In this document: positions 1 to 64,000 of the stretch, piece after piece
How the letters are laid out: every line of letters starts with the position of its first letter
Position numbering within the stretch: the stretch's first letter is position 1
NCBI GenBank assembly: GCA_039944855.1
Contig: JBDUXZ010000020.1
Span: forward strand, 310,001-374,000
Reading direction: 5' to 3'
Origin: Rhodothermales bacterium
Lineage (GTDB): Bacteria; Bacteroidota; Rhodothermia; Rhodothermales; JANQRZ01
DNA: 64,000 bases
Position numbers and translations under genes: made by a program
The notes under the pieces: model-generated
Told to the model about the DNA's origin: nothing
The model's database searches: none
The model's input: only the letters and a program-made list of their open reading frames with translations

Positions 1-79
1 ATAGAAGCTGTGCTGCCCGGAAGTTTTGGAGCGCTTTTGCGAGAAGCAGAGGTTGGTCGGAAGACACGAGCGGGATCGT

Positions 80-790
80 CTAATACCGCATCGTGACGGA
101 CTTTCGCTTGAGCGCGCTCAGCCAGCGCGTGATGTCGATCCCCTTCGGGCAGGCCTGGACGCAGTTGAAGATGGTGTAGCACTTCCACAGCCCATCCTTC
201 GAGTCCACGATCTCCAGCCGCTCCTCGGTCCCCTGGTCGCGGGAGTCGAAGGTGTAGCGGTAGGCCTTGAGCATGGCAGCGGGGCCGAGGTAGTCGGGAT
301 CGGCCCAGGTGCTCGGGCACGAGTGCGTGCAGGCGCCGCACATGATGCACTTCGTGGCCTCCTCGATGACGGCGTGCTGCGCGGGGCTCTGCTGGCGCTC
401 CTTCTCCGGCGGCGGCGTGTGGTTGACGAGCCACGGCATCACCGCGCGGTACTTGTCGAAGAACCGCGTCTGGTCGACGACGAGGTCTTTGATGACGGGC
501 GCGGCGGGGAGCGGCGCGAACGAGATCGTCCCGCCCTTCGCGCCGACGAGGTCCTGCACGAGGATGGAGCAGGCGAGCTTGTTCTCGCCGTTGATCTGCA
601 TGGCGTCGGAGCCGCAGATGCCGTGGGCGCAGCTCTTGCGGAACGTCAGCGTTCCGTCCACGCTCCACTTGATGTGGTTGAGGAGGTCGAGCGCCCGGTC
701 CATCGGGTCGGCCTCGAGCTTGTACTCCTCCCAGTGCGGCTCCGTGTCCAACTCCGGGTTGTAGCGCTGAATCTTGACGGTGAGGTCCAT
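80..790 (-). CDS. sdhB: Succinate dehydrogenase iron-sulfur subunit
   Basis: This is the electron-transfer subunit of complex II, passing electrons from the flavoprotein to membrane quinone on the cytoplasmic face. The 236-residue protein has the three expected cluster motifs. The [2Fe-2S] ligands are C54, C59, D62 and C74; the Asp in third position also occurs in other SdhB proteins and is not a defect. The [4Fe-4S] ligands are C148, C151 and C154, and the [3Fe-4S] ligands C158, C204 and C210 with C214 nearby. It is the last gene of the sdhCDAB operon, 83 bases after sdhA. Length is normal for the family. Confidence 0.97.
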   Translation of the reverse strand: MDLTVKIQRYNPELDTEPHWEEYKLEADPMDRALDLLNHIKWSVDGTLTFRKSCAHGICGSDAMQINGENKLACSILVQDLVGAKGGTISFAPLPAAPVIKDLVVDQTRFFDKYRAVMPWLVNHTPPPEKERQQSPAQHAVIEEATKCIMCGACTHSCPSTWADPDYLGPAAMLKAYRYTFDSRDQGTEERLEIVDSKDGLWKCYTIFNCVQACPKGIDITRWLSALKRKSVTMRY

Positions 791-873
791 GTACGAGGTG
801 GGGCTGTGTGGACGTATGGAGGTGTGGAAGCAGAGGCGCGCGACCGCACGTCCCTACTCCCACACGTCCACAC

Positions 874-2616
874 TTAATACTTGCGGACTTTCGGCTCGAA
901 GCGGGTGATGACGACGCTCTTGTAGTCGAAGCGGTAGTCGCCGTTGTCGGCCCAGTAGAGCGTGTGTTTCAGCCAGTCATCGTCGAGGCGGTCGGTGTAG
1001 TCCTCGCGGAGGTGGGCGCCGCGGCTCTCGGTCCGGTGGTGCGCGCTCGCCGCGATCGACTCGGCGTAGTCCACCATGAACCCGATCTCGACGGCGTCCA
1101 TGAGGTCCGTGTTGAACTTCACCCCCTTGTCGCCGACGACGACGTTCGCGGCGCGCTTCCGAAGCTCCTTCAGGTCAGCGAGGGCCGTCGAGAGCGTCTC
1201 GTCGTTGCGGAAGACGGAGACGTTCGTCATCATCGTCTCCTGCAGGTCGGTGCGGACGGTGACGGCCTTCTCGCCCGTCGTCCGCGCGAGGAGGTCGTCG
1301 AGCATCTTCCGCGTCGTGGCCTCGGGGTTCTCGGGGAGCGGGCGCTTCTTCTTCCCGTCGCGCCCGATCTCCTCCGCCATCGCGATCCCGGCGCGGCGGC
1401 CGAACACGACGAGGTCGAGGAGGGAGTTCGTCCCGAGCCGGTTGGCGCCGTGGACGCTGACGCACGCGCACTCGCCGACGGCGTAGAAGCCGGGGACGGC
1501 GTCGTTCTCGCGGTCCGGCCCGGCGACGACCTGGCCGTCGGCGTTCGTCGGGATCCCGCCCATCGCGTAGTGGCACGTCGGCGCGACCGGGATCGGCGTC
1601 TTGATCGGGTCGACGCCGAGGTAGACGCGGCTGAACTCGGTGATCTCAGGCAGCTTGTGTTCGAGCACGTCGCGGCCGACGTGGGTCATGTCGAGCACGA
1701 CGTGGTCTTTGCCGTTGATGCCACGGCCCTCGCGGATCTCTTTATAGATGCACTGCGAGACCATGTCGCGCGGGGCGAGGTCCTTCACGGTCGGCGCGTA
1801 GCGCTCCATGAAGCGCTCGCCCTTGGAGTTGCGGAGGATGCCGCCCTCGCCGCGTGCGCCCTCGGTGATGAGGATGCCGAGCCGGTAGAGCCCCGTCGGG
1901 TGGAACTGCACGAACTCCATGTCCTCGAGCGGGAAGCCCCGGCGAAGCGCGATCGCGAAGCCGTCGCCGGTGCCGGCGTGCGCGTTCGAGGTCGTCTTGA
2001 AAGCCCGGCCGTAGCCGCCCGTAGCGAAGCAGACGATCTTCGCGTGGAAGGTGTGGACCTCGCCTGTGAGGATCTCATACGCCACGATCCCGACGACGGC
2101 CCCGTCCTCGTCCTTGATGAGGTCGAGCATCTGGAACTCGTCGTAGAACTTGACCTCCTTCTCGGTGCAGCGGTCGTAGAGCGTGTGGAGGATCGTGTGG
2201 CCGGTGCGGTCGGCGGCGTGGCAGGCGCGGCGGACGGGGGCCTCGCCGAAGTTGCGCGTGTGCCCGCCGAAGCGGCGCTGCGAGATCTTGCCCTCCGCCG
2301 TGCGCGAGAACGGGACGCCATAGTGCTCGAGCTCGATGATCGTCCGGGGCGCGTCCTGGCACATCTGCTCGATGGCGTCCTGGTCGCCGAGGTAGTCCGA
2401 GCCCTTCGTCGTGTCGAAGGCGTGCCACAGCCACGAGTCCTCCTCCTCGTTGCCGAGGGCCGCGCCGATGCCGCCCTGCGCCGCGCCGGTGTGGCTACGG
2501 AGCGGGTGGAGCTTCGAGACCACGGCCACGTCGGCCCCACCTTCGCGGGCGTAGAGCGCCGCCATCAGGCCCGCGCCCCCCGCACCGACGATCACGATGT
2601 CATGGGTAAAAGTCAT
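874..2616 (-). CDS. sdhA: Succinate dehydrogenase flavoprotein subunit
   Basis: Catalytic FAD subunit that oxidises succinate to fumarate. The 580-residue product opens with the dinucleotide-binding glycine motif GAGGAGL at residues 11-17. The covalent FAD attachment site SHTGAAQGG follows, with H42 as the histidyl-flavin. Further conserved blocks include FHPTGL and EGARGEGG in the capping and active-site region and the Arg/His-rich C-terminal domain. It lies 16 bases after sdhD and precedes sdhB on the same strand. A 622-codon antisense frame across it is a GC-rich shadow. Confidence 0.97.
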
Positions 2617-2632
2617 GGCGTTGTCCGTTCAA

Positions 2633-3217
2633 TCAGAGGTTCAGTCCCGCGACCGTCACCGAGTACGTCCCGATGACGAAGAGCACGAGCGCGACGCCCC
2701 ACGAGAGCGTGATCGCCGCGGCACGGACCATGTCGTTACGGATGTAGTCCGTGAGGATGTTGTTGAGCCCGTAGAAGCCGTGGTGGAGGGCGAAGAGGAG
2801 GAAGAGGATGTTGAAGCCCTTCCAGAGCACGGCGTAGACGGGGTCCGCGAGGCGGAGCATGAGGATGTCGTAGGGCGTCGCGCCGCTGGCCTCGGCCGGC
2901 GGGTGCGTGGGGCCGGGGATGTCCTCGCCGTCGGGCTGCTGCGTCGGGATCACTCGGTTCTGGTCCGGGACGAGCTGGCGCGCCGCCTGCTTCCGGGCGC
3001 GGACGGCCGCGTTCGCCTCGTCAGAGTAGCGCGGGAGCACGCCCTCCTCGGCCTGCTCGGCCGAGACCACGTCGTGCGAGATGCTCGCCGTCGTGCGGTC
3101 GTAGTGCTGCACCCAGAAGTGGGTGATGAGGAGGAAGACGAGGAACGTGCCGGTGATCCGGTGGAGGAACCACTGGAAGGCGCTGGACCGGGCCGACTTT
3201 CCGTATTTGCTGGGCAT
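2633..3217 (-). CDS. sdhD: Succinate dehydrogenase membrane anchor subunit with long loop
   Basis: A membrane subunit of complex II. I chose the ATG at 3217 (start MPSKYGK); the frame stays open upstream but that stretch overlaps the sdhC-sdhD spacer and looks non-coding. The first helix carries FLHRITG and ITHFW, resembling the haem and quinone-binding helix of SdhC/SdhD proteins. Two more helices lie near the C terminus (NILFLLFALHHGFYG and the ALVLFVIGTYSV segment). About 80 mostly polar, charged and proline-rich residues separate the first and second helices, which makes this 194-residue subunit much longer than the usual anchor of roughly 115-130 residues. Role is inferred from operon position and helices. 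Confidence 0.88.
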   Translation of the reverse strand: MPSKYGKSARSSAFQWFLHRITGTFLVFLLITHFWVQHYDRTTASISHDVVSAEQAEEGVLPRYSDEANAAVRARKQAARQLVPDQNRVIPTQQPDGEDIPGPTHPPAEASGATPYDILMLRLADPVYAVLWKGFNILFLLFALHHGFYGLNNILTDYIRNDMVRAAAITLSWGVALVLFVIGTYSVTVAGLNL

Positions 3218-3291
3218 AGTGGGTTGGATGTTGTGGGCTCGGGGTTGGGGGTAGTCACTCACAACCTCCCACCCCAAACCTCAAACCGACG

Positions 3292-3693
3292 CTACGAACC
3301 GAAGTACGAGACGAGGGCCGCGATGCTGGGGTAGCCGCCGACGATGAACAGGAGGGCGGCCACGCCGCCGAGCGTCCAGAACAGCTTCTGCTGGTTCGGG
3401 CTCCACCCGAGGAAGTCGATCAGCACGATGCGCAGGCCGTTGAGCGCGTGGTACACCACGGCCCCGAGGAGCAGGAACTCGCCGACCTTGAAGATGGGCG
3501 CGTGGTACTCCGTGATGAGGGCGTTGTACGCCGCCGGGTTCGTGATCGCCTTCAGCCCCCACACGTGGATCGCGAGGTAGCCGACGAGGGCGAGGCCGGT
3601 GAGGCGGTGGAGGATCCACGCGAACATCCCCGTGCGGATCTTGTAGCGGGTGAACGCCTTGGGCCGGTACTCTTGGACGGTGGAGGTGGGCAT
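3292..3693 (-). CDS. sdhC: Succinate dehydrogenase cytochrome b556 subunit
   Basis: Membrane anchor of complex II, expected to bind haem b and quinone. The 133-residue protein from the ATG at 3693 (MPTSTVQ) has the family pattern: a soluble start ending RPKAFTRYKIRTG, a first helix with ILHRLTGLAL and AIHVWG, a second helix around GEFLLLGAVVYHALNGLR, and a third near the C terminus. An upstream in-frame GTG at 3738 would add 15 residues, but the internal ATG matches family starts better. It is the first gene of the sdhCDAB operon, 74 bases before sdhD. Confidence 0.93.
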   Translation of the reverse strand: MPTSTVQEYRPKAFTRYKIRTGMFAWILHRLTGLALVGYLAIHVWGLKAITNPAAYNALITEYHAPIFKVGEFLLLGAVVYHALNGLRIVLIDFLGWSPNQQKLFWTLGGVAALLFIVGGYPSIAALVSYFGS

Positions 3694-3846
3694 GGCGGGT
3701 AGCAGATTGGACGGAGCAACGCGGCGAGCAGGGACCACAGCCTGCTTTCACTTATTCCTGAAAGTAGGCTCAAACGTTCCTGCCGGGGTCGAAGTTACGG
3801 CGAAAGCCGGGACCCCGGAAGGTACGCGGTAGCCGCTCGCCGCGCC

Positions 3847-3892
3847 ACATAAAGAGAGGGTGTGCCACCGGGCTGACCGGCAGCACACCCTC
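3847..3892 (-). terminator. Rho-independent-like terminator of gltA
   Basis: A perfect 10-bp stem, GAGGGTGTGC at 3856-3865 paired with GCACACCCTC at 3883-3892 around a 17-base loop, lies 19 bases after the gltA stop codon. Read on the minus strand it is followed by the T-rich TCTTTATGTG. It separates gltA from sdhC. Confidence 0.7.
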
Positions 3893-3911
3893 CGCAGCGA
3901 GACCCCAACAG

Positions 3912-5051
3912 CTAGCGGTCAGCGATCGGCGTGACGGTCTTGTCGCGCGGGCCGACGTACTCGGCGCGCGGGCGGATGAGCCGGTTCTCGGACCACTGCT
4001 CGAGCAGGTGCGCCGTCCAGCCCGTGATCCGGCTGATCGCGAAGATCGGCGTGAAGAGGTCGGGCGCGATGCCGAGGAGGTAGTAGACCGAGGCGCTGAA
4101 GAAGTCCACGTTCGGGTAGAGCCCCTTCGCGTCCTGCACCTGGTCCATCATCGTCTTCGACGTCTCGTACCAGTAGCGGTCGCCCTTTTCGTCGGAGAGG
4201 TCTTCGAGCATGTCGCGGAGGATGATGGCGCGCGGGTCGTACGTTTTGTAGACGCGGTGACCGAAGCCCATGATCTTCTCCTTCGCGTCGAGCTTCTCCT
4301 GCACGTAGACGGCCGGCGTCTTCCCGCTGGACTTGATGTCCTGCAATGTCTGCATCACCTTCACGTTCGCGCCGCCGTGGAGCGGGCCTTTCAGCGCACC
4401 GATGGCGCCGGTGACGGCGGAGTACATGTCCGAGAGCGTGGAGCCGATAACGCGGGCGGTGAACGTGCTCGCGTTCAGCCCGTGCTCGGCGTGGAGGACG
4501 AGTGCGGCGTCCATGATCGCCTCGGCGGCCTGGCCGGGCTCCTCGTCGTTGAGCATGTAGAGGAAGTCGAAGGCCATGCTGCCCTCGCCCTTCGGCGCGA
4601 CGGGCTCCTTGCCCTGCCGGATGCGGTCGAACGCGGCGACGATCGTCGGCATCTTCGCCGTGAGGCGGATCGCGTTACGGTAGTTGGCGTCGGCGTCCTG
4701 GGACTCGGTGTCGGCGTCGAAGTCGGCGAGCATGCTCGTGGCCGTGCGGAGGGCCGACATCGGGTTGGCGTCCTTCGGCGTGTGGTGCCGGAGGTGCTCG
4801 ATGACGGCGTCGGGGACGGCGCGCTCGGCGCGGAGCTGGGCGTTGAGTTCGTCGAGCTGGTGCTGGTTGGGGAGCTCGCCGTTCCAGAGGAGGTAGGCGA
4901 CCTCCTCGAACGAGGCGTTCTTCGCGAGGTCCTTGATGTCGTAGCCACGGTAGAGCAGCTCGCCCTCCTGGCCGTTGATGTACGAGAGTTCGGTATCGAG
5001 CGCGACGACGCCTTCGAGGCCGCGGGCTTTGACGGGAGCAGAGTCTGCCAT
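3912..5051 (-). CDS. gltA: Citrate synthase
   Basis: Condenses oxaloacetate and acetyl-CoA to citrate at the entry of the TCA cycle. The 379-residue length fits the short type I citrate synthases rather than the longer hexameric enzyme of Escherichia coli. Catalytic regions are visible: GPLHGGAN with the first active-site His, GFGHRVYKTYDPRA with the second, and the PNVDFFSASVYY segment with the catalytic Asp. The C-terminal arginines that bind citrate are present in RPRAEY. It sits directly upstream of the sdh operon on the same strand but is separated by a terminator, so the two units may be transcribed independently. Confidence 0.96.
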   Translation of the reverse strand: MADSAPVKARGLEGVVALDTELSYINGQEGELLYRGYDIKDLAKNASFEEVAYLLWNGELPNQHQLDELNAQLRAERAVPDAVIEHLRHHTPKDANPMSALRTATSMLADFDADTESQDADANYRNAIRLTAKMPTIVAAFDRIRQGKEPVAPKGEGSMAFDFLYMLNDEEPGQAAEAIMDAALVLHAEHGLNASTFTARVIGSTLSDMYSAVTGAIGALKGPLHGGANVKVMQTLQDIKSSGKTPAVYVQEKLDAKEKIMGFGHRVYKTYDPRAIILRDMLEDLSDEKGDRYWYETSKTMMDQVQDAKGLYPNVDFFSASVYYLLGIAPDLFTPIFAISRITGWTAHLLEQWSENRLIRPRAEYVGPRDKTVTPIADR

Positions 5052-5806
5052 GAGGGGGATCAGCGTGTATCGGTGGACGGAGGCGACAGGAGCAGGCGGC
5101 GGAGCGACGGCGGGCGATCGCTGGCACGAAAAACATCGCTTCCTGAGTGCGTGTTTTAAGGGTAGAATATACGCGGGGGGTCCTGCCGGTCCGGGGAATT
5201 ATGATTAAAAGGAAGCGCTTTCGGAGCGGCCGAACCGCGTCGAGGACACCGGAGGCGGGATCGCGCGTAGATGGCGCGAAGGCGGGGCGTCACGCCGACC
5301 GCTCGCGGTTGCGGACGGGCCTGCCGCGGGCGTAGCTTCCCGTGCTATCTCCCCCGAACAGATCGGCGGGAGATGACCCTTTTCCCGCGCTGCGTACGCG
5401 CCGCGCCGGACGTTCGGTTGAGCGCCCCGGCCCCCGCAGCCCCGCGCCGAGCCCGACGGCTGACCATCGCCGTGCTGGTTGCACCTCGGCAGGCCCTGGC
5501 GCACCACCCTCTTTTGCTCTGCTGAAGCTCCTCTCGTTTTGCTGACGCACCGCGTTTTTCAACTGTTCGCACGCCTGATCGGGACCGCGCTGGCCCGGCT
5601 CAGCCGCCTCGGCTCCGGCCGTGCCGGCTCGCCCCGCCGCGCGCGGCCGTCCCCCGTGCTCCCCGCGCTCCCCCCGACGCTGTCGGCGGTGGCCCCGGAG
5701 CCCGGTGCGGGACGGCACCGCCGTATCGGGCTGGCCCGCTCGGACCGGCGCTCGAGAGCGCCCTCCCGGCTCCCCGCCTCGCGGCGTGCGCCCACACCCA
5801 CTTTTT
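5052..5806. other. Gene-free divergent region between gltA and the RNase E/G gene
   Basis: This 755-base region lies between divergently transcribed gltA and the RNase gene and should hold both promoters. The only clearly AT-rich stretch is around 5155-5215, nearer gltA. The remaining roughly 600 bases are very GC-rich, with overlapping frames on both strands that have low-complexity Arg/Ala/Pro translations and no recognisable domain. A long 5' leader is plausible because RNase E genes of other bacteria regulate their own mRNA through the leader, but I see no specific structure that proves this. Confidence 0.5.
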
Positions 5807-8659
5807 ATGTCCAAGGAAATCATCATCAACGTGACGGGAGAGCACTCCCGCATCGCCATTGTGGAAGACGGGGAGCTGGTGGAGCTCTACATCGAGAACC
5901 CCGAGAACGTCCGCACCATCGGTGACATCTACCTCGGCAAGGTGCGCCGCATCCTGCCCGGGATCAAGGCCGCCTTCGTCGATATCGGCCAGAAGCAGGA
6001 CGCGTTCCTCCACTTCTCCGACCTCTCGGACAACCTCCAGGACCTCCTCGAACTCTCCGACGGGAAGGTGCTCGACTGGGCCTCGAAGCCGCTGACGAAG
6101 GCTCCGAAGCAGGACGAGTCCGGCGGCTCGGACCTCGAACTCGAAACGCCTGAGGAGCAGCGCGCCGCCCGCCGCCGCCGCGACCTCAACCGGACCCACG
6201 GCAAGGGCCGACGCGGCCGGGGTCGGAAGCAGGACGCGAAGCCCGAAGCGGATGCGAAGCCTGAAACCGAGGCGTCCGTCCCGTCGGAGCCGGCGAAGGC
6301 GCAGGATGCGAAGCGGTCGGAGGCGAAGCCCGAGAAGACGGGGCAGCGCCGGGCCGAGCGCGAGCGCTCCGAGTCCCGCCGGGGGCAGAGCCACGCCGAG
6401 CAGAGCCGGCACATGGACGTGGCCCCGCCGGAGCCGCCCACGAGCGTGGACCTGCCGGGCGCGCCGCCGCCGCTCCTCCCGCCCGACGCCGTCACGCCGC
6501 CGCCGCAGGACGCGCCCGCCGAAGTGCCCGCCGCCGAAGCGCCTGCCGCCGAGACCCGTTCCGAGACCGACGAGCAGCCCGCCCGCCCGAAGAAGCGCCG
6601 GGGACGGCGCGGTGGCCGCGGCCGCAACCGGGAGCGCGCGCAGCGCGATGAGCAGCAGCGTGACGACACGCAGCAGCAGGACTCGCCCACCGAGACGCAG
6701 AGCGAGGCGCAGGACGCCGACGCGACCTCCGCCGAGGCGGACGCCGAGCAGCGCTCGACGAAGCCGTCGCGCAGCCGAGGCGGACGCTCGCGAGGCCGGA
6801 AATCCACCGACCGCGACGACGCATCCCGTGACGAGCCCAACGACGGTGCCGAGGCGCAGGAGCCGGCTTCCGAGGAGTCCTCGCCCCGCCGGTCCACACC
6901 AGCCCGGCAGGAGAAGCGTTCGCGTCAGCCCGAAGCCGAGCGCGTGCCGGAGGCGAAAGCCGACGAGCCGAAGCCGAAGAAGAAGCAGAAAGCGGCGAGC
7001 ACTCCGTCCCGCTCCTCGCGCTTCGTAATCGATCTCACCTCGAAGCCCGCCTCAAAGTCGCGCCGCGTCGACCGCGACGACATCGAGGAGGAAGAGGAGG
7101 AGGAAGAGAACAAGTCCTCCCGCAACCGCCGCCGCAGTGGGCGCCGCCGGAGTGGCCGCGGGCGCAGCGGCGCGTCCGCGAAGAAGTCCGACGGCGGAAC
7201 CTCCGACAGCGGGAAATCCAGCGACGACGGTGCGGGCGGCGACGGGTCCTCGTCGAAGGGCCGCAGCAGCCGGTCGGGTCGCGACCGGGGCGGCCGGAGC
7301 GGCCGCTCGTCGTCGAACGGGAGCTCCGGCGGTAGCCGTCCCGAGACGTACCTCAAGCAGGACCAGAAGCTCGTCGTCAAGATCACGAAGGAGCCGATCT
7401 CGTCGAAGGGGCCGCGCGTCTCGACCGACGTGTCGCTCGCGGGCCGCTTCCTCGTCCTCATCCCGCAGGCCGACTACGTCGCCGTGTCGAAGAAGATCGA
7501 GTCGGCGAAGGAGCGGCGGCGGCTGCGCGCCCTCGCCCGGTCGCTGTTGCCCGAGGGCTTCGGCCTCATCGTCCGCACCGTCGCCGAGGAGCGCGACGCG
7601 AAGGCGCTCGACACCGACCTCCGGCTACTCCTCGAGAAGTGGCGGAAGATCGAGGACCAGCTCAAGGAGAAGCCGAAGCCGCCGAAGCCGCTCTACGAGG
7701 ACGTCAACATGGTGTCCTCCATCATCCGCGACCTCTTCTCCGAGGACTACGACCGCATCGTCGTGGACGACCCGAAGGTGCACCGCAACGTGAAGAACTA
7801 CGTGCAGGCCGTGGCCCCGCAGATGGCGGCGAACGTCGTGCTGCACAAGAGCAAGGAGCACGTCTTCCGCACGTACAAGATCGAGCGCGACGTCCGCGCC
7901 GCCTTCGAGACGCGCGTGCCGCTGCCCGGTGGCGGCTACCTCTTCATCGAGCACACCGAGGCGATGCACGTCGTCGACGTGAACTCGGGCCGCGCCGGGC
8001 GCGGGCTCTCGCAGGAGGAGAACTCGCTCCGCGTCAACCTCGAATCCGCCAAAGAGATCGCCAAGCAGCTCCGGCTCCGCGACCTCGGCGGGATCATCTG
8101 CGTCGACTTCATCGACATGCGCAGCCACAGCGCGCGGCAGAAGGTCTACGACGAGCTGAAGAAGCAATTCCGGAAGGACCGCGCCGTCACGAAGCTGCTC
8201 CCGATGTCGGACTTCGGCGTCGTCGAGATCACGCGGCAGCGGCTCCGTCCGAGCATCACGACCACGACGAACGTCGACGACCTCCCGCCGCTCGAAGACC
8301 TCCCGCTCCCCGAGCCGCAGCAGGCCGCCGCGCCCGCCGCCTCGGCCGAGCCCGCCGGTCCGGCGCCGACGGCCACCGAGGTGATGGAGAAGCTGGAGCG
8401 CTGGCTGTCCACGTACCGGGCCGAGGTGCAGGAGCAGCACCGGAAGCGGCCGATCCTCCTCCGCGTCCACCCCTTCCTCGCGGCGTACCTCGACCGCGGC
8501 ATCCCGAGCACGCTCACGCGTTGGCGCTTCCGCACCCGCCTCAAGTTCCGGCTCGACGTGGACGAGGCGGCCGACCCCCTCGGCTTCGCCGTCCTCGACG
8601 AGAAGTCGGGCAAGAACCTCACGCGGAAGTACGACGTGGACGGGCGGGCGGAGGCATAG
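5807..8659 (+). CDS. rng: Ribonuclease E/G family protein with giant disordered insert
   Basis: Endoribonuclease of RNA decay and rRNA processing. The 950-residue product starts at the ATG at 5807 (MSKEIIINVTG), where family similarity begins. An S1-like fold starts near residue 35 (GDIYLGKVRRILPGIKAAFVDIGQ). It is interrupted after about residue 100 by roughly 410 residues rich in Arg, Lys, Glu, Ser, Pro and Ala, including RGGRGRNR- and SRGGRSRG-like patches. The fold resumes near residue 511 with RPETYLK and KEPISSKGPRV. The catalytic DNase I-like region carries DVNSG (D724, N726) and CVDFIDM (D767), the presumed magnesium ligands. The zinc-link CPxC motif expected after RQRLRP is absent. 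The C-terminal small domain is present. Confidence 0.92.
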   Translation: MSKEIIINVTGEHSRIAIVEDGELVELYIENPENVRTIGDIYLGKVRRILPGIKAAFVDIGQKQDAFLHFSDLSDNLQDLLELSDGKVLDWASKPLTKAPKQDESGGSDLELETPEEQRAARRRRDLNRTHGKGRRGRGRKQDAKPEADAKPETEASVPSEPAKAQDAKRSEAKPEKTGQRRAERERSESRRGQSHAEQSRHMDVAPPEPPTSVDLPGAPPPLLPPDAVTPPPQDAPAEVPAAEAPAAETRSETDEQPARPKKRRGRRGGRGRNRERAQRDEQQRDDTQQQDSPTETQSEAQDADATSAEADAEQRSTKPSRSRGGRSRGRKSTDRDDASRDEPNDGAEAQEPASEESSPRRSTPARQEKRSRQPEAERVPEAKADEPKPKKKQKAASTPSRSSRFVIDLTSKPASKSRRVDRDDIEEEEEEEENKSSRNRRRSGRRRSGRGRSGASAKKSDGGTSDSGKSSDDGAGGDGSSSKGRSSRSGRDRGGRSGRSSSNGSSGGSRPETYLKQDQKLVVKITKEPISSKGPRVSTDVSLAGRFLVLIPQADYVAVSKKIESAKERRRLRALARSLLPEGFGLIVRTVAEERDAKALDTDLRLLLEKWRKIEDQLKEKPKPPKPLYEDVNMVSSIIRDLFSEDYDRIVVDDPKVHRNVKNYVQAVAPQMAANVVLHKSKEHVFRTYKIERDVRAAFETRVPLPGGGYLFIEHTEAMHVVDVNSGRAGRGLSQEENSLRVNLESAKEIAKQLRLRDLGGIICVDFIDMRSHSARQKVYDELKKQFRKDRAVTKLLPMSDFGVVEITRQRLRPSITTTTNVDDLPPLEDLPLPEPQQAAAPAASAEPAGPAPTATEVMEKLERWLSTYRAEVQEQHRKRPILLRVHPFLAAYLDRGIPSTLTRWRFRTRLKFRLDVDEAADPLGFAVLDEKSGKNLTRKYDVDGRAEA

Positions 8660-8681
8660 CGACGAGCGAACGCGAGGGGCG

Positions 8682-8990
8682 ATGAAAGCGGGCCAGATCG
8701 TACAGGCGATGGAGGAAGCCGTGCAGCAGCTCGGCGTGGAGGTCCGCCGCGAGCGCGGCAACTTCCGCGGCGGGCTCTGCACGGTCGGCGACGCGACGGT
8801 CGTGGTGCTGAACAAGCGGCGCCCCGTCGAGGCCCACCTCGCCATCCTCGCCGACGCGCTCCGCGCGCTCCCCGTGGACGAGGTCTACCTCCGCCCCGCC
8901 GTCCGCGACGCGCTCGAAGCGGCGTGGGCCGCGCGCGACGCCGGGCTCTCGGACGACTTCGACGTGGAGCGGGGGGCCGATGGAGACTGA
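8682..8990 (+). CDS. Small protein of unknown function
   Basis: I do not recognise this 102-residue protein. It begins MKAGQIVQAMEEAV and is predicted mixed alpha/beta, with a central GGLCTVGDATVVVLNKRRPVE segment and an acidic, alanine-rich helical C terminus. It has no signal peptide or membrane segment. It starts 22 bases after the RNase gene and its end overlaps the start of the metallo-hydrolase gene by 11 bases, which supports translation as part of the operon. Function is not inferable from the sequence. Confidence 0.75.
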   Translation: MKAGQIVQAMEEAVQQLGVEVRRERGNFRGGLCTVGDATVVVLNKRRPVEAHLAILADALRALPVDEVYLRPAVRDALEAAWAARDAGLSDDFDVERGADGD

Positions 8991-9828
8991 TCCGTCGCCG
9001 CCCGCTCCCGCCGTGTCTCTGGCCCTCCGCGTCACCCTCCTCGGCACCGGCACCTCGACGGGCGTCCCCGTCATCGGCTGCCGCTGCCGCGTCTGCACCT
9101 CGGAGGACCCCCGCGACACGCGGACGCGCTGCGCGGCCCACGTCGAGGTCGAGACCCCGGGCGGCCCGCTCCACTTCGTGATCGACACCGGGCCGGACTT
9201 CCGGCAGCAGGCGCTCCGCCACGCGATCCCCCGCGTCGACGCCGTGCTCTTCACGCACCATCACTTCGACCACGTCGTCGGCATCGACGACCTCCGGCCG
9301 TACTTCTTCGAGAACCGCGCGCCGATCCCGTGCTACGCCGACGCGGGCACGGCCGACACGCTCCGCCGGATGTTCCAGTACATCTTCGACCGGACGTATC
9401 CCGGCGCGTCGCTGCTGGAACTGCACGAAGTCGACGGGCCGTTCACCGTGCGCGGCCGGTACGACGCGGCGGCGGCGGTCGAGGTCGTCCCGCTGCAGGC
9501 GTTCCACGGGAAGCTCCCGATCCTCGGGTACCGCATCGGCGGGTTCGCGTACCTCACCGACGTCAGCCGCGTGCCCGACGAGACGCTCGCGCACCTCGGC
9601 GGGCTCGACGTGCTCGTGCTCGACGCGCTCCGCCGCACGCCGCACCCGACCCACCTCAGCATCGACGAGGCCGTGGCCTTGGCCGACCGCGTCGGCGCGC
9701 GGCAGACGTACTTTACGCACATGACCCACAGCGTCCTCCACGCCGAGGAGGACGCCTTGCTCGAACGCGAACCCGGACCCACCGTCGCCCTCGGCTTCGA
9801 CGGGCTGACGTTCGAAGCGGGCCTGTAG
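8980..9828 (+). CDS. MBL-fold metallo-hydrolase, PhnP-like
   Basis: A 282-residue cytoplasmic metallo-beta-lactamase-fold hydrolase. The N terminus has GTGTSTGVPVIGC followed by CRVC, the Cys-rich loop found in PhnP-type phosphodiesterases and related MBL proteins, which can bind a structural zinc. The metal-binding THHHFDH motif follows. Downstream are the YLTDVS strand, the LDALRRTPHPTHLS region and the late His in THMTHS, which complete the metal site. The substrate is unknown; PhnP hydrolyses cyclic phosphate diesters, but no phosphonate genes are nearby, so a specific role is not assigned. The start overlaps the preceding small gene. Confidence 0.9.
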   Translation: METDPSPPAPAVSLALRVTLLGTGTSTGVPVIGCRCRVCTSEDPRDTRTRCAAHVEVETPGGPLHFVIDTGPDFRQQALRHAIPRVDAVLFTHHHFDHVVGIDDLRPYFFENRAPIPCYADAGTADTLRRMFQYIFDRTYPGASLLELHEVDGPFTVRGRYDAAAAVEVVPLQAFHGKLPILGYRIGGFAYLTDVSRVPDETLAHLGGLDVLVLDALRRTPHPTHLSIDEAVALADRVGARQTYFTHMTHSVLHAEEDALLEREPGPTVALGFDGLTFEAGL

Positions 9829-9881
9829 CCTGATCCTGCCCGTACCGACGCCCCGCTGGGGCGCCTCCACCTCTGCCTCTC

Positions 9882-10310
9882 GTGAAGCTGCTCATCCTCA
9901 ACGGTCCCAACCTGAACCTGCTCGGCCGGCGCGAGCCCGAGGTCTACGGATCGGCCACGCTCGCCGATGTCGAGGCCGACCTGCGCGCGGCGTTCCCCGA
10001 CCTCGACCTCGCGTTCGCGCAGCACAACGGCGAGGGCGCGCTCATCGACGCGCTGCACGCTGCCGCTGCCGATGGGACCGACGGCGTCGTGTTCAACCCC
10101 GGCGGCTACGCCCACACATCCGTGGCGCTGCACGACGCGGTGGCGGCGATCGACGTGCCCGTCGTGGAGGTGCACATCTCGAACGTGCACGCGCGCGAGC
10201 CCTTCCGCCACCGGCTGCTGATCACGCCGGCCGTCGCCGGGTTCATCGGCGGCTTCGGCGTGGCGGGGTACCGGCTGGCGGTTCAGCACTTCGTCGACTC
10301 GCGGGCGTAA
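9882..10310 (+). CDS. aroQ: 3-dehydroquinate dehydratase, type II
   Basis: Shikimate pathway enzyme that dehydrates 3-dehydroquinate to 3-dehydroshikimate. The 142-residue length and the motif order NGPNLNLLGRREPEVYG (with the catalytic Arg and Tyr), FNPGGYAHTSVAL and EVHISNVHAREPFRH are diagnostic for the dodecameric type II enzyme. Translation starts at GTG 9882. The gene is 53 bases after the metallo-hydrolase and 2 bases before the YdjM-like gene, consistent with a single operon. Confidence 0.96.
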   Translation: MKLLILNGPNLNLLGRREPEVYGSATLADVEADLRAAFPDLDLAFAQHNGEGALIDALHAAAADGTDGVVFNPGGYAHTSVALHDAVAAIDVPVVEVHISNVHAREPFRHRLLITPAVAGFIGGFGVAGYRLAVQHFVDSRA

Positions 10311-10312
10311 TC

Positions 10313-10816
10313 GTGGCTGGATACAAAGGACACCTCGCCGGCGCGATGGCCTTCTTCGGGGTCTACTTCGCGGGACTCGTCTTCGTCTTCTCCGTCGACC
10401 AGGCGTACCAGCGTTTCAGCGAGCTGGAGCTGATCGGCGTGCCGGCCGTGCTCTTCGGGCTGTGCCTGATGTTCGGGCTGTGGCCGGACGTGGACACGAA
10501 CTCGAAGGGGCAGAACCTCTTCTACTCCATCTTCTTCACGATCGACGTCGTGCTCATCGTGATGCGGGAGTTCCAGTGGGCGGCGTACCTCGGGCTCTTC
10601 GCGATTCTCCCGGTCCTCGGCAAGCACCGCGGGTGGACGCACACATACTGGGCGATGCTGCTGATTCCGTCGCCGCTCCTCGTCCTGCCCTACCTTCTCT
10701 TCCCCGAGCGGCCGTTCGCCGGGCTCCCGTTCTACGGGGCCGCCGTCGTCGGCTACTTCTCGCACCTCTTCATGGACGGCCTCGTGATCCCCTTCCCCCG
10801 CCGTGCCCGCCGCTGA
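10313..10816 (+). CDS. YdjM/DUF457-like inner membrane metal-dependent hydrolase
   Basis: A 167-residue integral membrane protein with about four hydrophobic helices and the paired motifs of the YdjM/DUF457 family: GKHRGWTHTYW and GYFSHLFMDG, whose His and Asp residues are expected to bind metal. Translation starts at GTG 10313, two bases after the aroQ stop. The stop codon overlaps the start of murJ (TGATG). The biochemical role is not established for this family. Confidence 0.82.
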   Translation: MAGYKGHLAGAMAFFGVYFAGLVFVFSVDQAYQRFSELELIGVPAVLFGLCLMFGLWPDVDTNSKGQNLFYSIFFTIDVVLIVMREFQWAAYLGLFAILPVLGKHRGWTHTYWAMLLIPSPLLVLPYLLFPERPFAGLPFYGAAVVGYFSHLFMDGLVIPFPRRARR

Positions 10817-12768
10817 TGCCCCGCCCACCTGACGAGCGCCTCCCCGACGACCTCCCCGACGATCCGCCGCGCCGCTCGCCCGGTGGTGACGAGCTGGAGC
10901 CCGCGGCGTCGCCCAGTGCTGACGCCACGCCGGAGGGCGCGTCCGAGGCAGCGTTCGAAGCCGAGGCGTCGCTAATCGCGGAGGGGAAGGCGCCGGGCAC
11001 CGAGCAGATGTCCGAAGCGGAGCGCAGCGAGAGCGCGGCCGGCCTCGTCGCCGGCGGCATCTTCCTCAGCCGGATCATCGGGTTCGTCCGCGAGCGCGCG
11101 ATCGGCTACTTCTTCGGCGTCGGCGCCCACGCCGACGTGTTCCGCGTGGCCCTCCGCGCGCCGAACCTGCTGCAGAACCTCCTCGGGGAGGGGACGATCT
11201 CGGCGGCGTTCATCCCGATCTACAGCCGGATGCTGGAAGAGGGACGGCCCGAGGATGCGGGGCGCTTCGCCGGGGCGGTGCTCGGCTTGCTGACGGCGCT
11301 CGTCGCCGTGCTCGTGGCGGCAGGTATCCTGCTGGCCGAGCCGCTGACGGCCCTCCTCCAGCCGGGCTGGCTCACGGATGCCGAGAAGGTGATCGCCGGC
11401 GAGCTGTCGGTCAACCGGTTCGACCTCGCCGTGAGCGCTATCCGCATCACGTTCCCGATGACAGGCGTGCTCGTGCTCAGCGCGTGGGCGCTCGGCGTGC
11501 TCAACAGCCACCGCCGGTTCTTCTTGCCCTACTTCGCCCCCGTGCTGTGGAACGTCGCGATCGTCGTGTCGATGGTCTTCGTCGGGTTCACCGTGTTCGA
11601 GGACCCGTTCGGCCTCGCCGAACTCGACGTGGTGCCGGTTCCGGCGCTGAACCGGCTGCTCTTCGCCGGCCTCATCGGCGCGGCCGTGGGCGGCGTGTTG
11701 CAGTTCGGCGTCCAAATCCCAGCCGTCCTCAACGTGATCCGCGGCTTCCGCTTTTCCGTGTCGACGAAGGTGGAGGGGGTGAAGCAGAGCTTCCGCGCGT
11801 TCCTCCCCGTGCTCGCCGGCCGCGGCGTCTACCAGATCTCGGGCTACATCGACCTCTTGCTCGCGGGCTTCCTCGCCGCCGGCGCGATCGCCGCGCTGAC
11901 GAGCGCCCAAGTGCTCTACATGCTGCCGATCTCGCTTTTCGCAATGAGCGTTGCCGCGAGCGAATTGCCCGAGCTCTCCCGCCTCTCCGGCGAGCGCCGC
12001 GACGTGTTCCTCCAGCGGATCGACCGCTCCGTCCGGCAGATCCTCTACATGGTCATCGCGACGGCCGTCGCCTACCTCGGCTTCGGCTTCCTCGTCGTCG
12101 CCACGCTCTACCAGACGGGCCGGTTCGGGCTCGAAGACACGTGGCTCGTCTACTTCGTCCTCGCCGCCTTCACCCCCGGCCTCGTCGCGACGACGATGGG
12201 GCGCCTGCTGCAGAACGCGTTCTACGCCCTCGACGACACGAAGACGCCCGCGAAGGTCGCCGTCGTCCGCGTCGTCGTCTCGATCGTGCTCGGCGCGTCG
12301 CTGATGTTCGCGCTCGAACCGTCGGCGCTCGCCGACCTCCTCTCGGCCGTCTTCGGCGGCAGCTACGACGGCCTCCGGCCGGACGACCCGCTGACGGTGC
12401 CGGGCTTCGTCGGGATCGCGCAGGAGGGGCGCCCGCTACTCTTCGGCGCCGTCGGCCTCGCGCTCGGGGCGAGCGTGGCGGCGTGGGTGGAGCTGTGGCA
12501 GCTCGTCCGCGCGCTCCGCCGCCGCGTGCCCCAGTTCGGGCTGCCGTGGGGGCGGATGCTGCAGATGCTCGGCCTCGCCGGGCTCGCCGCGATCCCCGCC
12601 GTCCTGCTACGCTGGCTCGTCCCGGCCGAGCCCTTCCCGGTCTGGCTCTACGGCCCCGCGATCCTCGGCGTCTTCGGCGTCGGGTACCTCGCGCTCGGCC
12701 ACGTCCTCGGCTTCGAGGAGGGCGAGTCGTGGGTCGGCAAGTTCACGCGGCGCTTCAAGAAGGGGTAG
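10816..12768 (+). CDS. murJ: Lipid II flippase MurJ
   Basis: MurJ/MviN-family MOP-superfamily flippase that moves the peptidoglycan precursor lipid II across the cytoplasmic membrane. The ATG at 10816 overlaps the previous stop codon and gives 650 residues. An unusual acidic, Pro/Asp-rich N-terminal tail of about 75 residues precedes the first helix (GLVAGGIFLSRIIGFVRERAIG), whose arginines are typical of MurJ. FRVALRAPNLLQNLLGEG and the YALDDTKTPAKVA segment are further family signatures. Around 14 hydrophobic helices can be traced. The length is above the usual 510-550 because of the tail and a loop near residue 510. Confidence 0.93.
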   Translation: MPRPPDERLPDDLPDDPPRRSPGGDELEPAASPSADATPEGASEAAFEAEASLIAEGKAPGTEQMSEAERSESAAGLVAGGIFLSRIIGFVRERAIGYFFGVGAHADVFRVALRAPNLLQNLLGEGTISAAFIPIYSRMLEEGRPEDAGRFAGAVLGLLTALVAVLVAAGILLAEPLTALLQPGWLTDAEKVIAGELSVNRFDLAVSAIRITFPMTGVLVLSAWALGVLNSHRRFFLPYFAPVLWNVAIVVSMVFVGFTVFEDPFGLAELDVVPVPALNRLLFAGLIGAAVGGVLQFGVQIPAVLNVIRGFRFSVSTKVEGVKQSFRAFLPVLAGRGVYQISGYIDLLLAGFLAAGAIAALTSAQVLYMLPISLFAMSVAASELPELSRLSGERRDVFLQRIDRSVRQILYMVIATAVAYLGFGFLVVATLYQTGRFGLEDTWLVYFVLAAFTPGLVATTMGRLLQNAFYALDDTKTPAKVAVVRVVVSIVLGASLMFALEPSALADLLSAVFGGSYDGLRPDDPLTVPGFVGIAQEGRPLLFGAVGLALGASVAAWVELWQLVRALRRRVPQFGLPWGRMLQMLGLAGLAAIPAVLLRWLVPAEPFPVWLYGPAILGVFGVGYLALGHVLGFEEGESWVGKFTRRFKKG

Positions 12769-12773
12769 CGGCG

Positions 12774-14075
12774 ATGAGCGCACTCGCTGCCGATGCCCGC
12801 GCGATCTTCGGTGCCGCCGTCGCGGGTGTCCAGCCTGCCGCGCTGCTCGGTCGAGTGAACATCGGCGCGCTCACCGACCGGCCGCTCGGCGCGTACCGCC
12901 GCGTCGTGCTCGTCGGGGCCGGCAAGGCGGCGATGGCGATGGCGGGCGCGCTCGAAGCTCGGCTCGGCGCTCGGCTCGATGAGGGGCTCGTCGTCGTGCC
13001 GCACGGATACCGCGCGACGTTTTCGGCGGGGCAGCCCGCGCCTGAGCGGGTCGAGGTCGTCGAAGCCGGACATCCGGTGCCGGACCAGGCGGGTGTGCGA
13101 GCCGCACGCCGAACCCTCGACCTCGTCGCCGAACTCAACGCGGACGACCTCCTCCTCGTCGCGCTCTCGGGCGGCGGCTCCGCGCTCTGGCCCGCCTTCG
13201 CCGAAGGAATTTCGCTCGGGGCCGCGCAGGAGACCTTCGATGCCCTGCTCCACTCCGGCACGCCCATCCACGCGTTCAACACCGTGCGACGGCACCTCTC
13301 TCGCATCGGCGGTGGTAAGCTCGCGGACACGGCCGCGCCCGCGCATGTCCTTAGTCTCATCCTCTCCGATGTTGTCGGGGATGACCTCGCGACCATTGCC
13401 AGCGGCCCCACGGTCCCGGACCCGACGACGTTTGCCGACGCCCTGGACGTGCTCTACCGGAGCCGTTGGTTCCTACGGAAACCGGTGTGGGAGCACCTCC
13501 AGCGTGGGGCCGCCGTCGAGTCGGACACCGCGAGGGAAGAAGTCAAACGGCTCCACGTCCGATCCGTGCTCGTCGGCTCGAACCGGGACGCGCTCGCGGC
13601 GGCACGCGCCGAAGCCGAGCGGCGCGGCTACACCGTGCATCTCCACGCGGAGCCCGTCACCGGCGAAGCCCGCGAGGCCGGGCGACGGCTGGCCGCAGAG
13701 GCGTTGGCCGTGGACGCGGACGGGCCGACATGCCTGCTCTGGGGCGGGGAGACGACCGTGACGGTCACCGGCGACGGGCGCGGCGGGCGGAATCAGGAAG
13801 TCGCCCTCGCCGCCGCGCTCGAACTGGATGGAGCGGGCCGCGACGTCCTCCTCCTCAGCGGCGGCACCGACGGCATCGACGGGCCGACGGACGCGGCCGG
13901 GGCGTGGGCGACACCGCAGACCGTTACCCGCGCCCGCGCGCTCGGGCTCGACCCGGAAGACTATCTCGCCCGCAACGACGCGTATCCGCTCTTCGACGCG
14001 CTCGGCCAGTTGCTCAAGCCGGGGCCGACGCACACGAACGTGATGGACGTGCAGGTCGCGCTCATCCGGCCATGA
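12774..14075 (+). CDS. Glycerate 2-kinase (MOFRL family)
   Basis: Kinase predicted to phosphorylate D-glycerate at position 2, feeding it into glycolysis or the serine cycle. I place the start at the ATG at 12774, five bases after murJ, giving 433 residues. The N-terminal DUF4147/GCK domain contains VLVGAGKAAMAMAGAL and ALSGGGSALWP; the C-terminal MOFRL domain contains LLWGGETTVTV, GGRNQEVALAAAL and LSGGTDGIDGPTDAAG. Length and motif order are normal. A degraded copy of the last 66 bases of this gene lies about 0.9 kb downstream (14943-15007). Confidence 0.92.
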   Translation: MSALAADARAIFGAAVAGVQPAALLGRVNIGALTDRPLGAYRRVVLVGAGKAAMAMAGALEARLGARLDEGLVVVPHGYRATFSAGQPAPERVEVVEAGHPVPDQAGVRAARRTLDLVAELNADDLLLVALSGGGSALWPAFAEGISLGAAQETFDALLHSGTPIHAFNTVRRHLSRIGGGKLADTAAPAHVLSLILSDVVGDDLATIASGPTVPDPTTFADALDVLYRSRWFLRKPVWEHLQRGAAVESDTAREEVKRLHVRSVLVGSNRDALAAARAEAERRGYTVHLHAEPVTGEAREAGRRLAAEALAVDADGPTCLLWGGETTVTVTGDGRGGRNQEVALAAALELDGAGRDVLLLSGGTDGIDGPTDAAGAWATPQTVTRARALGLDPEDYLARNDAYPLFDALGQLLKPGPTHTNVMDVQVALIRP

Positions 14076-14106
14076 GCGGGCCGATGCGCCTCGTGGTGCG
14101 GATCAC

Positions 14107-14130
14107 ACTATCCCCCATATGGGGGATAGT
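14107..14130. promoter_or_regulatory. Perfect 24-bp palindrome CCCCC/GGGGG
   Basis: The half-site ACTATCCCCCAT is followed immediately by its exact reverse complement, making a 24-bp palindrome without spacer. It lies 31 bases after the glycerate kinase stop and about 160 bases before the next gene, next to an unusually AT-rich patch. The C-tract/AT/G-tract shape resembles operators of CsoR/RcnR-type metalloregulators, but no such regulator is in the window. It could instead act as a terminator hairpin, although no T-tract follows on either strand. Confidence 0.45.
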
Positions 14131-14290
14131 AAACATAAAATCAACGCATTAGGTTGGCCTTGTGCCCGGTGGACGTGGGACCATCGCGGAGTGCGGCGGG
14201 GTGCGATCGGTCCAGTTCGATACCTCGCCTCAATCCGGTGTTGGCACACAGTGGGCTCTCTCCTCATCCTCCTTATACCTCTTCATCCCT

Positions 14291-14785
14291 ATGCGCCGTC
14301 TCCTCGTAGTCCTCGCCCTCGTCGCTCTCGCCCTCCCCGTCCGCGCGCAGTCGCGGGACGCCGAGCGAGCCATCGCCGCCTCCAACGAGCGGTTCGAGAG
14401 CACCTTCGCCGTCGGTGATGCTGCCGGGATGGCCGCGTTCTACACCGCCGACGGGGAGATCCTCGCGCCGAACCTCCCGATCTTCGTGGGGCAGGGCGCC
14501 ATCCAAGCGTTCTGGCAGGCCGGCTTCAACCAGGGCCTCTCCGGGATCGACCTCACGACGGAGGACGTGAACGCCGTCGGCAACTACGCCATCGAGCGCG
14601 GCACCTACGCGCTCATGGTCCCCGGGCTGACCGTTGACCAGGGGAAGTACATCGTCGTGTGGCAGAAGGTGCGCGGAGCGTGGAAGATGCACCAGGACAT
14701 CTTCAACTCGGACCTGCCGCTCCCCGCTCCGGCGCGGTCTGAAGCCGCTCCCGATTCGAAGTCGCGGCGGCCCGTCTTCCAGTGA
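14291..14785 (+). CDS. Secreted SnoaL/DUF4440-like protein
   Basis: A 164-residue protein starting at the ATG at 14291 with a clear signal peptide (MRRLLVVLALVALALPVRAQS). The mature part has the SnoaL-like/DUF4440 pattern: an initial helix with ASNERFESTFAVGDAAGMAAFYTADGEI, then GQGAIQAFWQ and the strand YIVVWQKVRGAWKMHQDIFNS. Such cone-shaped domains bind small ligands or act as enzymes; no catalytic residues can be assigned. It is exported to the periplasm. An upstream in-frame extension is unlikely given the signal peptide. Confidence 0.85.
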   Translation: MRRLLVVLALVALALPVRAQSRDAERAIAASNERFESTFAVGDAAGMAAFYTADGEILAPNLPIFVGQGAIQAFWQAGFNQGLSGIDLTTEDVNAVGNYAIERGTYALMVPGLTVDQGKYIVVWQKVRGAWKMHQDIFNSDLPLPAPARSEAAPDSKSRRPVFQ

Positions 14786-14882
14786 GGCATCTCGACCGTC
14801 GGCGAGGTGCCGACGTGAGCTTCACGTCAGTTGCAGCAGCCCGGCCATGGACTCAAAAAGTAAGTAGCAGCAACGCATAGAG

Positions 14883-14909
14883 GCGGCGGCTCCTCCGGGG
14901 AGCCGCCGC
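14883..14909. terminator. GC-rich hairpin after the SnoaL-like gene
   Basis: An 11-bp perfect stem (GCGGCGGCTCC at 14883-14893, its complement at 14899-14909) closes a 5-base loop about 100 bases after the SnoaL-like gene. No T-tract follows on the plus strand, so terminator function is only probable. A shorter 7-bp hairpin with arms GACGTGA and TCACGTC lies upstream at 14812-14828. Confidence 0.4.
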
Positions 14910-14942
14910 TGCTGGTTATGTGCCTCAGGGTGAGCGGGCCAC

Positions 14943-15007
14943 CTGCTCAAGCCGGGTCCGACCACACGAGCGTGATGGACGTGCAGGTCGCGCTCGTGCG
15001 GCCGTAG
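14943..15007 (+). pseudogene. Remnant of the 3' end of a glycerate kinase gene
   Basis: These 65 bases align with the last 66 bases of the glycerate kinase gene (14010-14075) with about eight substitutions and one deleted base. The shared block includes the segment GTGATGGACGTGCAGGTCGC and ends in an equivalent stop codon (TAG for TGA). The deletion shifts the frame. The fragment lies 24 bases before the deacetylase gene and cannot be functional. Confidence 0.8.
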
Positions 15008-15030
15008 CTTTTAGGCAAACCCCGTCGCCG

Positions 15031-16005
15031 ATGCCTGTCCGTCTCTTCGCCGTCCTCCTTTTCGGCCTCGCCGCCTGCACCGATACGCCGCCCGATTCTC
15101 TGCCTGAGGCCGTCCCCGTCGCGGTCGCTGCCGACACGCTCGACCGCCGCGTGGCCGTCACGTTCGATGACCTGCCGGCCGTCGCCCTCCCGAGCGGGAT
15201 GCACTGCGACCGGGCCGCGCTCGACGCCTTCACCGACACGCTGCTCGCCGAGATCGGCGAGGTGCCGACGACCGGCTTCGTCGTGGAAGGGCACGGCTGC
15301 GACGATGAGGGCCTGCTCCCCGGGCTGTTGACGGCGTGGCTCGACGCGGGGCACGAGTTGGGCAACCACACGGCCTCGCACCCCGACCTCAACGACCTCA
15401 CCGTCGCCGAGTATACGGCCGACATCGTGCGCGGCGAGACGGTGACGAAGCCGCTCGTGGAGGCGCGCGGGCAACGGCTCCGCTACTTCCGTTACCCGTA
15501 CCTCCACGCGGGCGACACCGCCGAGAAGAAAGCCGCCGTCGAGGCGTTCCTCGCCGAGCGCGGCTACACGAACGCACCCGTCACGCTCGACAACGATGAG
15601 TGGATCTTCGCCCGCGCCTACGCCCTCGCCGCCGAGCGCGGCGACGCCGAGTTGAAGCAGCGGATCGGCGCGGCCTACGTCGACTTCATGGAGGCCGTTA
15701 CGGTGCACTTCGAGGGCTGGTCGGTGGAGGTGCTCGGGTACGAGCCGCCGCAGGTGCTGCTCGTCCACGCGAACCTCCTCAACGCCGACACCTTCGGCGA
15801 GGTCGCGGCGATGCTGGCGCGGCGCGGCTACCGCTTCGTGTCGCTGGAGGAAGCGCTGGAGGACCCGGCGTACGCCCGGCCGGACCCGTACGTCGGGCCG
15901 TACGGCATCTCGTGGCTGCACCGCTGGGCGCTCGACGAAGGGCTGGAGCGGCGGTGGGAGCCCGACGCGCCGGAGTGGGTGACGGCGATCTACGAAGAGG
16001 GATGA
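15031..16005 (+). CDS. Polysaccharide deacetylase lipoprotein
   Basis: A 324-residue NodB-fold deacetylase anchored as a lipoprotein: the ATG at 15031 is followed by a signal ending in the lipobox LAAC, with C16 as the lipidated residue. The NodB motifs are TFDDLP (D46, D47) in place of the usual TFDDGP, and HTASH (H113, H117), the metal-binding pair. RYFRYPYLHAG corresponds to motif 3. A long C-terminal region with HANLLNADTFGEVAAML and YRFVSLEEAL matches the family's last strand and helix. It probably removes acetyl groups from a cell-envelope glycan in the periplasm or at the surface; the substrate is unknown. Confidence 0.9.
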   Translation: MPVRLFAVLLFGLAACTDTPPDSLPEAVPVAVAADTLDRRVAVTFDDLPAVALPSGMHCDRAALDAFTDTLLAEIGEVPTTGFVVEGHGCDDEGLLPGLLTAWLDAGHELGNHTASHPDLNDLTVAEYTADIVRGETVTKPLVEARGQRLRYFRYPYLHAGDTAEKKAAVEAFLAERGYTNAPVTLDNDEWIFARAYALAAERGDAELKQRIGAAYVDFMEAVTVHFEGWSVEVLGYEPPQVLLVHANLLNADTFGEVAAMLARRGYRFVSLEEALEDPAYARPDPYVGPYGISWLHRWALDEGLERRWEPDAPEWVTAIYEEG

Positions 16006-16094
16006 GCGGCGGGCCGTCGCCGAGGTGCCCGGTCCGGCGTTACCTTCCCGCCGTCCCACCCCGAACGTCCCGATCGTCAACCCGAAATCGGCAG

Positions 16095-16523
16095 ATGGGC
16101 CGCATCACGAATACCGGCGAGACGCCGGCCAAGAAGCGCCACGCGCACGTCCGCTCGTGCGCCGAGACGCTCCGCCTCCTCGCGCAGAAAGACCTCGCCC
16201 GCTTCGACGCCGAGGCGCAGGACATGACGGCGTTCCTCGTCTTCCACCTCCGCGGGATCTACGAGACGATCGACGAGAGCGCGCACGCGTGGGACGACCG
16301 GAACTACTGGAAGAAGGCCGAGGCGCTGCGCGAGACGTGGCGCTGGAGCCGGACGGCCGCCCGCGAGCTCGAAGCGCTCGTCGTCGCCGACCGCTGGAGC
16401 GAGGTGCCGCCCGTGCTCGTCGGGCTCATCCCGCACTTCAGCGGGGTGACGATCACCCAGCTCACCCGCGACGCCGACTGGTGGTGCGGCGCGCTCCGGG
16501 CGCTGAAACGGCAAGCCGCCTGA
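16095..16523 (+). CDS. Conserved-looking protein of unknown function
   Basis: I do not recognise this 142-residue protein. The ATG at 16095 gives MGRITNTGETPAKKRHAH, followed by what looks like an all-helical domain with many Trp and aromatic residues in the second half (AWDDRNYWKKAEALRETWRW and DADWWCGALRALKR). No signal peptide or membrane segment is evident. It sits 89 bases after the deacetylase gene. Codon use matches the genome, which supports a real gene. Confidence 0.65.
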   Translation: MGRITNTGETPAKKRHAHVRSCAETLRLLAQKDLARFDAEAQDMTAFLVFHLRGIYETIDESAHAWDDRNYWKKAEALRETWRWSRTAARELEALVVADRWSEVPPVLVGLIPHFSGVTITQLTRDADWWCGALRALKRQAA

Positions 16524-16557
16524 CCCCTTCCTTCCGTTTCCGCGAACGCATCACCCC

Positions 16558-16585
16558 GTACAGACGCAGCATGCTGCGTCTCTAC
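16558..16585. repeat. GTAGAGACGC-type palindromic repeat, copy 1
   Basis: A 28-base palindrome with one mismatched pair and the perfect 18-bp core GACGCAGCATGCTGCGTC (16563-16580). Related copies are at 35506-35533 and 37148-37175. It lies 14 bases upstream of the HsdR_N-like gene and may include its promoter or leader. Confidence 0.8.
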
Positions 16586-16599
16586 CCCCATACCCAACT

Positions 16600-17070
16600 G
16601 TGGAGCCGCTCAACTTCCCACCCAGCGCCCCGTTCGACGTCCGCCGCCACGAGGGGCGGCTCGTGATCCGCGACGAGGTCCGGCGGAAGTACGTCCGGCT
16701 GACGCCCGAGGAGTGGGTCCGGCAGCACCTCATCCGCACGCTCACCGAGGCGCTCGGCTACCCGCTCGGGCTGCTCGCCGTCGAGAAGAAGCTCGACGCC
16801 GTCGGCGGCCCGCGCCGCGCCGACCTCGTGGTGTGGGGCCGGGGCGCGGCGGGGCTGCACCGGCCGCTCCTCATCGCCGAGTGCAAGGCGCCGTCGGTGA
16901 AGCTCGGGCAGGCCGTGTTCGACCAGGTCTCGCGCTACAACACCGTCGCGCTCGCGCCGCACCTCGTCGTGACGAACGGTCGCGCGCACTACTGCTGGAC
17001 CGTGGACCGCGCCGCCGGCACGTTCCGTTTTCTCGACACGATCCCACCGTTCCGCGACCTCACGGGTTGA
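16600..17070 (+). CDS. HsdR N-terminal (PD-(D/E)XK) domain protein
   Basis: A 156-residue stand-alone protein similar to the N-terminal nuclease-fold domain of type I restriction HsdR subunits. The domain is introduced by RLTPEEWVRQHLIRTL and has the PD-(D/E)XK core in RRADLVVWG (Asp) and LLIAECKAP (Glu-x-Lys), followed by the conserved VSRYNTVALAPHLVVTNG helix/strand. The start is GTG 16600. No helicase, HsdM or HsdS gene is nearby. Similar short proteins are widespread in Bacteroidota and their role is unknown, so I do not call this a restriction enzyme. Confidence 0.85.
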   Translation: MEPLNFPPSAPFDVRRHEGRLVIRDEVRRKYVRLTPEEWVRQHLIRTLTEALGYPLGLLAVEKKLDAVGGPRRADLVVWGRGAAGLHRPLLIAECKAPSVKLGQAVFDQVSRYNTVALAPHLVVTNGRAHYCWTVDRAAGTFRFLDTIPPFRDLTG

Positions 17071-17173
17071 CGGGAAGAGCCGGGCTGCGAAAAAACGGCG
17101 GGCGGAAACGGATCGGGCGTCTGCGCTTATCTCTCGCCGCCCCTCCTTTCCCCTCGCTCTCCTCCGGCCGACC

Positions 17174-17635
17174 ATGTCGCTCCGCCTCCTCCTCGCCCTC
17201 GCGCCCTGCCTGCTCCTCGCCGCCTGCTCCGACGACGCGGACTCGTCGCTCGACGCCACGCCGCCGCCGTCCATCGAGCCCGGCACGGCGCCCGTGGCGG
17301 GTCCCGACGCGATCCCGAATTCCTTCGACGTGCGCGGGCTCTACCTCGGCACCGCGTTCGACAGCGCGGCGGCCGTCATCAGCCACGAGGAGATCGAGGG
17401 GTTCATGGGGGCGATGCGGATGCAGCTCCGCGTCGCCGACCGCTCCGAGCTGCGCGGGCTCCGCGAGGGCGACAAGATCCGCTTCCGCCTCGCCGACCCC
17501 GGCGGGAACGGCTACCAGATAAGCCAGATCGAGAAGCTCCCTCCGGACACCCCGCTGGAACTCGCCGACTACGGAGCGGACGGCGTGCCGCCCGAGGCGT
17601 CGATCCAGCTCCCCGACAGCTCGGACGGCTCGTGA
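17174..17635 (+). CDS. Lipoprotein with CusF-like copper-binding domain
   Basis: The 153-residue protein has a lipoprotein signal ending LAAC (C18), a disordered Pro/Asp-rich linker, and a small beta domain from about residue 52. The block SHEEIEGFMGAMRMQLRV (H71, M78, M81, M83) followed by GLREGDKIRFRL closely follows the CusF/SCO-associated copper-binding pattern, in which His and Met residues coordinate Cu(I) or Ag(I). It would sit in the periplasm or at the outer membrane as a metal chaperone or buffer. No CusABC or copper ATPase gene is adjacent. The assignment is by motif only. Confidence 0.75.
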   Translation: MSLRLLLALAPCLLLAACSDDADSSLDATPPPSIEPGTAPVAGPDAIPNSFDVRGLYLGTAFDSAAAVISHEEIEGFMGAMRMQLRVADRSELRGLREGDKIRFRLADPGGNGYQISQIEKLPPDTPLELADYGADGVPPEASIQLPDSSDGS

Positions 17636-17801
17636 GCGACGGCCGGCCCGCCGCTCGGCGCCACCGCTCGGCCCGTCGCGCGAACCGACGGGCGGTGCGT
17701 TCGTTGACGGTCGGCTCGCTATCTTCCGAGCGGATCCCCGCTTGCCCGTCCCGCGTCCCACGCCCGCCCTTCTCCGTTTCTCTCTCCCTGACGGCTCCTC
17801 C

Positions 17802-19700
17802 ATGAGTTCTATCACCGAGCGCCTCGCCGCCCTCCTCGAGCACACGCCCCCCTTCGACCACTTCACACCCGCCGAGCGCCAGAGCCTCATCGGCGACATG
17901 ACGCTGGAGATCTACGAGCCGGGCGAGGTCATCCGCGAGCAGGGCTCCGACATCCACCGCGCGCTCTACGTCGTCGAGTCCGGGCTCGTCCGGCTCTACG
18001 ACGCGAACCAGAACAAGCTGATCAACATGGTCGGCGAGGGGTCCATCTTCGGGTCGTACGGGATGCTCCAGGGCGGCATCCTCCCGTACGAGGCGAAGGC
18101 CGTCGAGCCGACCGTCTGCGCGCTGCTCTCGGCCGAGCACTTCCAGCACCTCTACAAGGACGACCCGACATTCGCGGCCTACTTCGACGAGGACCTCAAG
18201 CAGTACGTCCGCACGCTCGACACGGAGATGGACGCGAGCGGCGCGTTCCTCCTCTTCGACACGAGCCTCGCGAACGTGCTCTACCACGATCCGCTTACGG
18301 TGGGGCCGGACGCGACGGTGCGCGACGCCGCCCAGCTCATGCGCGACCACGAGGGCGACACGGTCCTCGTCGTGCAGGACGGGAGCGCGATGGGGCTCAT
18401 CACCGAGGGCGACCTCGTCAACCGGATCATCGCCGACGGCGCCGCGCCGACGACGCCGGTGATGGAGCTCGTCGAGCGCCCGCCGATCACGCTCAGCGGT
18501 TCGTCGCGCCTCTTCGACGCCGTCCGCGTGATGATGGAGTACCGCATCCGCCGCGTCGTGGTGACGAGCGACAAGGAGGGCGCGAACCCCATCCTCGGCG
18601 TGATCTCGGCCGAGGACATCGCCCACTTCCGCGGGCTCGACCCGGTGGCGACGGTGGAGCGGCTGGAGAAGGCCCGCTCGGTCGGCGAGCTGGCTACGAT
18701 CCGCAGCGAGTCGAACCGCCGGTTCTTCCGGCTCTACCAGCAGGGCGTCCAGAGCGAGTCGCTCCTCGAAGTCGTGGCCGAGATGGACGACCAGCTCAAG
18801 ACGCGGCTGCTCTACCTCGTCGAGCGCGAGGCGCGCGAGGCGCAGCCGGAGCTGGCCGTGGACCTGCCGTGGGCGTGGATCGCCTTCGGCGCGCCGGGCC
18901 GCCGCGAGGCCGCGCTCTACACGAGCCAGTCCAACGGGCTCGTCTACGCCGACCCCTCCAGCGACGACGAGGCCGGGCGCGCGGCCGAGTGGTTCGCCTA
19001 CCTCACCGAGCGCGCCGTGGCCGCCCTCGCCGAGTGCGGCATCCAGCCCAGCGCCTCGGGCATCCTCGCCTCCGAAGAGGCCTTCCGCCAGCCGCTCGCC
19101 CAGTGGGTCGCGGCCTATGACCAGTGGATTGCCGGGGCCGACCCCAACGCCTCGCTCCGCGCCGCCCTCTGCTTCGACCTCCGCGCCATCCACGGCGACG
19201 ACGACCTCGTGGATACCCTCCGCGACGAGATCCGCACGCGGCTCGACGGCGCCCGCCGCTTCTTCGCTCTCCTCATGCGCGAGGCCACGAAGAACCGCCC
19301 GCCGATCTCGTGGCTCGGCCGCTTCGAGCTGGAGTCGGAGGGCGGCGCCGAGGGCCTCAACCTCCGCGAGCGCGGGCTGAACCCGATCGTCGACATCGCC
19401 CGCGTGCTCGCCCTCGAGACGGGCTACCTCCGCAGCACGAACACGTTCGACCGGCTCCGCCACCTCCGCGAGGCGCGGCCGGACCTGGAGCGCGAGGAGA
19501 AGGCCCTCCTCGGCGCGTTCGCCACGCTCTCGGACATGCACCTCCGCGCGCAGATGCAGGCCGCCGAGACCGGCGTGACGCCGAGCGACCTCATCGACCC
19601 GAACGGCCTCCACAAGAGCCAGCAGAACCTGCTGAAGGAGACGTTCAAGAAGGTCGACAAGGTGCAGCAGACGCTGCAGGACCGCTACGAGCGCGGGTAG
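17802..19700 (+). CDS. cNMP-binding/CBS/DUF294 signalling protein
   Basis: A 632-residue cytoplasmic regulator starting at the ATG at 17802 (MSSITERL). Residues about 15-130 form a cyclic-nucleotide-binding beta roll (VIREQGSDIHRALYVVESGLVRL). Residues about 150-285 contain two CBS modules (DPLTVGPDATVRDAAQLM and RPPITLSGSSRLFDAV). Next is a DUF294 nucleotidyltransferase-like domain with GAPGRREAALYTSQSNGLVY, which keeps the Gly/Arg/Glu of the GSxxRxE motif but has Ser in place of the usual Asp. A C-terminal DUF294_C helical domain follows. This arrangement is known in bacterial signal-transduction proteins, often paired with a DNA polymerase III epsilon-like exonuclease, which is absent here. 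The ligand is unknown. Confidence 0.88.
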   Translation: MSSITERLAALLEHTPPFDHFTPAERQSLIGDMTLEIYEPGEVIREQGSDIHRALYVVESGLVRLYDANQNKLINMVGEGSIFGSYGMLQGGILPYEAKAVEPTVCALLSAEHFQHLYKDDPTFAAYFDEDLKQYVRTLDTEMDASGAFLLFDTSLANVLYHDPLTVGPDATVRDAAQLMRDHEGDTVLVVQDGSAMGLITEGDLVNRIIADGAAPTTPVMELVERPPITLSGSSRLFDAVRVMMEYRIRRVVVTSDKEGANPILGVISAEDIAHFRGLDPVATVERLEKARSVGELATIRSESNRRFFRLYQQGVQSESLLEVVAEMDDQLKTRLLYLVEREAREAQPELAVDLPWAWIAFGAPGRREAALYTSQSNGLVYADPSSDDEAGRAAEWFAYLTERAVAALAECGIQPSASGILASEEAFRQPLAQWVAAYDQWIAGADPNASLRAALCFDLRAIHGDDDLVDTLRDEIRTRLDGARRFFALLMREATKNRPPISWLGRFELESEGGAEGLNLRERGLNPIVDIARVLALETGYLRSTNTFDRLRHLREARPDLEREEKALLGAFATLSDMHLRAQMQAAETGVTPSDLIDPNGLHKSQQNLLKETFKKVDKVQQTLQDRYERG

Positions 19701-19894
19701 CCGCCGCGTCGCCCGCGCGGCGTCGGCCAGGACGCCAGCCGACCCCGCACGGACAGCAGGCGAGGACGAGCGCGAGGGGTATCGAGACCGCCTCGCCGCC
19801 GAGGCTCGCGCCGCCCGAACGGGCCGGCGGCGTCGGGGTAGCTATATAATCGGCGAGTAGTTACCTTGGGTCGGACTGATAGGTGGCTTGTGTT

Positions 19895-21034
19895 ATGCCG
19901 GGTACGGATCACGATAGGGCTCGTTTCTTGGAAACTGGTGGAGCGACAGGGACCAACCGCGAGATCTCGCACGCCGTCCTCAAGCGCACGCTCCTCACGA
20001 TGAACAACCTCGCGCTCTTGACGGACCCGCGCCTCCCGGGCAACCCCATCGTGTGGGTGAACGACTTCTTCTGCGCGTTCACGGGGTACGAACGCCGCGA
20101 AGTTCTCGGCCGGAACTGCCGCTTCCTCCAGGGCGACGACCGCGACCAGCCGGGGCGCCACCGCCTCCGCGCCGCTGTCCGTGCCGCCGAGCCGTGCAAC
20201 GTCGTGCTGCGGAACTACAAGAAGGACGGGACCCTCTTCTACAACCACCTCTACCTGAGCCCGGTCGTGGAGGGGGGAGCGGTGGTGTACTTCGTCGGTC
20301 TCCAGCACGATGCCACCGACCGCGAGCATGCGGTCCGGCTCCAGCGCGACCGGGAGGTCCACGAGGCGGCCGAGCGCGAGCGCGAGCGGTTCGGGATGGA
20401 CCTCCACGACGGCCTCGGGCAGGAGCTGGCGGGGATCGCTTTCTTCACGGGCGCGCTCTGCCAGCGGCTGGCCGCGGACGGCTCCGCCTACGCGAAGGAC
20501 GTGCGCCAGCTCCTGGAGTACATCCAGTCGGCGCAGGGCGCGGCGTGGGACCTCGCTCGCGGGCTGAGCCCGGTGGACGCGTCGCCCCACGGCCTCGGCG
20601 ATGCGATCGCGCGGTTGTGCCGGCAGGTGGCGGAGATCCACCCGGAGGTCGTGAGCCGGTGCGACGTGGAGGCCTTCGCTTTCGCGGAGGGACGGGAAGC
20701 GCGCTACCTGTTTCGGATCGCTCAGGAGGCGGTCAACAACGCGGTGAAGCACGCGGCGGCGTCGGAGATCTCCGTCTCGCTCCACCGCTCGGAAGGCGAG
20801 GTGGTCCTCGAGATCGTAGATGACGGGGTCGGCGTGCCGCACCACGTGCTCGACGCCGACTTTAGCCTGACCGGCTCCCACAGCGCGGAGGCGACCGCCG
20901 AGCGGACGCGGCACGGGATGGGGCTCTACGGGATGCGCTACCGCGCCGAACTCATCGGCGCGCGGCTGGCGATCTGGCCGCGCGAGTCGGGCGGCACCGT
21001 CGTGCGCTGCGTGCTCCCGGTCGACGAGGCGTAG
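19895..21034 (+). CDS. LOV-domain histidine kinase (HisKA_3 type)
   Basis: A 379-residue soluble blue-light receptor kinase. A LOV/PAS domain spans about residues 28-145. It has the signature GRNCRFLQG with photoactive C75, then NYKKDGTLFYNHL and the flavin-contacting Gln in FVGLQHDAT (Q137). A coiled-coil linker leads to a HisKA_3 dimerisation domain with RFGMDLHDGLGQELAG, where H171 is the phospho-acceptor. The HATPase domain has EAVNNAVKHAAA, DDGVGVP and GMGLYGMRYRAE. I chose the ATG at 19895 because AGGTGG sits eight bases upstream; an in-frame GTG at 19883 is possible. No response regulator gene adjoins it. Confidence 0.92.
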   Translation: MPGTDHDRARFLETGGATGTNREISHAVLKRTLLTMNNLALLTDPRLPGNPIVWVNDFFCAFTGYERREVLGRNCRFLQGDDRDQPGRHRLRAAVRAAEPCNVVLRNYKKDGTLFYNHLYLSPVVEGGAVVYFVGLQHDATDREHAVRLQRDREVHEAAERERERFGMDLHDGLGQELAGIAFFTGALCQRLAADGSAYAKDVRQLLEYIQSAQGAAWDLARGLSPVDASPHGLGDAIARLCRQVAEIHPEVVSRCDVEAFAFAEGREARYLFRIAQEAVNNAVKHAAASEISVSLHRSEGEVVLEIVDDGVGVPHHVLDADFSLTGSHSAEATAERTRHGMGLYGMRYRAELIGARLAIWPRESGGTVVRCVLPVDEA

Positions 21035-21173
21035 CGGAGCGGCGAAGACAGCCACCCCTCGAACGACGGTGGGATGGGGAGGGGCCGCATCGCCGCCCGG
21101 TGCCTCACAGGATCGGTGGGTAAGGCACTGGTGGGAAAACGGGAGGCGGTTATGTCACGGCACGAGGGTCTGC

Positions 21174-21488
21174 CTACCGAGCCGAACGCCCCGATGATTT
21201 ATCGCCTGCCGTCAGGTCCCGCCAGGTTGGATTCGCAGCGTTGATGAGGGCGACCTTCTTCTTCTCGCGCCGCCACGCTTTGAGTTGCCGCTCCCGTTGC
21301 GTGGCGTCCCGCGCCGAGTCGTAGGGCTCGGCGTAGATCAGCCGGTCCATCGCGTAGCGCGCAGTGAAGGCGTTCGGGAAGTGCCCCGCCCGGTGCTCCG
21401 CGATCCGCCGTTCCAGGTCGCTCGTCATGCCGACGTACAGCGTCCCCAAGCGGTTGGTGAGGATGTAGACCCAGTACATTTTCGCCAT
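21174..21488 (-). CDS. GIY-YIG nuclease family protein
   Basis: A 104-residue single-domain GIY-YIG protein. The motif pair appears as VYILTN and LYVGMTSDLERRIAEHRAG, followed by the conserved Arg and the Glu-containing QRERQLKAWRREKK helix. Similar small proteins (UPF0213-like) are common, sometimes in many copies, and their role is unknown; some resemble the UvrC nuclease domain. It begins the accessory islet on the minus strand and is separated from the DUF2283 gene by dispersed repeats. Confidence 0.88.
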   Translation of the reverse strand: MAKMYWVYILTNRLGTLYVGMTSDLERRIAEHRAGHFPNAFTARYAMDRLIYAEPYDSARDATQRERQLKAWRREKKKVALINAANPTWRDLTAGDKSSGRSAR

Positions 21489-21639
21489 GGAGGAGGCCGG
21501 TCACGTCCTCATGCTGTGCCTGCTGCTGCGTCTGTGCTGCCACCCGAAGGGTACGACGTTCCTGTCATTCCACGCCCCGCGCTCCGGAGTGCCTACGCTC
21601 TCCCACATGCCCCAGAGTGCCGCCGCTTCCCCGTTTCAC

Positions 21640-21748
21640 GTCATCCCGAGCGAAGTCGAGGGATCTCTACGGAAATGCGGTGCGAGTCCGGCGCGTCGTG
21701 CCGCGAAAGATCCCTCGGCTCCGGCCTACGGCCTCCGCTCGGGATGAC
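21640..21748. repeat. GTCATCC-type inverted repeat element, copy 1
   Basis: About 109 bases beginning GTCATCCCGAGCGAAGTCGA and ending with the inverted partner CGCTCGGGATGAC, so the element can fold on itself. Related elements are at 48561-48687 and 51951-52071. It occupies part of the 436-base gene-free stretch between the GIY-YIG and DUF2283 genes; the rest of that stretch shows nothing recognisable apart from the repeat at 21783. Confidence 0.8.
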
Positions 21749-21782
21749 AAGAGAGGGTGTGGTCTCCGCCTTTCCCGCGCCC

Positions 21783-21864
21783 GTCATGGCGAGGAGCGCA
21801 GCGACGCGGCCATCTCCTCCGGTCTGCCGATCCGGGGAGATTGCTTCGCTCCGCTCGCAATGAC
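21783..21864. repeat. 82-bp GTCATNGCGAGG element, left flank of hicAB module
   Basis: Starts GTCATGGCGAGGAGCGCAGC and ends GCTCGCAATGAC, with partially self-complementary ends. A copy of identical length and the same orientation lies at 22589-22670 with six differences in 82 bases. Together they bracket the DUF2283-hicB-hicA cluster. A third, longer relative is at 55136-55264. Confidence 0.85.
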
Positions 21865-21924
21865 GACGGGGCCTGTGAGCGCAGATGGGCTCACGCAACC
21901 GAGGCCAGCGCTGGGATCTACACG

Positions 21925-22140
21925 CTAGGCGCCGAGTGTCACGGCCAGCGGCTGACCGGTCGGCATGCTGGCTTTGAGGATGGAGAAGCCGATGACGTGC
22001 CCGTCCGTGTCCACGCGCTCCATCACGGCGTCGTGGTCCGTCTCGCGGAAGTAGCCGGGCTTCTGCTCGAACAGCACCTCCAGGTAGTCGCCTTCGTGGT
22101 CGTAGTAGACGGTCACGGCGCGCTCGGGTCGTTGCTTCAT
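21925..22140 (-). CDS. DUF2283 family protein
   Basis: A 71-residue protein with the DUF2283 pattern: VTVYYDHEGDYLEVLF at the start, then DAVMERVDTDGHVIGFSILKAS. This small beta-rich family is of unknown biochemical function and is often found beside toxin-antitoxin genes. Its ATG overlaps the hicB stop region by four bases, so it is translationally coupled to hicB as the third gene of a hicA-hicB-DUF2283 unit. Confidence 0.85.
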   Translation of the reverse strand: MKQRPERAVTVYYDHEGDYLEVLFEQKPGYFRETDHDAVMERVDTDGHVIGFSILKASMPTGQPLAVTLGA

Positions 22141-22358
22141 GCGGCGCTCGCGACTTCGACGTAGGCAGAGCGCGTGGTCGGCTCGGGCACGGGGTAGCTT
22201 TCGAGGCGGAGCCCTTCGACGTGGAATGCCATCGCCTCCCGCATCTCCCGCTCTACTTCTTCCTCCGTTGCTCCTGTAGCTACGCAGCCGGGGAGGTCCG
22301 GGGAATAGGCCGAGAACCCAGTGTTGGTTGGCTCGATGACGACGAGGTATTTCATCAT
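22137..22358 (-). CDS. hicB: HicB-type antitoxin
   Basis: A 73-residue HicB-like protein with the ribonuclease-H-like partial fold: YLVVIEPTNTGFSAYSPDLPGCVATGATEEEVEREMREAMAFH is the family core (strand, PDLPGC turn, helix). Such proteins neutralise HicA mRNA interferases and often repress their own operon; this one lacks an evident C-terminal DNA-binding domain. Two tandem ATG codons at 22358 and 22355 are possible starts. It overlaps the hicA stop codon. Its cognate toxin gene is interrupted, so it may now be an orphan antitoxin. Confidence 0.9.
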   Translation of the reverse strand: MMKYLVVIEPTNTGFSAYSPDLPGCVATGATEEEVEREMREAMAFHVEGLRLESYPVPEPTTRSAYVEVASAA

Positions 22359-22540
22359 TTAAGACCGGCTTGCTTGAGGATGCTACTGGCGGTGCCGGGT
22401 GCGAGGTCGTCGCTGGGCTTTCCCGGTACGGTCACGAGGCCCGGCTTCGCGTCGCGTTTGAACTGGCGGTGGCTGCCTCAGGTCCGGGCGAGAACCCACC
22501 CGTCCTTCTTGATGAGCTTGAGCATCTCGCGGACCTTCAT
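22355..22540 (-). pseudogene. hicA: hicA toxin gene with in-frame stop codon
   Basis: Reading from the ATG at 22540 gives MKVREMLKLIKKDGWVLART, then TGA (codon 21, bases 22478-22480), then in the same frame GSHRQFKRDAKPGLVTVPG and DDLAPGTASSILKQAGLK, ending at TGA 22357-22355. Across the stop codon this is a complete 61-codon HicA. Family members commonly have Arg between T20 and G22 (TRGSHR), so a single CGA-to-TGA change explains the interruption. The catalytic His (H24) lies beyond the stop. The frame, length and overlap with hicB are otherwise intact, which points to recent inactivation. Confidence 0.88.
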
Positions 22541-22588
22541 AGCGCCAAGATACGCGGTGTGTCACGCAGCCCCACCGCCCCCGCGCCT

Positions 22589-22670
22589 GTCATGGCGAGG
22601 CGCGCAGCGATGCGGCCATCTCCTGCGGTCTGCTGATGCAGGGAGATTGCTTCGCTCCGCTCGCAATGAC
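22589..22670. repeat. 82-bp GTCATNGCGAGG element, right flank of hicAB module
   Basis: Starts GTCATGGCGAGGCGCGCAGC and ends GCTCGCAATGAC. It matches the 21783-21864 element at 76 of 82 positions in direct orientation. It lies 48 bases upstream of the hicA start and 76 bases from the end of the AT-rich HEPN-like gene. Confidence 0.85.
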
Positions 22671-22746
22671 AACTGCTTAGTGCATGTATGATTGAGATAA
22701 GAGGCTTGCCGTGACATCAATCCTTTCCAAATTTAGCATTCGGTTG

Positions 22747-23463
22747 TCACTTGGTTCCTTCTGAATATTTCAGGATTGAGATACGAAGAGGTTCTAAGAA
22801 CGACATCCAATATTTTAAGTCTAAGTCGTATACATCGTATTCCATCGTTTTCAGGCGTGTAATGTCTGCTCCGTGCTCCACATCATATGCATTTCCATCA
22901 GCATGTCCTAGCATACTATTCCTGATAGACTGTAGGCGTTCACAAAAATCATTAAATTCGACCTTTTCATCTTCGTCATAAAATACTAGTTCAAGTATCT
23001 GATCCCAGTGCTCCTTCCGAAAGGATTTTGTATTTGCAGCAACTTTCCCAGGGTCTCGGTAGCCGCTATTAAATATCTGACAAAATGCTATTGCTGCCAT
23101 TGAGATACAAGCTTGATGTATCCAATAGCATTCTATAAATGTGGGGAAAGGTCGCTTGTAATTAGCGTCGAATGAGCGCATATGCTCGCCCTCTATGACT
23201 TTCTCTTCATAATCGGACTGCTGTTTTCTGTACTCGTTCAACTCTGCAAAATATTGATCTTGTTCTTTGCGAATGTTCTCTTGGGTCTTCGCTTGATGCG
23301 CTCTGTTCCCTGTATGTACGTGAGTAATAGTTGTAGCGACAGCTTGGTGCCAGAGGAGTAGTCTTCCTCTGATCTCGCGCTTAATCTCATCTACTTCTTC
23401 TATATCCGAGAACGAAAGGACCCTGCCGCCATCACTCTGGCTTAGGATATAATTTCCAGCCAT
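22747..23463 (-). CDS. AT-rich gene with HEPN-like RNase motif
   Basis: A 238-residue, apparently all-helical protein that I cannot place in a named family. Residues 181-187 read RNSMLGH, which fits the Rx4-6H motif of HEPN ribonucleases with the usual polar residue after Arg. The flanking LQSI and ADGNAYD resemble AbiU2-like HEPN proteins. A charged helical or coiled-coil stretch covers residues 55-95. Base composition is much more AT-rich than every neighbour and codon use differs, indicating horizontal acquisition. There is no signal peptide. It sits beside the hicAB module, so a toxin or phage-defence role is plausible but unproven. Confidence 0.72.
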   Translation of the reverse strand: MAGNYILSQSDGGRVLSFSDIEEVDEIKREIRGRLLLWHQAVATTITHVHTGNRAHQAKTQENIRKEQDQYFAELNEYRKQQSDYEEKVIEGEHMRSFDANYKRPFPTFIECYWIHQACISMAAIAFCQIFNSGYRDPGKVAANTKSFRKEHWDQILELVFYDEDEKVEFNDFCERLQSIRNSMLGHADGNAYDVEHGADITRLKTMEYDVYDLDLKYWMSFLEPLRISILKYSEGTK

Positions 23464-23496
23464 GTCTACCTCACGGATCGGGAGCGCCCAATTGGA

Positions 23497-23535
23497 CCGA
23501 GTGGTGAAGCTAGCTAGTCCAACTCCACCACTCGG
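23497..23535 (-). terminator. Hairpin after nrdJ
   Basis: A perfect 10-bp stem, CCGAGTGGTG at 23497-23506 and CACCACTCGG at 23526-23535, lies 10 bases past the nrdJ stop, between nrdJ and the AT-rich gene. On the minus strand only a weak T/A patch (CCAATTG) follows, so it is a likely but not textbook terminator. Confidence 0.5.
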
Positions 23536-23544
23536 CGTCTTGAA

Positions 23545-26500
23545 TCAACCACAACCTGTGCTCGCTCCGCAATTAACGCAGGAATAGCAGCTACCTGCGC
23601 GGACTGTGATGCTGCCGCAGTTCGGACAGGCGGGGGCGTCCTCCTGGTTGCGGAACGTCGAGGTCGCCGCCGGGGTGCGGGCGTCCTGCACCTGCATGAA
23701 CGCCTCCACCGTCTGCCCGACGAGCGAATCGACCGTCCCCGTCGGCGCGTCGAACATCCCGATCTGTGACTCGTCGGAGGCCGGGCCGCTGCGGAGTGCT
23801 TCGTCCGCAACGGCCTGCTTAGGGTTTACCGGGTCCTCGACGGGCTCGGGCGTCGTGTGCCCGAGGAATTTGATCGAGAGGTAGCGGAAGATGTAGTCCA
23901 TGATGGACTTCGCGATCGGGATCTGCTGGTTGTTCGTGAACCCCGCCGGCTCGAACCGCATGTGGGAGAACTTCGAGCAGAGGTCTTCGAGCGGCACGCC
24001 GTACTGGAACGCGAGCGAGATCGCGGTCGCGAAGGCGTCCATCATGCCCGAGACCGTCGAGCCCTGCTTCGCCATCGTGATGAAGATCTCGCCGGGCAGG
24101 CTCGTGTCGGGGTAGAGCCCGATGTGGAGGTAGCCCTCGTGCCCGGCGATCGAGAACTTGTGCGTGATGCTCGGGCGCTCGTCGGGCAGCCGCTTGCGGA
24201 TCGGCTTGTAGACGACCTTCTCCACGATCTGCGGGTCCGTGAGGCCCGCTTCGAGCGCGGCTCCGTCGCCCGCGTGCTCGGCGACGGCGGCCTCTTTGTT
24301 CTTCGTGTTGCCGCCTTCCTTCGTCGAGAGCGGCTGGCTGCGCTTCGAGTTCTCGCGGTAGATCGCGACGGCCTTGAGGCCGAGCTTCCAGCCCTGCATG
24401 TAGGCGTCGGCGATGTCCTCGGGCGTCGCGTGCTCGGGGAGGTTGACGGTCTTCGAGATCGCGCCGGAGATGAACGGCTGGCACGCCGCCATCATCTGGA
24501 TGTGGCCGAGGTGGCCGATGGAGCGCTCGCCGTTGAACGGCTTGAACGCGCAGTCGAAGACCGGCAGGTGCTCGTCGCGGAGCCCCGGCGCGCCCTCGAT
24601 CGTGTCGTGCTCGTCGATGTAGTCGAGGATGGTTTGCGTCTCGGCGGCGGTGTAGCCGAGCTGCTCCAGCGCCTCGGGCACGGTCTGGTTGACGATCTTC
24701 ATCAGCCCGTCGCCCTTGCCCGCGAGGAGCTTGTACTTCACGAGCGCGATGTCGGGCTCGATCCCCGTCGTGTCGCAGTCCATCATGAACCCAATCGTGC
24801 CGGTCGGGGCGAGGACGGTGGCCTGGGCGTTGCGGTAGCCGTACTGCTCGCCGAGTTCGACCATCCGGTCGGCCGACTCCTTGGCGGCGGCGCGGAGGTA
24901 GTCCGGGCACGACGGGTGGATCTCAGCGACGGCGTCGCGGTGCATCCGCATCACGTGGAGGAACGGCTCGCGGTTCTTGTCGAACCCGTTGAACGGGCCG
25001 ATCCGCTCGTTAGCTGCGATCTCGGCGCTCCGGGCGTAGCCCTCGCAGTGCTCCATCGCCATGATCGCGGCGGCGACGGCGCGTCCCTCATCGGAATCGT
25101 ACGGTAGCCCCATTGCCATCAGGAGCGCGCCGAGATTCGCGAAGCCGAGCCCGAGCGGGCGGTAGTCGTGCGAGTTCTTCGCGATCGACGCCGACGGGTA
25201 GCCGGCGTTGTCGACGAGGATCTCCTGCGCGGTGAGGAAGATGCGCGCGGCGGCGCGGAAGCGGTCCACGTCGAAGCGGCCGCTGCCCGTCTGGAACTTG
25301 CGGAGGTTCAGGCTTGCGAGGTTGCACGCGCTGTTGTCCAAGAACATGTACTCCGAGCAGGGATTGCTGGAGTTGATCGCGTCCGTGTTCGGGCACGTGT
25401 GCCATTTCTGGATCGTGTCCTCGTACTGGAGGCCGGGGTCGCCGCACAGGTGCGTGCCCTCGGCGATGCCGTCGAGGATGCTCCGCGCCGGGACGGAGTC
25501 GACCACCTCGCCACTCGTGACGGCCTTGAGGTCGTAGAGCCCGTCCGCTTCGACGGCCTGCATGAGGGCGTCGTCCACGCGGACCGACTGGTTCACGTTC
25601 TGAAAGGCGACGCTGCCGTAGGCCGGGCCGTTGAACGAGCCGTCGTAGCCCTGCTCGATGAGCGCCCACGCCTTCTTCTCCTCCGTCATCTTGGCCTCGA
25701 CGAACTCCATGATGTCGGGGTGCCACGACTTCAGCGTCTGCATGATCGCCGCGCGGCGCGTCTTCCCGCCGGACTTGATCGTGCCGCCCGTCGCGTCCTG
25801 CACCTTCATGAACGAGACGGGGCCGCTCGGCTGCCCGCCGCCCGAGAGCTTCTCCCGGGAGGAGCGGAGCTTGCTCCAGTCTGCGCCCACGCCGGAGCCG
25901 AACTTGAAGAGCCGCGCGCTCTCCTCCATCAGCTTCCAGATGTCGTCGACGGAGTCGTTGACGGCGATGATGAAGCACGCGCTCGCCTGCGGCCGCTCGT
26001 AGGGGTCGACGGACTTGATGGTGTCGGTCTCGGGGTCCCAGCCGTAGATCGTCTTCCCGCCGGAGTCGCGGACGCCGTACTGGTGGTTGAGCCCGACGTT
26101 GAACCACACGGGCGAGTTGAACGCGCCGTGCTGGTTCACGCAGAGCCACGTCAGCTCGTCGTAGAACGCGTCGGCGTCGGCGTCGGAGGCGAAGTAGTGC
26201 TGCGCCTGGCCCCAGTCGGTGATCGTCCGGGTGACGCGGTGGATGAGCTGGCGGAGGCTGTGCTCGCGCTGCCCGTCTTTCGGCGAGCCGTTGCCCGAGG
26301 CGAGGTCGCCGTAGAAATACTTGGAGGCGACGACGTTCGTGGCGAGCTGGCTCCACGAGGTCGGGAACTCGACGTCTTTCTGCTCGAAGATGAACGCCCC
26401 CGTGTGGTTCTTGATGGCGGCGTCGCGCGTGCCCCACTCGACGCTGTCGAAGGGGTCGGCGCCGGCGCTGGAGAACGTGCGGTCGATCGTCAGGCCGCGA

Positions 26501-26547
26501 GCGAGGGCGTCGGAGGCGGGCGTCGGGGGTGTGGTCTTCTTCGGCAT
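23545..26547 (-). CDS. nrdJ: Adenosylcobalamin-dependent (class II) ribonucleotide reductase
   Basis: A 1000-residue enzyme that makes deoxyribonucleotides using a B12-derived radical and needs no oxygen-dependent partner subunit. The catalytic barrel contains NPCSEYMFLDNSACNLASLNL-like residues (the NxCxE active site, around residue 395) and the phosphate-binding ATVLAPTGTIGFMMDCDTTG. A TSCPB domain near residues 800-900 (GYLHIGLYPDTSLPGEIFI) and a C-terminal Cys-rich tail (CPNCG and CVNCG) are typical of long NrdJ proteins; the tail probably re-reduces the active site. No nrdA/nrdB or nrdR gene is in the window. The upstream region carries DnaA-box-like sites. Confidence 0.96.
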   Translation of the reverse strand: MPKKTTPPTPASDALARGLTIDRTFSSAGADPFDSVEWGTRDAAIKNHTGAFIFEQKDVEFPTSWSQLATNVVASKYFYGDLASGNGSPKDGQREHSLRQLIHRVTRTITDWGQAQHYFASDADADAFYDELTWLCVNQHGAFNSPVWFNVGLNHQYGVRDSGGKTIYGWDPETDTIKSVDPYERPQASACFIIAVNDSVDDIWKLMEESARLFKFGSGVGADWSKLRSSREKLSGGGQPSGPVSFMKVQDATGGTIKSGGKTRRAAIMQTLKSWHPDIMEFVEAKMTEEKKAWALIEQGYDGSFNGPAYGSVAFQNVNQSVRVDDALMQAVEADGLYDLKAVTSGEVVDSVPARSILDGIAEGTHLCGDPGLQYEDTIQKWHTCPNTDAINSSNPCSEYMFLDNSACNLASLNLRKFQTGSGRFDVDRFRAAARIFLTAQEILVDNAGYPSASIAKNSHDYRPLGLGFANLGALLMAMGLPYDSDEGRAVAAAIMAMEHCEGYARSAEIAANERIGPFNGFDKNREPFLHVMRMHRDAVAEIHPSCPDYLRAAAKESADRMVELGEQYGYRNAQATVLAPTGTIGFMMDCDTTGIEPDIALVKYKLLAGKGDGLMKIVNQTVPEALEQLGYTAAETQTILDYIDEHDTIEGAPGLRDEHLPVFDCAFKPFNGERSIGHLGHIQMMAACQPFISGAISKTVNLPEHATPEDIADAYMQGWKLGLKAVAIYRENSKRSQPLSTKEGGNTKNKEAAVAEHAGDGAALEAGLTDPQIVEKVVYKPIRKRLPDERPSITHKFSIAGHEGYLHIGLYPDTSLPGEIFITMAKQGSTVSGMMDAFATAISLAFQYGVPLEDLCSKFSHMRFEPAGFTNNQQIPIAKSIMDYIFRYLSIKFLGHTTPEPVEDPVNPKQAVADEALRSGPASDESQIGMFDAPTGTVDSLVGQTVEAFMQVQDARTPAATSTFRNQEDAPACPNCGSITVRAGSCYSCVNCGASTGCG

Positions 26548-26641
26548 CTAGGCGTCAGTTGTGGCGGTTGGGGAGGGGTGGCGGTGGGAGCCGTTCGTAC
26601 CCCGTAAGTAACTCGGAAGGGCGGGCGCTCTGCAAGTCGAG

Positions 26642-26858
26642 TTGCCCACACGATATCTACAGCGTGGGGCCGGCGCGTGCGATGGCTTGTCCACACCGCC
26701 CGGTCGGGGCCGATCCGCCCGGAGGCGACGCAGGCCGCGATCGGATATCCGTTATGCGCAGTACTGCACACCGATCGCGGCCGTGTGGACAAGCCGGGCG
26801 GGGCGAGGCGGGTCCCGACGGGGACCAATAACGGAGTGCTGGGGGGATGCATAACGGA
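26642..26858 (-). promoter_or_regulatory. nrdJ upstream region with DnaA-box-like sites and nested inverted repeats
   Basis: The 433-base gene-free stretch before nrdJ contains TTGTCCACA at 26687-26695 and its inverse TGTGGACAA at 26784-26792. Both match the high-GC DnaA-box form, and both sit inside 13-bp inverted arms (26684-26696 and 26783-26795). A one-mismatch box, TTGCCCACA, is at 26642-26650. Nested inside is a 12-bp stem GGCCGCGATCGG (26733-26744) with its complement at 26771-26782. TCCGTTATGC (26748-26757) recurs inverted at 26849-26858. In E. coli, DnaA boxes regulate nrdAB, so a regulatory role here is reasonable. I saw no convincing NrdR box or cobalamin riboswitch. Confidence 0.55.
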
Positions 26859-26920
26859 TCCCCCGGCTTTCCCGTAACCCCTCGATGACGCAGCATCTGC
26901 GGGCGGAGGGCAGGAACGAG

Positions 26921-26952
26921 ACCGGGGGCGGCAGAACCCCGCCGCCCCCGGT
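26921..26952 (-). terminator. Terminator hairpin after the Asp-rich gene
   Basis: A perfect 12-bp stem, ACCGGGGGCGGC at 26921-26932 and its complement at 26941-26952, closes an 8-base loop 28 bases after the Asp-rich gene's stop codon. The minus strand continues CTCGTTCCTG, a weak T-containing tail. Confidence 0.6.
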
Positions 26953-26980
26953 TCGATGCTACGCAGAACGGCGACGGCGG

Positions 26981-27151
26981 CTAGAAGTCGTCGTCGTCGA
27001 AGTCATCGTCGTCGAAGTCGTCTTCTTCGAAGTCGTCATCGAGGTCGTCGTCGAGATCATCATCGAGATCGTCGTCGGTGTCGAAGTCGTCGTCGATGAG
27101 ATCGTCGTCGGTTTCGTAGGCGAGAGGCGTCGCTAGGGATAGAGCGTCCAT
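26981..27151 (-). CDS. 56-residue Asp-rich acidic protein
   Basis: The ATG at 27151 opens MDALSLATPLAYETDDDLID. About 35 residues made almost only of Asp, with periodic Leu and Phe (DDDL then DDDF repeats) and two Glu, follow to the stop at 26981. More than half of the residues are Asp. The sense of the repeat (GAC/GAT codons mixed, with regular Leu/Phe spacing) argues for selection on protein rather than a simple DNA repeat. It has its own downstream hairpin. Possible roles are a nucleic-acid mimic, cation or chaperone-like function, but none can be assigned. Confidence 0.7.
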   Translation of the reverse strand: MDALSLATPLAYETDDDLIDDDFDTDDDLDDDLDDDLDDDFEEDDFDDDDFDDDDF

Positions 27152-27358
27152 GGCGTCGACAGGGGTGCGGTGAGAGAGAGAAAAAGAGGGGACAAAATAG
27201 GCACGGAGACCCGGTTCCCCAGGCGGGCGTCGCCCTCGCCCGTTCCCGATCGAGAAACTTCGAGCGGTTTTGGTACGGGAGGCGGCCGGCCCGGTAGTAG
27301 TTTACGAAGCTCCGCCCACTCCGCAACGCAGCACTAGAAAAACGCTCGACGCCCCCTT

Positions 27359-27757
27359 ATGTACGACTCCGAACGCAGTGCCTACCCGCACCCCGATGAC
27401 TTCAAGGTGATGCGGCCCGAGTACGTCGACATCGAAGACGAGGACGAGGTGCAGGCCGTCATCACGATCGCGCCGTTCCGCGTCACCGGCCGGAGCGTGA
27501 CGCGCCCCGGCGCCCGCCGCGCCGCGCTCTACGAGGCCGAGAAGACGTACCGCAACTACCACCCCTCGCACCGCATCGCGAGCCCGTACCCCGACGAGTT
27601 CACGGACAACGAGGGGACGAAGTGGACCCGCGTCCGCGCCAGCCAGCGCGCCGACCTCGGCGACTACGCGTTCCTGCTCGACGGCGAGGACGAGGAGGAC
27701 TACGCCGACATCGAGCAGATGCTGGCGTGGGACGTCCGCGTCGCCGGCGAGGAGTGA
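27359..27757 (+). CDS. Acidic protein of unknown function
   Basis: I do not recognise this 132-residue cytoplasmic protein. It starts MYDSERSAYPHPDDFKVMRP. A central basic, Arg-rich segment (FRVTGRSVTRPGARRAALYEAEKTYRN) lies between acidic ends; the C terminus contains LLDGEDEEDYADIEQML. There is no signal peptide or membrane helix. The gene is divergent from the Asp-rich gene across about 207 bases with no other feature, and a GC-rich hairpin follows it. Codon use is typical of the genome. Confidence 0.72.
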   Translation: MYDSERSAYPHPDDFKVMRPEYVDIEDEDEVQAVITIAPFRVTGRSVTRPGARRAALYEAEKTYRNYHPSHRIASPYPDEFTDNEGTKWTRVRASQRADLGDYAFLLDGEDEEDYADIEQMLAWDVRVAGEE

Positions 27758-27779
27758 GTCCCGCCTGTCCCGTATGACC

Positions 27780-27816
27780 GCGCGCCCCGCTCCGCTTCGT
27801 CGGTAGCGGGGCGCGC
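27780..27816. terminator. GC-rich hairpin after the acidic protein gene
   Basis: A perfect 12-bp stem, GCGCGCCCCGCT at 27780-27791 with its complement at 27805-27816, lies 23 bases after the stop codon at 27757. No T-tract follows, so intrinsic termination is uncertain. Confidence 0.5.
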
Positions 27817-27932
27817 GGCGTTAAGCGCGTGCGTCTTTCACCGGTTCTGAACGCAACGCTGGGCCGAGTGGGACGGCGTGTGCCCTATCCTCTCGCCTGC
27901 CCGACCCGTCCTCCCGCTCCTCCCGCACTCGC

Positions 27933-29360
27933 ATGCTCCGCTGCTTCCCGCTCCTGCTCGTCCTCCTCTCCGGCTGCACGATGCTGCAGGCGGATGTCGT
28001 AGCGGTAGACACCCCGCGCGACGTTGCCGCGCCGCCGCCTGTCGCCGTCGCGCAAGGGGCCGAGGCGTTGCGGGCCGGCCCTATGCTCGGCTACGCCACG
28101 CACCGCGAAGTGGCCGTGTGGGTGCAGACGACGCGGCCGGCCGACGTGCAACTCCGCTACGCGCCGACGGAGAACGGGCACGCCGCGCCCGCCAGGCCGG
28201 GCGTGACGGAAGTCCTCCGCGCGACGGCCGAGACCGACCACATCGCCACGTTCCACATCGCCGACCTCGAGCCCGGCACGCGCTACCGCTACGACGTGCT
28301 CATCGACGGCGTCGCGGCGATGCGGCCCTACCCGACGCAGTTCCAGACGCAGGCGCTCTGGGAGTGGCGCACCGACCCGCCGGACTTCACCGTCGCCGTG
28401 GGCTCGTGCTTCTACGTCAACGATACGATCTACGACCGGCCCGGCAACCCCTACGGCGGCGACTACCGCATCCTCTCGTCGATCCGCGCTCGGCGGCCCG
28501 ACCTCATGCTCTGGCTCGGCGACAACACGTACCTCCGCGAGGTCGACTGGTGGAGCGAGCGGGGGATGCGCTACCGCTACAGCCACTCCCGCAGCCTCGC
28601 CGAACTCCAGCCGCTCCTCGCCTCCACGGCCAACTACGCCACGTGGGACGACCACGACTACGGCCCGAACGACTCCGACCGATCGTACGTCCTCAAGGGC
28701 GCGGCGCTCGACGTCTTCCAGGATTACTGGCCGAACGTCTCGTACGGCCTCCCCGATGTGCCCGGGGTGTTCACCCACTTCCAGTGGGCCGACGCTGAGT
28801 TCTTCCTCCTCGACGACCGCTACCACCGCACGCCGAACGCCGAGCCCGACTGGGAGGACCGGCAGGTGCTCGGTGACGCCCAGCTCGAATGGCTGCTCGA
28901 AGCCCTCACGGCGAGCCGCGCGCCGTTCAAGATCGTCGCGCTCGGCGGGCAGGTGCTCAACCCGACGCAGATCTACGAGACGTACGCGAACGTCGCGCCC
29001 GAGGAACGGGAGCGGCTCCTCGCGGGCATCGTCGCGCGGCGGATCGAGGGCGTCGTCTTCCTCTCCGGCGACCGCCACCACACCGAGGTCATCCGTCTCC
29101 AGCCCGAGGGGTTCTACCCGCTCTACGACTTCACGAGCTCGCCGCTCACCGCCGGCGCCGCCACGCCCGAGCGCGAGTTCGACAACCCGGCGCGCGTGCC
29201 GGGCACCCTCGTCTCCGGCAAACGCAACTTCGGGACGCTCTCGTTCTACGGGCCGCGCCGCGACCGCACCCTCGTCATGCGGACCTACGACACCGACGGC
29301 GCGCTGCTGTGGGAGCTCGCCGTGAACGCGAGCGACCTCCAGCTCCCGCGCGGGCGCTGA
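27933..29360 (+). CDS. PhoD-like alkaline phosphatase D family lipoprotein
   Basis: A 475-residue extracytoplasmic metallophosphatase. The signal peptide ends in the lipobox LLSGC, with Cys15 predicted to be lipidated. A fibronectin-like N-terminal domain (MLGYATHREVAVWVQTTRPADVQLRYA) precedes the metallophosphoesterase core with GSCFYVND, LWLGDNTYL, ATWDDHDYGPND and FLSGDRHHTE, which hold the metal ligands and match the PhoD/phospholipase D-type alkaline phosphatase family. It probably releases phosphate from phosphodiesters or monoesters outside the cytoplasmic membrane. It converges with the mscS gene, only 10 bases apart. Confidence 0.9.
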   Translation: MLRCFPLLLVLLSGCTMLQADVVAVDTPRDVAAPPPVAVAQGAEALRAGPMLGYATHREVAVWVQTTRPADVQLRYAPTENGHAAPARPGVTEVLRATAETDHIATFHIADLEPGTRYRYDVLIDGVAAMRPYPTQFQTQALWEWRTDPPDFTVAVGSCFYVNDTIYDRPGNPYGGDYRILSSIRARRPDLMLWLGDNTYLREVDWWSERGMRYRYSHSRSLAELQPLLASTANYATWDDHDYGPNDSDRSYVLKGAALDVFQDYWPNVSYGLPDVPGVFTHFQWADAEFFLLDDRYHRTPNAEPDWEDRQVLGDAQLEWLLEALTASRAPFKIVALGGQVLNPTQIYETYANVAPEERERLLAGIVARRIEGVVFLSGDRHHTEVIRLQPEGFYPLYDFTSSPLTAGAATPEREFDNPARVPGTLVSGKRNFGTLSFYGPRRDRTLVMRTYDTDGALLWELAVNASDLQLPRGR

Positions 29361-29370
29361 GTCCGCCGGC

Positions 29371-30465
29371 TCACGCCTCGGCCCCGGGCTCGGCCGCACC
29401 GTCCGCCGACGCGATGCGGGCGCGCACTGTCGGGAGGGCGTCGGGATACTGAGCTTGGAGGAACGCCGTCAGCCGCTCGCGGACGTCGCAGCGGAGGTTG
29501 AAGGCGTCGCCCGAGTTCGCCGCGCTCATGAGGGCGCGGAGCTGCACCGTCCGCTCGGTGAGGTCCGTCACCTGCAGCGCCCACGCCTCGCCGTCCCACC
29601 ACTCCGACGACTGGAGCACGCGGTGGAGCTCCTCCCGCACGGCTTCGACCGGGACCGAGTAGTCGACGTAGAAGAACGCCGTGCCGAGGAGGTTCGCCGC
29701 GGTCCGCGTCCAGTTCGTGAACGGCTTCTCGATGAAGTAGCCGATCGGCACGACGAGCCGGCGGAGGTCCCAGATCCGCACGACGACGTAGGTCAGCGTG
29801 ATCTCCTCGATCCGCCCCCACTCCCCCTCGATCACGACCACGTCCTCGATGCGGATCGGCTGCGTGATGGCGATCTGGATGCCCGCGATGAGGTTGCCGA
29901 GCGTCCGCTGCGCCGCGAAGCCGAGCACGATCCCCGCGATGCCCGCCGAGGCGAGGAGCCCGGCGCCGATCTCGCGGAAGCCCTCGAACCGGAGGAGCAC
30001 CGCCGCCGCCGTCAGCAGGACGATCCCGACGATGACGAGCCGGCGGAGGATGCCGACCTGCGTTGTGCGGCGGCGCGCGGCGAGGTTGTCCGCCGCGCCG
30101 ATGTCGAGGTCGCGCGTGAGCGCGTACTGCGTCACGTCCACGAGGCGAACGAGCAGCCAGCCCACGGCGAGGACGAACACGACGTACAGCACGGCGGCCC
30201 CGCTCGCGAGCCACTCCGGCGGCAGGCCGCGTTCGGCGAGCGGGAAAGCAGCGCGCATCGTGAGGAGGGGGACGATCAGCCGCATCGGCGCGCGTGACTT
30301 CCCGAGGAGCACGCCGTCGAGCGGGAGCCAGGCTGGCCGGCGGTGGCCGAGCGCAGCGACGGCCCGATACGCGACGAAGTGGAGGACGAGCCCGAGGGCG
30401 GCGGCGGCGGCGAGGAGCAGGCCCGAGCGGGCGACGGGCTCCCAGCCGGAGAGGAGGGCTTCCAT
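29371..30465 (-). CDS. Small-conductance mechanosensitive channel (MscS family)
   Basis: A 364-residue membrane channel that opens under membrane tension. Four or more hydrophobic helices occupy the first 180 residues, including LLLAAAAALGLVLHFVAYRAV and VVFVLAVGWLLVRLV-like segments. The pore helix and beta domain follow: GIAGIVLGFAAQRTLGNLIAG, TQPIRIEDVVVIEGEWGRIEEI and RLVVPIGYFIEKPFTNWTR, the MscS signature region. A cytoplasmic alpha/beta domain ends the protein with a short acidic tail. Converges with the PhoD-like gene. Confidence 0.92.
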   Translation of the reverse strand: MEALLSGWEPVARSGLLLAAAAALGLVLHFVAYRAVAALGHRRPAWLPLDGVLLGKSRAPMRLIVPLLTMRAAFPLAERGLPPEWLASGAAVLYVVFVLAVGWLLVRLVDVTQYALTRDLDIGAADNLAARRRTTQVGILRRLVIVGIVLLTAAAVLLRFEGFREIGAGLLASAGIAGIVLGFAAQRTLGNLIAGIQIAITQPIRIEDVVVIEGEWGRIEEITLTYVVVRIWDLRRLVVPIGYFIEKPFTNWTRTAANLLGTAFFYVDYSVPVEAVREELHRVLQSSEWWDGEAWALQVTDLTERTVQLRALMSAANSGDAFNLRCDVRERLTAFLQAQYPDALPTVRARIASADGAAEPGAEA

Positions 30466-30614
30466 GGAGGATAGGGCGAGGGGGGAAGAGGGGCACTGGG
30501 AGAGGAATCTCGCAGTGCGTGACAGGTTTCGGGTTAGGTCTACGCATTGCAGGTAGCTATCCCTCGTGGCACCGTGGGTGTTTCGGGGGACCTCCGCCGC
30601 CCGCTCCCACGGTC

Positions 30615-30920
30615 ATGCCCCCCACCCCGAGCACTCCCACGCCCAAGATCGCCCCGTTCATTGTATACGTCGCTGCCGTGCTGACGGTCGCGATGGTCTT
30701 GTTTCCACCGTTCACGAGCCTGGGCGGGACGGAGTACGCCTTCGCGCTGACCGGCCCTGAGTGGGCGCGTGCGATGGGGGACGTAGGCGCCGACCTGGGC
30801 CTCGGCGCCCGGCTCTACTGGCCGCTCCTCGTCGTCCAACTCGCCGCCCTGTGGGCGATCGCTCTCGGCGCGAAGCGGCTCCTCGCTCCCCATCCCGAAG
30901 GGCTCCACGGCGTGAGGTAA
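30615..30920 (+). CDS. Small membrane protein of unknown function
   Basis: A 101-residue protein starting at the ATG at 30615, with a Pro/Thr-rich cytoplasmic start (PPTPSTPTPK) and two predicted membrane helices (APFIVYVAAVLTVAMVLFPPF and WPLLVVQLAALWAIAL). The soluble stretch between them contains LTGPEWARAMGDVGADLGLG. It is divergent from mscS, 149 bases apart, and convergent with the kinase gene. No family recognised. Confidence 0.65.
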   Translation: MPPTPSTPTPKIAPFIVYVAAVLTVAMVLFPPFTSLGGTEYAFALTGPEWARAMGDVGADLGLGARLYWPLLVVQLAALWAIALGAKRLLAPHPEGLHGVR

Positions 30921-30953
30921 CGGGCGGCGCTCTCTCCTCCGCTCATCAGGACG

Positions 30954-33599
30954 TTACCCTTCGCCTGCCCCGCGTCCCTCGGCTGCCACTACAAGCTCGG
31001 CGCGGTAACGATCGGCGTCATCCGGTCGGCCTGCGGCTTCGTAGAGCTCGATGAGGCGGCGGGCGGCTTCTCGGGTGTCGGGATGGTCGGCGCCGCGGGC
31101 TGTGCCGATTCCTTCGAAGCTGGCGAGCAGGAGCGGCTCGGCCTCGGCGAAGCGCCCTTGCTCGAGGAGGAGGAGGCCGAACCGGCCCTCGTTGTGGGCG
31201 ATGGTCTGGTGCCCCGCCGGGAGTGCGCCGCGCAGCACGGCCAGGCCTTCGCGGTACGCCGCTTCCGCTGCCTCGGGCTCGCCCCGGAGGTGGAAGAGAC
31301 GGCCGAGGTTGCACCGCGCCGCGCCGGTGTACCAGTGGTCATCGCCCAAGCCCATACGGTACGCCTCCAGCACGCGGCGGAAGAGGGTATCGGCGGTGGC
31401 GTAGTCGCCCTGCTCCTGGAGGGCGGCGGCGAAGTGGCTGCGCGTCGTCGCCGTGCTGATGTGGTCGGGGCCGAGGAGCTGCTCACGCGTGGCGAGGGCC
31501 TCGCGGAGGTACGGCGTGGCGCGGTCGGGTTGGCCCGCGCGCTGGAGCAGGCCGCCGAGCTGGCTCAGGCTGAGCGCGGTTTCGTAGTGGCCCGCCCCGA
31601 GGGCGGCGCGGCGGATGCGGAGGGCTTCGGTGAGGAGGCCCTCGGCGGCGGCGTAGTCGCCGCGCTCCTCGAAGAGCTTGCCGAGGTTGGCGAGGCCGGT
31701 GGCGACGCTCGGGTGGTCGGGGCCGAAGACCACGCGGTCCACGGCGATCGACTCGCGGTAGTAGGCCTCGGCCGCGTCGTAGTCGCCCTGTCGATAGAGG
31801 TTGACAGCGAGGTTGTTGAGGCTGTTGCTGAGGTCCTCGTGGGGCCTGTCGTAGAGGTTACGGCGGATCGTGAGGGCGAGGCGGTAGAGCGCTCCGGCGG
31901 CGGCGTAGTCGCCCTGGCGACTGAGGATGACGCCGAGGTTGTCGAGCGTCGCGGCGAGATCGGGGTGGCCGGGCGGGAGGTGGCGCTCGTGGAGGGCGAG
32001 GGCCTCGCGCGTGACGACCTCGGCGCTGTCGTAGGCGCCAGCGTAGATGTGAAGCTCGCCGAGGTTCACGAGGCTCTCGGCGAGGTCGAGTGGGTCGCCC
32101 TCGCGGCGGAGGTCGACGGCGCGGTGGAGGAGGGCGGCGGCGCGGTCGTACTGGCTGAGGAGGAGGTAGACCCGGCCCAGCACGTCGAGCATCTGCGCTT
32201 GCACGGCGGGCTGATCCTCTAGCGCCTCGGCCTGCTCCACGCCCTGTTCCAGGAGGGCGCGGACGCTGAGACTGTCGGCGGCGTAGGGGTCGCCGGCTTC
32301 GAAGAGACTGAGGAGGTAGTCGCTCACCTGCTCGGCCTTCGCCGCCTCGGCGAGCGCGGCGTCGCGGGCGTCGGCGAGGCGGAGCGTGTAGAACCCGACG
32401 AGGGCGACGATGAGGGCAACGACGAGGGCGGACGCCGTGATCACCTCCCGGTGCCGCCGCAGGAACTTGCCCGCGCGGTAGCCCAGCGAGTCGGGTTGAG
32501 CTTCGAGCGGCCTCCCGTCGCGGAAGCGGTCGAGGTCGCGGAGGAGCGCGTCGATCGTGCCGTAGCGCCGGGCCGGGTCCTCGTGCATCGCCGTCAGGCA
32601 GAGCACGTCGAGGTCGGCCCACGCGCGGCGGGGGATGGGGCCGGGCACACCGCCGTCGCACAACCGGGCCGAGGGGCGCTCGGGGGGCTGCTCCAGGATC
32701 AGCGCCTCGGCCTGGCCCGGCGTCAGGCCGTCGAGGTCGAACGGCAGGCAGCCGGCGAGGAGCTCATAGAGCACGACGCCGAGGGCGTAGACGTCGGTGT
32801 ACGTCCCGACGGGCTCGCCGCGGATCTGCTCGGGCGCGGCGTAGGCCGGCGTCATCAACCGGAGCCCGGTCTGCGTTTGCGCGGCCGGTGCGCCGAGGCC
32901 CTCGATGGGCTTCGCGATGCCGAAGTCGAGGAGCTTCACCGCGCCGTCTGCCGTGACGAAGATGTTCGACGGCTTGAGGTCGCGGTGGATGATGGCCTGC
33001 TGGTGGGCGTAGCACACGGCGTCGCACACGTCGCGGAACAGCCGGAGCCGCTCGCCGAGGGTGCTCTCGTGTGCCGCGCAGTAGTCGGTGATCGGCTGGC
33101 CGTCGACGGCCTCCATCACGAAGTACGGTGTGCCGTCGGCGAGGACGTCGGCGCTGTAGAGCCGGGCGATCGCGGGGTGCGTGAGCGCGGCGAGCGTCTG
33201 CTCCTCGCGCGCGAACCGCTCGCGCCGGGCGGGCGAGAGGGCCGCGTCGCGGAGGACTTTAACGGCGACGCGGTGGCCGAGCCGCTCGCGCTCGGCGAGG
33301 TAGACGACGCCCATCCCGCCCTGCCCGAGTACGCCGAGCACGCGGTACGGACCGACGCGCCGGAGCGCAGGGACGGAGCCGTCGAGCACGTCGTGGGCGA
33401 GGTCGGCGAGGTCCCGGCCTTCTAACAGCGGGGCTCCGTCCGCACCAGCCGCGTCCTCCGCCAGGAGAGCCTCCACTTCCGCGACGAGGTCGGCGTCGCC
33501 GCCGCTCGCGGCGTCGAGGAACGCCAGTCGCTCGGGCTCCGGCAGGGCGAGGGCGTCGTCGAAGAGGGCCTGTACGCGTTCCCATCGGGCCGTGTCCAT
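30954..33599 (-). CDS. Membrane Ser/Thr protein kinase with TPR repeats
   Basis: An 881-residue Hanks-type kinase. The N-terminal ~70 residues form a helical segment typical of sigma-linked kinases. The kinase domain spans about residues 83-370: VLGQGGMGVVYL (P-loop), VAVKVL (Lys), HRDLKPSN (catalytic loop), DFGIAKP and AAPEQIRG. A single membrane helix follows near residues 390-407. The extracytoplasmic part is an array of TPR/Kinesin-light-chain-like repeats, about ten, with repeats such as GDYAAAGALYRLALTIRR. It lies 37 bases after an ECF sigma gene, a recurring pair in Rhodothermota and Planctomycetota, suggesting that kinase signalling controls the sigma factor or shares its regulon. Confidence 0.95.
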   Translation of the reverse strand: MDTARWERVQALFDDALALPEPERLAFLDAASGGDADLVAEVEALLAEDAAGADGAPLLEGRDLADLAHDVLDGSVPALRRVGPYRVLGVLGQGGMGVVYLAERERLGHRVAVKVLRDAALSPARRERFAREEQTLAALTHPAIARLYSADVLADGTPYFVMEAVDGQPITDYCAAHESTLGERLRLFRDVCDAVCYAHQQAIIHRDLKPSNIFVTADGAVKLLDFGIAKPIEGLGAPAAQTQTGLRLMTPAYAAPEQIRGEPVGTYTDVYALGVVLYELLAGCLPFDLDGLTPGQAEALILEQPPERPSARLCDGGVPGPIPRRAWADLDVLCLTAMHEDPARRYGTIDALLRDLDRFRDGRPLEAQPDSLGYRAGKFLRRHREVITASALVVALIVALVGFYTLRLADARDAALAEAAKAEQVSDYLLSLFEAGDPYAADSLSVRALLEQGVEQAEALEDQPAVQAQMLDVLGRVYLLLSQYDRAAALLHRAVDLRREGDPLDLAESLVNLGELHIYAGAYDSAEVVTREALALHERHLPPGHPDLAATLDNLGVILSRQGDYAAAGALYRLALTIRRNLYDRPHEDLSNSLNNLAVNLYRQGDYDAAEAYYRESIAVDRVVFGPDHPSVATGLANLGKLFEERGDYAAAEGLLTEALRIRRAALGAGHYETALSLSQLGGLLQRAGQPDRATPYLREALATREQLLGPDHISTATTRSHFAAALQEQGDYATADTLFRRVLEAYRMGLGDDHWYTGAARCNLGRLFHLRGEPEAAEAAYREGLAVLRGALPAGHQTIAHNEGRFGLLLLEQGRFAEAEPLLLASFEGIGTARGADHPDTREAARRLIELYEAAGRPDDADRYRAELVVAAEGRGAGEG

Positions 33600-33636
33600 G
33601 TCGGCGAGGCGAGGTTCGGTGGGCGGGAAACGTCGG

Positions 33637-34173
33637 TTATGCAGGCGAGCGGAGTTCGCGTGCGAGCCACGCCTTCGCCAGCCGCCAGTCCCGCGCGACG
33701 GTCGATTCGGAGATGCCCATGATCTCGGCGGCCTCGGCGGCGTCGAGGCCGCCGAAGAAACGGAGTTCCACGAGCTCCGCCTGCCGCGGGCTGAAGCGGG
33801 CGAGGCGTTCGAGTGCAGCGTCGAGGGTCAGCACCTCGTCGCACTCCGTTACGGCCCCGTCGGTCCCTTCGTCGAACGTGACGAAGGCGTAGTCGCCGCC
33901 GCGTTTGAGCGCGTTGCGGCGACGCGCCGCCTCGATCAGCACCTGCCGCATGGCGCGGGCCGCGATCCGCTTGAAGTGGAGCCGCGACGAGGGGGCGAGC
34001 CGAAGCGAGGCCGCGAGCTTGAGGTAGGCCTCGTTGACGAGCGCCGTGGGGTTGAGCGTCTCACTCGCATCCCCGCTCTTCACCGTCGTGGCGAGGCGGC
34101 GCAGCTCTTCGTAGGCCGCGCTGAAGAGCCGGTCGAGGGGGACGCTGGCGTCGGGCGAGGGGCGGGCGTGCAC
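33637..34173 (-). CDS. ECF-type RNA polymerase sigma factor
   Basis: A sigma-70 family factor of the extracytoplasmic-function, TIGR02999-like group. The region 2 helices include DRLFSAAYEELRRLA and NPTALVNEAYLKL, and region 4 ends with GGLDAAEAAEIMGISESTVARDWRLAKAWLARELR, a helix-turn-helix. I place the start at GTG 34173, giving 178 residues, close to the group's normal length; the frame continues upstream without any similarity and a different start cannot be excluded. It is cotranscribed with the TPR kinase. No anti-sigma factor is present in the operon. Confidence 0.9.
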   Translation of the reverse strand: MHARPSPDASVPLDRLFSAAYEELRRLATTVKSGDASETLNPTALVNEAYLKLAASLRLAPSSRLHFKRIAARAMRQVLIEAARRRNALKRGGDYAFVTFDEGTDGAVTECDEVLTLDAALERLARFSPRQAELVELRFFGGLDAAEAAEIMGISESTVARDWRLAKAWLARELRSPA

Positions 34174-34371
34174 GTGGAGGGAGAGGGGACGCGGCGAAGA
34201 AGGATTATCCGTAACGAAGAGACAATAAAGAAAGGGCTTGGGTAAATAGCAAGGGGTTCTCCCGCCGAAAGCTCGCGACGCGCAAGAGCAGGGGGCGTTC
34301 TCGTCTGCTTCCCCAGTGGGACGCGGCCGGCGCAGCACGAGGCGGTGCGCCTGATGCGGGGCCGCGGCGGC

Positions 34372-35427
34372 TCAGCCCACGGCCGGCTCGCCGACCTTTT
34401 CGAGCACGACGGCGGGTTCGAGCGCGCGGACCCACACGGCGTCGCCCGGCGCGAAGCGCGTGCGGCTGTCGCAGTGGACGAGGCAGTCGACGGGGCCGAG
34501 CTGGACGCGGTACGTGATGTCGTGGCCCTTGTACTCGCGGGCGAGCACGACGCCTTCGAGGCTGTCGGCGGCGTCGGGCTCGGCGGTGAGGGCGAGGTGC
34601 TCGGGGCGGATCGAGACGAGGACGGGGCCGCTCGCGGCGCGGTTGAGCTGGAGCCGGCCGAGTACGGTGTCGGCCGCGTCGCCGTCGGCCTGCGTCAGGA
34701 GGAGGTTCGTGCGGCCGAGGAACTGGGCGACGAAGAGCGTGCGCGGCGTGGTGTAAATGGCTTCCGGCGTGCCGATCTGGTCGATCCGCCCGTTCTGCAT
34801 CACGGCCACGCGGTCGGCGAAGGAGAGGGCCTCTTCCTGATCGTGGGTGACGAGGAGCGCCGTCATGCCCTCGGCTTTGAGGAGGTCGCGGACGCGCTCG
34901 CGCATCTCCTGCCGGAGGAGCGCGTCGAGGTTCGAGAACGGCTCGTCGAGGAGGACGAGGCGCGGGCGCGGTGCAATCGCGCGGGCGAGGGCGACGCGCT
35001 GCTGCTGTCCGCCCGAGAGCGCGTGCGGCTTCCGCGCCTCGAACCCGCCGAGCCCGACGAGCCGGATGACATCGGCGACGCGCTGCTCGCGCTCCGCCTT
35101 CCCCATCGCCCGCAGCCCGAAGCCCACGTTGTCGCGGACCGAGAGGTGGGGGAAGAGGGCGTAATCCTGAAACACGAACCCGATCCCGCGCCGCTCTGGC
35201 GGCACCGACACGCCGTCGCCGACGAGCGTCCGCCCCCCGAGCATCACCGTCCCACCGTCGGGCCGCTCGAACCCGGCGATGCAGCGGAGCGCCGTCGTCT
35301 TCCCGCACCCGCTCGGCCCGAGGAGGGCGAACGTCTCGCCCTCGGCGACCTCGAACGAGAGGCCGTTCACGACGGGCAGCGCGCCGTCGGCGAACTGCTT
35401 CGAGAGGCAGGAGACGGTGAGGAGCAC
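34372..35427 (-). CDS. fbpC: Ferric iron ABC transporter ATP-binding protein
   Basis: The ATPase of an iron(III) import system. GTG 35427 (start VLLTVSCLSKQF) is chosen since the upstream in-frame part encodes repetitive non-coding-looking sequence (NPQSEIQNP). The 351 residues contain Walker A GPSGCGKTT, the signature LSGGQQQRVALARAI, Walker B LVLLDEPFSNLD and the switch His in LVTHDQEEA. A C-terminal TOBE domain follows (VLVSIRPEHLAL, and REYKGHDITYRVQLG). Similar to FbpC and PotA; the ferric assignment rests on the neighbouring binding protein. Confidence 0.9.
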   Translation of the reverse strand: MLLTVSCLSKQFADGALPVVNGLSFEVAEGETFALLGPSGCGKTTALRCIAGFERPDGGTVMLGGRTLVGDGVSVPPERRGIGFVFQDYALFPHLSVRDNVGFGLRAMGKAEREQRVADVIRLVGLGGFEARKPHALSGGQQQRVALARAIAPRPRLVLLDEPFSNLDALLRQEMRERVRDLLKAEGMTALLVTHDQEEALSFADRVAVMQNGRIDQIGTPEAIYTTPRTLFVAQFLGRTNLLLTQADGDAADTVLGRLQLNRAASGPVLVSIRPEHLALTAEPDAADSLEGVVLAREYKGHDITYRVQLGPVDCLVHCDSRTRFAPGDAVWVRALEPAVVLEKVGEPAVG

Positions 35428-35505
35428 TGGATTTTGGATTTCAGATTGCGGATTGGAAAACGAGAACGGCGGAGGTAGTAGCATCGCGCCCCGCCACGGG
35501 CACCC

Positions 35506-35533
35506 GTAGAGACGCAACATGTTGCGTCTGGAG
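35506..35533. repeat. GTAGAGACGC-type palindromic repeat, copy 2
   Basis: Starts GTAGAGACGCAACAT and contains the perfect 20-bp palindrome AGACGCAACATGTTGCGTCT (35510-35529). It lies between the ATPase and permease genes of the iron transporter. Confidence 0.8.
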
Positions 35534-35545
35534 GGATGGCACGCC

Positions 35546-37120
35546 CTACGTCTTACGCTCCGCCAATAGCAGACCGACGAGCACGGTCGAGGTCAGGATC
35601 AGGACGAGGGCATAGGGCGCGGCGACGCTGAAGAGCGATTCGCTGGCCGCGCTCCACATCCGCGTCGCGAGCGACTGGAAGCCGAGGGGGGAAAGCAGGA
35701 ACGTGATCGGGAGTTCCTTTAGCGCCGAGAGGAACACGAACGCGACGCTCACGACGAGCCCACGCCGCAGGAGGGGGAACGTCGCCGTGAAGAACGCCCG
35801 GAGCGGGCCGAGGCCGAGCGACCGCGCGGCCTCTTCCGTCTGCGGCGGGGCCTGGTAGAGCGCGCTCCGCAGCGGCCCGATGGCTTCGGCGAGGAAGTGG
35901 AGGGCGTAGGCGACGACGAGCAGCCCGAGCGTCTGGTACGCCCACGGCACGGCGCGGAGCGAGAAGAACACGAGCGCGAGGGCGAAGGCGAGCGGCGGCG
36001 TGGCGTAGCCGAGGTACGCGATGCGCTCGAAGGCTCGCGTCGCGCCCGACGGTTTCCGCACGCCGAGGTACGCGACCGGCAGCGCGAGGGCACCCGCAAG
36101 GATCGCTGCCGGCGCGCTCGCGCTGCACGAGTCCCACAGCGCCGCGCCGAGGTCGCCCCACGTCCCGTGGTCGGTGCTGCGCCCGAGCCAATAGAGCACC
36201 GTCACGACGGGCAGCCCGACGGAGGCGAGCCCGAGTCCGCCCGCGAAGCCGTACGCCGGAATCCGCCACCGCCCGAGCGCTGCCGGCTTCGGGCGGCGGG
36301 CGAGGCCCTGTCCGGCGCGGTGGAACCGCTGCCCGCGCAGCAGCCGCGCCTCGCCGAGCAGGAGCGCGCCCGTCAGCGCGAGCAGCATCAGCGCCAGCCA
36401 CGCCGCGTACACCCGGTCGTACGAGGCGGCGTACTGGAGGTAGATCGCGTAGCTGAACGTCTCGAACCGCATCAGCGACACGACGCCGAAGTCGCCGAGC
36501 ACATGCAGCGCGATGAGGAGGCCGCCCGAGAGGAACGCCGGGCGGAGCTGCGGCAGCACGACGGAGCGCACGACTTCGCCCCGGCCCACGCCGAGCGACC
36601 GCGCCGACTCCTCCAGCGCCGGGTCGAGCCCGAGGAGGGCCGAGCGGAGGCCGAGGAAGAGGTACGGGAAGGTGTAGAGGCTCAGCGCCAGCCACGCCCC
36701 GACGAACCCGCTCGGCCGCGGCACGACGAGGCCGGTGAGGCTCGCGAGCGTCCCGTTCGGCCCGGCCGTGGCGAGCAGGGCGTACGCCATGACGTAGCCC
36801 GGCACCGCGAGCGGGAGCACGCCGAGGAGCGTGAACGCCCGCCGCGCTCGCAGATCCGTCCGCGTCACGAGCCACGCGAGTGGGAGCGCGAGCGCCGTCG
36901 CGAGCGCGAGCACGGCCGCCGCGAGCGCCACCGTGTTCCCAAGCAGCCGGAGGTTCCGCATCCGGAAGACGAGCGACGCCAGCTCGCCCGCGTCGGCTCC
37001 GAACGCCCGCACCACGAGATACCCGAGCGGCACCACGACGCCCACGACGACGAGCGCCGCCGGCAGCCACAGGTACCACCGGGCGACGAGCGACGAACGG
37101 CGGGCGGCAAGCGTCGGCAT
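35546..37120 (-). CDS. fbpB: Ferric iron ABC transporter permease (fused two-domain)
   Basis: A 524-residue inner membrane permease from the ATG at 37120 (MPTLAARRSS). It has two homologous halves of about six helices each, as in FbpB-type proteins. Each half carries the ATPase-contacting EAA-like loop: EESARSLGVGRGEVVRSVVLP and EEAARSLGLGPLRAFF. It lies between the binding-protein and ATPase genes in the operon. A dispersed palindrome precedes it. Confidence 0.92.
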   Translation of the reverse strand: MPTLAARRSSLVARWYLWLPAALVVVGVVVPLGYLVVRAFGADAGELASLVFRMRNLRLLGNTVALAAAVLALATALALPLAWLVTRTDLRARRAFTLLGVLPLAVPGYVMAYALLATAGPNGTLASLTGLVVPRPSGFVGAWLALSLYTFPYLFLGLRSALLGLDPALEESARSLGVGRGEVVRSVVLPQLRPAFLSGGLLIALHVLGDFGVVSLMRFETFSYAIYLQYAASYDRVYAAWLALMLLALTGALLLGEARLLRGQRFHRAGQGLARRPKPAALGRWRIPAYGFAGGLGLASVGLPVVTVLYWLGRSTDHGTWGDLGAALWDSCSASAPAAILAGALALPVAYLGVRKPSGATRAFERIAYLGYATPPLAFALALVFFSLRAVPWAYQTLGLLVVAYALHFLAEAIGPLRSALYQAPPQTEEAARSLGLGPLRAFFTATFPLLRRGLVVSVAFVFLSALKELPITFLLSPLGFQSLATRMWSAASESLFSVAAPYALVLILTSTVLVGLLLAERKT

Positions 37121-37147
37121 CGTCACCCCCTCATCCTGGACCTCGCC

Positions 37148-37175
37148 GTAGAGACGCAGCATGCTGCGTCTCTAC
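37148..37175. repeat. GTAGAGACGC-type palindromic repeat, copy 3 (perfect)
   Basis: A perfect 28-bp palindrome with half-site GTAGAGACGCAGCA. It sits between the binding-protein and permease genes, as copy 2 does between permease and ATPase genes, so both lie inside one operon mRNA where they would form strong hairpins. Confidence 0.9.
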
Positions 37176-37199
37176 CTCGGCCCGATTCGCAGGCCCTGC

Positions 37200-38261
37200 T
37201 CACAGCAGGTCTTCGTCGCGCAGGAGCCGGAGCGTCCCGTCCATGTCGCGCAGCCGCTCGAAGTCGAGGTCAGGGCCGAGTTGGAGAGCTTCGTCAAAGG
37301 GCATGAAGTAGGCCGGGAGGCGGGCGCTTCGCACGACGGGGTACTCGAAGACGGTCTCGGCCGCCGCCGTTTGCGTCTCGGCGGAGAGCAGATAGTTCAG
37401 AAACAGGAGGGCGTTATCGCGGTGCGTCGCCGTCGCGAGGACGCCGGCGCCGGTCACGAGCGCGAGGTTGCCGACGTCGCCGGGCGCGAAGCGGTGAATG
37501 GCCACGGGCGCGTCGCTGCCTTCCATCTCCTCACCCTCCTCGCCGCCGTGCAGCACGCGGAGGACGTAGTAGTGGTTCGTCAGCGCCACGTCGATCTCGC
37601 CGGCGGCGAGGGCTTCGAGCATCGGCGTGTTCGAGCTGTACGCCTTCGGCTCCAGGTCCTTCATCCCTTCGAGCCACGTCCGCGTCGTGTCGGTGCCGTA
37701 CGTGATCTCCATCGCCGTGACGAAGTCCTGGAAGCTGGAGTAGGTCGGCGTCCAGCCGATCCGTCCGCGCAGCGCGTCCAATTCGGGGAGGTCCAGCACC
37801 GAAGCGGGAAGCGAGGCCGCGTCGACGCGCTGCGGGTGGTAGGCGAGCACGCGGAAGCGCGTCGTCACCGGCACCCAGAGCCCGCTCGACGGGACGAAGG
37901 CAGCGGGCATCCCGAGGAGGCTGTCGGGCAACTGAGTGAGGAGCCCCGCGGTGTTCGCCGCGCCGAGTGCGCCGGACGTGTTCGCCCAGAACAGATCGGC
38001 CGCGCTCCGGTCACCCTCTTCTTCGAGCGCCGCGAGCAGCTCGGCGTCGCGGCCGTAGCGGACCTGCACGTCGATGCCGGTCTCCTCGCGGAAGCGGTCC
38101 ACGATGGGCTCGACGAGGGCCTGGCTGCGGCCTGCGTAAACGACGAGTTCGCCCGGCGCGGCAGTTTCGCCGTCAGCGGGAGCGGGCTGCTCCTCGCTGC
38201 CGCACGCGGCGAGGGCGAGGAGGAGAAATAGGGTGAGGGAGGGGGCGAGGAAGCGGCGCAT
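37200..38261 (-). CDS. fbpA: Ferric iron ABC transporter substrate-binding lipoprotein
   Basis: A 353-residue periplasmic binding lipoprotein from the ATG at 38261, with a signal ending LALAAC (lipobox). The mature part opens ELVVYAGRSQALVEPIVDRFREETG, typical of the FbpA/FutA group, and has the twin tyrosines in TNHYYVLR expected to ligate Fe(III). Other conserved pieces are DLFWANTSGALGA and EYPVVRSA near the C terminus. It is the first gene of the iron import operon (binding protein, permease, ATPase). A DtxR-like site lies 33 bases upstream of the start. Confidence 0.92.
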   Translation of the reverse strand: MRRFLAPSLTLFLLLALAACGSEEQPAPADGETAAPGELVVYAGRSQALVEPIVDRFREETGIDVQVRYGRDAELLAALEEEGDRSAADLFWANTSGALGAANTAGLLTQLPDSLLGMPAAFVPSSGLWVPVTTRFRVLAYHPQRVDAASLPASVLDLPELDALRGRIGWTPTYSSFQDFVTAMEITYGTDTTRTWLEGMKDLEPKAYSSNTPMLEALAAGEIDVALTNHYYVLRVLHGGEEGEEMEGSDAPVAIHRFAPGDVGNLALVTGAGVLATATHRDNALLFLNYLLSAETQTAAAETVFEYPVVRSARLPAYFMPFDEALQLGPDLDFERLRDMDGTLRLLRDEDLL

Positions 38262-38293
38262 CGGGGTGTGGTCTTGTTTAGATCGGATCAAAA

Positions 38294-38312
38294 TAAGGTA
38301 GCCAACACCTCC
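38294..38312. promoter_or_regulatory. Candidate DtxR/IdeR-type iron box
   Basis: The 19-base sequence TAAGGT-N7-ACCTCC matches the outer arms of the DtxR/IdeR consensus (TWAGGT-N7-ACCTWA) at 10 of 12 arm positions; the centre does not match. It sits in the only AT-rich patch upstream of the ferric transporter operon, where an iron-dependent repressor site would be expected. This is a by-eye match to one site. Confidence 0.35.
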
Positions 38313-38391
38313 GGGCGCGAGTTCGAGAACACCGTGAAATGCCGGGGGCCGCACAGACCCCTTCGGCCGCATTCGCCTGCCAGATCCGTAG

Positions 38392-38413
38392 GGGCGGACC
38401 CACGTGTCCGCCC
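38392..38413. repeat. GGGCGGAC/GTCCGCCC inverted repeat
   Basis: The 8-bp arms GGGCGGAC (38392-38399) and GTCCGCCC (38406-38413) surround CCACGT. Just after it, CCGGCTCAAAAGAAA occurs twice in tandem (38412-38426 and 38427-38441). It lies beyond the terminator of the T9SS nuclease gene, in the 232-base gap before the iron operon. Confidence 0.6.
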
Positions 38414-38428
38414 GGCTCAAAAGAAACC

Positions 38429-38470
38429 GGCTCAAAAGAAAAGGGCCCCGGCGATGCGTCGCCGGGGCCC
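38429..38470 (-). terminator. Rho-independent terminator of the T9SS nuclease gene
   Basis: A perfect 12-bp stem, GGGCCCCGGCGA (38443-38454) with its complement (38459-38470) and a TGCG loop, is followed on the minus strand by TTTTCTTTTGAG. It begins 24 bases after the nuclease stop codon. A textbook terminator. Confidence 0.9.
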
Positions 38471-38493
38471 TGGAGAAAAGCGCGGAGATGTGG

Positions 38494-39672
38494 TTACGGG
38501 ACGTGGATGAGCCGCCGCGTCGCCGTCTGGCTCCCCGCCGTCAGCCGGACGAGGTAAAGCCCGGGCGGGAGGTCGCGCGCGGCGAACGTCACCTCGTGCG
38601 TGCCGGCCGGTCGCGTGCCCTCGGCGACCGTCGCCACCCGACGGCCGAGCGCGTCGAAGACTTCGAGGCGGATCTCGGTCGGGGCGGGGAGGGCGAACGC
38701 CAGCGTCGTCGCGTCGCGGAACGGGTTCGGGAACGGCGCGTCGAGCGCGAAGGCGCGAGGCGCCGTCTCGTCGTCGTTCGCCGTCGGGAGCGGGGCGAAG
38801 TCGAACTGCGCGTAGACCGGGAGGTGGTCCGAGGTCGTGTTGACGTAGTTGGGAATCGCGGCGAGGAGCGCGTCGTAGCGGCGGGCCGAGCCGGCGACGA
38901 AGCTCGTCGCGAGGGGGCGCGTGACGAGGAGGTGGTCGAGCGTCGAGCCCGACGTGCACGACTGGTTCGAGCAGAATGTCGCCACGTTCGCGAGGTCGAG
39001 CGGGTAGGTGGCGAAGGTGTAGTCGTCCTCGTCGTCGCGGAAGTTCTGATACGGGGACGTCTCGCCGTTAAAGATCGAGTTGCGCAGCTCGTCGTTGAGG
39101 TCGCCGAGGACGATCACCGGGGCGTCGATCGCGAGGAAGTTGTCGACGTAGTTCTTCAGTGCGGCCGAGGCGTCGACGCGGCGGTTGTAGCTCTGGGAGT
39201 CGCCGCAGCACTTGGCGTGGACGTCGATGAAGCGGACGTTCGCGACGGTCGTATCCGGCAGCGTAATGTCGGCGCGGAGCAGGAGCGGGGGCCGCGAGGC
39301 GAACTCGAACGAGAAGTCGTTGAGGATGGTCGTCGCTTGCAGGAGGTTGACCACGTCGGTGCGGTAGATGAACCCGTAGCCGAGGGAGCCCGTCCCGTTC
39401 GTCCACGTGCCGGCCCAGCCGTCGCCGAGGCGCTCCACGATCTCGTCGAAGGCGAACCGATCGTTCACCTCTTGCAGAGCCCAGAGGTCGATCTCGGCCT
39501 GTTGAAGGACGGCGAGGACGTTGTCGATCTGCGTCTGGCCACCCTCGTCGAAGCGCTCGATGTTCCACGTCGCCACGTCGAACGTGGCGGGCGTGCCGAC
39601 GGCGGGGACGTCCTGCGCGGCGGCGGAGCCGAGGGTGAGGAGGAGCGTGAGGAGGAGTAACATGGGGCGCAT
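38494..39672 (-). CDS. Secreted endonuclease/exonuclease/phosphatase with T9SS sorting domain
   Basis: A 392-residue exported enzyme. A signal peptide (MRPMLLLLTLLLTLGSAAAQ) is followed by an endonuclease/exonuclease/phosphatase domain: ATWNIERFD, LWALQEVND, DVHAKCCGD, VIVLGDLND and TSDHLPVYAQFD hold the metal and catalytic residues. From about residue 310 comes a Por-secretion C-terminal sorting domain: FPNPFRDATTLAFALP, LEVFDALGRRVATV and LPPGLYLVRLTAG. This implies export by a type IX secretion system and attachment or release at the surface. It probably degrades extracellular nucleic acid or a related phosphodiester. It has a strong terminator downstream. Confidence 0.93.
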   Translation of the reverse strand: MRPMLLLLTLLLTLGSAAAQDVPAVGTPATFDVATWNIERFDEGGQTQIDNVLAVLQQAEIDLWALQEVNDRFAFDEIVERLGDGWAGTWTNGTGSLGYGFIYRTDVVNLLQATTILNDFSFEFASRPPLLLRADITLPDTTVANVRFIDVHAKCCGDSQSYNRRVDASAALKNYVDNFLAIDAPVIVLGDLNDELRNSIFNGETSPYQNFRDDEDDYTFATYPLDLANVATFCSNQSCTSGSTLDHLLVTRPLATSFVAGSARRYDALLAAIPNYVNTTSDHLPVYAQFDFAPLPTANDDETAPRAFALDAPFPNPFRDATTLAFALPAPTEIRLEVFDALGRRVATVAEGTRPAGTHEVTFAARDLPPGLYLVRLTAGSQTATRRLIHVP

Positions 39673-39851
39673 AAGCAAGGGCGGGGTGAGAACGGCCTAG
39701 TTCCTTTCAACTTGCGTGCCGGGGCGCGGGTCCCTGCAGAACGCGTCAAAACGGAGCGAAGACGCGAAGATAGGCCGCGCCGGTGCCCTCTCCCGTGAAC
39801 AGTCGTTTAGCTTTGTACCGACGCTAGTCCCATTCGCACGACCCGATTCGC

Positions 39852-41459
39852 ATGAGCACCGAGAGCCCGCTCGCCCACGAACCCGTCCTCCGCACCGTCG
39901 GCGCCGTCGCCGACCGCCTCGGGATCGAGGCCTACGCCGTCGGCGGCGCCGTCCGCGACGGCTTCCTCGGCCGCCCGACAACCGACCTCGACTTCGTCTC
40001 GATCGGCCCCGGGAGCGGGATCAAGCTGGCCGAGGCGGTCGCGGAAGAGATGGGCGGGCGCTCGGTCCACGTCTACGAGCGCTTCGGCACGGCCGCGATT
40101 CGTCTGCCGGAGAAGGAGGGGGGGCTCGTGCTCGAGTTCGTCGGCGCGCGGAAGGAGAGCTACCGGAAGGACTCGCGCAAGCCGCTCGTCGAGGACGGGA
40201 CGCTGGAGGAGGACCAGAGCCGGCGCGACTTCACGATCAACGCCCTCGCCGTCGCCCTCAACGCCGAGCGCTTCGGGAACGTGCTCGACCCGTTCGGCGG
40301 CGTGATCGACCTCGTCGGCAAGAAGCTCCGCACGCCGCGCGACCCGCGCGAGACGTTCGAGGACGACCCGCTGCGGATGCTCCGCGCCGCCCGCTTCGCC
40401 GCTCAACTCGGCTTCACCGTCGACACCGAGGCGCTCCGGGCGATGCTGGAGAAAGCGCGCCGCGTCGAGATCGTGAGCCAGGAACGGATCACCGACGAGC
40501 TGCAGAAGATCGTCGCGTCGCCGCGCCCGTCCGTCGGGTTCAAGATCCTTCACACCGCCGGCATCCTCCGCCTCGTCTTCCCCGACCTCACCGCGCTCGA
40601 AGGCGTCGAGACCGTCGGCGGGCAGTCGCACAAGGACAACTTCTACCACACGCTCGAAGTGCTCGACAACGTGGCCGAGGCGACGGCGGACTGGGAGCCC
40701 GAGCGGGCACTGTGGCTGCGGTGGGCCGCGCTCCTCCACGACATCGCTAAGCCCGAGACGAAGCGGTTCACGAAGGAGTCCGGCTGGACCTTCCACGGCC
40801 ACGAGGACCGCGGCGCGCGCAAGGTGCCCGGCCTCTTCCGCGACCTCAAGCTCCCGCTCGACGAGCGCATGGCGTACGTCCAGCAGCTCGTCGCGCTCCA
40901 CCACCGCCCCGTCGCCCTCGTCGACGACACGGTGACGGATTCCGCCGTCCGCCGCCTCCTCTTCGACGCCGGCGACGCCATCGACGACCTCATGCTGCTC
41001 GTCCGCGCGGACATCACCTCGAAGAACCCGCAGCGTGTCCGCCGCTACCTCAATGCCTTCGACCGTGTGGAAGAGAAGTTCGTCGAGGTCGAGGAGAAGG
41101 ATCAGCTACGCCACTTCCAGCCGCCCGTCGACGGGCACGAGATCATGGAGGTGCTCGGCGTGGAGGAGGGCGTCGCCGTCGGGATCGTGAAGGAGTGGAC
41201 GCGCGAGGCGATCCTCGAGGGCGAGATCCCAAACGAGCACGACGCGGCGTACGCCTACCTCGTGGAGCGGAAGGACGAAGCCCTCCGCCGCGCCGACCTC
41301 TTCGACGAGGTCGTGCGCTCGCTGGAGGGGCCGGAGCGCGCGGCGACGGGCGCCATCAAAGAGGCCGTGTTCTGGGGCGAGGTCCCCGCCGAGCACGCCG
41401 CCGCGCTCGTCTACCTCGGCGAAGTAAAAGCGGGCGCGCTGCAGAACGGCGAGGCGTAA
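39852..41459 (+). CDS. CCA-adding enzyme/poly(A) polymerase family with HD domain
   Basis: A 535-residue class II tRNA nucleotidyltransferase-like protein. The catalytic head contains AYAVGGAVRDGFLGRPTTDLDFVSIG, with the GxxxR and DxD motifs, followed by RRDFTINALAVAL, DPFGGVIDLVGKKLRTP and EDDPLRMLRAARFAAQLGF. A metal-dependent HD domain follows (LLHDIAKPETKRF, and HEDRGARKVPGLF). It could repair tRNA 3' ends or polyadenylate RNA; sequence alone does not separate these activities in this group, so no symbol is given. The start MSTESPL is an ATG with no obvious Shine-Dalgarno site. Confidence 0.93.
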   Translation: MSTESPLAHEPVLRTVGAVADRLGIEAYAVGGAVRDGFLGRPTTDLDFVSIGPGSGIKLAEAVAEEMGGRSVHVYERFGTAAIRLPEKEGGLVLEFVGARKESYRKDSRKPLVEDGTLEEDQSRRDFTINALAVALNAERFGNVLDPFGGVIDLVGKKLRTPRDPRETFEDDPLRMLRAARFAAQLGFTVDTEALRAMLEKARRVEIVSQERITDELQKIVASPRPSVGFKILHTAGILRLVFPDLTALEGVETVGGQSHKDNFYHTLEVLDNVAEATADWEPERALWLRWAALLHDIAKPETKRFTKESGWTFHGHEDRGARKVPGLFRDLKLPLDERMAYVQQLVALHHRPVALVDDTVTDSAVRRLLFDAGDAIDDLMLLVRADITSKNPQRVRRYLNAFDRVEEKFVEVEEKDQLRHFQPPVDGHEIMEVLGVEEGVAVGIVKEWTREAILEGEIPNEHDAAYAYLVERKDEALRRADLFDEVVRSLEGPERAATGAIKEAVFWGEVPAEHAAALVYLGEVKAGALQNGEA

Positions 41460-41529
41460 CGGGGCGGAGTTGCAACTCTGGAGCGAGGTGCCTATCCTCC
41501 CGCGCTCCCGTTCAGCCTCCGGTCCGCTC

Positions 41530-43089
41530 ATGTCGATTCGTCCCCGCTTATTCCTCAGCGCCCTCGTCGCGCTGTGCGTATCCACCGCTGCCGCCGCGCA
41601 GCCCGCGACGTCGCCGTACGTATTCAGCGAGCGCGTCGGCCCGGAGATCGACGCGGCGGAGCGGACGTACTTCGGGCTCTTCCCCGGAGCCGGAGCCGGC
41701 GCCTCGGCTCGGGCGTACGCCGCGGGCGACAGCGTGGAGGTCGTCGTCGCGGACGCCGGGGAGCCGGAGATGCGGGTGACGATGTCGCGCGGGACGGCGG
41801 AGGCGCTGGGCCGGTTCATCGAGACGTTCGAGCAGGCCGAAGCGGCGTTCTACAACCCGAACTGGCAACGCGTCTCCCGCCTCGTCCGCCCCGACGTGCC
41901 CGTTCCGTACGTCGAGCCGCGCCGTGACGTGGACCTCGATGTCGGGGAGCGGCGCTACAGCGGGGCGGTGCTCGCCGTCTCGGATTCCCTCGTGCTGATC
42001 CAGCCGGGGGAGGCTCCGTACGACTGGCGGCTCCGCAACGCGCTCGCTGTTCGGAGCGCCGACATCGAGCGGGTCGCGTTCGGGCCGAGGGGGATCGAGC
42101 GTTACGGTAAGGTCGCGCCGCTGGTGGGTGGGGGAGCGGGCGCGCTGGTGGGGATCGCCAGTGTCGCTGTCACAAGCAACGATCTGGGATCGTCGCGCGG
42201 GGTGTTCGCCATCCCACTGCTGGCCGTGCTCGGCCACGAACTGACCCGGAAGCTGTGGCCCCGCCCGGCCTCGCCCGGAGCGTTGGAGGAGCGGCGGGGA
42301 GCCCTGGCTGAGCGGGCACAGTTCGGAGCGGGGCGGCAACCGTACGACCTGCCTCGCCTCACCTCGCTCGAAGGGCAACAGGGGTACGAGTACGAACCGG
42401 TGCCCGACCCCTCACGTCTGTCGCCGTTCCGTCGGTGGTATCAGCAGTACGGCGTGCTCAGCGTGGGATTCATGGGCGTCGGCACAGTGGCGACGAGTCC
42501 CGAAAGCTCGGTCTACACCGAGTTCGTCCGAGGCATCGGGGAGCGGGAGCAGTCCAACCTCCGGAACGACCTCGGCGTCGTCGGCGGCGTGGACGTGTCG
42601 TTGCGCCCGGTGCCGTGGGTACGGGTCGGCGGGACGTGGTTGTCGCGGGATGACACGGACGTGGCGGAAATCGGTGCGGAGGTGGTCAACGTGCAGCCGG
42701 CGTCCTTGCGCGGGTATGCCGAGGCGGTGCTTCCGCTGCCGTCGTTCGCAGGGGTGCGGGTGGATATTGCAGCGGGGATGGGAAGAGAAGGGAGCGAGAT
42801 GGTGGTAGAGCGGGCGGTCGCGCCCGGCACTAACCCACGAGTGGCATACCGGGCAGAGCAAAGTTGGAGCAACACGTTCTGGCAGGGCACCGCCGAGGTG
42901 TTCACGTCGCGGCGGGCGTCGTTCTTCGTGCGGCTTACCTACCGCTCCTTCTCCCAGACGGTCCCCGTGGAGGAGATCGAAATCCAGGTGATGAGCCTGC
43001 CGGGCACGACGTCGTACCGGCTGGACGCTCACGACGTGCGGTTCGAGGGGTTCACGGAGGTGATGTGGGGGACCCGCCTCCACCTGTAA
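41530..43089 (+). CDS. Exported protein of unknown function, tandem paralogue A
   Basis: A 519-residue protein from the ATG at 41530 with a signal peptide (MSIRPRLFLSALVALCVSTAAAAQ). Its first ~120 mature residues (SPYVFSERVGPEIDAAERTYFGLFPG and the FIETFEQAEAAFYNPNW block) are nearly identical to the next gene, while the rest diverges. A hydrophobic Gly-rich stretch lies near residue 205 (LVGGGAGALVGIASVAV). The C-terminal half looks like alternating strands, possibly an outer-membrane-associated barrel. No known family recognised. Confidence 0.8.
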   Translation: MSIRPRLFLSALVALCVSTAAAAQPATSPYVFSERVGPEIDAAERTYFGLFPGAGAGASARAYAAGDSVEVVVADAGEPEMRVTMSRGTAEALGRFIETFEQAEAAFYNPNWQRVSRLVRPDVPVPYVEPRRDVDLDVGERRYSGAVLAVSDSLVLIQPGEAPYDWRLRNALAVRSADIERVAFGPRGIERYGKVAPLVGGGAGALVGIASVAVTSNDLGSSRGVFAIPLLAVLGHELTRKLWPRPASPGALEERRGALAERAQFGAGRQPYDLPRLTSLEGQQGYEYEPVPDPSRLSPFRRWYQQYGVLSVGFMGVGTVATSPESSVYTEFVRGIGEREQSNLRNDLGVVGGVDVSLRPVPWVRVGGTWLSRDDTDVAEIGAEVVNVQPASLRGYAEAVLPLPSFAGVRVDIAAGMGREGSEMVVERAVAPGTNPRVAYRAEQSWSNTFWQGTAEVFTSRRASFFVRLTYRSFSQTVPVEEIEIQVMSLPGTTSYRLDAHDVRFEGFTEVMWGTRLHL

Positions 43090-43128
43090 CTGGTCCGCCT
43101 ACTCCGATCGTCAACGCTCTGTCCTCCT

Positions 43129-44706
43129 ATGCCCGCCCGTTCCCACGCCCGCCGCGGCTCGCTCCTCGCGCTGCTCGCCCTCGCATTCACCGTTGCCGCC
43201 TCGGCGCAGCCCGCAACTTCACCGTACGTGTTCAGCGAGCGCGTCGGCCCGGAGATCGACGCGGCGGAGCGGACGTACTTCGGGCTCTTCCCCGGAGCCG
43301 GCGCCGGTGCCTCGGCGCGGGCGTTCGTCGACGGGGAGCGCGTGCGCGTGGTGATCGCGCGGCCGGGCGGCGACTCGACGCTGACGGTGACGCGCGGGGC
43401 GGCTGAAGCGCTGGGTCGGTTTATCGAGACGTTCGAGCAGGCGGAGACGGCGTTCTACAACCCGAACTGGCAGCTCGTCTCGTCCTTCGTGCGCGCGGAC
43501 GTGCCCGTCCCGTACGCCGGGCCGGCGCGCGCCGCTACGTTCTTCGTGGACGGCGGGCGGTACCGGGGGCACGCGACGTACGCGAGCGACGAGGTGCTGC
43601 TGATCGACCAGAGCGGGACGCCGTTCGATTGGCGCACGTACGGCGGCCGGTCGGACCTCGCGCTGCGCGCGTCGGAGGTGGAGCGCGTCCAATTCGCGCC
43701 GGGTTGGATCGCGCGGCCGTACGTCGTGCTGGCGGGCGTGCCGCTCGGCATCGCAGTGAACGAGTGGCTGATGGGGTTCGACGCGCGCGGCCCGGACAAC
43801 GTGCTCGAACGGCGCATCTTCGCGGCGGCGTTCGGGGCGGCGGCGGTCAAGGTGTTCTCTATCGTCTACGCCCGCACGCGGTCCTACGAGCGGGCGCTCC
43901 CGGCGCTGGAGGCGGCGGCGTGGTTCACGCGCGACGAGCCCGTGCTCGAGTTGCCAGCGGAGTCAGTGCTCCTCCGGCAGACGGAGGCGGACCGGCCCGC
44001 GCCGACGCCGGTGTGGAGGGGGAGCTTCGGCTGGCTCAGCGTGGGGACGGGGAGCGCACCGCTCGGCGAGAACAGGCAGACGTACGACTTCTTCTCCGGC
44101 TTCGACCCGGACGCCGATCCCGAGCGCGAGGTGCGCTACGAGAACGCGGGCGCTCGGCTGGAAGCCGCCGCCGCCGTCCGCCCCCTCGCGTGGCTCGACA
44201 TCGGCGCGGGCGTCTACATCACGTCGGCGGAGCGGCCCGATCCTGTCGGATCCCGCGCCGTCCCGTACGCCGAACTCGAAGAGGTCGCCTACAGCCAGCC
44301 GTTCTTCCGCGTGTTCGCCGATGTGGACGTGCTGCGGCTCGCGCTGGGCCAGAGCCGGTTCGGGCTCGAAGTCGGCGGCGGCCTGCTCCGCTCGGAATCG
44401 GCGGTCGCCTTCGACGTGTCGAACGTGATCGGGCGAGCGGACCGACGGTTCACGTACGAGCCGGCCGGGTATGACCTGACGGAGGCCGGGTTCACCCCGT
44501 TCTATCAGACGACGCTGAGCGTCGGGCTGGCGCGGGAGACGTCGGCGTACGCGAGTATCATCGCCCACAGCGCGCCCGACGTCGACGTGCCGTTGTTCGA
44601 AGCCGGGCTCGACTTCGACCCGGAGGTGACGGTGTTCCGCGTCGAGCCCCATACGGTCTCGTTCGACTACGTCACGGTGAGCGCCGGCGTCCGGCTCGGC
44701 TTCTAG
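43129..44706 (+). CDS. Exported protein of unknown function, tandem paralogue B
   Basis: A 525-residue protein with a signal peptide ending AASAQ and the same N-terminal module as the preceding gene, 39 bases upstream. The shared module is near identical at the DNA level, but the middle and C-terminal parts are only distantly related. The C-terminal ~250 residues alternate hydrophobic and polar residues (WLDIGAGVYITSAER and SVGLARETSAYASII) and end with GVRLGF, a pattern seen in outer membrane beta-barrels. Function unknown. Confidence 0.8.
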   Translation: MPARSHARRGSLLALLALAFTVAASAQPATSPYVFSERVGPEIDAAERTYFGLFPGAGAGASARAFVDGERVRVVIARPGGDSTLTVTRGAAEALGRFIETFEQAETAFYNPNWQLVSSFVRADVPVPYAGPARAATFFVDGGRYRGHATYASDEVLLIDQSGTPFDWRTYGGRSDLALRASEVERVQFAPGWIARPYVVLAGVPLGIAVNEWLMGFDARGPDNVLERRIFAAAFGAAAVKVFSIVYARTRSYERALPALEAAAWFTRDEPVLELPAESVLLRQTEADRPAPTPVWRGSFGWLSVGTGSAPLGENRQTYDFFSGFDPDADPEREVRYENAGARLEAAAAVRPLAWLDIGAGVYITSAERPDPVGSRAVPYAELEEVAYSQPFFRVFADVDVLRLALGQSRFGLEVGGGLLRSESAVAFDVSNVIGRADRRFTYEPAGYDLTEAGFTPFYQTTLSVGLARETSAYASIIAHSAPDVDVPLFEAGLDFDPEVTVFRVEPHTVSFDYVTVSAGVRLGF

Positions 44707-44745
44707 CGGGCCGAGGCGTCGTAGCTTCGGCCCCTCACGTCCCCG

Positions 44746-45315
44746 ATGCCGATGCCCCTCCGCCTCCTCCCGCTTTTCCTGCTCGCCCCGCTGGCGGCGG
44801 CGCAGCCCGCGCCGTTCGAGACCCTCGCGCTGAGCGCCAGCGGCGTGAGCACGCTCGCCGGGGCGCCGTACACGGATTTCTGGGACCCCGGCCTCGGCGT
44901 CGAGCTCCGCGTCGCGACGCCGTTCTACCTCGGCCGGGTGGCGGGCGGCGTCGTGGTGGCGCCGCACGAGACGTTCGACGCGGCGATCCCGGACTACCTC
45001 GCGCTCTACTTCTTCGGCGCGTGGAGCACCGAGATCCCTCTGCCCGGCGGACTCCGGCTCGCGCCCGGCGTGCAGGCCGGCCTCTTCCGCATGCAGTTCG
45101 ACGCGGACGACGCGGCGTCCGTCAACAACGAGGCCGAGTTGGCGGCGGGGCCGGAGGTCTGGCTGAGCGTGCCCGTCGCGCGCGGCTGGCGCGTGCAGGC
45201 GGGCGCGGGCGCCGTCCGCCTCTTCACCAACGAGCGGATCGACCTCGGCTTCGCGCGACTCGGCGTGAGCCGGACGGTGCTGACGCCGGGCTGGCTCCGG
45301 GACTTCCTCCGATGA
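44746..45315 (+). CDS. Probable small outer membrane protein
   Basis: A 189-residue protein with a signal peptide (MPMPLRLLPLFLLAPLAAAQ) and a beta-rich mature part (LGVELRVATPFYLGRVAGGVVV and LRLAPGVQAGLFRMQF), ending FARLGVSRTVLTPGWLRDFLR. It follows the paralogue pair by 39 bases and overlaps the start of the TonB-receptor-like gene (ATGA), so the two are translationally coupled. The pairing suggests a joint envelope role. Family not identified. Confidence 0.72.
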   Translation: MPMPLRLLPLFLLAPLAAAQPAPFETLALSASGVSTLAGAPYTDFWDPGLGVELRVATPFYLGRVAGGVVVAPHETFDAAIPDYLALYFFGAWSTEIPLPGGLRLAPGVQAGLFRMQFDADDAASVNNEAELAAGPEVWLSVPVARGWRVQAGAGAVRLFTNERIDLGFARLGVSRTVLTPGWLRDFLR

Positions 45316-47249
45316 CGCCCGCCCTCCTCCTCGCCCTGCTGCTCGCCATCGCCCCCGCCGACACGACGGACGGGCCGAGTGCGCCGCCCGATCCCGCGCG
45401 GCAGGTCGTCACGCGCGCCGAGATCGAGGCGGCCGGGCTCTACCGCCTGCCCTACCTCTACCGCCTCATCGACGGCGTCCGCACAGCGACGATCGATGGC
45501 TTCGCGTGGCGCGCAGACTTCGGCGGCGGCGACCCGTTCGGTGCCGAGGCGTGGACGCTCCTCGTGGACGGCGAGCGCGTCGACATGGCGATCTTCGGCG
45601 AGCAGAACCTCTCGCTCGTGCCTGTCGCCATCACGCAGGTCGATTCGGTCGAGGTCTGGCGGGTGCCGCGCGTCGTGGCGGGAACGTTCGCGCACGGCGG
45701 CGTGCTGCACATCCACACGAACCGCGTACCGCACGGCGTGACGGCGCGCGGCGGTTTCGGGATCGGCAACGAGGTCGGCGACCCCGGCCCGTACCGCTAT
45801 ATCCCCGAGCGAACCTCGCGCAACGTGGACAAGTTCGGCGGCGACTACGAGGCGCTCGCGAGCGTCGGCGGGGCGGACGTGCGGGGGCAGGCGCGGTTCA
45901 AGCTGCTCCGGTTCTACGCCACCGACTTCGCCTCCGTAGCGCGCAATCAGGCGGCGATCGGCGGCGACAATCCGGCGCTCCGGCTCTTCGCCCCGGCGCT
46001 CCGCGTCGAGGCCGACGCGCTCGGCGGGACGCACGCGCTCGGCCTGCTCGGCGGCGGGGCGACGGACCTGTGGTTCTTCCAACCCTTCGGCCGCGAACTG
46101 CCGGTGCGTCGGCTCTACGGGCAAGCCGGGCTCCACGGGTTCGTGCCTGTCGCGCCGCGCGCGACCCTCGGTTACCGGCTGTCAGTTGCCGAGAACCGGC
46201 TCGACGAGTGGGACCGCTCGGCGCTCGACCTCGACCCTCGCTGGCAGGCGCGGACCGTGCGCGGCGGGCTCGACGGGCGCTGGCAGGGCCGGACGTTTGC
46301 CGCGACGCTCGGCGGTGAGGTCGAGCGCGTGGATGCCGGCGGGGTCGACGGGTTCACGCTGGGCACCCTCACGGGCACGCTCGCGCGGACGGCGCCGGGG
46401 CAGCAGCAACGCCTCGACGCGGCGCTCGCGTCGGCGGGCGGCGATCTCGCGGCGAGCGCGGTGCTCGGCACGCGGCACGCGCTCCGGCCCGGCCTCACGC
46501 TCGGCGCGACGGCGGCGCTCACGCAGCGGCTCCCGGAGCAGACGGGCCGCTTCGCCTTCTGGCAGGCGCGCGGCTACGCCGCCTTCGATCCCGAGCTGAC
46601 CGTCGAGCGGCGGGCCGAACTGACGACGACGACGGAGGCGCTGCTGCGCGTCGACGCGGCGGCGGCGCTCACGCCCTCGGTCACGCTCGAAGCCGATGTG
46701 GGGGTGCGGAACGTGCGCGGCCTCGCGCTCGAAACGCAGCCGGCGGCGCCGGACCCGGACGTGCGGGCGCAGGCGCGGGTGCTCGTCGTGGAGCCGGATG
46801 CGTCGGGACAGGTGGCGAGCGGTCGGGTGGCGGTGCGCACGGCGCGGGGCCGGTGGCGGGCGCGGGCCTTTTACGACGGCCGCGTGCCCCTCGGCGGCGA
46901 CGCCGCGTTCGAGCGGGCGTGGGAGGCCGTGCCCCGGCACCATGCGGGCGTGGAGGCCGTCGTCTCGCCCGACGCCGGGTTCACGCTCTCCGGCTCGCTC
47001 GTCCACCGCTCCGGCGCGCGGTGGCCCGCCTACGCCGCGCTCGGCAGCGGGAACGACGGGCTCTACGACGCGGAGATTCCGGCGGTGTGGCTGCTCGACG
47101 CCGCGCTCGAAAAAGACCTCTGGCAGCGGCGGCTCCGGCTCAGTCTGCTCTTCCGCAACCTGCTCAACCAGGAGGAGCGCTATCACCCCGTCGGCGCCGC
47201 GCTCGACCTCCGGTTCTATCTCCGGCTGGAGCTGCGGCTCGGCGCGTGA
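45312..47249 (+). CDS. TonB-dependent receptor-like outer membrane protein
   Basis: A 645-residue protein from the ATG at 45312, with a short signal (MTPALLLALLLAIAPA). A plug-like domain covers about residues 30-140: VVTRAEIEAAGLYRLPYL, then AWTLLVDGERVDMAIFG and ITQVDSVEVWRVPRVVAGTFAHGGVLHIHTNR, the usual receptor plug order. The remainder is barrel-like with repeated aromatic-ending strands and ends with a C-terminal strand LRFYLRLELRLGA-like. No TonB box is certain. The ligand is unknown; no riboswitch was seen upstream. Confidence 0.82.
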   Translation: MTPALLLALLLAIAPADTTDGPSAPPDPARQVVTRAEIEAAGLYRLPYLYRLIDGVRTATIDGFAWRADFGGGDPFGAEAWTLLVDGERVDMAIFGEQNLSLVPVAITQVDSVEVWRVPRVVAGTFAHGGVLHIHTNRVPHGVTARGGFGIGNEVGDPGPYRYIPERTSRNVDKFGGDYEALASVGGADVRGQARFKLLRFYATDFASVARNQAAIGGDNPALRLFAPALRVEADALGGTHALGLLGGGATDLWFFQPFGRELPVRRLYGQAGLHGFVPVAPRATLGYRLSVAENRLDEWDRSALDLDPRWQARTVRGGLDGRWQGRTFAATLGGEVERVDAGGVDGFTLGTLTGTLARTAPGQQQRLDAALASAGGDLAASAVLGTRHALRPGLTLGATAALTQRLPEQTGRFAFWQARGYAAFDPELTVERRAELTTTTEALLRVDAAAALTPSVTLEADVGVRNVRGLALETQPAAPDPDVRAQARVLVVEPDASGQVASGRVAVRTARGRWRARAFYDGRVPLGGDAAFERAWEAVPRHHAGVEAVVSPDAGFTLSGSLVHRSGARWPAYAALGSGNDGLYDAEIPAVWLLDAALEKDLWQRRLRLSLLFRNLLNQEERYHPVGAALDLRFYLRLELRLGA

Positions 47250-47411
47250 GGCGGCACCGAACGGGGAGGCCCGGTGAAATCCTTCCGAAACGATACGGGA
47301 AGCGGCCGACGCAGACGATACGGCGTGTCGGCGGGCGGGCGTCGGTCCCCTCGGGCCGGGTCCCGTCCGTAGCTTTCCCTGCTCCCTCCATACCACCTCT
47401 TCCGAACTGTC

Positions 47412-48539
47412 ATGGCTCCTCCGCTCCGCGTCGGCATCCTCACCGGCGGCGGCGACTGCCCCGGCCTCAACGCCGTCATCCGCGCCGTCACCAAGAGCCT
47501 CATCACGCGGTGCCAGGCCGACGTGATCGGCTTCGAGGACGGCTTCCTCGGCCTCATCGAGCGCCGCTCGCGCCGGCTCCACTTCTCCGACGTCTCCGGC
47601 ATCCTCACCGCCGGCGGCACGATCCTCGGCACCTCGAACAAGGCGAACCCCTTCGGCTTCTACAAAGAGGGCGGCGCCGACGTCTCGGACCGCGTCGCGC
47701 AGTACGTCGAGGACCTCGGGCTCACCGCGATCGTCGCGATCGGCGGGGACGGGACGATGTCGATCGCGCACGGGCTCCAGGAGAAGGGCGTCAACATCGT
47801 CGGCGTGCCGAAGACGATCGACAACGACCTCGTCGGGACGAGCCGGACGTTCGGGTTCGACACGGCGGTCTCGATCGCCACCGAGGCGCTCGACCGGCTC
47901 CACTCGACGGCCCAGAGCCACCACCGCGTGATCGTGCTCGAGACGATGGGCCGCTACGCCGGGTGGATCGCGCTCTACAGCGGCGTGGCCTCCGGCGCCG
48001 ACATCATCCTCATCCCCGAGTTCGAGTACGACGTGGAGGAGGTGGCGCGCGTCTGCCGCCGCCGCCAGCACGGCGGGCAGAAGTTCACGATCATCGTCGT
48101 GGCCGAGGGCGCGAAGCCGAAGGGCGGCGAACTCGCCATCCAGCAGCTCATCGCCGACAGCCCGGACCCCATCCGCCTCGGCGGCGCCTGCAACGTCCTC
48201 GCCTCCCAGCTCCAGCCGCTCGTCGAGAGCGAGATCCGCACGACGATCCTCGGCCACGTCCAGCGCGGCGGCACGCCGACATCGTACGACCGCACGCTCG
48301 CCACGGCCTTCGGCTCCTACGCCGCCGCCATGGTCGAGGACCGGAAGTTCGGGCGCATGGTGGCGCTCTACGAGAACCGCCTCCGCAGCGTCCCCTTCAT
48401 CGAGGTCGCCAACAAGACGCGGACGGTGCGGCCGGACTCGCCGATGGTGGCGGCGGCGATCGCCGTCGGGACCTCGTTCGGCGTGCCCGACCTCGACGTA
48501 GCGCTCGAAGGCGACGCCGTCTCCGGCGCCGTCTCGTAG
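47412..48539 (+). CDS. pfkA: 6-phosphofructokinase, GGDG (ATP-type) with Lys in the second site
   Basis: A 375-residue phosphofructokinase that phosphorylates fructose 6-phosphate. The start is GILTGGGDCPGLNAVIRAV. The phosphoryl-donor site reads GGDGT (G114), the residue type typical of ATP enzymes, while the following motif is PKTIDND with K134, the residue type typical of PPi enzymes. This Gly/Lys mixture is known in actinobacterial and related group III enzymes, and donor use there varies. ETMGRYAGWIA and GHVQRGGTPT complete the family signature. It converges with a second phosphofructokinase gene. Confidence 0.92.
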   Translation: MAPPLRVGILTGGGDCPGLNAVIRAVTKSLITRCQADVIGFEDGFLGLIERRSRRLHFSDVSGILTAGGTILGTSNKANPFGFYKEGGADVSDRVAQYVEDLGLTAIVAIGGDGTMSIAHGLQEKGVNIVGVPKTIDNDLVGTSRTFGFDTAVSIATEALDRLHSTAQSHHRVIVLETMGRYAGWIALYSGVASGADIILIPEFEYDVEEVARVCRRRQHGGQKFTIIVVAEGAKPKGGELAIQQLIADSPDPIRLGGACNVLASQLQPLVESEIRTTILGHVQRGGTPTSYDRTLATAFGSYAAAMVEDRKFGRMVALYENRLRSVPFIEVANKTRTVRPDSPMVAAAIAVGTSFGVPDLDVALEGDAVSGAVS

Positions 48540-48560
48540 AGCGGCTCCGCCCGCTTTCCT

Positions 48561-48687
48561 GTCATCCTGCGCGGAGCGAAGGATCTCTCCAATTACTAAC
48601 CCTGAGGGCCAGCGCGCAGCGTTGTGCTAGACCAGCGCGCTGCACCCGGGAGAGGTCCTTCGACTCGCGGCGCTCGCTCAGGATGAC
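48561..48687. repeat. GTCATCC-type inverted repeat element, copy 2
   Basis: Starts GTCATCCTGCGCGGAGCGAA and ends with GCTCGCTCAGGATGAC, so its two ends are complementary. It fills the space between the two convergent phosphofructokinase genes, where it may also serve as a bidirectional terminator. Confidence 0.8.
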
Positions 48688-48714
48688 AAGAGCGAAGGTG
48701 GAGACTGTGCGGGC

Positions 48715-50028
48715 TCAGGGGACGGCCTCGGCGGGCAGCGCCTTCGGGGCGTCGGCCCCGTTGCGGTAGAGCATGTCCCGGTCGAGGAGGTAGGCGAACC
48801 CCTCGCGGAAGGCCTCGACGGACGTGCTCGCCGTGGCCGCGAACTTCGCCAGCTCGTGCGGGTCCTCGAAGTCCTCGCGGCTGAGCCGGAGCATGTAGCT
48901 CCGCGCGATGTGGTAGCTCTCGCCGGTGACGTCGACGGTGCGGACCTGCGCGCGGCCCGTTGCCGGGTCGAGGATCTCCTGGAACGGGAGCGGGACGAAG
49001 CGGCCGCCCTGCATCGAGACCATCGCGGCGTTGCCCCCGCCGAGGAGGAATTGCGCGGCGGAGTAGCCGAGGTCGCGGGTGTACTCCATGTCGAACGGGA
49101 TGGGGTCGGAGCAGCGGAGTTCGTAGCCGATGTTCTTCGCGATGATCGTCGCCTTGAGCCCGAACTCGGCGAGGCGCTCCTGCACGCGGTACTTCACGAT
49201 CTCGCCGAACGAGACCTCGGCGAGCCGGATGTTGCCGTGGGCGTCGCGCTCGACGGATTCGAGGATTTCGAGGTCGGACGGGTCGAGCTGCGCGAGGAGC
49301 CCTTCGGCGAGGATCGCCACGCCGTCGGTGCGGCCGTACGAGAGCCGCTTGACGATCGCGCCGACGAGGATGTCGACGACGTGTTCGAGCCGGATCACGT
49401 CCTCGGGGAACTCCTCGGGGATGAGTGTGATCGTGGCGCCGGCGGCCTTCCCGATGCCGAGGGCGAGGTGGCCCGCCGAGCGGCCCATCGTGACCACGAA
49501 GTACCACCGGCTCGTCGTCCGCGCGTCGACCATGAGGTTCTCGACGAGTTCGACGCCCATGTGCCGCGCCGTGTTGAACCCGAACGTCGGCGTCCCGTGC
49601 GGGAGCGCGAGGTCGTTGTCAATCGTCTTGGGGACGTGGACGACGCGGATCCGCCCGGCGGCGCGCTCCTCGACCTTCATCGCGCTGTAGGCCGTGTCGT
49701 CGCCGCCGATCGTGATGAGCTTGTCGACGTTGAGGCGGAGCAGGCTTGTGACGGCGTTCTCGAGGTGGTCGGGCTGCTTCGTCGGGTTGTCGCGGGCGAT
49801 GCCGATGTAGGAGCCGCCGCGGAAGTGGATCCGGCTGACTTCCTCCACGGTCAGGTTCTCGACGTGGTCGATGTCGCCGCGCATGATCCACTTGAACCCG
49901 TCGCGCACGCCGACGACCTCGACGCCGTCCTGGATGGCGCGGATCGTGGCCGCGCCGATGACGCTGTTGATGCCGGGGGCGGGGCCGCCGCCGACGAGGA
50001 TGGCGAGCTTCTTGGGCGCTTTGGACAT
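48715..50028 (-). CDS. pfp: Pyrophosphate-type phosphofructokinase
   Basis: A 437-residue phosphofructokinase starting at the ATG at 50028 (MSKAPKKLAIL). It has GGGPAPGINSVIG near the N terminus, GGDDT at residues 109-113 (D111) and PKTIDND with K134, the Asp/Lys combination linked to pyrophosphate use. Further signatures are MGRSAGHLALG, IPEEFPED and LGYSAAQFLLGG. PPi-linked enzymes run the step reversibly and save ATP. The donor assignment is by motif. The frame remains open for more than 500 codons upstream, but only the part from 50028 resembles the family. Confidence 0.9.
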   Translation of the reverse strand: MSKAPKKLAILVGGGPAPGINSVIGAATIRAIQDGVEVVGVRDGFKWIMRGDIDHVENLTVEEVSRIHFRGGSYIGIARDNPTKQPDHLENAVTSLLRLNVDKLITIGGDDTAYSAMKVEERAAGRIRVVHVPKTIDNDLALPHGTPTFGFNTARHMGVELVENLMVDARTTSRWYFVVTMGRSAGHLALGIGKAAGATITLIPEEFPEDVIRLEHVVDILVGAIVKRLSYGRTDGVAILAEGLLAQLDPSDLEILESVERDAHGNIRLAEVSFGEIVKYRVQERLAEFGLKATIIAKNIGYELRCSDPIPFDMEYTRDLGYSAAQFLLGGGNAAMVSMQGGRFVPLPFQEILDPATGRAQVRTVDVTGESYHIARSYMLRLSREDFEDPHELAKFAATASTSVEAFREGFAYLLDRDMLYRNGADAPKALPAEAVP

Positions 50029-50229
50029 GGCGATGCGGGGTGGGCGAGACGGGAGGCCAACGCAACGTAAACGGTGGCGAGGCGGCACGTTGCCGGGAAA
50101 TCCCGCGCACCGCCGCCGGGGCCCCCGCCACCCGAGGAGCGTCCCGCGTGGTCGGCGCATCGGAGCGTGATCCTCCGGCGCGCTCGCGCGTACAACGGCC
50201 GCCTCTCCGCTCACCCACGCCCCTCCCCG

Positions 50230-51252
50230 ATGCACGTCTTCCTCACCGGCGCCACCGGCTTCGTCGGCCACCACGTCCTCCGCGCGCTCCTCGAACGCGG
50301 CCACAGCGTCCGCTGCCTCCTCCGCGAGGGCTCGCGCGACCAGCTCGAAACGGGCGAGGCCGCCGTCGTCGAGGTCGACTCGTCGAAGGACTCCGTCGTG
50401 GAGGAGATGGAGCACGGCGCGGCGGCGGGCGAGGCCGGGGCGAATCCCACCGCCGCCCCCGTCGAGATCGTCTACGGCGACGTCACGGACCTCGACACGA
50501 TCGAGGGCGACCTGCGCGGGTGCGACGCCGTCGTCCACCTCGTCGGGATCATCGAGGAGAACAAGCCGAAGGGCGTCACCTTCGAGCGCATCCACGTCAA
50601 GGGCACGCGGACGGTCGTCGAGCAGGCGAAAGCCGCCGGGGTCAGCCGGTTCATCCACATGAGCGCGAACGGCGCGCGCGAGGACGGCCCCTCGGCGTAC
50701 CAGCGGACGAAGTGGCAGGCCGAGGAGATCGTCCGCGCCGCCGGGTTCGACACCCACGTCATCTTCCGCCCGTCGATCATCTTCGGCGACCCCGGCGCCG
50801 AGCGCGTCGAGTTCGCGAGCCGCCTCGCCGACACGCTCGTCGGCCCGTTCCCCATCCTCCCGATCCTCGGCGACGGGCAGTACCGGCTCCAGCCGGTCCA
50901 CGTCACCGCCGTCGCCGCCGCCTTCGCCGAGGCCGTCACGATGGCGCTCCCGGATGGGCACGCGGCGTACTGCGTCGCCGGGCAGGAGGAGGTCACGTTC
51001 GACGAGACCGTGGACCGCATCGCGCGCGGGATGGGCAAGCGCCCGAAGCCGAAGCTCCACCAGCCGATGTGGCTCGCCCGGACGCTCGTGAGCACGGCCG
51101 GCGAGGTCGGGCTCCTGCCGATCTCCCCGGCGCAGTTCGAGATGCTCGTCGCGGGCAACACGTGCGACGCCTCCGCCTTCTGGGCCGACTTCGACGTGAC
51201 CCCGATCCCGTTCACGCCCGAGCACCTCGGCTACCTCCGCGACGAGGCGTAG
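50230..51252 (+). CDS. NAD(P)-binding epimerase-like protein (complex I NDUFA9-like)
   Basis: A 340-residue extended/atypical SDR protein from the ATG at 50230. The Rossmann motif is FLTGATGFVGHHVLRALLERGH, followed by GDVTDLDTIE, VVHLVGIIEENK, HMSANGAR and the tyrosine/lysine pair in AYQRTKWQAEEIV. The pattern HLVGII and YQRTKW resembles the NDUFA9/YfcH-like group that acts on, or binds, nucleotide-linked substrates. An inserted acidic loop (SSKDSVVEEMEHGAAAGEAG) lies near residue 60. The substrate is unknown. Confidence 0.88.
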   Translation: MHVFLTGATGFVGHHVLRALLERGHSVRCLLREGSRDQLETGEAAVVEVDSSKDSVVEEMEHGAAAGEAGANPTAAPVEIVYGDVTDLDTIEGDLRGCDAVVHLVGIIEENKPKGVTFERIHVKGTRTVVEQAKAAGVSRFIHMSANGAREDGPSAYQRTKWQAEEIVRAAGFDTHVIFRPSIIFGDPGAERVEFASRLADTLVGPFPILPILGDGQYRLQPVHVTAVAAAFAEAVTMALPDGHAAYCVAGQEEVTFDETVDRIARGMGKRPKPKLHQPMWLARTLVSTAGEVGLLPISPAQFEMLVAGNTCDASAFWADFDVTPIPFTPEHLGYLRDEA

Positions 51253-51316
51253 CGGCGAGCCCTGCCGTCGCCGTCGTACCTTGAACGCTCCCCCAACCCT
51301 CCAGACTTCCCCGCTC

Positions 51317-51913
51317 ATGTTCTGCCGTTCGTGCCTCGCCCTCGCTCTCGTCCTGACCCTCTCGCTCACCGCCTGCGGCACGGACGAGTCCACGCAGGAG
51401 CCGCCCGAGTCCGTCCAAGAGACTCCCGCCGAAGCCGCCGTCTCGACGGAAGCCGTCGCCGGGACGTACCGGCTCGTCGCCGTCGATGACGTCCCGCTGC
51501 CCGCCCGCGCCGGCGCCGTTGACGAGTGCGAGGTGCAGCTCTCCGAGGGCCGCCTCACCCTCACCGCCGACGCCGAGTACGACCTCGACGTGCTCGCCCG
51601 CGCCGTGTGCGACGCGGAGGAGGACGAGGAGGCGCAGATGATGGACCGCGCCACGAGCGAGGGCGTCTACACCGTCCAGGGCTTCGAGCTCCGCTTCGGC
51701 CCCGCCGTCACGCCCGTCGAGGAAGGCGCCTACGAGGACCGCCTCGCCGAGGAACTCGTGGAGGACGACCTCGAAGAGGCGATGGAGGACGCCGACGCCA
51801 CGCCCGATCTCTACGACGCGGGGCAGTTCGCCGGCGTCGGCGTGCTCCGCGACAGCCTCCTCACCGTCCGCCTCGACGACGAGCCCACGACGCTCTCATT
51901 CGTGAAGGAGTAG
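51317..51913 (+). CDS. Acidic lipoprotein of unknown function
   Basis: A 198-residue lipoprotein from the ATG at 51317 with signal MFCRSCLALALVLTLSLTAC, where C20 is the lipidated residue. The mature part starts with a Glu/Pro-rich linker, then a domain with GTYRLVAVDDVPLPA, LSEGRLTLTADAEYDLDV and FELRFGPAVTP, possibly a lipocalin- or META-like beta structure. An acidic segment with EELVEDDLEEAMEDADA precedes the end. I do not recognise a family. It lies 64 bases after the epimerase-like gene. Confidence 0.75.
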   Translation: MFCRSCLALALVLTLSLTACGTDESTQEPPESVQETPAEAAVSTEAVAGTYRLVAVDDVPLPARAGAVDECEVQLSEGRLTLTADAEYDLDVLARAVCDAEEDEEAQMMDRATSEGVYTVQGFELRFGPAVTPVEEGAYEDRLAEELVEDDLEEAMEDADATPDLYDAGQFAGVGVLRDSLLTVRLDDEPTTLSFVKE

Positions 51914-51950
51914 GACGGCCGTGAGAGTAGGGCTCCAACCGTCCCATGCT

Positions 51951-52071
51951 GTCATCCTGAGCGGAACGGAGTGGAGTCGAAGGATCTCTGCGGGCGAAGC
52001 ATCGCCAGCCTGCTGAAACCATGCCCGGACAGATCCTTCGACTGCGGCCTGCGGCCTTCGCTCAGGATGAC
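51951..52071. repeat. GTCATCC-type inverted repeat element, copy 3
   Basis: Starts GTCATCCTGAGCGGAACGGA and ends CGCTCAGGATGAC, with inner complementary parts around GTCGAAGGATCT and AGATCCTTCGAC. It occupies most of the 297-base gap between the lipoprotein and kinase genes. Confidence 0.85.
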
Positions 52072-52210
52072 GAAATGAGGTGAGGCGGTCACGATAGCAG
52101 GGTCGTTCGTGAAAGAGGAGTGCAGCGTGGGCGGCGGGCGGCCCCGGCCCCCGCGCGGCCCCGCGCCGCGCCTATCTTCCCGCGTCCCCCACGCCCACCG
52201 CTCCCCCTCG

Positions 52211-52903
52211 ATGCAGGAAGACTCCACGCCCCCGGCGGACGCCGCCCCGGAACCGCTCGTCCTCTCGGAAAAGAAGTACGTCGCTATCGCCGGCAACATC
52301 GGCGCGGGCAAGAGCTCGCTCACACGCGTCCTCTCCAGCTACTTCAAGTGGGAGGCGTTCTACGAGCGCGTCGACGACAACCCGTACCTCTCGGATTTCT
52401 ACGACGACATGCGGCGCTGGAGCTTCAACCTCCAGGTGTTCTTCCTCTCCAGCCGCTTCGCCCACCAGCGCGACATCGAGGCCGCCCCACACTCGATCGT
52501 GCAGGACCGCTCGATCTACGAGGATGTCGAGATCTTCGCCCGCAACCTCTACGAGATGGGGCTGATGGACGGGCGTGACTTCGAGAACTACCAGGAGCTC
52601 TTCGCCCTCATGACGAGCTACCTCCGCCCGCCGGACCTCCTGATCTACCTCCGCGCGAGCGTCCCCACACTCGTCCGCCAGATCCAGTCCCGCGGCCGCG
52701 ACTTCGAGTCGAACATCCGCATCGACTACCTCGAACGGCTCAACACGCACTACGAGGACTGGGTCAGCCGCTACGACCTCGGCCCGAAGCTGATCGTGGA
52801 GACGGACGAGCTCGACTTCGTGAACGCCGACCCCGACCGGTTCGAGATCCTGAGCCGCGTCGAGAGCCGGCTCTACGGGCTGTTTCCCGAGCTGACGGGA
52901 TGA
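52211..52903 (+). CDS. Deoxynucleoside kinase
   Basis: A 230-residue nucleotide-salvage kinase from the ATG at 52211. The P-loop is AGNIGAGKSSLT, followed by the substrate-binding VDDNPYLSDFY, the DRS motif in VQDRSIYEDVEIF (Asp-Arg-Ser) and the lid in VPTLVRQIQSRGRDFE. This order matches the deoxyadenosine/deoxyguanosine kinase-like group, which phosphorylates deoxynucleosides at the 5' position. A 25-residue Pro/Asp-rich tail precedes the fold. The stop overlaps the next gene's start by four bases. Confidence 0.92.
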   Translation: MQEDSTPPADAAPEPLVLSEKKYVAIAGNIGAGKSSLTRVLSSYFKWEAFYERVDDNPYLSDFYDDMRRWSFNLQVFFLSSRFAHQRDIEAAPHSIVQDRSIYEDVEIFARNLYEMGLMDGRDFENYQELFALMTSYLRPPDLLIYLRASVPTLVRQIQSRGRDFESNIRIDYLERLNTHYEDWVSRYDLGPKLIVETDELDFVNADPDRFEILSRVESRLYGLFPELTG

Positions 52904-55014
52904 AGGGGGACGAACGGAAGCGGGGACGGGCGGAAGCGGGAAACAACCGAGGCGGCGGTCGGGACGAGGGTCTTCCGCTCTTCCATACCTCCGCTCTTCC
53001 GCTCCTCGCCCTCCTCGCCCTCCTCGCCCTCTCGACGCCGGCTCGCGCGCAGGTGCTAGACTCGGCGGCCGTCGCCGACTCGCTCGTCGTGCCGGCTGAC
53101 ACGCTCGTTGCCCCCGTCGATTCGCTGGGCGTGCCTGCCGACACGACGGCGCGGCGGCGGCCGAGCCCGCTCCCCGTCGGCTTCGCGGGGCCGGAGCCGG
53201 GGCTCGTCGCGGGCAGCATCCCGGCGCGGGCGCCGGTGTTCCACGCGGCGGCGCTCCTCGGCGAGCGGCCGGGCGCGTTCCACTACGACCTCGGCGTGCC
53301 GGGCTGGGCCGACGGCGTCGCTTTCGGCGGCCTCGCCCCGCGCCGCACGGCGCTCTCGCTCGACGGCGTCCCGGCGACGGACCTGTTCTCCGGCCGCCCG
53401 GCGTTCGAGCTCCTCCCGCTCGACGTGCTCGCACCGCTCCGGCTCGGCCCGCGCTACGGGTCGCCGGTGGGGGTGGCGATGAACCTCCGCGCTTACGCCG
53501 CCGCCGTGCCGGTGACGGAGCTTCGGTACCGCACGGGCGGCGACGGGCTCCAGTTCATCTCGGCCACGCACGCGCAGACGCGCCGCCCCGGCTGGGTCCG
53601 GCGCCTCGGCGGCGACCGCGCCCGGCTCCAGGCCCTCTTCCACGTCAGCGGGCGCGAGTCCGACCGCGACTTCGCGGGCTTCGACGGGAACGGATGGCAG
53701 GCGCTCGGCCGCATCGGCATTGCGCTCCCGGCGTTCTCGTTCGAAGTCACCGAGCGCCACGGCCGCGACCGCGTCGGCGCGCCGGGCGGCACCGCGCCTA
53801 CCGGCGGCGACTTCGACACCGCGCTCGACCCCGACCTCGCGACCGTCCTCGACCCGAGCGCCGAGCGCGAGACGATCCGCAACGACCTCGCCGCGACGCT
53901 TCGCCTCCCGCTCCTCGCCGACCCGCTCACCGCGACGGCATTCTGGACCGCCGAGACGTTCCGGTACATCGACCCCACGAGCCCGACGGACACGCTCGAA
54001 ACGCGGGGCGACCGGACGGGCCTCCGCGTCGTGCAGCCGCTCCGAATCGGGTTGCACCGGCTGCGGGTGCAGGCCGAGGGCTGGGTCGAGGAGGTTGACC
54101 CCGGCGCCGCGTTCACCGACGAGTCCGCGCAGTCGACGCTCCACCTCACCGTGCAGGACTCGCTCGCTGTCGCCGGGTTCGACCTCGACGCCGAAGCGGG
54201 GCTGCACACGGGGGCGGAGGCGTCGTTCCCCTCGCTCGGGCTCCGCGTCGAGCGGGCGGGCGGCGCGGCGCGGGCGTTCGCGTCGGCGCGCTACGGCGGG
54301 GCGACGGTCGGGCGGATCGAGCGCGTCGGCTTCGGCGACGTCGTGCGGGCGGCCGGGACGGGGGGCGACGAGCGGACATGGATCGCCGCCGCCGGATTTG
54401 ACGCCGTGCTCGGCGCGTTCGACCTCGGATTCGAAGCCGAACTCGTGCAGCGGACCGACCCGCGGTTGCTGCTGGCCGAGGGCGACACGGCGGCGGTCTT
54501 CGTGACGGCGCCGGGCACGTTCCGCCGTGCCACCGCTACGCTCCGATTCGGGTGGCGGGACCGCGCCGCGCGCGGCCTCTACCTCAGAGCGCAGGCGAGT
54601 GCGCAGACCGCGCTCAACGAGGCCGACTCCGACCTCCACCGCCGCGAGGCCGAGGTGATCCCGCCGCTGTGGGGCACCGCCCGTCTCGGCGTCCGCGCGC
54701 TCGACCTGTTCGACGGTGCGCTCGACCTCGACCTCGCCCTGCGTGGGCGTGGGTGGACGGCATTCCGAGGCCGTCGCTTCCACGCGCCGACGGCCCTCTT
54801 CGCCCTCGCCGAGCTTGACGACCGACCCGTCGACGCCTCGGGCACGCTCGACGTGCTCGCCGAAGCCGGCATCGGCGGTGGGCGGGCGACGGTCTTCGTG
54901 GCATACGAGAACGCGCTCGCGACCCGCGCCTACGCCGGGGCGTACGTCGTCCCCGTTTATCCGCTTCCGGGGCCGCGCCTCCGCTTCGGCGTGTTCTGGC
55001 TGCTGCCGAACTAG
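52900..55014 (+). CDS. TonB-receptor-plug-like outer membrane protein
   Basis: A 704-residue envelope protein. The N terminus has a charged stretch, then a signal core (LPLLALLALLALSTPARAQ) that puts cleavage near residue 50, so the true start may be later than 52900; the ATGA overlap with the kinase gene supports 52900. A plug-like segment follows: ALLGERPGAFHYDLGVPGWADGVAF and RRTALSLDGVPATDLFSGRPAFELLPL. The rest is barrel-like with aromatic-ended strands to the last residues LRFGVFWLLPN. No ligand can be inferred. Confidence 0.8.
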   Translation: MKGDERKRGRAEAGNNRGGGRDEGLPLFHTSALPLLALLALLALSTPARAQVLDSAAVADSLVVPADTLVAPVDSLGVPADTTARRRPSPLPVGFAGPEPGLVAGSIPARAPVFHAAALLGERPGAFHYDLGVPGWADGVAFGGLAPRRTALSLDGVPATDLFSGRPAFELLPLDVLAPLRLGPRYGSPVGVAMNLRAYAAAVPVTELRYRTGGDGLQFISATHAQTRRPGWVRRLGGDRARLQALFHVSGRESDRDFAGFDGNGWQALGRIGIALPAFSFEVTERHGRDRVGAPGGTAPTGGDFDTALDPDLATVLDPSAERETIRNDLAATLRLPLLADPLTATAFWTAETFRYIDPTSPTDTLETRGDRTGLRVVQPLRIGLHRLRVQAEGWVEEVDPGAAFTDESAQSTLHLTVQDSLAVAGFDLDAEAGLHTGAEASFPSLGLRVERAGGAARAFASARYGGATVGRIERVGFGDVVRAAGTGGDERTWIAAAGFDAVLGAFDLGFEAELVQRTDPRLLLAEGDTAAVFVTAPGTFRRATATLRFGWRDRAARGLYLRAQASAQTALNEADSDLHRREAEVIPPLWGTARLGVRALDLFDGALDLDLALRGRGWTAFRGRRFHAPTALFALAELDDRPVDASGTLDVLAEAGIGGGRATVFVAYENALATRAYAGAYVVPVYPLPGPRLRFGVFWLLPN

Positions 55015-55114
55015 CGGGCGCGACGCGGGAGGTTGGCCGAACGATGCCCGCCCGGCGGTGCGCCCGCTCAGCGGTGAACCACCGGGCTCACAGGCCGAAC
55101 GACGCTAAGAACGC

Positions 55115-55282
55115 CTAACAAAACCCAACAACGCTGTCATTGCGAGGAGCGCAGGGACTCGTCCCGTAGCGACGCGGCAACCCCGAAGGGCTCAGCGGAG
55201 CTAGTCTCCCTCGGTCTGCTGGAATCGGGAGATTGCCGCGCTCCTTTCAGTCGCTCGCAATGACGGCATGGGGTTTTGTTAG
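55115..55282. repeat. GTCATTGCGAGG element with 12-bp inverted flanks
   Basis: The core at 55136-55264 begins GTCATTGCGAGGAGCGCAGG and ends GCTCGCAATGAC. It is bracketed by CTAACAAAACCC (55115-55126) and its exact complement (55271-55282). A shorter hairpin (AAGCCCC/GGGGCTT) and a CCGGGG/CCCCGG pair lie just downstream (55313-55366). All of this falls in the 375-base gap between two convergent genes; nothing else is recognisable in the gap. Confidence 0.8.
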
Positions 55283-55389
55283 AGCCTCTAAAGCGCCCTG
55301 TGCCAAACCCCAGCGGGAAAGCCCCAGAGGGGCTTCAGCCATGAGCCGGGGGCTTTAGACCCCGGTGGCGGTCGAGCCTACTCCCCGAA

Positions 55390-55911
55390 CTAGCCCGGCT
55401 CGTCGCCCGCTTCGTACGTGATCGCGGTGACCGTCAGCGACTCCTCGCCGCGCGGCGTGCGGAGCGTGACGACATCGCCCACGCGCTTGCCCACGACGGC
55501 TCGCGCGATCGGGGCGAAGAAGGCGACGCGGTCGGGTGCCGTCGCCGCCTCGTCCACGCCGACGATCGTGAACCGACGTTCCTCACCGTCGCTCGTCTGC
55601 AACGCCACCGTCGCGCCGAAGCGGACTTCGTCGGGCGGCTGCGTGCTCGGGTCGAGGACGCGGGCACTCGCGAGGCGGGCCGCGAGGTCGGCGAGGCGGC
55701 CAGCGACGACGGCGCGCTGCCGCTTCGTCTCGTCGCCCTCGCCCTGCTCGTGGAGGCGCGTGCGCTCCGCGTCGAGCTCGGCCTGCTCGGCGCGGAGGAG
55801 GGCGAGGCCGCGCGGCGTCACGTAGTTCGTCGCGCCCGGCGGCAGCGGTGGGCGTGGCGGGACGAAGACGGGATCGCTCGGGGCTTCTTCTTTCGTAAAG
55901 GCTCGGCTCAT
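55390..55911 (-). CDS. GreA/GreB family transcript elongation factor
   Basis: A 173-residue factor that rescues stalled RNA polymerase by stimulating transcript cleavage. The N-terminal coiled coil is NYVTPRGLALLRAEQAELDAERTRL with AVVAGRLADLAARLASARV. The C-terminal FKBP-like domain has FGATVALQTSDGEERRFTIVG, then VAFFAPIARAVVGKRVGDVVTLRTP. A Pro-rich N-terminal tail of about 25 residues is unusual. The pattern is closer to GreB-like proteins than to typical GreA. It lies nine bases after the DUF389 gene, so they share an operon. Confidence 0.9.
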   Translation of the reverse strand: MSRAFTKEEAPSDPVFVPPRPPLPPGATNYVTPRGLALLRAEQAELDAERTRLHEQGEGDETKRQRAVVAGRLADLAARLASARVLDPSTQPPDEVRFGATVALQTSDGEERRFTIVGVDEAATAPDRVAFFAPIARAVVGKRVGDVVTLRTPRGEESLTVTAITYEAGDEPG

Positions 55912-55920
55912 GGGCGTGCG

Positions 55921-57609
55921 CTACGGCGCGTCATCGGGCGGATCGTCGGGGAGGACGAGGTGGATGCGGGGCGGGGCGCCCACGCGGGCGATGACCTGGT
56001 CGTCCGGTGTCCCGCCGGCGAGGAGCGCGCGGCGCACGCTGTCGGCCGTCGCCGAGTCGGCGGTGACGACGAGGCGGAGCCGGGGGAAGCGGCCGAGGAG
56101 GTCGCGCCACGCGGCCGTCCGCGCCGAGTCCACGGGGAGCGCATACGGGCGGGTGGCGACGGCCTCGGTCGCCACGGCGTCGGCGTCGAGCCGGAGCGCT
56201 GCCGCGGCCTGCCGCGCGATCATGGTCTCGGCCTCGGCGGAGAGCGGGCGCGCGGCGGCGTACGTCACGAGGAGGCGGGCCGGCCCACTGCCCACGACGA
56301 CCTCGGCCCCGAGCGGCTCCACGCCGTCGGGGAGGGCGAGGTTGCGGAGCGCGTTCGTCACCTGCCGGTCGAGCCGGTCGAGCGTGGCGGCCGGCGAGGG
56401 GTCGATGGACGAGGACGCGGAAGAGGAGACGGGGTCGGTGAGGGACGGGAGGTCGCCGTTCGAGGCGATGAGCTGGTCGAGCGCGAGCGTGATCGGCTCG
56501 CCGGCCGCTGCCGAAGCGTCGCGCTCGATCCGCACGCGGTCGCGCTCGCCGATCCACTCCGACGCGGCGATGCGGAACTGCACGCGCGACGTAGTCTCGC
56601 CGATCCTCACGCTGCGCGAGAGGACCGCCGCGTCGCCATCGGCCTGGAGGGCGGAGGCCGCGGCGTCGAGGGCGCGGGTGATGCGGGCCTCGCGGAGCAC
56701 CTGCGTGAGCGACGAGGTGAGGGGGAAGGCGACGGCGGCGACGAACGCGAACACGAGGGCGACGCGCATCCACGGCGAGTCGAACACGCGAAGGCCGGAG
56801 AATAGCCGCATCCGGCTGATCCGCCCGGCGAGCCCCGGCAGGTCGGCCTCGCGGTGCCACCGCCGCGCGCGGTCGAGCACGTCGTCGCGGTGCATCCCCA
56901 CGAGGAGGAACGCGGCCATCCCGCTGAGCACGATGCCGCCGAGGTTGGCGCCGAAGAGGAGGAGGCTCCCGTGGACGAGCGACCACTGCCACCCCGTCCC
57001 GATCCCGAACCCCGCCACGCCGAGCGGCGGGATCAGCGCCACGGCGATCGCCACGCCCGGGATCGAGGCCGAGAGCCGCCGCTCGCGCGAGACGGTCACG
57101 ACGGCGCCCGCGAGCCCGGAGAACACGGCGATGCCGAGGTCGAGCGTCGTCGGCCGCGTCCGCGAGGCGATCTCGGGCGTGACCTCCTGAAAGGGGAGGA
57201 GGACGGTGAGGAGCGCCGCCACCGCGATCACGCCGACCGCACCGAGGAAGATCGTCAGCCCTGTCTGGACCGCCAGCCGCCCGTCGCCGACGGCGAGGGC
57301 GAGGCTGAGCCCGAGGAGCGGCCCCATCAGCGGCGCCACGAGCATCGCCCCGATCACGACGGCCGTCGCGTCGAGCGCGAGCCCGAGTGTCGCGATCGCG
57401 CCGGAGAGCATGAGCACCATCCAGAACGGGAGGTCCGTGTCCGTCGCCGCCTCCGCCGTCTCGACGTAGAGCGCCGGCCGGTCCCAGCGCCGCAGCCCGA
57501 ACTTCTCTCGCGCCGCCTCCTCGATGGCAGACTCCTCGTTGGCGTCCTCTGCCTCAACGGCGGAATCCACGGCGGCAGGGTCCACGGTGGGGTCGGGCGA
57601 TGCGGGCAT
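55921..57609 (-). CDS. DUF389 family membrane protein
   Basis: A 562-residue integral membrane protein from the ATG at 57609 (MPASPDPT). After an acidic N-terminal tail come about seven helices with the DUF389 signature: ATAVVIGAMLVAPLMGPLLG, then LTIFLGAVGVIAVAALLTVLLPF, and GVAIAVALIPPLGVAGFGIG. The C-terminal half is extracytoplasmic or cytoplasmic and contains repeated alpha/beta segments (PDDQVIARVGAPPRIHLVLPD). The transport substrate, if any, is unknown. Confidence 0.88.
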   Translation of the reverse strand: MPASPDPTVDPAAVDSAVEAEDANEESAIEEAAREKFGLRRWDRPALYVETAEAATDTDLPFWMVLMLSGAIATLGLALDATAVVIGAMLVAPLMGPLLGLSLALAVGDGRLAVQTGLTIFLGAVGVIAVAALLTVLLPFQEVTPEIASRTRPTTLDLGIAVFSGLAGAVVTVSRERRLSASIPGVAIAVALIPPLGVAGFGIGTGWQWSLVHGSLLLFGANLGGIVLSGMAAFLLVGMHRDDVLDRARRWHREADLPGLAGRISRMRLFSGLRVFDSPWMRVALVFAFVAAVAFPLTSSLTQVLREARITRALDAAASALQADGDAAVLSRSVRIGETTSRVQFRIAASEWIGERDRVRIERDASAAAGEPITLALDQLIASNGDLPSLTDPVSSSASSSIDPSPAATLDRLDRQVTNALRNLALPDGVEPLGAEVVVGSGPARLLVTYAAARPLSAEAETMIARQAAAALRLDADAVATEAVATRPYALPVDSARTAAWRDLLGRFPRLRLVVTADSATADSVRRALLAGGTPDDQVIARVGAPPRIHLVLPDDPPDDAP

Positions 57610-57672
57610 AGGGCGTGGGAGACGGGAGGGTGCCTCCACTGACGCGAGGCGAGAGGGGAAGTTCTCCGCCGC

Positions 57673-57960
57673 TCACCCCGCCCCGACCACGAGGTCGCCC
57701 GCTGCCTCGGCGCGCAGCCGCGCCTTCGTCGCCGGGTGGAGGGCGTTCCAGTGCGTGTCCGTCAACGCGCCGTGGAGGGCGAAGAGGAGGAGCGCGTTCG
57801 TCGCGGGGAAGCGGTGCCGCACGATCCGGTACGCCATCACCGCGCCCACGCGCCGCAGCTCGGCCGCCGACGTGATCCCACACGCGCAGAGCCAGCCGAC
57901 GCTCGTCGGGCCGAGGTTCTTGAGTGTGCCGAGGTCGGAGGTCGTCGCGGGCTTCGCCAC
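57673..57960 (-). CDS. TfoX C-terminal domain protein
   Basis: A 95-residue protein from GTG 57960, five bases after the AlkD-like gene. It has the helical TfoX/Sxy C-terminal (helix-hairpin-helix-like) pattern: LKNLGPTSVGWLCACGITSAAELRRVGAVMAYR, then FALHGALTDTHWNALHPATKARLR. The N-terminal TfoX domain is missing, so it is not evidence of competence control by itself. Such stand-alone domains are of unknown role. It precedes the DUF389 gene by 63 bases. Confidence 0.85.
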   Translation of the reverse strand: MAKPATTSDLGTLKNLGPTSVGWLCACGITSAAELRRVGAVMAYRIVRHRFPATNALLLFALHGALTDTHWNALHPATKARLRAEAAGDLVVGAG

Positions 57961-57965
57961 AGGCG

Positions 57966-58652
57966 TCAGCGTTTCGCGGCGCGGGCGCGCTGCCGGGCAC
58001 GCGTCTTCGCGATGTACGCCGCCGCATCCGGCGTCGTGCAGTTCGTCGCGCCGTGGTTCACCTCCACCGTTCCGATCCGCTCGGCGGCGGCCGTCGCTTG
58101 CGCCGCGAGCGCGTCGTTCCTCGTGCCGACGGCGATGAGCGCGTTGTTCATCGCGTGGCGGACGCGGTTCTTCTGGTCGTGGACCGTCCGCTCGATCCGG
58201 GCGAGGTACGGCGCGAAGAACGCGTCCGGGCGGCCGTCGTCGCGGAGGGCGTCGCGGGCGAGGAGGTTCCAGCCCGCCGCCTCGGTCCACTCGCCGTCGC
58301 TGTCGATCCACGCGTCGCGCTTGCGCTGCGCCCAGCCCGTCTGCGCGGCGAACTCCGAGAACGCATCGGTGAGGACGTAGCTGTCGAGGTCGGCGGCCCA
58401 GGCGTCGAGGAGGGCGTCGTCGGCGAGCGGGGGGTGGGCGACGCGGGTGGCGAGGACGCGGGCGTCGTGGTTGCCCGAGGCCCAGAGCGAGCGGGCGAGC
58501 GCGTGGTCGCGGCCGATCCGTTTGGCGAGCGTGCGGAGGTTGGCGTAGCTGACGCCGAACTGCGCGCCACCGACGCCGTGGCGGCGGTAGACCTTGCGGT
58601 TCTGCTCGGTCCCGAGCGCTTCGAGTTCGGCGAGTACGTCGTCGGTGGTCAT
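57966..58652 (-). CDS. AlkD-like DNA alkylation repair protein
   Basis: A 228-residue HEAT-like repeat protein from the ATG at 58652 (MTTDDVLAELEAL). It begins with RKVYRRHGVGGAQFGVSYANLRTLAKRIG, the typical start of DNA alkylation repair HEAT-repeat proteins, followed by helical repeats and NNALIAVGTRN and CTTPDAAAYIAK near the C terminus. AlkD enzymes remove bulky or alkylated bases; catalysis here is not shown. It heads the operon with the TfoX-domain gene. The start used leaves about 25 upstream residues of open frame unexplained. Confidence 0.88.
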   Translation of the reverse strand: MTTDDVLAELEALGTEQNRKVYRRHGVGGAQFGVSYANLRTLAKRIGRDHALARSLWASGNHDARVLATRVAHPPLADDALLDAWAADLDSYVLTDAFSEFAAQTGWAQRKRDAWIDSDGEWTEAAGWNLLARDALRDDGRPDAFFAPYLARIERTVHDQKNRVRHAMNNALIAVGTRNDALAAQATAAAERIGTVEVNHGATNCTTPDAAAYIAKTRARQRARAAKR

Positions 58653-58812
58653 AGCGGGGGCGAGGGGCATGGCAGAAAATACGACGCGTAAGGCGAGCCC
58701 CGGCATCGGCATCGGAGACGGCGCCATAGCTACGGGCAGCGCCGCCCCGGCAGCGCGCCGCCTCCGTCAATCCGAGGTTGCCCTATCCACCGCTCTCCTC
58801 CCTCCCGTCGCA

Positions 58813-59655
58813 ATGCGCCACCCCGTGCTCTGGACGCTCACCGCTGCCGCCGCGCTCGGCGTCGCCGGCCTCGGCACGCGCCGCGTCCGCTCCGACCGAC
58901 GCGCTGCCCACATCGAGGCCGATCTCCTCGCCGGGCCGTCCGCTCCCGGTGTGTTCTCGTCGGACACTATCGTCGGGCTGCCCGAGCCGGCGCAGCGCTA
59001 CCTCCGCCACGCGATCGCGCCCGGTACGCCGCTCGTGCCCGCCGTCCGGTTGGAGATGACGGGCACGATGACGCCCACGCCCGACGCCGCCCGCGTTGCA
59101 CTCCGCGCTGTCGAAGTGCTCGCGCCGCGTCGCGGGTTTGTGTGGACGGCCGAGGCACGGATGGTCCGCGTGCCGGTCCGCGTTCGCGATCACTATTTCG
59201 AGGGCGAAGGCGGCGTTCACGTCGCGCTCCTCGGCCTCGTCCCGCTGCCGTTCTCCGGCGCGCCCGAGGACCTCGCGCGGTCGGCGCGCGGGCGGCTCGT
59301 CGGCGAAGCCGTGTGGTGCCCGACGGCGCTCGTCGGGCCGGGCGTGCTGTGGGAGGCCGTCGATGCGGACCGCGCCCGATTCACGCTCGCGGTGGACGGC
59401 GTGCCCATCTGTGTGACGATTCGCGTCGGGCCGGACGGCGCGCTCCGCGAAGTCACGCTGGACCGGTGGGGCGATGTCGGCGTCGCGGGCTTCCGTCCGA
59501 TCCCGTACGGCTTTGCCGTGGAGGCCGAGGCGACGTTCGGTGGCGTCACGATCCCGACCCGCATCCGGGGCGGGTGGTGGTTCGGCACCGACCGGTTCGA
59601 CCCCGCCACGGCCGCGACGTTCACGGTGGCAAGCGCTCGGTTCGGTGCTCCCTGA
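58813..59655 (+). CDS. DUF6544 family protein
   Basis: A 280-residue protein from the ATG at 58813. After a membrane-like N-terminal helix (VLWTLTAAAALGVAGLG) comes the block GLPEPAQRYLRHAIAPGTPL, which is typical of DUF6544. The remainder is beta-rich with RLVGEAVWCPTALVGP, WEAVDADRARFTLAVDGV and WWFGTDRFDPATAATFTV. The N-terminal helix suggests membrane attachment. Function unknown. It is divergent from the AlkD-like gene. Confidence 0.82.
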   Translation: MRHPVLWTLTAAAALGVAGLGTRRVRSDRRAAHIEADLLAGPSAPGVFSSDTIVGLPEPAQRYLRHAIAPGTPLVPAVRLEMTGTMTPTPDAARVALRAVEVLAPRRGFVWTAEARMVRVPVRVRDHYFEGEGGVHVALLGLVPLPFSGAPEDLARSARGRLVGEAVWCPTALVGPGVLWEAVDADRARFTLAVDGVPICVTIRVGPDGALREVTLDRWGDVGVAGFRPIPYGFAVEAEATFGGVTIPTRIRGGWWFGTDRFDPATAATFTVASARFGAP

Positions 59656-59855
59656 AGCGAAGCCTGTAGGGGAAGGCCTGAGCGTGGGGCGAACCGTGAG
59701 CGCGCGCCTTACGCCCCGTGCCAGCGAAGGCTGAGGGATCACTCCATCCGCCCCTCGCACCGGAGGCGCGTGCGCGGTCGTACGCTCAGGTGGTGCGTGA
59801 GCCTCAGCCGGCCCGCACCGGATTCCGTCCACCAACGCATTCTGGAGGCACCGCC

Positions 59856-60440
59856 ATGCGACACGCACTGGCATTCACACTCGCACTCCTCGTCCTCTCG
59901 TCCTCGGCGTTCGCCCAAGACCGCGTGCTGACGCACGACCGCTTCAGCGTCGAGATCGGCGGCGACGCCGCGTTCGCCACGCAAGACCTCGGCGCGGCCG
60001 ACCTCGGCACCGGCTTCGGGTTCGACGTGGCGGTGGCGTACCGCTTCATGCCGCACCTCTCGGCCTACGGCGGCTGGGGCTGGCACCACTTCGGCGCCGA
60101 TGGTCTTTTCACGGGGATGGACATGGACGCGGAGGAGACCGGCTACACGTTCGGCCTCCTCTTCGCGCACCCGCTGGGCTCGTCGCCCCTCGGCTACTTC
60201 GTCCGCGCCGGCGGCGTCTACGACCACATCGAGTTCGAAGGCGACCTCACGGCCGACACCGGGCACGGACTGGGCTGGCAAGTCGGCGCCGGGCTCGTCG
60301 TCCCCGTCGGGTCGAAGTGGCAACTGATGCCGGGCGTCCGGTATCGCTCGCTCTCGCGTGACCTCGACGTCGGCGACATCACGACGAACCTCGACCTGAC
60401 CTACGTCACGGTCCACGTGGGCTTCGCGCGGACGTTCTGA
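59856..60440 (+). CDS. Outer membrane beta-barrel protein (OmpA/OmpW-like fold)
   Basis: A 194-residue protein from the ATG at 59856. TGGAGG lies eight bases upstream, a better Shine-Dalgarno site than most genes here have. The signal peptide is MRHALAFTLALLVLSSSAFAQ. The mature part has alternating strands with FSVEIGGDAAFATQ, FDVAVAYRFMPHLSAYGGWGWHHFG, TFGLLFAHPLG and GVRYRSLSR, ending in VHVGFARTF with a terminal Phe, the classic barrel-assembly signal. It resembles eight-stranded OmpX/OmpA-like barrels; function unknown. Confidence 0.87.
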   Translation: MRHALAFTLALLVLSSSAFAQDRVLTHDRFSVEIGGDAAFATQDLGAADLGTGFGFDVAVAYRFMPHLSAYGGWGWHHFGADGLFTGMDMDAEETGYTFGLLFAHPLGSSPLGYFVRAGGVYDHIEFEGDLTADTGHGLGWQVGAGLVVPVGSKWQLMPGVRYRSLSRDLDVGDITTNLDLTYVTVHVGFARTF

Positions 60441-60562
60441 ACGGGCGGCGCGGGGCAGAGCCGTCCGGGTTCGGTCCCGCGCCTCCTTCCATAGCTGGAG
60501 GGGCAGCTGGCGTTGGCGTGGCGGGAGCCGGTCTATCTTGGCGCTCCCCACGCCGAAATCCG

Positions 60563-61429
60563 TTGAACCCGCCCGCTGCCGTTCCGCTCCGCCGTCCCGT
60601 CCTCTACGCCCTCACGGCGCTGACGATGGCGGCCTTCGCCGCGAACTCGGTGCTGTGCCGGCTCGCGTTGCAGACGACGGACGTGGACGCGGCGACGTTT
60701 ACGTCGGTACGGCTCGCGGCGGGCGCCCTCGCGCTGTGGCTCGTCGTCCGCCTGCGCGGGCGAGGGGTGGCGGGCGGAAGCTGGGCGTCGGCGGCGGCGC
60801 TCTTCGTCTACGCGGCGGCGTTCTCGTTCGCGTACCTCTCGCTCACGACGGGGACGGGCGCGCTGCTCCTCTTCGGGGCCGTGCAGCTCACGATGATCGG
60901 GTGGGGGCTGGCGCACGGCGAGCGGCTCGGCGGCCGGCAGACGGTGGGCGTGGCGGCGGCGCTCGGCGGGCTCGTCTACCTCGTGTTGCCCGGACTCGAA
61001 GCGCCGCCGCTCGGCGCGGCGCTGCTCATGGCGGCGTCGGGCGTGGGGTGGGGCGCGTATTCGCTGCGGGGGCGCGGTTCGCGGAGCCCGGCGGCGGACT
61101 CGGCGGGCAACTTCGCTCGGGCGGTGCCGCTAGCGCTCGGGCTCAGCTTCGTCCTCTTCGCGCTGCCAGGAGTGGCGGTGCGGCTCGACGGGTTGGGCAT
61201 TGCGTATGCCGTGCTCTCGGGCGCGTTCACGTCGGGGCTCGGCTACGTCGTGTGGTACGCCGTGCTGCCGTCGCTGCGGGCGGCGAGCGCGGCGACGGTT
61301 CAACTCAGCGTGCCCATCCTCGCCGCGCTCGGCGGGGTGGCGCTCGTCGGCGAGGCGATCACGCTGAGGCTCGCCCTCGCGTCGCTCCTCACGCTCGGCG
61401 GCATCGCGCTCGTGCTGCGGGCGCGGTGA
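60563..61429 (+). CDS. EamA/DMT-family transporter
   Basis: A 288-residue drug/metabolite transporter with about ten hydrophobic helices in two EamA repeats. The first helix has ALTMAAFAANSVLCRLAL and the second repeat ends with GLGYVVWYAVLPSLRAASAATVQLSVPILAALGGVALVGEAIT, the canonical last part of EamA domains. I favour TTG at 60563 as the start; GTG 60518 would add 15 residues without similarity. Substrate unknown. Confidence 0.88.
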   Translation: MNPPAAVPLRRPVLYALTALTMAAFAANSVLCRLALQTTDVDAATFTSVRLAAGALALWLVVRLRGRGVAGGSWASAAALFVYAAAFSFAYLSLTTGTGALLLFGAVQLTMIGWGLAHGERLGGRQTVGVAAALGGLVYLVLPGLEAPPLGAALLMAASGVGWGAYSLRGRGSRSPAADSAGNFARAVPLALGLSFVLFALPGVAVRLDGLGIAYAVLSGAFTSGLGYVVWYAVLPSLRAASAATVQLSVPILAALGGVALVGEAITLRLALASLLTLGGIALVLRAR

Positions 61430-61485
61430 CGGGCGCGGTCTCGATGGCGTAGGTTTCCGGCTTCGTCCCGATCCGCCCGCCTGCC

Positions 61486-62565
61486 GTGCTCCGCAAAATC
61501 CTTCACATCGACATGGACGCCTTTTATGCGTCGGTCGAGCAGCGCGACGACCCGGCGCTGCGCGGGCGGCCCGTCGTCGTGGGCGGGCGGAGCGAGCGGG
61601 GCGTCGTCGCGGCGGCGAGCTATGAGGCGCGGCCGTTCGGGATCCGCAGCGCGATGCCGATGATGTGGGCGCGGCGGCGGTGCCCGGACCTCGTCGTCGT
61701 CCCGCCCCGGTTCGACGTGTACAAGGCCGTCAGCGCCGAGGTCCGCGCCGTCTTCCACCGCTACACCGACCTCATGGAGCCGCTCTCACTCGACGAGGCG
61801 TACCTCGACGTGACGGAGCCGAAGCTCGGTCCGGCGTCGGGCACGCTCCTCGCCACGCGCATCCGCGAAGAGATCCGCGCGGCGACGGGGCTGAGCGCGA
61901 GCGCGGGCGTTTCATTCGGGAAGTTCTTCGCCAAGACGGCGAGCGGCCTCGCCAAGCCCGACGGCCTCCGCGTCGTCACACCCGACGAGGCGCCGGCCCT
62001 CGTCGCGTCCCTCGCCGTCGAGGACTTCCACGGCGTCGGGCCGGCGACGGCGAAGCGGCTCCGCGCCCTCGGCATCTGCACGGGCGCGGACGTGCAGGCA
62101 CGGAGCGAGGACGAACTGCGAGCGCACCTCGGCAAAGTGGGAGGGTGGCTTGCGCGCATCGCCCGGTGCGAGGACGACCGGCCCGTCCGCCCCGACCGCG
62201 AGCGGAAGTCGGTCGGCGTCGAGCGGACGTTCGCCTACGACGTGCGCGGGGCGGACGGTCTGCTGCACCAACTCGGCCCGCTCGCCGCCGAGCTCGCCCG
62301 CCGGCTCGCCCGGCACGGCGTGGCAGGGCGGACGCTCACGCTCAAGCTCAAAAGCGCCGCCTTCGCCAACTCGTCGCGCAGCACGACGCTGAGCGCGCCC
62401 GTCCACGCCGAGCACGACCTGCTCGCGCTCGGCGCCGCGCTCCTCGACCGCCCCGCACCGCCGACGGAGCCGATTCGGCTGCTCGGCCTCACCGCGTCGG
62501 GCCTCGTGCCCGCCGACAGCCCGCGCCAACTCGCCCTCCCGCTTCACTCTCCGAACGGGGGATAG
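61486..62565 (+). CDS. dinB: DNA polymerase IV
   Basis: A Y-family translesion polymerase of 359 residues, starting at GTG 61486. The palm has HIDMDAFYASVEQRDDP (catalytic Asp) and SLDEAYLDVT (Asp-Glu pair), with the fingers segment YEARPFGIRSAMPM. A helix-hairpin-helix (GVGPATAKRLRALGICTGADV) and the little-finger domain (GRTLTLKLKSAAF) follow. Near the C terminus RQLALPLHS resembles a beta-clamp-binding motif. Its role is DNA synthesis past lesions, often damage-inducible; no LexA box was noticed. Confidence 0.95.
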   Translation: MLRKILHIDMDAFYASVEQRDDPALRGRPVVVGGRSERGVVAAASYEARPFGIRSAMPMMWARRRCPDLVVVPPRFDVYKAVSAEVRAVFHRYTDLMEPLSLDEAYLDVTEPKLGPASGTLLATRIREEIRAATGLSASAGVSFGKFFAKTASGLAKPDGLRVVTPDEAPALVASLAVEDFHGVGPATAKRLRALGICTGADVQARSEDELRAHLGKVGGWLARIARCEDDRPVRPDRERKSVGVERTFAYDVRGADGLLHQLGPLAAELARRLARHGVAGRTLTLKLKSAAFANSSRSTTLSAPVHAEHDLLALGAALLDRPAPPTEPIRLLGLTASGLVPADSPRQLALPLHSPNGG

Positions 62566-62569
62566 ACGC

Positions 62570-62601
62570 AAAAAAGGGCTGCCCCGTTGCCGGAGCAGCC
62601 C
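62570..62601 (-). terminator. Rho-independent terminator of the cold shock gene
   Basis: The stem GGGCTGCCCCG (62576-62586) pairs with CGGAGCAGCCC (62591-62601) with one mismatch, closing a TTGC loop. On the minus strand it is followed by six Ts. It lies 38 bases after the cold shock gene's stop. Confidence 0.92.
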
Positions 62602-62639
62602 CTCAGAAGTCGGTGCCTCACGGGGAGGCGGAGACTCGC

Positions 62640-62849
62640 TTAGCCGAGGCGGGTAACGTTCTCGGCGGCCGGGCCCTTCTGGCCCTGCGTGATCTCGAAC
62701 TCGACGCGCTCGCCCTCTTGGAGGGTCTTGAAGCCTTCGCCGTTGATCTCGGAGTGGTGGACGAAGCAGTCCTTCGAGCCGTCTTCGGGAGTGACGAAAC
62801 CGAAGCCTTTGGCGTCGTTGAACCACTTAACTGTTCCTGTCGTGCGCAT
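62640..62849 (-). CDS. cspA: Cold shock protein (CspA family)
   Basis: A 69-residue OB-fold RNA chaperone from the ATG at 62849 ([20 protein letters not shown]). RNP1 appears as KGFGFVT and RNP2 as CFVHHSEI; the end is [20 protein letters not shown]. The length is normal. The upstream 364-base gap to the next, divergent gene contains a terminator-like hairpin about 110 bases before this start. Cold-shock genes often have long regulated leaders. Confidence 0.96.
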
Positions 62850-62960
62850 ACTACTGTACCTAAACTTGTTGTGTGCCGGGCGCCTCGGCTCGGTGAATCC
62901 GTATCCGCCGGCGGCCCGTCTGAAACGCGAGTCCTGCGCCCCTCGCGATGGGCGTGAGCA

Positions 62961-62995
62961 CAAAAAAAGGACCCAGGTCGATGATCCAGGTCCTT
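62961..62995 (-). terminator. Terminator-like hairpin upstream of cspA
   Basis: On the minus strand AAGGACC (62995-62989) pairs with GGTCCTT (62973-62967), with partial extension inward through CAGG/CCAGG, and is followed by seven Ts. No gene precedes it on the minus strand, so it either ends a short untranslated RNA or attenuates cspA. The remainder of 62850-63213 holds an inverted repeat ATATTC-TT-GAATAT at 63084-63097 and presumably divergent promoters. Confidence 0.65.
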
Positions 62996-63213
62996 GCAAC
63001 GCTGGTGCTGCCACTCCGAGGAGTGCGATCTGCTCGATGGGTCATGCTACGAAAAATCCGGCATAAGGTCCCGCGTTCACACCATATTCTTGAATATCGC
63101 GGCGGAAGCGCGAGACGGGCTGCCCGCTCTCGCCCGAGGCCGGGCCGTGCGGAGATGGTGGAGCGGCATCCTATATTATTCCAGCCACTTCGCCACCGAA
63201 CCAGCGCCGTCGC

Positions 63214-64000
63214 ATGTGGACTCAATACGTCATCTCGTTCGGGCTCCTCCTCGGTGCGTGGTCGGGGAGCGCCGCTGCGCAGGATACGAACCGGGGGAAC
63301 GTGTACCGCTTCATCCTCGGCGTCGACGTGCCGGCCGAGCCCGCGTTCGTCGCCCTCGACCTCGCGCCGACGCGCGTGCTGCGCGGGAGCGCGCCGAAGC
63401 CGCTCTCGGCGACGGTGACGGGGACGTTCGCGGATGACACGATGCCTGCGGGGGTAGCGGTCAGCGTTGCGCCGTATTTCCTCGCGGGCGGCGGGATCCG
63501 TACGATGGAATCCTATCGCTCCCGCTCCGTCGGCGGCCGGCTGCTGCGAGTATTCACTAAAACCGTCGTGTCGTTCGGCGCTGCGCAGGCGCGCGGCGAT
63601 CCGTCGGCGACGCTCGTCGGGCTTGCGGTCCGCTCGACGTTCCACGACCCGCACGACCCCGCGCTGAACTCGTCGCTGCCGGAAGATGTGGCGGCGCTCG
63701 TTGGCCACGACGTCCCCGCTGCGGAGGAAGACGTGGGCGGGTACGGTTCCGACCTCACGGTGGCGTACGCCCGCGCCCGTCGCGCGATGCGGGCGCGGAG
63801 CGGCGGCGGCGATCCGCAGGTCTCAGGCGGTTGGGGGATGGCAGGCCGGCTGGGCGGCGGCGTCTGGGGCCGCGACAGCCTCGGCACGCTCCGGCACACG
63901 TTCTGGCTCGGCGCCCAGGTCACGCTCAACCGCCGGTTCGACGTGCTCGGGACGGTCCACCTCCGCGATGCCTTCGGGTCGGAATACGCCCTCGTCGGAG
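63214..64000 (+). CDS. Exported protein of unknown function, incomplete
   Basis: An open frame from the ATG at 63214 runs without a stop to the end of the window, giving at least 262 residues. It begins with a signal peptide (MWTQYVISFGLLLGAWSGSAAAQ). The mature part begins NVYRFILGVDVPAEPAFVALDLAPTRVLRGSAPKP, and later has YGSDLTVAYARARRAMRARSG and HTFWLGAQVTLNRRFDVLGTVHLRDAFG, with beta-rich character. It may be an envelope protein of the kind seen elsewhere in this window; no family recognised and the C terminus is missing. Confidence 0.78.
   Translation, partial: MWTQYVISFGLLLGAWSGSAAAQDTNRGNVYRFILGVDVPAEPAFVALDLAPTRVLRGSAPKPLSATVTGTFADDTMPAGVAVSVAPYFLAGGGIRTMESYRSRSVGGRLLRVFTKTVVSFGAAQARGDPSATLVGLAVRSTFHDPHDPALNSSLPEDVAALVGHDVPAAEEDVGGYGSDLTVAYARARRAMRARSGGGDPQVSGGWGMAGRLGGGVWGRDSLGTLRHTFWLGAQVTLNRRFDVLGTVHLRDAFGSEYALVG

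Follow-up and report, generated by a model that had tools for sequence, protein, structure and literature searches.

Matching the supply of dNTPs to the initiation of replication is known in detail only for Escherichia coli nrdAB. DnaA control of ribonucleotide reductase (RNR) is established for E. coli nrdAB and has been proposed for Bacillus subtilis and Caulobacter crescentus (PMC8203912). The locus studied here raises the question of whether DnaA also acts on a B12-dependent RNR. It lies in a window of 64 kb, the whole stretch of DNA that was analysed, from the 4.6 Mb genome of a bacterium in the order Rhodothermales (assembly G000). An earlier note on this DNA had described two perfect inverted TTGTCCACA sites and a third near-match upstream of a class II nrdJ. 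All three sites are present, and the identity of the gene was confirmed by its profile matches:

23545..26547, minus strand: nrdJ, class II adenosylcobalamin (B12)-dependent ribonucleotide reductase of 1000 aa (NF005122, 1341.6 bits; Pfam PF02867 and PF08471).
26784..26792, minus strand: D1, DnaA box TTGTCCACA, at -245 from the nrdJ start; the same 9-mer occurs in the predicted oriC.
26687..26695, plus strand: D2, DnaA box TTGTCCACA, at -148 from the nrdJ start, inverted to D1 and 97 bp away.
26642..26650, plus strand: D3, degenerate promoter-proximal DnaA box TTGCCCACA, with one mismatch, 5 nt from the -35 element.

Based on the comparisons of sites and genomes below, this stretch is very probably a DnaA-responsive control region of nrdJ, in which DnaA would act at D1, D2 and probably D3, and a second repeated site, CCGTTAT, would provide the operators of another, RNR-dedicated regulator.

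Besides nrdJ (one match), no other large-subunit gene of a class I/II RNR was found in the genome. A PF00268 match at C33:59309 is distant and weak (77 bits), and no NrdA partner was found for it. Around the nrdJ control region (26400-27400), no Rfam match to a cobalamin riboswitch was obtained. In several relatives (G001, G002, G004, G009, G011, G012, G018, G023, G028, G037, G040 and G057), nrdJ carries an in-frame interruption after about residue 397, and some of these copies have a further in-frame insertion near 585 or 700; the interruptions are several hundred residues each, as expected of inteins, and the window copy has none. Moreover, a small, very acidic ORF (MDALSLATPLAYETDDDLIDDD...DDDDF; 26981-27151, minus strand) lies upstream of nrdJ in the same direction, and a similar Asp-rich ORF is found upstream of nrdJ in G002 (L058).

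TTGTCCACA occurs exactly twice in the window, where 0.05 copies are expected and 0 of 100 shuffles gave two, and both copies stand about 140-245 bp upstream of nrdJ. The genome-wide count proposed in the earlier note gave 18 copies of TTGTCCACA versus 1 in the reversed control; TTATCCACA has 13 copies. In the whole genome, two perfect TTRTCCACA sites less than 350 bp apart are found only in the nrdJ upstream region and in oriC. The latter pair (C20:233485/233787) belongs to an oriC-like stretch with 12 boxes at no more than one mismatch and an AT-rich segment, on the same contig as the nrdJ boxes and 103 kb from them. The surrounding interval (G000:C20:231745-233900; L010, L011), AT-rich and with about a dozen DnaA-box-like sites, was assigned as the probable oriC from sequence only; dnaA (C20:160475-161971) is on this contig too, about 70 kb away. 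The box sequence at nrdJ is thus one that the predicted oriC of the same organism also uses. A further DnaA box lies about 310 bp upstream of dnaA, and another DnaA-box-like pair of partial sites (CGTCCACGGTTTGTCCACACGGTGGATTAAAAG) was seen at G000:C11:133054 (L006); other clusters of DnaA boxes or CCGTTAT in the genome were judged from pattern searches. A box cluster 103 kb from oriC, with a pair spacing that is fixed in the family, would also be in keeping with a datA/DARS-like site, which titrates or recharges DnaA, stands beside nrdJ by chance and acts on replication timing instead of nrdJ.

We compared the upstream regions of nrdJ within the family, the order and the class. In the other two genomes of the family, TTATCCACA (at the position of D1) and TTGTCCACA (at that of D2, identical in position and sequence) stand at -246/-149 and -245/-148 from the nrdJ start, compared with -245/-148 in the window. 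The spacing is exactly 97 bp in all three genomes, and the DNA between the boxes has diverged. In the 700 bp upstream of 32 Rhodothermales nrdJ genes, TT[AGT]TCCACA occurs 45 times at 24 loci, against a total of 0.68 expected from a Markov model; the density of boxes is 2.0 sites/kb there versus 0.054/kb in coding DNA and 0.062/kb farther upstream. These loci come from related genomes and hence are not independent, so the count by family is the safer figure: an exact box precedes nrdJ in at least one member of 14/14 sampled Rhodothermales families with nrdJ (f1-f5, f7-f15). Exact boxes are missing in several f15 genomes and in some f2 and f14 genomes, which counts against DnaA control of nrdJ. 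Among nrdJ loci of Planctomycetota and other phyla, a box was found in 1 of 46.

Furthermore, the boxes extend beyond the order. Family f16, of the same class and probably Balneolales, has an nrdJ that is distant (about 47% identical in its N-terminal part), and TTATCCACA-N11-TTTTCCACA precedes this gene in all 19 sampled genomes. In f18 and f20, boxes occur in 3 of 5 regions as inverted pairs 61-63 bp apart. The boxes are therefore conserved upstream of orthologous nrdJ genes, being kept in the family, enriched across the order and present in every f16 genome sampled. The interpretation thus survives the check on the upstream regions of relatives that the earlier note had set.

By anchoring the upstream regions on the boxes, a shared promoter was found, which in the window includes the following elements:

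26632..26636, minus strand: putative -35 element CTTGC of the nrdJ promoter; CTTGC-N19/20-TTTATT/TATATT is conserved across the class.
26605..26610, minus strand: putative -10/-7 element TACTTA of the nrdJ promoter, from sequence comparison.
26645..26662, minus strand: CTGTAGATATCGTGTGGG element, which overlaps D3 and hardly varies among the three genomes of the family; its core TATCGTGTGG also occurs in G059 (L022).

This promoter lies directly downstream of the boxes, and f16 has CTTGC-N19-TATATT beside its own boxes in 19/19 genomes. CTTGC follows the box after 5-6 nt in most of the Rhodothermales fitting the pattern, after 17 nt in Rhodothermus and after 15-16 nt in f16, where the automatic pattern took a different match in seven sequences whose letters show the same arrangement. 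Roughly one helical turn thus separates these gaps, which is the pattern to be expected of a protein touching RNA polymerase from a single face of the DNA. A further point against DnaA control is that the proximal box is degenerate in the family of the window (TTGCCCACA in the window and TTTCCCACA in the relatives, separated from CTTGC by 5 nt), and that the perfect boxes lie upstream at about 50 and 147 nt from the -35 element. The near-match of the earlier note, D3, thus marks the conserved place of the promoter-proximal box, the position at which TT(T/A/G)TCCACA abuts CTTGC in many Rhodothermales. The sites, their conservation, their place next to the promoter and the helical phasing in relatives are direct observations. 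Together with the unchanged positions, the 97-bp spacing and the density of 2.0 versus 0.05-0.06 sites/kb, they support the predicted link between DnaA and nrdJ. A datA/DARS-like role is accordingly improbable: the boxes keep their place with respect to a conserved promoter, even in helical phase, and, as described below, the cluster goes with RNR genes, among them a class I nrdA at a separate locus, and does not leave nrdJ when its neighbour moves.

The earlier note had also described nested inverted repeats with a designed-looking geometry. The repeats do exist: inverted arms of 17 nt (26684-26700/26779-26795, 94%), an inner stem of 12 bp (26733-26744/26771-26782), and an 11-bp inverted repeat (26747-26757/26849-26859) consisting of two copies of CCGTTAT. 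However, conservation in the two other family genomes is limited to the boxes, the promoter, one GATATC element and the CCGTTAT sites, and includes neither the longer arms nor the 12-bp inner stem. The nested geometry is thus mostly an inverted pair of boxes plus an inverted pair of CCGTTAT sites, the designed look is partly incidental, and the nested stems have no evident meaning. Long nested repeats, with a fold z-score of -3.0, might also suggest a chance palindrome, a mobile repeat (MITE/REP-like) or an RNA hairpin controlling translation. We consider this very improbable, given that what is conserved is the boxes and not the stems, and that the sites are found in either orientation and for the most part lie upstream of the promoter. 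In particular, a mobile repeat or MITE was rejected on the single copy of the element in the genome, and an RNA element on the lack of any Rfam match and of conserved stems.

The motif that makes up the 11-bp repeat occurs three times in the region:

26851..26857, minus strand: M1, CCGTTAT, position conserved in the family.
26828..26834, minus strand: M2, CCGTTAT, direct repeat of M1 at 23 bp.
26749..26755, plus strand: M3, CCGTTAT, in the opposite orientation, at the same position in two family members.

CCGTTAT is present in 47 of 50 nrdJ upstream regions of Rhodothermales (2.1 expected); 32 nrdJ loci hold 90 copies versus 3.6 expected, with 0 in coding DNA. Its copies and the boxes recur in a set order. 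One such arrangement is a direct pair at 23-24 bp: of the 20 pairs of this kind in 60 genomes, 14 are upstream of nrdJ, and one more, at the end of a contig, is accompanied by the same pattern of boxes. A few f15 sequences suggest that the motif drifts to CCATTA(T/A) there. In f16 and Planctomycetota, CCGTTAT does not exceed chance frequency or is lacking altogether. This second repeated site was found in Rhodothermales alone and is apparently undescribed; no paper on it was found in the open-licence literature. Two other roles for the motif were rejected: that of a global regulon, given that CCGTTATKCA is not enriched genome-wide over the reversed control, and that of an oriC element, there being none in oriC.

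According to a 2014 review, nearly all bacteria have the RNR regulator NrdR (PMC4009431). The NrdR model TIGR00244 gave no match in 60 Rhodothermales genomes and was positive in 9 of 14 control genomes. Inspection of the nrdJ promoter by eye gave one partial NrdR-box look-alike and no pair (GATATCGTGT at 26645-26662, in the family of the window), and the CTGTAGATATCGTGTGGG element at the same coordinates partly resembles one half of an NrdR box. NrdR boxes were rejected as a reading of the sites, as NrdR was not detected in these 60 genomes of the order. CCGTTAT is best read, from its distribution, as the operator of an RNR-dedicated regulator that would do the usual job of NrdR. This factor is most likely a repressor, because many families have a copy that overlaps the promoter spacer (CTTGCATAACGG); another copy lies in the leader.

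At other loci, the RNR genes and their neighbours are arranged differently. Rhodothermus (f3) also has a class I nrdA, and TTTTCCACA boxes and CCGTTAT sites lie upstream of it, just before a promoter and an AdoCbl-II riboswitch; in G047, boxes and CCGTTAT likewise precede nrdA and a gene that we call X. What the element goes with is therefore the RNR gene, not a particular locus. The AdoCbl-II (B12) riboswitch in the class I nrdA leader of Rhodothermus lies at L231:1584-1659, L234:1769-1844 and L238:1585-1660, minus strand. From its presence, the class I RNR appears to be B12-repressible in these genomes, which also carry nrdJ. Gene X itself stands next to nrdJ in the window:

27359..27757, plus strand: gene X, encoding a conserved 132-aa protein divergently from nrdJ; candidate co-regulated partner or regulator.

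X was found in 106 genomes, all Rhodothermales, and in none of the other genomes of the class that were searched, the same range as CCGTTAT. It is single copy in nearly all Rhodothermales and divergent from nrdJ in most families. X has no Pfam or NCBIfam match; its predicted fold is confident (pLDDT 90), and a structure search gave only weak dsRBD-like hits, without any at E ≤ 0.001. Two roles are conceivable for X, that of a co-regulated partner and that of a CCGTTAT-binding protein. Its divergent position could also mean that the element belongs to X instead of nrdJ, or serves both, and two genomes that lack nrdJ (G014 and G033) do keep boxes and CCGTTAT beside X. We took 15 loci at which X lies away from nrdJ, of which one has almost no upstream DNA. 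Among the 14 readable loci, which lie away from an RNR gene, 12 lack any box in front of X and have no more than a single stray CCGTTAT there, and the nrdJ of the examined genomes keeps the sites. Moreover, f16 has boxes and no X. Ownership of the sites by X was therefore mostly rejected, with G014 and G033 counting the other way, and is quite improbable as the explanation of the region.

Returning to DnaA control of nrdJ, we infer that DnaA binds the region and would occupy the strong boxes D1 and D2, from which it probably helps to fill the weak D3 beside the -35 element. Transcription of nrdJ, whose product is the main enzyme by which the cell makes dNTPs, would thereby be tied to the amount or nucleotide state of DnaA. 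As to the direction of control, the phasing of the proximal box suggests that DnaA may activate RNA polymerase from one face of the helix; alternatively, high DnaA-ATP could repress nrdJ, as at E. coli nrdAB (PMC8203912). The CCGTTAT sites would act as operators of the second regulator in the role of NrdR. It is possible, although we would not call it probable, that Rhodothermales replaced NrdR with an undescribed RNR-dedicated regulator that binds CCGTTAT at RNR promoters of both classes, II and I, and acts jointly with DnaA, the divergent neighbour X (27359-27757) being a candidate.

Collectively, the class-wide occurrence of promoter-phased DnaA boxes on B12-dependent RNR genes makes the coupling of dNTP supply to replication testable where NrdR was not found. 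The predicted link is seen again at nrdJ genes that are only distantly related and, in the case of Rhodothermus, at class I genes. CCGTTAT predicts an undescribed RNR regulator, for which both a specific target DNA and a candidate gene can be named. The open-licence literature yielded no paper on nrdJ-associated DnaA boxes in Rhodothermales.

Among known systems, NrdR boxes resemble the CCGTTAT sites as short RNR-dedicated sites in or near the promoter, before more than one RNR class; however, the NrdR box is a 16-bp palindrome, acaCwAtATaTwGtg, and usually paired, whereas CCGTTAT has 7 bp and is non-palindromic (PMC4009431, PMC12176259). The proposals for B. subtilis and C. crescentus (cited in PMC8203912) likewise have DnaA couple dNTP supply to replication outside E. 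coli, but they concern different lineages, and no such report for nrdJ was found among the papers searched. The closest parallel is E. coli nrdAB, which also has DnaA boxes upstream of an RNR gene, three in number, and a known link between DnaA and RNR expression (PMC8203912). There, in contrast, the RNR is class I, and NrdR and Fis also act. The Rhodothermales region differs in its class II nrdJ, another placement of the boxes, undetected NrdR, the additional CCGTTAT sites and a conservation that is order- and class-wide.
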